Origin: Desulfobacteraceae bacterium
Lineage (GTDB): Bacteria; Desulfobacterota; Desulfobacteria; Desulfobacterales; Desulfobacteraceae
Assembly (NCBI GenBank): GCA_011390435.1
Contig: JAABSK010000027.1
Location: 1 to 20,237, forward strand
DNA: 20,237 bases
Reading direction: 5' to 3'
Of the stretch, positions 1 to 20,237 are shown piece by piece. Both the position numbers and the translations under genes were made by a program. The notes under the pieces were generated by a model. It ran no database searches, had not been told where the DNA came from, and worked only from the letters and a program-made list of their open reading frames with translations. The number at the start of each line of letters is the position of its first letter. The first letter of the stretch is position 1.

Positions 1-2
1 TC

Positions 3-389
3 ATCAACTCCCTGCCCGACAGGTACCACACCCCTTTAGGGCGCATGTTCAAAGATGGACAGGAGCTGAGCATTGGCCAATGGCAGATGCTGGCCATCAG
101 CCGGGCGTTCTTCAGGGATGCCGGTCTTGTTGTCCTGGACGAGCCATCCAGTGCCCTTGACCCAAAGGCTGAGGCAGCAGTCTTTTCAAAACTCAGACAG
201 TTGATCGACAAAAAAAGCGCCCTGATCATCAGTCATCGGTATTCAAGCGTTAAAATGGCAGACCGGATACTGGTTCTGGACAACGGACAGATTATTGAAC
301 AGGGCTCTCATAAAGAACTGATGGCACAAAACGGAAAATATGCATCCTTGTATACTGCACAGGCAAAAATCTATTCCACTGAAACATGA
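3..389 (+). CDS. ABC transporter ATP-binding domain, C-terminal part (5' end outside window)
   Basis: Only the last 128 residues of an ABC-type nucleotide-binding domain are present; the frame is open to the window edge, so the Walker A part and any membrane domain lie upstream. Visible motifs in order are a degenerate signature loop (ELSIGQ, with Ile where LSGGQ has Gly), Walker B with the catalytic Glu (VVLDEPSSALD), the D-loop and the switch His (ALIISHR). The tail (LVLDNGQIIEQGSHKELM) is typical of MsbA/LapB-type exporters with fused membrane and ATPase domains. An energy-coupling role in export is inferred; the substrate cannot be told. Being next to an EPS locus is suggestive only, because a promoter separates it from the PilZ gene. 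Confidence 0.9.
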   Translation: MNSLPDRYHTPLGRMFKDGQELSIGQWQMLAISRAFFRDAGLVVLDEPSSALDPKAEAAVFSKLRQLIDKKSALIISHRYSSVKMADRILVLDNGQIIEQGSHKELMAQNGKYASLYTAQAKIYSTET

Positions 390-439
390 CAATTATTGCC
401 GGAATATTGCCGTTTGTTGTCCTGTTTTTGTTTTTTCGC

Positions 440-467
440 TTGAATCGATTTGATTTCACCGTATAAT
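440..467 (+). promoter_or_regulatory. Predicted sigma70 promoter of the PilZ gene
   Basis: A TTGAAT hexamer (440-445) lies 16 nt before a perfect TATAAT (462-467). Transcription would start near 474, about 50 nt before the TTG start at 526. This gives the PilZ gene its own promoter, separate from the upstream ABC gene. Confidence 0.6.
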
Positions 468-525
468 AAATCCACATTCACAGAGGATCGGCATCAAAGA
501 ACCTGATGCCATTGGAGATGATTGA

Positions 526-885
526 TTGAAAAAAAGAAACTGCATCCGGTTCTCCATTCCGGGGACCACCTTGTATTATAAAAAAAAACCAGGGCTTTTA
601 TTTAAAAGCGATTACCCGGATCAATACTTCCCTGTTCTCAACATGAGCCGGGGCGGCGCGCTTTTTTTATGCAATGAACGCCTTGAGGCCGGTAAACCCA
701 TTATCATCAAATTACAGATCCCCGGAACAAAAGAGACGCCGGAAATTTTTGCAAATGTCCGCTGGATCTCAAAAAACCCTGAAGCAAGCTATCAATACAG
801 GACCGGTATTGAATTCAATTCCTATGGGGACAAAAAAAACCAGAACCCTGAAACCGTTCTGGCGCTGCTCAGATCCCTTGAGTAA
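526..885 (+). CDS. PilZ domain protein (probable c-di-GMP receptor)
   Basis: A 119-residue single-domain protein. Both halves of the PilZ c-di-GMP signature are present: RxxxR at Arg4-Arg8 (RNCIR) and [D/N]xSxxG at Asn39-Gly44 (NMSRGG). A typical closing strand motif (TGIEF) follows. The start is TTG at 526, supported by GGAG at 514-517 with good spacing; the RxxxR motif begins at residue 4, so little can be missing. There is no signal peptide or membrane segment, so the protein is cytoplasmic. Free-standing PilZ proteins usually act by binding a partner when c-di-GMP is high. The EPS operon downstream makes polysaccharide production the obvious candidate target, but that is inference. Confidence 0.88.
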   Translation: MKKRNCIRFSIPGTTLYYKKKPGLLFKSDYPDQYFPVLNMSRGGALFLCNERLEAGKPIIIKLQIPGTKETPEIFANVRWISKNPEASYQYRTGIEFNSYGDKKNQNPETVLALLRSLE

Positions 886-896
886 TAAAGCAGTTC

Positions 897-912
897 TGGC
901 ACACAACTTGCT
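897..912 (+). promoter_or_regulatory. Predicted sigma54 (RpoN) promoter
   Basis: TGGCACACAACTTGCT matches the -24/-12 consensus TGGCACGNNNNTTGCW at every defined base except one (A for G at 903). The invariant GG (898-899) and GC (910-911) are exactly 10 nt apart. Transcription would begin near 923, about 33 nt before the ATG at 956. The site sits just after the PilZ stop codon, in intergenic sequence. Sigma54 promoters need an AAA+ activator; none is encoded in this window. Confidence 0.75.
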
Positions 913-955
913 GTATTCATTTACAACAATACACACGGTTAACTGGAGACTCGAA

Positions 956-1504
956 ATGAAAAAAAGACACATGATTTACATACTCATCACCGGCCTGGTC
1001 CTGATGGGATCCACAGGATACGCAGAAGAAAATCAATCCAACCTGTGGGAGACAGAATTTGTGACCGCCCTTCAAGAAGGTAAGGCTGCGGCATCTGATT
1101 CTTCAGAAGGGTTGGCTTACACCCCGGCACAGGAAACCGTCCTGGAAGAGGCCATCAAAAAAGCCATGGAGATGAAAGCCCCCCCATGCGAAGCCATGAA
1201 AATCGCGGTTGACCTTAAATACAGCCCCTATTCCACGATCCGGAATATTTTTGGATATGGCGGCCAGGTGGATCTGAACCAGCTGTGCGGATGTGCAACA
1301 GAGACCGGCATCAGCAAAGAGATCATTGCTCAGGCAGCTGCCCAGGCAGTCACCCCGCTGGGAACCCCTGTTTTCAGCCGGGATGAAATCACCCAGGCCC
1401 AGTGCCTCACCGGCCTGGGATACACGCCTTATGCCAGTGATACTCCCAGAATTGACCCGGACCCCAAACCCAGACCCATATCAGTTTCATCCCCTGGTGC
1501 CTGA
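956..1504 (+). CDS. Secreted cysteine-containing protein of unknown function
   Basis: A 182-residue protein with a clear signal peptide (MKKRHMIYILITGLVLMG..., cleavage probably after Ala23). I do not recognise the family. The mature part has a helical central segment (about 55-135) with four cysteines: Cys78 (PPCEAMK), Cys111 and Cys113 (LCGC) and Cys150. A Pro-rich tail (DPDPKPRP) follows. There is no lipobox and no C-terminal anchor. The ATG at 956 is supported by GGAG at 945-948; an upstream extension of the same frame runs through the PilZ gene and lacks the signal peptide at its start, so it was discarded. A sigma54 promoter precedes the gene and a terminator follows it, so it is probably a single-gene transcript. 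Its position between the PilZ gene and the EPS operon suggests a cell-surface or matrix role, which is inference. Confidence 0.8.
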   Translation: MKKRHMIYILITGLVLMGSTGYAEENQSNLWETEFVTALQEGKAAASDSSEGLAYTPAQETVLEEAIKKAMEMKAPPCEAMKIAVDLKYSPYSTIRNIFGYGGQVDLNQLCGCATETGISKEIIAQAAAQAVTPLGTPVFSRDEITQAQCLTGLGYTPYASDTPRIDPDPKPRPISVSSPGA

Positions 1505-1532
1505 TAAAATAAAAATGTGACTCCGATAAAAG

Positions 1533-1569
1533 AAAAGCCCTGACAGCAAACACTGAAGGGCTTTTTTTT
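1533..1569 (+). terminator. Rho-independent terminator after the secreted protein gene
   Basis: The arms AAAAGCCC (1533-1540) and GGGCTTTT (1558-1565) form an 8-bp stem with a 17-nt loop, followed by a continuing T run to about 1569. It lies 29 nt after the stop at 1504 and would separate that gene from the EPS operon. Confidence 0.7.
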
Positions 1570-1622
1570 ATTGACAAGATCACCGGGTAAATACTAAGGT
1601 CCGTTTCAGATATTCCATACGC

Positions 1623-1651
1623 AAAATATGCATCTTTTATGCATTTTTTTT
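1623..1651 (+). terminator. AT-rich hairpin with T tract in the EPS operon leader (possible attenuator)
   Basis: The two copies of ATGCAT (1628-1633 and 1639-1644) pair around the loop CTTTT, and flanking A4/T4 can lengthen the stem with one bulged T. A run of eight T follows (1644-1651). It lies only 22 nt before the ATG of the first EPS gene, so if it is in the transcript it would act as a leader terminator. The stem is weak (AT-rich), so function is uncertain. Confidence 0.35.
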
Positions 1652-1673
1652 ATCCGCCATCAGGAGCGTCACC

Positions 1674-3002
1674 ATGAGATATAAGACCGTTTATATCCAA
1701 TTCATCTGTTTGATTTTTTTTCTGTTTCTTTTCTCCCACGCTGCCCTGTGTGCTGAACAGCCGCCTGTCGGACAATCTGAACAAGTGCCTGTTGGTCAGC
1801 CTGAAGGCCGCGTCGTGGAACCGGAAGATGGTATCTCCGCAGATATCTTTGGAAAACAAGGGGGGAATTTTCACCCGTTTTTACTGTTTCAGGAAGTTTA
1901 CACCAGCAACGTTTTTGCCACCCGCAGCAACACCAAAGATGATTTTATCACAACCATTGCCCCTGGTATCTGGCTGGCCTTTCCTGCCAACCGGGAACGT
2001 CTGCTCAAAATGGGCACCACCACCACAGCTCCCGGAGGGTTGCAGCTCAGCCGCATCAAGCCGGAAGCCACACGGCGATACCAGACCTATTTTTTATACT
2101 CACCGGAATTTGTTCTCCACGGGAATCATTCACGGCATGATCATGTCAACCACAAAGTTGAAGCTTTGTTTCAATATAATTTGAATTCCGGCCTGTCTTT
2201 TGATCTGATTGATCTATTCAATGATCAGGAAGAGATTGCCGGTAACGGCATTACAGATACCCTTTACCGCCACCAGGACAATCTGCTGGATTTTATCACA
2301 GCCTACACCACCCCTTCCGGAAAACTGAAGCTGCAGTTCACCTATTCCAATTATGATCTGGACTACAAAGACCAGGCAGTTGATTATCGGGACAGAAACG
2401 ACAATGCAGGCTCTTTTTCCGCTTTTTATCAGTTCTGGCCAAAGACATCACTGTTTCTGGAGTACGGGTATGCAGACATTGACTTTGACAACGGCATCAC
2501 AAACGACAGTGTGGAAAACCGATTCTACTCAGGTGTCACCTGGGATATCACCGCAAAAACCAGGGGAACACTCAAACTGGGATACATTGACAAGGATTTT
2601 GAGCTGGCCACAGCCAAAGATGAGGATGCGGTATCCCTGGAGCTGCAGACCCAGCACAATTTAACACCCAAACGCATGCTCATGGTGAACGGATATCGAA
2701 AGTTTCACGAATCTGACCTTGCATCAGCCTCAAGTTACCTGTCAACCGGCATTGATATCGGACTGATGCAGCGGTTTACAGAAAAATGGTCCGGAACCCT
2801 CAATGCCCTGTATGAAAGAAATGCCTACAACGATTTCAACCGGGATGACGACCTGTTTGGTATCGGCCCTGCCCTGCGGTTTGAGGCCAAACGCTGGCTT
2901 ATCTTTGATCTGGGCTATCAGTTTTTCACCAATGATTCCACCATCAGCGTTTATGACTATGATGTTCACCAGATTTTTTTCCGTGTAAACCTGTCCATGT
3001 GA
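1674..3002 (+). CDS. Outer-membrane beta-barrel protein of the EPS operon
   Basis: A 442-residue protein with a strong signal peptide (hydrophobic core IQFICLIFFLFLF, cleavage near Ala27). The mature part is rich in alternating aromatic/polar strands typical of a porin-like barrel (for example YQTYFLYSPEF, LKLGYIDKDF, WLIFDLGYQFF). It ends in an amphipathic strand with alternating hydrophobic residues (VHQIFFRVNLSM), like the assembly signal of outer-membrane proteins. It resembles the putative beta-barrel porin 2 type found in deltaproteobacterial EPS loci; the exact family needs a profile search. The start has AGGAG at 1662-1666. It is first in the operon and lies 4 nt before the export gene. 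I infer that it forms or supports the outer-membrane exit for the polymer. Confidence 0.82.
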   Translation: MRYKTVYIQFICLIFFLFLFSHAALCAEQPPVGQSEQVPVGQPEGRVVEPEDGISADIFGKQGGNFHPFLLFQEVYTSNVFATRSNTKDDFITTIAPGIWLAFPANRERLLKMGTTTTAPGGLQLSRIKPEATRRYQTYFLYSPEFVLHGNHSRHDHVNHKVEALFQYNLNSGLSFDLIDLFNDQEEIAGNGITDTLYRHQDNLLDFITAYTTPSGKLKLQFTYSNYDLDYKDQAVDYRDRNDNAGSFSAFYQFWPKTSLFLEYGYADIDFDNGITNDSVENRFYSGVTWDITAKTRGTLKLGYIDKDFELATAKDEDAVSLELQTQHNLTPKRMLMVNGYRKFHESDLASASSYLSTGIDIGLMQRFTEKWSGTLNALYERNAYNDFNRDDDLFGIGPALRFEAKRWLIFDLGYQFFTNDSTISVYDYDVHQIFFRVNLSM

Positions 3003-3006
3003 TCCG

Positions 3007-3801
3007 ATGAAGCCAATGATTTCCAGAATAATGTGCGTGTTCATACTTCTGATCCTGCCGCTGAGTGTTTTTGCTGATGAATACCTGGTCGGTGAAGGAG
3101 ATGTACTGAATGTCAATGTTTATGAAAATGAAGATCTGTCCACAACTGTCAGGGTCAGCTCAGACGGAACTGTCCGCATCCCGCTTCTGGGCGAAGTCCA
3201 GGTAGACAACCTCAGTGTGTCCCAGGTGTCTGCTAAAATCGAACGATTGCTGGCAGATGGCTATCTGATCGACCCCCAGGTCGATGTATTCATCTCTGAG
3301 CACAGAAGCAAGAATGCCATTATACTGGGCCAGATCAAAAACCCGGGGCAATACGAACTCAGGGGGCGTGTCAGCTTTCTGGAGTTTATTTCCACTGCCG
3401 GCGGATTAAAAGAAGATGCCGGAGACAGTGCCACCATCAAGCGGGTTTCCGATGATGGACAGGACAAAAAACAGATTGTCATTGATCTGCATGAGCTGAT
3501 CAAGAAAGGCAATGCCAGCCTGAACATGATCATTCAGGACAATGACAGCATCTATATTCCAAAGGCCAAAACCTATTATGTCTCCGGCGAAGTCCAGAAG
3601 CCGGATTCATACAAATATGAACCTGACCTGACCGTGATCAAAGCCATCACCAAGGCTGGGGGATTTTCCAAAATTGCCGCCAAAAACAAGGTGAGAATCA
3701 TCAGAACAGTTAATGGTGAAAAGCGTATCTTTGAAAATGTCAACATGGATCAACCCATTTTAGCGGATGATGTGATTGTGGTCCCGGAAAGTTTTTTTTA
3801 A
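3007..3801 (+). CDS. Wza/OPX-type polysaccharide export protein with two SLBB domains
   Basis: A 264-residue periplasmic export protein. It has a signal peptide ending about Ala23 (LPLSVFA), a Poly_export domain (about 25-100: EYLVGEGDVLNVNVYEN, then GTVRIPLLGEV) and two SLBB domains (about 104-155 starting NAIILGQIKNPG, and 189-240 starting TYYVSGEVQKP). There is no lipobox cysteine. The chain ends right after the second SLBB (VIVVPESFF), so it lacks the amphipathic C-terminal helix with which E. coli Wza crosses the outer membrane. It resembles the short export proteins of deltaproteobacterial EPS loci. The gene sits between the barrel gene (4 nt gap) and the Wzc-like gene (2 nt gap), consistent with one secretion complex. 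Confidence 0.92.
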   Translation: MKPMISRIMCVFILLILPLSVFADEYLVGEGDVLNVNVYENEDLSTTVRVSSDGTVRIPLLGEVQVDNLSVSQVSAKIERLLADGYLIDPQVDVFISEHRSKNAIILGQIKNPGQYELRGRVSFLEFISTAGGLKEDAGDSATIKRVSDDGQDKKQIVIDLHELIKKGNASLNMIIQDNDSIYIPKAKTYYVSGEVQKPDSYKYEPDLTVIKAITKAGGFSKIAAKNKVRIIRTVNGEKRIFENVNMDQPILADDVIVVPESFF

Positions 3802-3803
3802 TC

Positions 3804-5996
3804 ATGAATGAAAAAGAAATCCACCTGAGAGACTACTTCAGGATTGTAACCAAACGAAAAAGTACCATCCTCACTTTTCTTGTGGTCACCTTTGTTCTTG
3901 TGGTGATCGCAACGTTCACTGCCACGCCGCTGTATCTGGCGGTAACGCAGGTGATCATTGAAAAGAATACATCTGATCCGCTCTCCAGCAGGTATCAGTA
4001 TGCTGCCTATGACCCTGAGTTTCTGGAAACCCAGTATCAGCTGATCAAAAGTGCGTCTGTGATTCAAAAAGTTGTCAAAACCCTTGATCCGGAAAAAACA
4101 TATGATACCTTTTTTGCGCAAAAAGAGGAATCCACTTCCTATCTGCATCTGCTGAGCAGCTGGATCAAACGCCAGGTGTCCGGATTCAAGGAATCCATCG
4201 GCATGGAACCATTCGGGTCTGTGTCAAACGATACCGTACAAAAAACCATTCCTGAATCACTCCGCCAGCCACTGACAAAAGCACAGAAACTTGAACGGAT
4301 CATCAAAAACGGCATTTCCATTTCACCGGTGGCCAATTCACGGGTGGTCCAGATCGGTTTTATTTCTGACAATCCGGCCATCTCCATGCGGGTGGCCAAC
4401 ACCGTTGCCCAGGCATACATTGATGAGCTGGTGGACATGCAGATGGAAGTGGCCGGTTACAGCATCGGGTGGATGACCAAAAAAGCGGAAGTTCAGCGAA
4501 TGAAACTTGAAGAGTCTGAACAGGCCCTGCACGACTATAAGAAACAGCATGATATCATCACCATTGAGGATCGCCTCACCATCCTTCCGGAACGGCTGGC
4601 TGACCTGTCCAAAAACCTCACCAGTGCCCAGACCCAGGTAAAGGAACTTTTTGCCGTTTACAACCAGGTCCGCGGCAAAACCAGAAGAGAGCTGGAAACC
4701 ATTCCGGTTATTGTTGAAAATGCATCCGTGGATAACATCAACCAGATGATTCTGGTGACAGAGCAGAAAATTTCCGAGCTCTCAAAAAAATATGGTCCCA
4801 AACATCCCAGAATGATCACCGCCTCAAATGAACTGGAAAGTCTTAAAAGAAAAAAAGCGGAAGCGCTGAACGATGCGGTCAAAACCATTGAAAACGCGTA
4901 TCTGCTTGCCAGGCAGAACGAAAGGGATTTAACCGAGCTTTTTGAACAGACAAAATTCACCGCAGCCCAGCTGGGCGAAAAATCCATCCAGCTGGGGATT
5001 CTCACACGCAATGTTGAAACAAACCGATACCTGTATGATGCCCTGGTCAAACAAATGAAAGAAAAAGATATCACCGAACAGAGCCAGAGCGTCAATGTAT
5101 GGGTTATTGAAGAAGCCACGCTGCCGGAGATTCCTGCAAAACCGCAGAAAAAGCGCAATCTCCTGTTAGGCCTTGTGTTCGGCCTCTTTGGCGGTGTCGG
5201 CCTGGCTTTTTTCCTGGAATATCTGGACAACACAGTCAAAACCCCTGAAGATGTGGAAGAGCGCTTCGATATTCCGGTGATCAGTACGATTGATCTGCTG
5301 AAAACCAAGGATCAGACCATTGTGGAAAATGTTCTGAACGAGCCGTCATCTCTCATTGCTGAAAGCTTTAAAGCCCTGAGAACATCTATTTTCCTCTCTT
5401 CAGCAGACAAGCCGCCCCGAACGCTTCTGGTCACCAGCATGATTCCCGGAGAAGGCAAGTCTTCGGTTGCCGCATGCCTGTGTGCCAGTATCGCACAGAC
5501 AGGGAAACGGGTTCTTTTGATTGACGCGGATATGCGCCGGCCGGTTCAGCACAGGAATTTTCCATGCGACACGGCAAACGGCCTGAGCACGATTCTGGCC
5601 GGAATATCCCAGACAGCGGATACCATTCACCCCAACATCATTGAAAACCTTGATCTGATCCCGGCAGGCCCGGTTCCGCCCAATCCGTCAGAACTGCTCA
5701 GTTCCAGAAAAATGGAGCAGTTGATCACAGAACTGTCCAGTCGCTATGACATGCTGATCGTGGACTCTCCTCCCCTTGCCAGTGTCACCGATCCTGTGAT
5801 CCTCAGCCAGCGGACAGACGGGATCATCATTGTCACCTGGGCGGGAAAAACCACCTATGAGATGCTGGGCAAGGGCCTGAAACAGCTTTCCGACGTCAAG
5901 GCCCCGTTTACCGGACTGGTTCTGAACCGGTTTAATGCAAAGAAAAGCGGCTATTATTACAACTACGGCGACTATTATTATTCCTCGGAATCCTGA
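3804..5996 (+). CDS. Wzc-like polysaccharide co-polymerase / tyrosine autokinase
   Basis: A 730-residue inner-membrane protein. The N-terminal Wzz domain has a first membrane helix at about 20-42. A long periplasmic region with coiled coils (about 215-415) follows, and a second helix near 453-475 comes after the GNVR-type motif (PEIPAKPQKK). The cytoplasmic BY-kinase domain has Walker A (GEGKSS, 549-554), Walker A' (LLIDADMRRP, Asp574 and Asp576) and Walker B (LIVDSPP, Asp654). Seven tyrosines cluster at 717-726, the usual site of autophosphorylation. Domain order and length fit proteobacterial Wzc, with kinase and co-polymerase fused. These proteins control chain length and couple polymerisation to export through the outer-membrane export protein. 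The start is 2 nt after the previous stop, with little Shine-Dalgarno signal, so translational coupling is likely. Confidence 0.93.
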   Translation: MNEKEIHLRDYFRIVTKRKSTILTFLVVTFVLVVIATFTATPLYLAVTQVIIEKNTSDPLSSRYQYAAYDPEFLETQYQLIKSASVIQKVVKTLDPEKTYDTFFAQKEESTSYLHLLSSWIKRQVSGFKESIGMEPFGSVSNDTVQKTIPESLRQPLTKAQKLERIIKNGISISPVANSRVVQIGFISDNPAISMRVANTVAQAYIDELVDMQMEVAGYSIGWMTKKAEVQRMKLEESEQALHDYKKQHDIITIEDRLTILPERLADLSKNLTSAQTQVKELFAVYNQVRGKTRRELETIPVIVENASVDNINQMILVTEQKISELSKKYGPKHPRMITASNELESLKRKKAEALNDAVKTIENAYLLARQNERDLTELFEQTKFTAAQLGEKSIQLGILTRNVETNRYLYDALVKQMKEKDITEQSQSVNVWVIEEATLPEIPAKPQKKRNLLLGLVFGLFGGVGLAFFLEYLDNTVKTPEDVEERFDIPVISTIDLLKTKDQTIVENVLNEPSSLIAESFKALRTSIFLSSADKPPRTLLVTSMIPGEGKSSVAACLCASIAQTGKRVLLIDADMRRPVQHRNFPCDTANGLSTILAGISQTADTIHPNIIENLDLIPAGPVPPNPSELLSSRKMEQLITELSSRYDMLIVDSPPLASVTDPVILSQRTDGIIIVTWAGKTTYEMLGKGLKQLSDVKAPFTGLVLNRFNAKKSGYYYNYGDYYYSSES

Positions 5997-6000
5997 TTCC

Positions 6001-8379
6001 ATGTCACTGAAATTGTCCAGACTGCTGTTTTTCTTTGTACTGATTTTTTCACCACTGGCCTTTGGCACCACAGAACCCTGGTCCTACGCCATTATGGAAA
6101 TCAGTGCCGGGCTGGCCTGCCTGCTCTTTTTTTTCAGTCTGATCAAACATCAGCAGGACCTGCATCAGGTGCCAGGCCTCCTGCCGCTGGCCCTTTTTCT
6201 GCTGTATCTTCTTTTCGGGCTGGTTCCGCTGCCCCCTTTCATTGTTGAGCTGATCTCCCCAAATGCGTTTAAAATTCACCAGATCACCCATTCGCTGACT
6301 GACCATCCATCCTGGATGACCCTTTCGCTGAACCCGAAAGCCACTCTGTCTGAATTTTTCCGATACACCACCTATGTCATGTTTTATGTTCTGACAATTC
6401 AATTGCTGAAAAGCAAAACCATGCTGAAAGCCACCGCTCTGACAATCGCTGTGTTCGGCGGACTGCTGGCCTTTTCATCCATTCTGCAGTTTTATCTGAC
6501 CGACGATATGGCGCTCTGGTTCCGCCACTCACCTGTAAACTCCATTGTGGTGGGGCCGTATGCCAATCACAACCATTATGCCGGGTTGATGGAAATGATA
6601 TTCCCCGTGGTTCTGGGCCTTTTCCTCTTTTATCGTCCCAGAATCGGCAACACCTCGATTATCAGAGGGATTGCTGAAATATTCAACCAGGAAAAGGCCA
6701 ATATCCACATTTTGATCGGAACATCAGCACTGCTGATTCTCATTTCCATCTTTGTGAGCCTGTCCCGCGGCGCCATGATCAGCACCTGCCTGTCCCTGGT
6801 TGTGTTCACCTGTTTTCTGATGCAGCGGAAAATCAGCAGGGGAAACTCCACCATGCTGATTGCCGTCATCATTCTGGCAGTCCTTTGTATCGGCTGGTTT
6901 GGATGGGACCAGATCTTTGAGCGGTTTGCGCGGCTGAAAAACGCCCAGGGTGTAATTTATGAATATCGTCTGGACTTCTGGAAAGACACCATCAATATTA
7001 TCCGCGATTATGGGTTGACCGGCTCAGGCTTCGGGACCTATTCAAGTATTTATCCGCTGTACGCAACAATCAGCAGCCAGCTGCTGTTAACCCATGCCCA
7101 CAATGATTATTTGGAACTGCTTGCCGAAGGCGGCATGATCGGCTTTTCACTTGTGGCAGCCTTTTTTATCAGTTTTTTTTACAAAACCCACACCGTATTT
7201 ACCAGGCGGCGGGATGCGTTCTGCATCTACCTGTATATCGGATGCATCAGTGCCATCAGTGCCATTCTGTTCCACAGTTTTACCGATTTTAACCTGCACA
7301 TCGGCGCCAATGGCCTGTGGTTTTTCTTTCTGGCCGGAACAGCTGTCTGCGCAGCCAACACCGGTGTGCATGGAAAAGAAATCCAGACCCGTCTGCCAAA
7401 AATTTCATCTTTTCCCAGAAAGATGACCGGCACAATGATAGCCCTGGGGTTTGTCCTGCTGGTCAGTCTCTACAATTTTTCCAACCTGATGGGCATCCTG
7501 TACTATTCCACTGTTGACGATTATGCCATCAGCGCAGACACGCCATTGACAGATCTTGAAAAAATCGACCGGATTTCTGCGCTTGCCTCCCGGTTTGATC
7601 CGCTCACAGCCTCGTATGTATTCAAAAGTGCGAATGCCGCATGGTTTTCAGGCGATATTGAAACTGCAAAGGATCTTTTTTACAAGGCCATCCGCCTTGA
7701 CCCCCTGAACGCCAGATATTTAAACCGGCTGGCCATGTTTCATGACCAGACAGAGCAATGGGCCAAAACCCGCCTGGCATTTCAGGCCGCCACCCTGTAT
7801 GACCGCACCAGTCCGGAATATGCGTTTCAGTTCGGGATTTGGCTTCTGGCGCAAAAAGAGATGGAAGCAGGGCTGAATCAGCTTAAAAAAACACTGGAAC
7901 TGGATGAAAGTTATTTTTCAAAAGCAATGACCGCCATGGTTGTGGCTGGCGTTTCAACGTCAGATATGGAAAACACCATTCCGGATCTTCCCGGACCTGC
8001 CATTGAATATGCACATTTCCTGGCGCAAACCGGGGATCTATCAACAGCCATATCAAACTATATGGCTGCCCTTGACACCATTGACGCCACCTACAAAAAT
8101 CCACCCGCTTCTGACAGACCGCTTCAGAATCGCATCCGGTATCTCTATTACAAAATTTTCAGATTTTTTATCGCCCGCAACGATATCAAGAATGCCATGC
8201 ACGTAATGGAACGCGCTGAAATAAAGCTTCCCATGGACGCGGCAGTCAAAGTGAGCATTGGGGATTTATATCTGCAGCAAGGGATCCAGTACAAAGCACT
8301 GGACAAATACCAGCATGCCCTTTTGCTGGATCCTGGAAACAAAAAAGCCCTTCACATGATCCGGAAAATCAATCCGTAA
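6001..8379 (+). CDS. O-antigen ligase/Wzy-like membrane protein with C-terminal TPR domain
   Basis: A 792-residue protein. The first ~490 residues are a polytopic membrane domain with the Wzy_C/WaaL hallmark loop HNDYLELLAEGG (His367-Asn368), preceded by a large periplasmic loop containing YRLDFWKDT and an SRG motif (SLSRGAMIS). A final membrane helix near 475-495 is followed by a soluble TPR-like region from about 540 to 790 (for example AKDLFYKAIRLDP and KALDKYQHALLLDP). The ATG at 6001 lies 4 nt after the Wzc stop; upstream starts inside the Wzc gene were rejected. In an operon with export and co-polymerase genes, a Wzy-type polymerase is likelier than a ligase, but sequence alone does not decide. 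The gene overlaps the end of the converging peptidase gene by 11 nt. Confidence 0.9.
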   Translation: MSLKLSRLLFFFVLIFSPLAFGTTEPWSYAIMEISAGLACLLFFFSLIKHQQDLHQVPGLLPLALFLLYLLFGLVPLPPFIVELISPNAFKIHQITHSLTDHPSWMTLSLNPKATLSEFFRYTTYVMFYVLTIQLLKSKTMLKATALTIAVFGGLLAFSSILQFYLTDDMALWFRHSPVNSIVVGPYANHNHYAGLMEMIFPVVLGLFLFYRPRIGNTSIIRGIAEIFNQEKANIHILIGTSALLILISIFVSLSRGAMISTCLSLVVFTCFLMQRKISRGNSTMLIAVIILAVLCIGWFGWDQIFERFARLKNAQGVIYEYRLDFWKDTINIIRDYGLTGSGFGTYSSIYPLYATISSQLLLTHAHNDYLELLAEGGMIGFSLVAAFFISFFYKTHTVFTRRRDAFCIYLYIGCISAISAILFHSFTDFNLHIGANGLWFFFLAGTAVCAANTGVHGKEIQTRLPKISSFPRKMTGTMIALGFVLLVSLYNFSNLMGILYYSTVDDYAISADTPLTDLEKIDRISALASRFDPLTASYVFKSANAAWFSGDIETAKDLFYKAIRLDPLNARYLNRLAMFHDQTEQWAKTRLAFQAATLYDRTSPEYAFQFGIWLLAQKEMEAGLNQLKKTLELDESYFSKAMTAMVVAGVSTSDMENTIPDLPGPAIEYAHFLAQTGDLSTAISNYMAALDTIDATYKNPPASDRPLQNRIRYLYYKIFRFFIARNDIKNAMHVMERAEIKLPMDAAVKVSIGDLYLQQGIQYKALDKYQHALLLDPGNKKALHMIRKINP

Positions 8380-8905
8380 TATGTTGTTCAGCAAACTGTG
8401 CCATGACCTCGTGAATTTTTTGAGGCGGAGAGATGGTAAAATAATTTTCAGCCACCACATGGCCGATCTCGTGGGCCACCACACGAAGCCTGGCATTGTT
8501 GGCTGAAAAAAACACCTGGTTTTGTGTTGGAGAATAAAAGGCAATATAGTTCACATCCATATGATACAGGCGTTTGAATTCCTGTTTGACACCGGCAGTA
8601 TCCGGGTGGATGACAATGGAAAACTGCAGATCTGCAGGATACATATCCAGAACACTCATCACTTTTTCAACAATATAATCAATTTTGACAATGACCTCGT
8701 CTGCAACGGTATTCCCTCTGTTTTTGGGAAGCCTTGATTGCAGGCGCCCCATATAAAGTTCATGGTTAAACGCCCGTAAATCATCATCTGAAAAATAGGT
8801 AATGGTTGTGTACCGTGACGTCAGATCCGCAGCAGGGACGCTGGACGAAAACAACAGCACCATGACGGCAAGCACACAGCCGTATCGGGTGATGGACCAC
8901 GTCAT
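8369..8905 (-). CDS. Secreted HExxH zinc metallopeptidase-like protein
   Basis: A 178-residue protein with a signal peptide (hydrophobic 10-22, cleavage about Ala26). The zinc motif HEIGH is at 145-149 (His145, Glu146, His149), and a probable third ligand is Glu166 in IHEVMAQ, an arrangement of gluzincin (peptidase MA-like) type. The protein is shorter than classic secreted peptidases and ends 12 residues after that Glu. It has no recognisable binding domain. The start has AGGTGA upstream, overlapping the stop codon of the HAMP gene, so the two are probably translationally linked. It is third in a three-gene set that converges on the EPS operon and overlaps its end by 11 nt. A role in EPS or envelope maturation is inferred; proteolysis is predicted but no substrate can be given. 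Confidence 0.72.
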   Translation of the reverse strand: MTWSITRYGCVLAVMVLLFSSSVPAADLTSRYTTITYFSDDDLRAFNHELYMGRLQSRLPKNRGNTVADEVIVKIDYIVEKVMSVLDMYPADLQFSIVIHPDTAGVKQEFKRLYHMDVNYIAFYSPTQNQVFFSANNARLRVVAHEIGHVVAENYFTISPPQKIHEVMAQFAEQHITD

Positions 8906-8916
8906 CTGGCCATCAC

Positions 8917-9534
8917 CTATAATTTTTCCCTGGAAAAATGGTAATCATTGATCATGGTCTGGATATTCTGCTGGCTGTCCAGAATTTCATCCAAAAGCGA
9001 CAGGCAGTCATCAACCGCTGGATCTGCTTTTTCCAAAAACCGCTTCAATTTCATGGAAGCCGCATCAATATCGCCATTAAACTGTTCGATCATGACCAAT
9101 TTTTCTGAAAGCATAAAATTGAATGCATTGATTTTCTGTGCCAGCTCTTTTCCCTCGTCTTTCTTTCGCAAAACAATCTTTCCGGTCAGATCCCCTTCAA
9201 TCATTCTGTCCAGAGTTTTTTCAAACCGGTAGAAAGGACCGGCCACCCGGTGGGTCATCAGCAGTGTCACCAGCACGACAATACCGCCGCCAACCACAAT
9301 AAACAGCCACTGAGTGCTCAGCATCTTCTTGAACAAAATTTCCGGAGTCACCCCCAGCTGGAGATGATAATTATCATAGACAATGGACAGGGTGTTGGAA
9401 GAAAAAAAACTGAACACCCCGATAAAAAGCAGACTTCCAATGGCAGCCAGAACAAAATAATTAAAAATATACCGTCCCTGAAACTCCTTGTTAATGAAAT
9501 AATTCCGGCGCTTATAATGGGTGTTGTGGGTCAT
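8917..9534 (-). CDS. Membrane protein with HAMP domain but no output domain
   Basis: A 205-residue protein. It has a cytoplasmic basic N-terminus, membrane helix 1 at about 22-44, a short periplasmic loop (about 45-74), helix 2 at about 75-96, a HAMP domain (about 97-147, HRVAGPFYRFEKTLDRMIEGDLTG in part) and a helical tail (about 148-205). There is no kinase, cyclase, GGDEF/EAL or chemoreceptor signalling domain. The start is ATG at 9534, inside an ATGA overlap with the upstream gene and preceded by a strong GGAGG; a longer 220-residue reading was rejected. HAMP domains pass conformational signals across membranes. Here the helical tail may act as a protein-protein adaptor, which is inference. 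Confidence 0.75.
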   Translation of the reverse strand: MTHNTHYKRRNYFINKEFQGRYIFNYFVLAAIGSLLFIGVFSFFSSNTLSIVYDNYHLQLGVTPEILFKKMLSTQWLFIVVGGGIVVLVTLLMTHRVAGPFYRFEKTLDRMIEGDLTGKIVLRKKDEGKELAQKINAFNFMLSEKLVMIEQFNGDIDAASMKLKRFLEKADPAVDDCLSLLDEILDSQQNIQTMINDYHFSREKL

Positions 9535-10277
9535 TTTTTCCTCCAGATTTCTGCAGATTTTCTGATCTGATCTGTCCATTGATCCAGCAAGTGTTCCTTT
9601 TTTTTATTTTGAAGAAACAACGATACCTGCTTGATATCAAATGTCTCCTGAAGATCCTTGTCTTGAAGATCCAGCCGTTTTTTCATATCCTCCAGCACAT
9701 AAACAAAAACGCCCATGTTATCGACATGCGGCCGGGACGGCTTGCCCTGTTCAAGACTCATCACCCGGAACTTCACGTCATCTGACAAATCAATAAAATC
9801 AGACGTCAGTGTCTCCACGCTTTCATTGGTTTTTTCCCTGGCATCCGTTAATGTCGGATAACTGAAGCGGGTAAGGGAAACAGTATACGCCATAAAATTA
9901 CGATATTTTTCTATTTCATCGTCTGTAACATCCACAACAAGTGAATCAAGCTTCCGGTCGACCAGTATTTTAATCAAAGACTGCTCGTAAAAATTCTCCA
10001 CAGACTGCCGAAAACTTTCTTCAGCATTGATTTTCATTTTCAGGGCTTCCTGAATCAGCAGCTGTTTTTCAATGACCGATTCCACAAACTGATCCTGAGT
10101 CATGTATGATGGCTTTCTGTCCAGCATCCGCTGGAATTCGTCTTCAGAAATGATCCGGTCATTGACAGACAGAAACGGTTTCGAGATCTCGATACGGGTA
10201 TCAAAAATCCCATAAGCCGCAAGAGCGCTGAACACGATCACAATGGCGATAACATAATAGATATACTTCATTTTCAT
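9531..10277 (-). CDS. SurA/EpsD-like periplasmic foldase with degenerate parvulin region
   Basis: A 248-residue protein with an N-terminal membrane anchor (about 4-24). A SurA_N-like helical chaperone segment follows (about 35-125: VNDRIISEDEFQRML, then QFVESVIEKQLLIQEALK). The middle, where a parvulin prolyl isomerase domain would lie (about 125-200), shows no clear family signature, so isomerase activity is doubtful. The C-terminal helices (LLDQWTDQIRKSAEIW) resemble the end of PpiC/SurA proteins. It most resembles the EpsD-type peptidyl-prolyl isomerases found with EPS genes, but this is by eye only. Its stop overlaps the next start as ATGA. An ATG at 10271 is an alternative start with better spacing from the AAGGTGG upstream. 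A role in folding an outer-membrane or EPS component is inferred. Confidence 0.7.
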   Translation of the reverse strand: MKMKYIYYVIAIVIVFSALAAYGIFDTRIEISKPFLSVNDRIISEDEFQRMLDRKPSYMTQDQFVESVIEKQLLIQEALKMKINAEESFRQSVENFYEQSLIKILVDRKLDSLVVDVTDDEIEKYRNFMAYTVSLTRFSYPTLTDAREKTNESVETLTSDFIDLSDDVKFRVMSLEQGKPSRPHVDNMGVFVYVLEDMKKRLDLQDKDLQETFDIKQVSLFLQNKKKEHLLDQWTDQIRKSAEIWRKK

Positions 10278-10328
10278 CCACCTTCCGGATAAATTTGGAT
10301 TCCATGGAATCTGTGTTTCCAGGTCCTG

Positions 10329-10781
10329 TTATGGGTCAACAATCAGGCGGCCGGTATTTTTTTCCACCTGAATGCTTCGATCATCATACAGTCGCTGCAT
10401 ATGATAATCCTTTACATTGGTGATTTCAAGTTCCGGCAGGCCATTTGCCTTCAACCACTCACGGATCAGGGGCAGTTGTTCCGGGTCCTGTGCCCGTGCC
10501 GTGAAGATTTTGACCCGGATATCATTGTTAATCATTTTTTTCACCAGTGCCATCATCGCAGGGACAGGTTCACCAATGGTCTCAATGGTACTGGACAGAT
10601 CCCAGTGAGCCAGGGTTCCGTCCAGATCCACGCCTGTCCAGGCTCTGGGCAGCGCATCCGCTCGATCCTTAACTTCTCCTGCCGGTGTTTGAACCGGTAC
10701 CGGTCCGCTGGAGTGAATCGAATACTCCTTTGATGCCTCTTCCTTTACTTTTTTAAAATATTTTTTTATTGAATTCAGCAT
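10329..10781 (-). CDS. Small HAD-superfamily phosphatase-like protein
   Basis: About 150 residues. The HAD motifs are present in order: motif I DLDGT (Asp52 and Asp54) after VD, motif II Thr94 (KIFTARA), Lys124 (NVKDYHM) and the acidic motif IV at Asp133-Asp134 (LYDDRSIQV). Cap insertions are minimal and the N-terminus is a ~40-residue basic linker. HAD proteins usually hydrolyse phosphomonoesters; the substrate here is unknown. The start is uncertain: ATG at 10781 is used, but TTG at 10787 in the same frame is possible, and neither has a good Shine-Dalgarno. It precedes the foldase gene by about 50 nt and may be cotranscribed with it. It is divergent from the TPR-SPOR gene. Confidence 0.78.
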   Translation of the reverse strand: MLNSIKKYFKKVKEEASKEYSIHSSGPVPVQTPAGEVKDRADALPRAWTGVDLDGTLAHWDLSSTIETIGEPVPAMMALVKKMINNDIRVKIFTARAQDPEQLPLIREWLKANGLPELEITNVKDYHMQRLYDDRSIQVEKNTGRLIVDP

Positions 10782-10796
10782 ATCCAATTATATAGT
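10769..10796 (+). promoter_or_regulatory. Predicted sigma70 promoter of the TPR-SPOR gene
   Basis: TTGAAT (10769-10774), a 16-nt spacer and TATAGT (10791-10796). Transcription would start near 10803, about 33 nt before the TTG start at 10836. It overlaps the start of the divergent HAD gene, so the two transcripts may interfere with each other. Confidence 0.5.
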
Positions 10797-10835
10797 ATAG
10801 TCGTTCAGGAGAACACAAATAAAAAGGAAATTGTT

Positions 10836-11726
10836 TTGAAAAAAGTCTGCGTGCTCATTTTGTTGATCCTGGCCTGTCTGAACGTATCTGCCGGCGCAGA
10901 ATCGGAAAAAACACTGTTTGACGACGGTGTTCGATTGTTCAAGCAGGAGAAGTATGAACAGGCTCTCAAAGCCTTCACCCGGCTGATCGAACTCAATCCA
11001 CAGCATGCAGATGCTTATAAAAACCGCGGTGTGACCTACATGAAACAGGAAAAATTCGATGAAGCCATCTCGGATTTCCAAAAAGCAAAGCAGTTGTTTC
11101 CTGAACTCAGGGGTCTTTACAGCAATCTGGGGGTTGCCTGGTATTACAAAAAGAATTTTGAAAAAGCCATTGAAAGCTATGACATGGAGATTGCCATGGC
11201 TCCAAACAACCATATTGCTTATTTTAACAGGGCCTTGTGTCTGGCAGAGCTGGACAGACCCCGTGAGGCCCTTGAGGATTTGAAAAGAACCCTGGAACTC
11301 CAGCCGGATTTTTACTGGGCCATCTGCTACAAGGCGGATATCCTGGCACAGTCAGGTGATCATGACGCTGCCATTGCCACCTATGAGGAAGCTATCAGCC
11401 AGAATCCCGACATCGCCTATGCCAGGGAAAAACTGGCCAGCCTGAAAAAACAAGCGACATCAGATACACCGGAGATATCATCGCCGGCATTTGAAATTCA
11501 GGTGGGTGCCTTTCTCAATCAGACAAACGCCCTCCGGATGAAAAAACGCCTCACCACCAAGGGATTTTCCGCACGGGTCCTGACCCTGGCAGATACCAAA
11601 AACCGTGACTGGTATCTGGTCAGATCCGGGAACTATCATGACGAAGCTGCTGCACAGGCGGCAGCAGCTTCCGTGAAACAGGATCTGGGAATCACTCCGG
11701 TCATACGGCCATATGGCACCTGGTAA
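10836..11726 (+). CDS. TPR protein with C-terminal SPOR domain (envelope)
   Basis: A 296-residue exported protein. The signal peptide has a hydrophobic core (VCVLILLILACLNVSA). A cysteine at residue 14 gives only a weak lipobox (LILAC), so signal-peptidase I cleavage near residue 21 is as likely. About five TPRs fill 24-193 (for example ALKAFTRLIELNPQHADAYKN and AISDFQKAKQLFP). A SPOR domain at about 218-293 starts FEIQVGAFLNQTNALRMKKR. SPOR domains bind peptidoglycan lacking stem peptides, so the protein probably sits at the septum or in the wall and scaffolds other proteins through its TPRs. The TTG start at 10836 is backed by AAGGA at 10824-10828 and by the signal peptide beginning there. 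It ends 14 nt from the end of the converging YchF-like gene. Confidence 0.88.
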   Translation: MKKVCVLILLILACLNVSAGAESEKTLFDDGVRLFKQEKYEQALKAFTRLIELNPQHADAYKNRGVTYMKQEKFDEAISDFQKAKQLFPELRGLYSNLGVAWYYKKNFEKAIESYDMEIAMAPNNHIAYFNRALCLAELDRPREALEDLKRTLELQPDFYWAICYKADILAQSGDHDAAIATYEEAISQNPDIAYAREKLASLKKQATSDTPEISSPAFEIQVGAFLNQTNALRMKKRLTTKGFSARVLTLADTKNRDWYLVRSGNYHDEAAAQAAAASVKQDLGITPVIRPYGTW

Positions 11727-11740
11727 CCTGGCCCGTTTTA

Positions 11741-12811
11741 TCAGACAGAAAACCGGATGTTCAATATATCCCCGTCAGAAACCTGGTAGTCTTTTCCTTC
11801 AACATAAATTTTTCCGGTCTTTTTCAGCTCAGCCTCGCTGCCTGCCGCAACCAGTTCATCATATTTGAAGACCTCTGCCCGGATAAATCCGCGTTCCAGA
11901 TCCGAATGAATCACACCGGCGGCTCTTGGTGCGCTGGCACCATTTCGCACCAGCCACTGACGGACTTCATCCTTTCCCACGGTGAAAAAAGAAATCAGAT
12001 TCAAAGATTTCAGGCAGGCTTTTGTCAAATTCTCCAGTGCCGTACTGGTGATGCCCAGATCCTCAAGAAATTCTGCTTTTTCTTCCGGCGTGTCAAGCAT
12101 GGCAATTTCAGCCTCCACCTTGGCGGAGACCAGCATCACTTCCATGTCCAGCTTGTCGCAGCCTGCCTTGAATTCAGACAGCAGGTCGGTATTGCCAAGG
12201 TCCGCTTCAGATACATTCACGGCAATAAGCAGTTTTTTACGGGTAATAAACGGATAACTGCGGATCATCTTTTCCTCTTCTTCACTCAGATGGGTCAATC
12301 GCAGAGGCTGCTCCGTTTCCAGAACCTGCTTCAGCCGGTTCATCAGGTCCAGCTCTTTTTGATGGGTTTCATCCTTGATTTTCTTGACCATTGCTTCAAG
12401 GCGCTCGATACGTTTTTCAGCAAAAATCTGATCATGCATAATCAACTCTGAATTCACCATCTCAAAATCCCGGAATGCATCTACTGATCCCTGGGCATGG
12501 TAGACAGCCTCATCTTCAAAAGCCCGGACCACGTGGCAGATGGCATCCATATCCGCAATATCCTTGAAAATATCACCGGCTGAGATGGTCTCGGCCTCCA
12601 TTTTCGGCAGCAGGACAAGATCGATTCTGGCACGGACATTTTTTTTCGGTGCGTACATTTCCACCAGATGATTAAACCGGGAATCCAGAATATCTGCTGT
12701 ACCAGGAACCGGCTTTAATGCCTTTGACGGCTCTGTAATTTCTTTTCCTGTCAAAATCTGAAACAGTGTTTTTTTGCCTGTCTGGGGCAGGCCAATGATT
12801 CCAACCTTCAT
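11741..12811 (-). CDS. Divergent YchF/Obg-like protein with altered nucleotide-binding motifs
   Basis: A 356-residue protein, about the length of YchF/OLA1 (~360). The C-terminal TGS-like domain is very typical (FFTVGKDEVRQWLVRNG, then GVIHSDLERGFIRAEV and GKDYQVSDGDIL). The N-terminal G domain is not. The P-loop reads GLPQTGKKT, with Lys14 where Ser/Thr normally binds Mg. The G3 region reads IDLVLLPKME instead of VDIAGLVKGAS. The G4-like motif NVSEAD still resembles the YchF NVxE motif, which favours ATP over GTP in that family. A coiled-coil insertion lies at about 125-185. I read it as a YchF paralogue specialised for a non-catalytic or altered role. A normal ychF is probably elsewhere in the genome, which cannot be checked here. 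There is no strong Shine-Dalgarno before the ATG. Confidence 0.85.
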   Translation of the reverse strand: MKVGIIGLPQTGKKTLFQILTGKEITEPSKALKPVPGTADILDSRFNHLVEMYAPKKNVRARIDLVLLPKMEAETISAGDIFKDIADMDAICHVVRAFEDEAVYHAQGSVDAFRDFEMVNSELIMHDQIFAEKRIERLEAMVKKIKDETHQKELDLMNRLKQVLETEQPLRLTHLSEEEEKMIRSYPFITRKKLLIAVNVSEADLGNTDLLSEFKAGCDKLDMEVMLVSAKVEAEIAMLDTPEEKAEFLEDLGITSTALENLTKACLKSLNLISFFTVGKDEVRQWLVRNGASAPRAAGVIHSDLERGFIRAEVFKYDELVAAGSEAELKKTGKIYVEGKDYQVSDGDILNIRFSV

Positions 12812-12843
12812 GGGAGTGTTTATATCCTTCTTTAAATTAAGCT

Positions 12844-12872
12844 TTTACAAGATAAAAAAAATCATATATCAA
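12844..12872 (+). promoter_or_regulatory. Possible promoter of the YheT-like gene
   Basis: TTTACA (12844-12849), a 17-nt spacer and TATCAA (12867-12872), with 5/6 and 4/6 matches to consensus. The expected start near 12880 lies about 31 nt before the ATG at 12911. It lies in the 99-nt gap between this gene and the divergent YchF-like gene. Confidence 0.35.
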
Positions 12873-12910
12873 ATCTTTTCAGAATGATACAGAGCAAACA
12901 AGGAGCCGAC

Positions 12911-13861
12911 ATGCCGGAAACCTCATATACGCCGCCTTTTCTAATGAAAAACGGCCATGTCCAGACCATTTTTCCATCCCTCTTCAGGCGAATTGATGAT
13001 GTCTGCTACAAAAGAGAACGCATCCGCACTGCTGATGATGACTTTCTGGATCTTGACTGGTCCACGCAGAACCATTCAAAACTGGCCATTTTGTCCCATG
13101 GTCTTGAAGGATGCAGCAGCCGGTCCTATATCAAGGGGATGGCCAGCGCACTGAATGATAACGGATGGGATGCACTGGCATGGAACTACAGATCCTGCAG
13201 CGGCGAGCCCAACCACCAGCTTCGCTCTTACCACAACGGGGTAACCGATGACCTGGCCTGGGTCATTGACCATGCCGGAAAAAAGCGGCCTTATCAACAG
13301 ATTGCACTGATTGGATTCAGTCTGGGCGGCAACCTGACCCTGCTGCATATCGGACGGGAAACTCCGAATCCAATGATCTCAAAAGCAGTGGTATTCTCCG
13401 TTCCCTGTGATCTGGCCTCAAGTGCACAAACCCTGGCCAAACCAGCCAACGTCCTGTACATGAAACGGTTTTTAAAAATGCTCCATCAGAAGGTCAGGGA
13501 AAAAAAGCAACTCATGCCGGAACGGATTGATGATACTGGATTTGATCAGATCAAAAATTTCAAGGACTTTGATGACCGGTATACTGCTCCGATCCATGGA
13601 TTTACCGATGCCCGGGATTACTGGACGAAATGTTCCAGCAAACCCTTTATTCCCGATATCCGTATCCCGACACTGATCGTCAATGCCGTGAATGATCCGT
13701 TCCTGCCCGAAGCCTGCTATCCATTCAAAGAGGCAGAAAGCAACCAGCATATCACCTTGCTGACCCCGGAATCCGGAGGTCATGTGGGGTTTGTCTGCTT
13801 TAACCGCCAGAACCTGTACTGGTCTGAAAAAACTGCCGTTCGCTTCTTGAACCAGGATTGA
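12911..13861 (+). CDS. YheT-family alpha/beta hydrolase
   Basis: A 316-residue alpha/beta-hydrolase of the YheT (UPF0017) type. The N-terminus shows the family pattern of proline-rich start, GHVQTIFPSLFRR and DDDFLDLDW. The nucleophile elbow is GFSLGG (Ser137), the acid is probably Asp262 (NAVNDPFLP) and the histidine His291 (ESGGHVGF). The likely oxyanion segment is SHGLEG (62-67). The family contains esterases of poorly defined substrate, so no physiological role is assigned. The start at 12911 is chosen because AAGGAG ends 5 nt before it; an upstream ATG at 12884 in the same frame lacks such a site. There is no signal peptide, so the protein is cytoplasmic. The gene ends 11 nt from the converging YhbY gene. 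Confidence 0.9.
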   Translation: MPETSYTPPFLMKNGHVQTIFPSLFRRIDDVCYKRERIRTADDDFLDLDWSTQNHSKLAILSHGLEGCSSRSYIKGMASALNDNGWDALAWNYRSCSGEPNHQLRSYHNGVTDDLAWVIDHAGKKRPYQQIALIGFSLGGNLTLLHIGRETPNPMISKAVVFSVPCDLASSAQTLAKPANVLYMKRFLKMLHQKVREKKQLMPERIDDTGFDQIKNFKDFDDRYTAPIHGFTDARDYWTKCSSKPFIPDIRIPTLIVNAVNDPFLPEACYPFKEAESNQHITLLTPESGGHVGFVCFNRQNLYWSEKTAVRFLNQD

Positions 13862-13872
13862 AGACCATCTGT

Positions 13873-14208
13873 TTATGGCAGCTGAATATGCTGTTTTTGC
13901 GCGTCTTTGTTCCGGCGGTACAAGATCAGCACATGACCGATCATGCCTGCGATATGCGCTTTTGTCTGCGCTGCAATCTGCCCGGACAGGGCTGTTTTCT
14001 GCTCCTTTTCCTTAAAATCGATAAATTTGACCTTGATCAGTTCAGAGGCGTCAAGTGCCTGGTCGATCTCCTCGATCAGTGCCGGGGTAATGCCCTTGTG
14101 TCCGACAATGGCAGAGGGGTTCAAGTCATGGGCAAGCCCGCGTAAATATTTTTTCTGCGCACCTTTTAACTCTTCCAAAGATAGATCCTTTTCATTAGTT
14201 TTTTTCAA
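13873..14208 (-). CDS. yhbY: YhbY-type CRM-domain RNA-binding protein
   Basis: A 111-residue single-domain CRM (CRS1/YhbY) protein. It matches the family pattern KGLAHxLxPxxxVGxxGIT as YLRGLAHDLNPSAIVGHKGIT, with the GxxG RNA-binding loop at Gly36-Gly39. ELIKVKF and IGHVLILYRRN follow near the end of the domain. YhbY binds the pre-50S ribosome and assists assembly in E. coli. The start is TTG at 14208; a stop lies five codons upstream in frame and there is no ATG before the domain. No clear Shine-Dalgarno is seen. The gene converges on the YheT-like gene. Confidence 0.9.
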   Translation of the reverse strand: MKKTNEKDLSLEELKGAQKKYLRGLAHDLNPSAIVGHKGITPALIEEIDQALDASELIKVKFIDFKEKEQKTALSGQIAAQTKAHIAGMIGHVLILYRRNKDAQKQHIQLP

Positions 14209-14382
14209 AATGGCACTATATCACACCCCAGCCAGAATTTATAGATCGATCCGGCAATCCTTTTACCAACAGTTTTTGACCTTGACCGTTACAGGGGTTT
14301 TCTTCTATACAGGTCCTGAATCATTACACCCCATCTGGAAAACAGGCCTGGATAAAGGCGGCAGCACGGTTCATTTAAAACA

Positions 14383-14410
14383 TTGACGAATCAGCATTAT
14401 CTCTTATTAT
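14383..14410 (+). promoter_or_regulatory. Predicted sigma70 promoter of the HMA-hgcA-hgcB operon
   Basis: TTGACG (14383-14388), a 16-nt spacer and TATTAT (14405-14410), each 5/6 to consensus. Transcription would start near 14417, about 43 nt before the HMA start at 14460. A short imperfect inverted repeat (TATA-TGCG-TATA, 14408-14419) overlaps the start point and could be an operator, but it is too short to be sure. Confidence 0.55.
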
Positions 14411-14459
14411 ATGCGTATATGATGAAACTCAACGCCAATCTTATCCAATGGAGAAAAAA

Positions 14460-14672
14460 ATGGCTGGAAAAACCATTACATTGACGGTGGAAAACATGAG
14501 CTGCAACCATTGCTCTGCCATGGTCCAAAAAACCCTGGAAGAGATCAAGGGACTGTCAGAAATTTTTGTGGATCTTGACGGCAAAAAAGCCCGGTTTGAA
14601 ACTGATGATGACACACTGATTGAAAAGGCGATCACAGCGGTTTCCGAGGCTGGATACCCGGCATCCAGATAA
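14460..14672 (+). CDS. Heavy-metal-associated (HMA) domain protein upstream of hgcA
   Basis: A 70-residue protein that is one complete HMA domain of CopZ/MerP type. The metal motif is MSCNHC (Cys15 and Cys18). A typical beta-alpha-beta-beta-alpha-beta pattern follows, ending EKAITAVSEAGYP. Such proteins carry a soft metal ion (Cu(I) in CopZ, Hg(II) in periplasmic MerP) and pass it to a partner. There is no signal peptide, so this one is cytoplasmic. The start at 14460 fits GGAG at 14450-14453 with 6-nt spacing; an ATG at 14448 in the same frame contains that very site and was rejected. It is first in a three-gene set and ends 7 nt before hgcA. This context makes Hg(II) delivery to HgcA an attractive idea, but the motif alone cannot tell Cu from Hg. 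Confidence 0.88.
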   Translation: MAGKTITLTVENMSCNHCSAMVQKTLEEIKGLSEIFVDLDGKKARFETDDDTLIEKAITAVSEAGYPASR

Positions 14673-14679
14673 TTTTGCC

Positions 14680-15876
14680 ATGCAACCTTTTGAAATGATG
14701 CCATCCGCAGCTCAGCAGACAGATCCGTTCAAAAAAAAAGGCCTGTCCACATCCGGCGTAACCATACTGCCCTCAATGGATGCGCAGGGCATTTCCAAAA
14801 AAGATCTTCCCGATCCGTTAAGTATTCATGACAGACCTGGATTTAAACGCTGTACATTTGTCCGGGATTTTATCCAGACAGCAGCAGGTGCTGTTCCAGT
14901 GATCACCCATGGGTGGAGAACCGATGATTTTTTTTCAACGCTGATTGTCCGGTGTGGAATCCAGCGCCACCAATACGCCATCTCTCCAGGTCTGTATGCC
15001 ATTGGCAAACCAGATGAAAAAAGCGACGTACTGGTCACAGCCAATTTCAAACTGACGTTTGATCATCTGCGCAAAGTGCTGCGCAACGTAAACGCATGGA
15101 TACTGGTGCTGGATACAAAAGGGGTCAATGTGTGGTGCGCTGCGGGTAAGGGCACGTTTTCAACCCAGGAGCTTGTAAAAAGAATCAAAGCGGTTTCCCT
15201 TGAAAAAATTGTAGGTCACAGGCGACTGATCCTTCCGCAGCTCAGTGCGACAGGTGTCAGCGCAAAAACCGTTAAAAAGCAATCCGGATTCCAGGTGATT
15301 TTCGGCCCTGTCCGCGCCAAAGACATACCAGCGTTCCTGAAAAACAACAGAACAGCTGATCCTGGCATGCGTCAGGTCACTTTTGATCTGTATGACCGTT
15401 TTATTCTGACCCCTGTGGAAATCCAGATCATTTTAAAACCCGCCCTCATCACTGCCCTTGTGGTGCTGCTCCTTTCAGGCATCGGACCGGAAATCTTTTC
15501 GCTGAGCAGCGCGTGGGAAAAAGGAAGAATCGGTCTGCTGGCCCTTGCCAGTGGGATTGTGTCCGGTGCAGTTTTCACCCCGGTACTGCTGCCGTATATT
15601 CCGGTAAAGGCCTTTGCCCTGAAAGGGCTTATCATTGGTGCCCCATCTGCATTCATCACCCTGCTTCTGGCACCATCGAGCAGTGTCGGGGCCTCAGGAA
15701 CTGCAGCATTGTTTTTATTTTCCATCACCGTGAGTTCATTTTTGGCAATGAACTTTACCGGTTCCACCCCTTTTACGTCACCTTCCGGTGTTGAAAAGGA
15801 GATGAAACACTACATTCCGGTGCAGCTGGCAACACTGCTGCTGTCATTTGGTCTGTGGATGTATTCAGCATTTTGA
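14680..15876 (+). CDS. hgcA: HgcA, corrinoid protein of mercury methylation
   Basis: A 398-residue HgcA. The diagnostic cap-helix motif NVWCAAGKGTF is at 150-160, with Cys153 as the presumed lower axial ligand of the cobalamin cobalt. The corrinoid-binding domain spans about 75-225 (ISPGLYAIGKPDEKSDVLVTANFK in part, then LTFDHLRKVL). Five membrane helices follow at about 255-272, 284-303, 311-331, 338-358 and 379-396, as expected for the family. HgcA transfers a methyl group from methylcorrinoid to Hg(II), giving methylmercury, and HgcB re-reduces the corrinoid. The start is ATG at 14680, 7 nt after the HMA stop, without a good Shine-Dalgarno; ATGs at 14695 and 14698 are alternatives. Cys153 falls about 60 residues later than the Cys93 I recall for Desulfovibrio desulfuricans ND132, so there is an N-terminal extension. 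Confidence 0.96.
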   Translation: MQPFEMMPSAAQQTDPFKKKGLSTSGVTILPSMDAQGISKKDLPDPLSIHDRPGFKRCTFVRDFIQTAAGAVPVITHGWRTDDFFSTLIVRCGIQRHQYAISPGLYAIGKPDEKSDVLVTANFKLTFDHLRKVLRNVNAWILVLDTKGVNVWCAAGKGTFSTQELVKRIKAVSLEKIVGHRRLILPQLSATGVSAKTVKKQSGFQVIFGPVRAKDIPAFLKNNRTADPGMRQVTFDLYDRFILTPVEIQIILKPALITALVVLLLSGIGPEIFSLSSAWEKGRIGLLALASGIVSGAVFTPVLLPYIPVKAFALKGLIIGAPSAFITLLLAPSSSVGASGTAALFLFSITVSSFLAMNFTGSTPFTSPSGVEKEMKHYIPVQLATLLLSFGLWMYSAF

Positions 15877-15903
15877 TGAACCCTTTGAGAATCAGATGAT
15901 ACC

Positions 15904-16194
15904 ATGAAACATTTCAGACATTTAGAAAAGGTCTCCACCCTGACGCTGGATCAGGAAAAATGCATTGGCTGCACCCTCTGCACTCAGGTCTGCCCCCACA
16001 GCGTTTTCGAAATGAGCCAGCACAAAGCCTGGATTGTGGATTTAGACGCCTGCATGGAATGTGGCGCCTGTGTCCAAAACTGTCCGGTACAGGCTGTTTC
16101 CGTCAATCCAGGTGTGGGCTGAGCCGCCTATATTATCCAGGTCTGGATAAAAGGAAAAGAGCATGCCTCCTGCGGTGACGGTGGCTGCTGCTGA
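15904..16194 (+). CDS. hgcB: HgcB, 2[4Fe-4S] ferredoxin of mercury methylation; probable selenoprotein (UGA at codon 73)
   Basis: Read through one UGA, this is a 96-residue HgcB. Two 4Fe-4S motifs are seen: CIGCTLCTQVCP (first) and CMECGACVQNCP (second, the HgcB signature). After NPGVG comes UGA at 16120-16122 (residue 73), then the same frame runs AAYII...SCGDGGCC to a UGA stop at 16192-16194. HgcB proteins, as I recall them, have Cys after GVG and end in a vicinal Cys pair, so the UGA replaces a conserved Cys and the essential tail survives. A SECIS-like hairpin starts right after the UGA. I therefore annotate Sec73. Stopping at the first UGA would give a 72-residue protein lacking the terminal Cys pair. 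HgcB supplies electrons to HgcA; the terminal cysteines are thought to bind Hg(II). The gene starts 27 nt after hgcA. Confidence 0.88.
16120..16154 (+). promoter_or_regulatory. UGA codon plus SECIS-like hairpin inside hgcB
   Basis: After the UGA (16120-16122) the arms TTATCC (16133-16138) and GGATAA (16145-16150) pair perfectly around the loop AGGTCT (16139-16144). An outer CCT/AGG pairing (16127-16129 with 16152-16154) extends the stem across a small internal loop. The apical AGGUCU is the same as in the E. coli fdhF SECIS as I remember it, where GGUC follows the UGA by 18 nt; here the distance is 17 nt. The bulged U of fdhF is not obvious. SelB would bind such a hairpin to recruit Sec-tRNA. 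Confidence 0.78.
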
Positions 16195-16209
16195 CAGGTA
16201 AAACCACTG

Positions 16210-17313
16210 TCACATGGCTTTTCTGCCCATATTGATACCGATGGATTCCGCACAGGCAATCAATTGTGACTCCAGAGAAATGGTCTTGACCTTGCCGGCC
16301 AGATCCTTGAGGTCAACCAGAACCACATCCGGAGTTTTCAGCGATACCATGGTGCCGAACTGCCCTTTTGCCGCAGCATCCACCGCAAAGCTTCCCAGCC
16401 GGGTCCCCAGTACCCGGTCAAATGAATTGGGAGAACCGCCCCGCTGGATATGGCCCAGAACGGTTGTCCGAACCTCCAGGTCAATCCGGCTTTCAATCTG
16501 CTTGGCCAGATAAAACCCAACACCCCCCAGTTTTTCCACTCCCTGAAGCCGGGAAGGGCCTGCCTGCGCTGCAATGACACCCTTGCCTTTTTCCTTTGCC
16601 CCTTCTGCAACAATAATGATGCTAAACGGACTGCCGCCCTTTTTTCTGAGCTGGATTTTTCTGATGACATTGTTGATGTCATATTCAATTTCAGGAATCA
16701 AAATGATATGAGCGCCGCCGGCAATGCCTGCTTCAAGTGCGATCCAGCCCGCATTCCGGCCCATGACCTCCAGGATCATCACCCGGTGGTGGCTTCGGCC
16801 GGTGGTATGCAGGCGATCCATGGCATCGCAGGCCACTTGAACCGCAGTTTGAAATCCAAAGGTATAATCGGTCTGTTCCAGATCATTATCGATGGTTTTG
16901 GGGATCCCGATCACCGGCATCCCTTTTTGATAGAACCGATATCCGATTTCTAACGTTCCTTCGCCGCCAACAACAAAAAGGCAGTCCAGATTCAAAGAAG
17001 CAAAGGTCTGGAGGGCTTTTTCAGAATAATCCCGACTGGTAATCGTCCCGTCTGGATTTCGCGTGCGATAATCAAACGGATTTCCTTTGTTGGTGGTACC
17101 CAGTATGGTGCCACCAAGGGTCAGAATATCTCTTGTCCGGCTGGTGGTCAATTCCTGGGTCCGGCCGGTAATCAATCCTTCAAATCCACCTTCAATGCCA
17201 ATGACTGCTGCATTGTACTGTATGACTGCAGCCCGGGTGACTGCCCGGATCACAGCATTCAGGCCCGAACAATCCCCCCCGCCGGTTAAAACCCCCACAC
17301 GTTTCAGCGCCAT
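16210..17313 (-). CDS. 6-phosphofructokinase with mixed ATP/PPi-type active site
   Basis: A 367-residue PFK-family enzyme that phosphorylates fructose 6-phosphate in glycolysis, or runs reversibly if PPi-dependent. Visible motifs are GGGDCSGLNA (11-20), GGEGT (116-120), PKTIDND (138-144, catalytic Asp142) and MGRNAGW. By E. coli numbering, position 104 is Gly (Gly119), as in ATP enzymes, while position 124 is Lys (Lys139), as in PPi enzymes. Glu118 replaces the usual Asp103. This Gly/Lys pairing is seen in the group III type of PFK, whose donor cannot be told from sequence alone, so I give no firm gene symbol. The ATG has AGGTGA a few bases before it. The gene converges on hgcB, whose stop lies 15 nt from its own. 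Confidence 0.92.
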   Translation of the reverse strand: MALKRVGVLTGGGDCSGLNAVIRAVTRAAVIQYNAAVIGIEGGFEGLITGRTQELTTSRTRDILTLGGTILGTTNKGNPFDYRTRNPDGTITSRDYSEKALQTFASLNLDCLFVVGGEGTLEIGYRFYQKGMPVIGIPKTIDNDLEQTDYTFGFQTAVQVACDAMDRLHTTGRSHHRVMILEVMGRNAGWIALEAGIAGGAHIILIPEIEYDINNVIRKIQLRKKGGSPFSIIIVAEGAKEKGKGVIAAQAGPSRLQGVEKLGGVGFYLAKQIESRIDLEVRTTVLGHIQRGGSPNSFDRVLGTRLGSFAVDAAAKGQFGTMVSLKTPDVVLVDLKDLAGKVKTISLESQLIACAESIGINMGRKAM

Positions 17314-17374
17314 GATTCACCTTTTTGACCAGTTGTTATCGTTAAGACACACAGCAACTTTCCCCCAAAACAAC

Positions 17375-17408
17375 AGAATCCCAGAACAGCGGGCTGCTCT
17401 GGGATTCT
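17375..17408 (-). terminator. Strong hairpin, probable terminator of the cold-shock gene
   Basis: The arms AGAATCCCAGA (17375-17385) and TCTGGGATTCT (17398-17408) form a perfect 11-bp stem, and CAG/CTG inside adds three more pairs after one A-C mismatch. On the minus strand the hairpin lies 54 nt after the cold-shock stop and is followed by a T-rich stretch (GTTGTTTTG). The T run is interrupted, so efficiency is uncertain. It also lies between the cold-shock gene and the PFK start. Confidence 0.6.
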
Positions 17409-17461
17409 ATCTAACAAGTCATTAATAATGACTAAAGTTCAAAAACACATAAAACGGTTAA

Positions 17462-17665
17462 CTAAAGCGCGGTTACATTCACTGCAGCAGGGCCTTTTTG
17501 TCCATCTTCAATGTCAAAGGAAACACGGTCCCCTTCATTTAGGGATTTAAAACCTGTAGAGTTAATTCCTGAATGATGTACGAATACATCTTTCCCACCG
17601 TCTTCCTGTTCGATAAATCCAAAACCTTTTGCGTCGTTAAACCATTTTACAATACCGTTGGCCAT
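17462..17665 (-). CDS. Cold-shock domain protein (CspA family)
   Basis: A 67-residue CspA-type protein that is one complete cold-shock domain. It opens [18 protein letters not shown], includes RNP1 (KGFGFIEQ) and RNP2 (VFVHHS), and closes [10 protein letters not shown]. Such proteins bind single-stranded RNA/DNA and act as RNA chaperones. The start at 17665 has AGGAGAT with ideal spacing; a GTG-initiated 96-residue reading was rejected because its extra residues do not belong to the domain and precede that site. A long leader (over 100 nt) with CCTCCTTA complementary to Shine-Dalgarno sequences lies upstream, as expected for genes controlled by mRNA folding. Which Csp paralogue it is cannot be told. 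Confidence 0.95.
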
Positions 17666-17765
17666 GTTGGCAATCTCCTGTAATAAAAAAAATAAAAAAT
17701 TTTCTGCTTCTAACTTAGGGGACAAACCACTTTTTATGTTGGGGATATACACCTTAAGGAGGAAA

Positions 17766-17792
17766 CACTTGCACTTCTTTGTGCAATAGTGT
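17766..17792. repeat. Inverted repeat between the csp and DRE-TIM genes
   Basis: TTGCAC (17769-17774) and GTGCAA (17779-17784) pair around the loop CTTT or TTCTTT. Flanking CAC and AGTG can add outer pairs across a small bulge. It lies in the 208-nt gap between divergent genes and could be an operator or part of the csp leader fold. There is no T run, so a terminator is unlikely. Confidence 0.4.
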
Positions 17793-17873
17793 CATATAAT
17801 GATCGACTTTTCAGCAAAAGTCAAGCATTATTATTTTCCATGTCAATAAAAAATCAAACCGGTACAGAGGGAT

Positions 17874-18977
17874 ATGAAACACAACACCATTCGCATTATT
17901 GATGAAACCATCAGAGAAGGCATGCAATACCAGGGCGTCATGTTTTCTCCTGAGCAGCGGCGCCAAATCCTCCAGTTTCAGGAACAGCTGGGCGTGGATA
18001 TCTCCCAGGCAGGATACCCCGCAGCCCATCCCAGCGAGATCACCGCCATTGAGCAGCTTCTGGATCATGCCCGGCAAAACCACTGGCAGATCCGTATCGC
18101 TGCCATGGGCAGGGCGGATATTCAGCATGCTGACCTGCTGCTTGCCACTGCCGTCCGGGATCTCCATTTTCATGTCCATATTCAGCCGGATACCGGCCCG
18201 GACCAGATTGATCGGCATCTGGAACAGATGGCCGGGCTGATCCGCCATATCCGGGAACATGATTCCAGGGCGGTTGTCTCCATTGCCATGCTGGACATCA
18301 GCCGGTTTGATACCGGTGTCTTGTGCACCTGCGCTGCGGTTCTGGAACGAGAGGGCCTGGATATTCTGTCTGTACCTGATACATCCGGTGTATTATCTCC
18401 CAATCAGATCTGTGAAAAAATCAAAGTACTGTCTCATACCGTTTCCAAACTCCAATTATCCATTCACTGCCACAATGATATGGGAATGGCATCGGCCAAC
18501 GGGGTGATGGGTATCCTTGCCGGCGGAGGGATACTTGAAGCATCGGTTCTGGGCATTGGCGAGCGCAACGGGATAACAGACCTTTACACTGCGGCAAAAC
18601 TGCTCAAGGACCAGGGATTCAATATCCGCCTGAACACAGATGACACAGACACGTTTCACGCCTATTACGCTTACGTGGATGCCATTGTCCATGAACAGAC
18701 CGGCCAGCATTTACTGACCTGTAATACGCCGGCTTTCGGCACAGGGGTCAGAACTCATGTGGCAGGCACCCATGCCGGTGGAGATTTCGGCCGCCACCCC
18801 CAGACCGCCTATTGCCTGAATGTATTGTGCGGCCAGCACCTGGTACGCCAGTTTCTCTGCCATCACGGCATTTCGTTTTCCAACGATCAAATCCCCGGCT
18901 TGACTGCTGCCGTAAAAAATGAGAGTGTCCGCCTGAACCGGCGCATCGGTCCAAAAGATATTCGCAGGCTGCTCTGA
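17874..18977 (+). CDS. DRE-TIM metallolyase family acyltransferase/lyase, specificity unknown
   Basis: A 367-residue protein of the HMGL-like/DRE-TIM superfamily (isopropylmalate, homocitrate, citramalate and Re-citrate synthases, HMG-CoA lyase). The first motif is DETIREGMQ (metal ligand Asp10, Arg14, with Glu15 where synthases usually have Asp). The metal-binding HxH is HCHNDMGMA (His198 and His200). The third motif is GIGERNGITDL, not the usual GERAGN form. There is no C-terminal leucine-type regulatory domain, which fits homocitrate-like or lyase-like members. None of the standard specificity patterns matched by eye. AGAGG ends 3 nt before the ATG, somewhat close. A TATAAT at 17795-17800 is a candidate -10 without a good -35. 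It is followed after 121 nt by the oxidoreductase operon. Confidence 0.82.
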   Translation: MKHNTIRIIDETIREGMQYQGVMFSPEQRRQILQFQEQLGVDISQAGYPAAHPSEITAIEQLLDHARQNHWQIRIAAMGRADIQHADLLLATAVRDLHFHVHIQPDTGPDQIDRHLEQMAGLIRHIREHDSRAVVSIAMLDISRFDTGVLCTCAAVLEREGLDILSVPDTSGVLSPNQICEKIKVLSHTVSKLQLSIHCHNDMGMASANGVMGILAGGGILEASVLGIGERNGITDLYTAAKLLKDQGFNIRLNTDDTDTFHAYYAYVDAIVHEQTGQHLLTCNTPAFGTGVRTHVAGTHAGGDFGRHPQTAYCLNVLCGQHLVRQFLCHHGISFSNDQIPGLTAAVKNESVRLNRRIGPKDIRRLL

Positions 18978-19098
18978 ACAGTCACCCGGGCAAAAGGACA
19001 AAAAAACATTGCCAAAAGACATGAGTTTGTGATTGACTAATCAATGGTTAAAAAATATATGAACCAGATAAAAAAAACGACATTCAGGGGTTGGCGGA

Positions 19099-19782
19099 TT
19101 GGAAATTGATACCACAGGGCTTGTGATTATTTGCGGGAATTATGGAAGCGGAAAAACAGAAACGGTTCTGAACCTTGCTGCCAGAAGGAAAAAAGACGGC
19201 CTGGATGTCAAAGTTGCCGACCTGGATCTGGTCAACCCGTATTTCAGAACCCGTGAAGCAAAAGCGTTTCTCGAAAACAGAGGCATCCAGCTGGTACTTC
19301 CGGATCATCAATACCGGCACGCAGATCTTCCCATTCTCTCCCCGGTGATTTCCGGCATGATCCAGCATCCGTCCGAGCTGACCCTTCTCGATGCCGGCGG
19401 TGATGACGCGGGTGTAACCGTTCTGGCATCACTGCAAAAGCAGCTTGCTGCAACAGATGTCCAGATGCTGCAGGTCATCAATCCCTTCAGGCCGGCCACC
19501 CAGGATACTGCTGGATGCATCCGCATCCAAAAAGAGATCGAAAACGCCTCCCGGCTCACGATCACCGGGCTTGTCGGCAATGCCAACCTGATTGACGAAA
19601 CCCTGCCGGAACATATTTACGCAGGATATGATCTTTTAAAGGATCTCTCCTCTGCCACCGGCCTTGACATTGAATTTATCACTGCACCATCACACATTCT
19701 GCCGCAACTGAAGCAAAACTGTTTTGCCTGCCCAATACTGGAAATCGACCGGCAACTCACCATGCCCTGGAAGCGGTTTTAA
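19099..19782 (+). CDS. P-loop ATPase associated with 2-oxoacid oxidoreductase genes
   Basis: A 227-residue P-loop protein resembling the ParA/CobQ/Mrp group. Walker A is GNYGSGKT (13-20), a second acidic motif ADLDLVNPYF at 40-49 resembles the deviant Walker A' region, and the Walker B-like segment is LTLLDAGGDDAG. A late CxxC-like pair (CFACP) is near the end. There is no membrane segment. The start is TTG at 19099, with AGGGG at 19086-19090 and the Walker A close to the N-terminus as usual. It opens an operon with a ferredoxin and the alpha subunit of a 2-oxoacid oxidoreductase. I recall such ATPases next to kor/vor operons in anaerobes, but their role (cluster loading or regulation) is unknown to me. 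Confidence 0.78.
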   Translation: MEIDTTGLVIICGNYGSGKTETVLNLAARRKKDGLDVKVADLDLVNPYFRTREAKAFLENRGIQLVLPDHQYRHADLPILSPVISGMIQHPSELTLLDAGGDDAGVTVLASLQKQLAATDVQMLQVINPFRPATQDTAGCIRIQKEIENASRLTITGLVGNANLIDETLPEHIYAGYDLLKDLSSATGLDIEFITAPSHILPQLKQNCFACPILEIDRQLTMPWKRF

Positions 19783-19801
19783 ACCATAAGGAGTGATTCA
19801 A

Positions 19802-20026
19802 ATGGCATTCAAGCATATGATTGATTCTGAACGCTGCAAAGGCTGCGGTCTTTGTGTGGCGACCTGTCCGAAAAACGTTCTGGATATCACTGACACTGTA
19901 AACGCAAAAGGGCATTTTCCCGCCTTTCAGGCCCGGCCGGAAGACTGCATTTACTGCACCCTGTGCTGTGTCATGTGTCCGGATGTTGCCATCACCATTG
20001 TTGACGTTGAAAATCAGACCCCATAA
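19802..20026 (+). CDS. Ferredoxin-type delta subunit of 2-oxoacid:ferredoxin oxidoreductase
   Basis: A 74-residue 2[4Fe-4S] ferredoxin. The first cluster motif is CKGCGLCVATCPKNVL, the second CIYCTLCCVMCPDVAI, with an extra cysteine next to the third ligand. This pattern, with FPAF between the clusters, is typical of KorD/VorD/OorD subunits, which carry electrons from the thiamine-dependent subunits to ferredoxin. AAGGAG (19788-19793) sits 8 nt before the ATG at 19802; a GTG reading at 19793 starts inside that site and was rejected. It lies 19 nt after the ATPase stop and 21 nt before the alpha subunit gene. The substrate (2-oxoglutarate or branched-chain 2-oxoacids) cannot be decided here. 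Confidence 0.9.
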   Translation: MAFKHMIDSERCKGCGLCVATCPKNVLDITDTVNAKGHFPAFQARPEDCIYCTLCCVMCPDVAITIVDVENQTP

Positions 20027-20047
20027 CCATCTATTGAGGAAAAAATA

Positions 20048-20237
20048 ATGGCCAAAGTTTTGATGAAAGGAAATGAGGCAATCGGCGAAGCTGCTGTCAG
20101 GGCAGGATGCAAAAATTATTTTGCCTATCCGATTACCCCCCAGTCTGAAGTTGCTGAATATCTGGCAAAACGCCTGCCCGAAGTAAATGGTGTTTTTCTT
20201 CAGGGAGAAAGCGAAGTTGCTGTGGGATATATGATTT
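20048..20237 (+). CDS. 2-oxoacid:ferredoxin oxidoreductase alpha subunit, N-terminal part (cut by window end)
   Basis: The first 63 residues of a PorA/KorA-type alpha subunit. They show the family opening GNEAIGEAAVRAGC, the conserved YPITPQSEVAEYL and the QGESEVA segment that precedes the pyrimidine-binding region. With its partner subunits the enzyme decarboxylates a 2-oxoacid to the acyl-CoA and reduces ferredoxin, a central step in anaerobic carbon metabolism. GAGGA at 20036-20040 is 7 nt before the ATG at 20048. The rest of the gene, and presumably beta and gamma subunits, lies beyond the window. Confidence 0.9.
   Translation, partial: MAKVLMKGNEAIGEAAVRAGCKNYFAYPITPQSEVAEYLAKRLPEVNGVFLQGESEVAVGYMI

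What the first reader, a model, noticed from the sequence alone, without database searches (positions are those of the whole stretch)
15904..16194. HgcB appears to be a selenoprotein: in-frame UGA at a conserved cysteine position
Seen: the hgcB frame meets UGA at codon 73, right after NPGVG, and then continues AAYII...SCGDGGCC to a second UGA. Known, from memory of the family: HgcB has Cys after GVG and ends in a vicinal Cys pair. Replacement of a conserved Cys by UGA, with conserved coding sequence on both sides and no other lesion, is the classic mark of a selenoprotein gene. I am not aware of a described Sec-containing HgcB. A selenolate would bind Hg(II) more tightly than a thiolate and could change mercury delivery to HgcA.
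Basis: partly seen in the sequence, partly recalled or inferred. Interest (0 to 1): 0.97.

Follow-up and report, generated by a model that had tools for sequence, protein, structure and literature searches.

The report
Selenium version of mercury-methylating ferredoxin HgcB
The gene codes for HgcB, one of two proteins bacteria need to make methylmercury, in a form that very probably carries selenium where most relatives carry sulfur; this form has been catalogued before, but here it appears as a single lineage whose partner protein has often lost a pair of cysteines.

Summary
The hgcB frame (15904-16194) has UGA at codon 73 and runs on to a second UGA; the read-through product matches HgcB over the whole profile. 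Of 80 relatives, 39 have TGA at that codon and 41 TGC/TGT. A 7-bp hairpin 10 nt after the UGA fits the published bacterial SECIS limits; its stem is identical in 61 of 61 UGA genes read and absent from 84 of 84 Cys genes. SelA, SelB and tRNA-Sec pass their cut-offs in 36, 32 and 33 of 39 UGA relatives. The window's own genome is not held.

The claim of novelty fails: Sec-HgcB ("GVGU") is listed in a 2026 review.

Possibly new: Sec-HgcB is one clade (100/99), and its HgcA has mostly lost the N-terminal vicinal Cys pair (kept in 11 of 60, against 75 of 76 beside Cys-HgcB, 26 of these as Cys-Sec); no locus read has Sec in both proteins. There is only one independent contrast, so this is a lead, not a demonstration.

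The parts
15904..16194 (+). hgcB, 96 residues with UGA read as Sec, stop included
   Evidence: NF040864 126.7 bits (cut-off 99), profile positions 1-93 of 93
16120..16122 (+). UGA codon 73, read as selenocysteine; homologous to Cys73 of the family
   Evidence: TGA in 39, TGC/TGT in 41 of 80 relatives
16133..16150 (+). SECIS-like hairpin: UUAUCCA (16133-16139), loop GGUC (16140-16143), UGGAUAA (16144-16150)
16127..16154 (+). hairpin with its weaker lower stem CCU/AGG (16127-16129 with 16152-16154)
   Evidence: lower stem kept in most but not all of 25 rows, no compensatory change
16186..16191 (+). C-terminal vicinal Cys pair, codons 95-96
   Evidence: 37 of 40 UGA genes (window included) end in CC at the first following stop
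16192..16194 (+). UGA acting as the real stop
   Evidence: what follows it differs from relative to relative
14680..15876 (+). hgcA, corrinoid protein with NVWCAAGK cap helix; no N-terminal Cys pair and no in-frame UGA
   Evidence: NF040863 424.3 bits, cut-off 275
14448..14672 (+). small heavy-metal-associated (HMA, MSCNHC) protein just upstream of hgcA; association only
   Evidence: PF00403; homologue upstream in 11 of 39 Sec-HgcB loci and 0 of 41 Cys-HgcB loci, contigs of uneven length

Best explanation
This is a selenocysteine form of HgcB, the dicluster ferredoxin partner of the mercury-methylating corrinoid protein HgcA. SelB bound to the hairpin just after codon 73 delivers Sec-tRNA there, giving a 96-residue protein with Sec73 in place of the essential Cys73 and a C-terminal Cys95-Cys96 pair. 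Most likely, as in the published model for the Cys form, the flexible C-terminal pair carries Hg(II) or methylmercury and residue 73 accepts it; a selenolate would bind mercury more tightly and stay deprotonated. Shown here by sequence: the frame, the homology of codon 73, the conserved hairpin and the Sec machinery in relatives. Inferred: that Sec is inserted in this organism, and what it does to mercury.
For: Read-through product is full-length HgcB beside hgcA. TGA, TGC and TGT are the only codons at the site in 80 relatives. The hairpin stem is identical in 61 of 61 UGA genes and absent from 84 of 84 Cys genes; in the first 40 UGA genes four stem codons (Ile, Ile, Gln, Ile) show no synonymous change, whereas none of 45 other conserved codons is free of it. 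The window hairpin (loop 4 nt, 7 bp, 17 nt from the UGA, -9.0 kcal/mol) meets the bSECIS limits given. Of 39 relatives' genomes, over the cut-off: SelA 36, SelB 32, tRNA-Sec 33. Cys73Ala abolishes methylation in D. desulfuricans ND132 (passage of PMC7305189). Sec-HgcB is already catalogued.
Against: No direct proof of Sec. The window's genome is not held, so its sel genes are unseen. As a single sequence the hairpin is not unusually stable (z -1.29 to 0.05), and there is no compensatory change because the stem never varies. A GG-loop stem of 6 or 8 bp also occurs in 2 of 41 Cys genes. SelA is in 38 of 41 Cys-HgcB genomes too, so the machinery does not discriminate. One protein in the database, P0002 (74% identical), has Leu at the position.
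Confidence: 0.96

Rival explanations
1. The UGA is a true stop (nonsense mutation or sequencing error) and the downstream frame is a relic.
For: Automatic gene calling ends the protein at 72 residues (P0001); one near relative has a sense codon (Leu) there (P0002).
Against: The same UGA is in 39 of 80 relatives and in 21 further genes, one of them on a 4.8-Mb contig (L111); codons after it are conserved as protein.
Confidence: 0.02
2. A deliberate short form: the UGA ends a working 72-residue HgcB and read-through is occasional, perhaps set by selenium supply.
For: UGA recoding competes with termination in general (recalled); both iron-sulfur motifs lie before the UGA.
Against: Residue 73 and the C-terminal Cys pair are needed for methylation in the Cys form (passage of PMC7305189), and the C-terminal CC is kept in 37 of 40 UGA genes. 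The short form could still be made at low selenium.
Confidence: 0.06
3. UGA is reassigned to an ordinary amino acid throughout this genome.
For: In-frame UGA inside a conserved gene.
Against: UGA is the first stop after codon 73 in 31 of 40 UGA genes, window included (in L023 that UGA is internal); the recoded UGA always carries the hairpin; relatives have SelA and tRNA-Sec; hgcA, the phosphofructokinase and the homocitrate-synthase-like gene of the window are open under table 11.
Confidence: 0.01

Closest known systems
Sec-containing HgcB (NF040864, motif GVGU, WP_250697400.1 in Table 1 of PMC13188914, its ref. 63; Haft & Gwadz 2023 by the citation in PMC11588087)
   Same: Same family, same motif GVG-U, one Sec at the same place.
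   Different: Only this member and its hairpin, clade and HgcA partner are added here; the primary paper was not readable, so overlap with it is unknown.
Cys-form HgcB of D. desulfuricans ND132
   Same: Same numbering of the cluster cysteines (20, 23, 26, 60 and 50, 53, 56, 30) and of residue 73 (passages); C-terminal Cys pair.
   Different: Sec for Cys at 73; pair at 95-96 instead of 94-95.
Sec-containing HgcA (NF040863, motif CU; Table 1 of PMC13188914)
   Same: Same mercury-methylation pair, Sec in the partner protein.
   Different: Sec lies in the N-terminal C-U motif of HgcA; not found together with Sec-HgcB in any of the 60 readable loci.
E. coli fdhF SECIS (recalled, no call)
   Same: Apical ...CA-GGUC-UG... 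as recalled.
   Different: The window stem is a continuous 7 bp without the bulged U recalled for fdhF.

Membership tests
HgcB (NF040864) | Score over the curated cut-off over the whole profile | tested here: met
   126.7 bits against 99, positions 1-93 of 93, UGA read as U
HgcB (NF040864) | Two CxxCxxCxxxCP motifs, Cys (or Sec) 73, C-terminal Cys | tested here: met
   compared with passages of PMC7305189
HgcB (NF040864) | Next to hgcA | tested here: met
   NF040863 424.3 bits at 14680-15873
HgcB (NF040864) | Needed for mercury methylation | not testable with these tools
   no experiment on this organism
Bacterial selenoprotein gene | In-frame UGA aligned with Cys of homologues | tested here: met
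   39 TGA, 41 TGC/TGT of 80
Bacterial selenoprotein gene | bSECIS: loop 3-9 nt, upper stem 4-16 bp, G in first two loop positions, 16-37 nt spacing, MFE at most -7.5 | tested here: met
   limits; window 4 nt, 7 bp, GG, 17 nt, -9.0
Bacterial selenoprotein gene | Compensatory changes in the SECIS stem | tested here: inconclusive
   upper stem invariant, 0 of 10 pairs with changes on both sides in 25 sequences
Bacterial selenoprotein gene | SelA, SelB, tRNA-Sec in the same genome | tested here: inconclusive
   own genome not held; in relatives 36, 32 and 33 of 39 over the cut-off
Bacterial selenoprotein gene | Sec detected in the protein | not testable with these tools
   needs 75Se labelling or mass spectrometry

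The most novel reading that the evidence does not exclude
Mercury methylators place selenium at one of two alternative sites, the N-terminal Cys-Sec pair of HgcA or residue 73 of HgcB, and not at both; once HgcB gained Sec73, the HgcA pair became dispensable and decayed several times. The two sites would then share one step of mercury handling, which would make the N-terminal tail of HgcA part of the mechanism.
Probability: 0.3. Interest if true: 0.62.

Novelty: new member of a known kind. Interest (0 to 1): 0.38.

Why it matters
HgcAB makes the neurotoxin methylmercury. A lineage with selenium at a cysteine known to be indispensable makes the role of that residue testable, may tie methylation to selenium supply, and means that ordinary gene calling cuts this hgcB short at codon 72 (as it did for the window). 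The apparent trade-off with the HgcA cysteine pair, if it holds, points to a second mercury-handling site in HgcA.

Tried and rejected
Considered and rejected: nonsense mutation or sequencing error, UGA reassignment, and a purposely short HgcB as the main product (see rivals). Rfam at E up to 1 found one match in the window, a sub-threshold cspA element away from hgcB, and nothing at the hairpin. Single-sequence folding gave no significant z-score, so the hairpin claim rests on comparison. Covariation gave nothing, because the stem never varies. Solved structures: HgcA matched 4 distinct sequences, all corrinoid iron-sulfur protein subunits; HgcB matched 132, and the 60 shown are other iron-sulfur proteins. 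The presence of sel genes was at first meant as a discriminating test; it is not, since SelA is in 38 of 41 Cys-HgcB genomes. The link between Sec-HgcB and loss of the HgcA pair has one independent contrast only, so no significance can be claimed. No structure was predicted.

Rows dropped and choices made: L029 (no HgcA on the contig), L035 and L080 (HgcA cut by the contig end), L061 (no usable motif; HgcA broken into two matches); in the second sample L081, L086, L098, L142 (no readable HgcA) and L149 (cut); six second-sample loci (L082, L084, L094, L096, L107, L110) are the same genomes as L049, L058, L062, L050, L053, L056 and were left out of the pooled counts. L130 is a second copy in the genome of L005 and is counted as a gene. 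L027 and L111 are 98% identical in hgcB; all 61 UGA genes differ from one another. The stretch counted for the HgcA pair (104-118 residues before the NVWCA motif) was fixed after a first look; L031 and L041 have an adjacent pair further upstream and are counted as without it. L029, L040 and L061 were left out of the careful tree.

Full report
Observation. The frame from ATG 15904 reads 72 codons, meets TGA at 16120-16122 and runs on for 23 codons to a second TGA at 16192-16194. With the UGA read as a residue, the product scores 126.7 bits against NCBIfam HgcB (NF040864, cut-off 99) over profile positions 1-93 of 93; the gene before it, 14680-15873, is HgcA (NF040863, 424.3 bits, cut-off 275).

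Codon 73 is the conserved cysteine. At the homologous codon 39 have TGA and 41 TGC or TGT, and none has anything else. The cluster cysteines of the window fall at 20, 23, 26, 30 and 50, 53, 56, 60, the numbering given for D. desulfuricans ND132, in which Cys73 is strictly conserved and its change to Ala abolishes methylation (passages of PMC7305189). In the protein database the window's own gene appears as a 72-residue protein (P0001); one relative, P0002, has Leu at the position, which I cannot explain beyond a substitution or an error.

Recoding signal. A hairpin UUAUCCA-GGUC-UGGAUAA begins 10 nt after the UGA. With any base at the fourth loop position it stands at the same place in 40 of 40 UGA genes (window included) and in 0 of 41 Cys genes; the best stem around a GG loop is 7 bp in all 40 UGA genes and 2-5 bp in 39 of 41 Cys genes, 6 and 8 bp in the other two. 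Four codons of the stem (Ile ATT, Ile ATC, Gln CAG, Ile ATA) have no synonymous change in 40 genes, while 0 of 45 other conserved degenerate codons of hgcB is free of it; the Val codon whose third base lies in the loop does vary. Twenty-one further UGA genes, from a second sample, keep exactly the same 7-bp stem; over all 61 the loop is GGUN in 58, GGGC in 2 and AGUU in 1, and the stem is absent from 84 of 84 distinct Cys genes. The hairpin meets the bacterial SECIS limits printed in the review (section 5 read): 4-nt loop, 7-bp stem, G in the first two loop positions, 17 nt from the UGA, -9.0 kcal/mol. Against it: as a lone sequence it is no more stable than shuffled sequence (z -1.29 to 0.05), and it shows no compensatory change because the upper stem never varies (25 of the 40 sequences were given to the alignment).

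Machinery. The window's genome is not held. In the genomes of the 39 UGA relatives, matches over the curated cut-off: SelB 32 of 39 (controls 2 of 14; four more have partial matches that I take for SelB, three show none), tRNA-Sec 33 of 39 (controls 5 of 14), SelA 36 of 39 (control 1 of 14, E. coli; one more partial). Every one of the 39 has at least one of the three, L018 only a partial match that I take for SelB; all 39 record titles say metagenome-assembled. SelA is equally common in Cys-HgcB genomes, 38 of 41, so the machinery is a condition met, not a proof.

Prior art. Table 1 of PMC13188914 (section 7, part 1 of 3 read) lists 'Mercury methylation ferredoxin HgcB, NF040864, GVGU, WP_250697400.1' and HgcA 'CU, NF040863'. 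PMC11588087 (passages) states that some hgcA and hgcB homologues may be selenoproteins and cites Haft & Gwadz 2023, 'Eight unexpected selenoprotein families ...' (PMC9879109). That paper is not held; I saw only its title and citation. So the window's gene is a new member of a described kind.

Origin. On a tree of HgcA plus HgcB with the codon itself left out, the UGA genes are one side of one branch, support 100/99, in all of 200 bootstrap trees (78 rows; 81 rows in the quick tree). The nearest Cys-form rows in the quick tree are L049, L062 and L042. Members with genus names are labelled Desulfobacula, Desulfotignum, Desulfamplus and Desulfobacterium (record titles). The sample was picked by likeness to the window, and only its first 80 members were seen by the tree. 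A second look over the order around one member found HgcB in 167 of 389 genomes, controls 0 of 14. I read 70 loci from it, picked as the 30 best matches, 20 with a TGA reported inside and 20 without, so they give no frequency: 21 UGA, 49 Cys. One UGA gene lies on a 4.8-Mb contig (L111).

A possible new point. HgcA beside Cys-HgcB carries a vicinal pair, usually C-C-G-P, near its N-terminus, about 112 residues before the NVWCA motif; in 15 of the first 41 Cys-HgcB loci its second residue is a UGA. These fit the Sec-HgcA of the review. I folded the stretch after each of the 15 UGAs and most give a hairpin, but without a control. Pooling both samples without duplicates, the adjacent pair is present in 75 of 76 Cys-HgcB loci with a readable N-terminus (49 Cys-Cys, 26 Cys-Sec; the exception, L099, reads C-S-UGA) but in only 11 of 60 Sec-HgcB loci, the window being without it; 0 of 60 have Cys-Sec. 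Within the Sec-HgcB clade the tree needs at least 7 changes of the pair, so it was probably lost repeatedly after Sec73 was gained. This suggests that the two sites share a task. The weakness is plain: Sec-HgcB is one branch, so there is a single independent contrast and no significance. Searches joining hgcB or HgcA with selenocysteine, selenoprotein, selenium, vicinal cysteine and Hg-MATE listed no paper whose title or abstract start states this; most were seen as listings only and the primary paper was not readable, so I do not claim that it is unpublished.

Mechanism. The published model (passages of PMC7305189) lets the C-terminal Cys pair fetch Hg(II), deliver it to the corrinoid and pass methylmercury to Cys73, from where an outside thiol takes it. 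In the window the pair is Cys95-Cys96 and the acceptor Sec73. A selenolate would bind mercury more tightly; release would then need a strong competing ligand. This is inference. Shown: gene, codon homology, hairpin conservation, machinery in relatives, clade. Not shown: Sec in the protein, function in this organism, any effect on mercury.

Noticed in passing
window 14448-14672: A small HMA-domain protein (MSCNHC) lies directly before hgcA; homologues lie upstream in 11 of 39 Sec-HgcB loci and 0 of 41 Cys-HgcB loci, some 3-4 kb away and on contigs of uneven length. It may be a metal chaperone of this lineage.
   Followed up: partly
L051, L054, L057, L064, L066, L069-L078 (hgcA N-terminus): 15 of 41 Cys-HgcB loci have an in-frame UGA in hgcA within C-U-G-P: it fits the Sec-HgcA already listed in the review.
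   Followed up: partly
L023:6217-6288: A second in-frame TGA in hgcB shortly before the C-terminal pair (ASC-TGA-DSGCC); error, decay or second Sec not decided.
   Followed up: no
L050:6217-6300: A Cys-HgcB gene ends GTGC-TGA-TAA, so the C-terminal pair could be Cys-Sec or a single Cys.
   Followed up: no
L005 and L130 (same genome): One genome has two hgcB genes, both with the UGA.
   Followed up: no
L099 (hgcA N-terminus): HgcA with C-S-UGA instead of the adjacent pair, a possible C-x-Sec variant.
   Followed up: no
window 17412-17807, minus strand: Sub-threshold cspA thermoregulator match (38.3 bits, gathering 78) over a cold-shock gene at 17462-17752.
   Followed up: no
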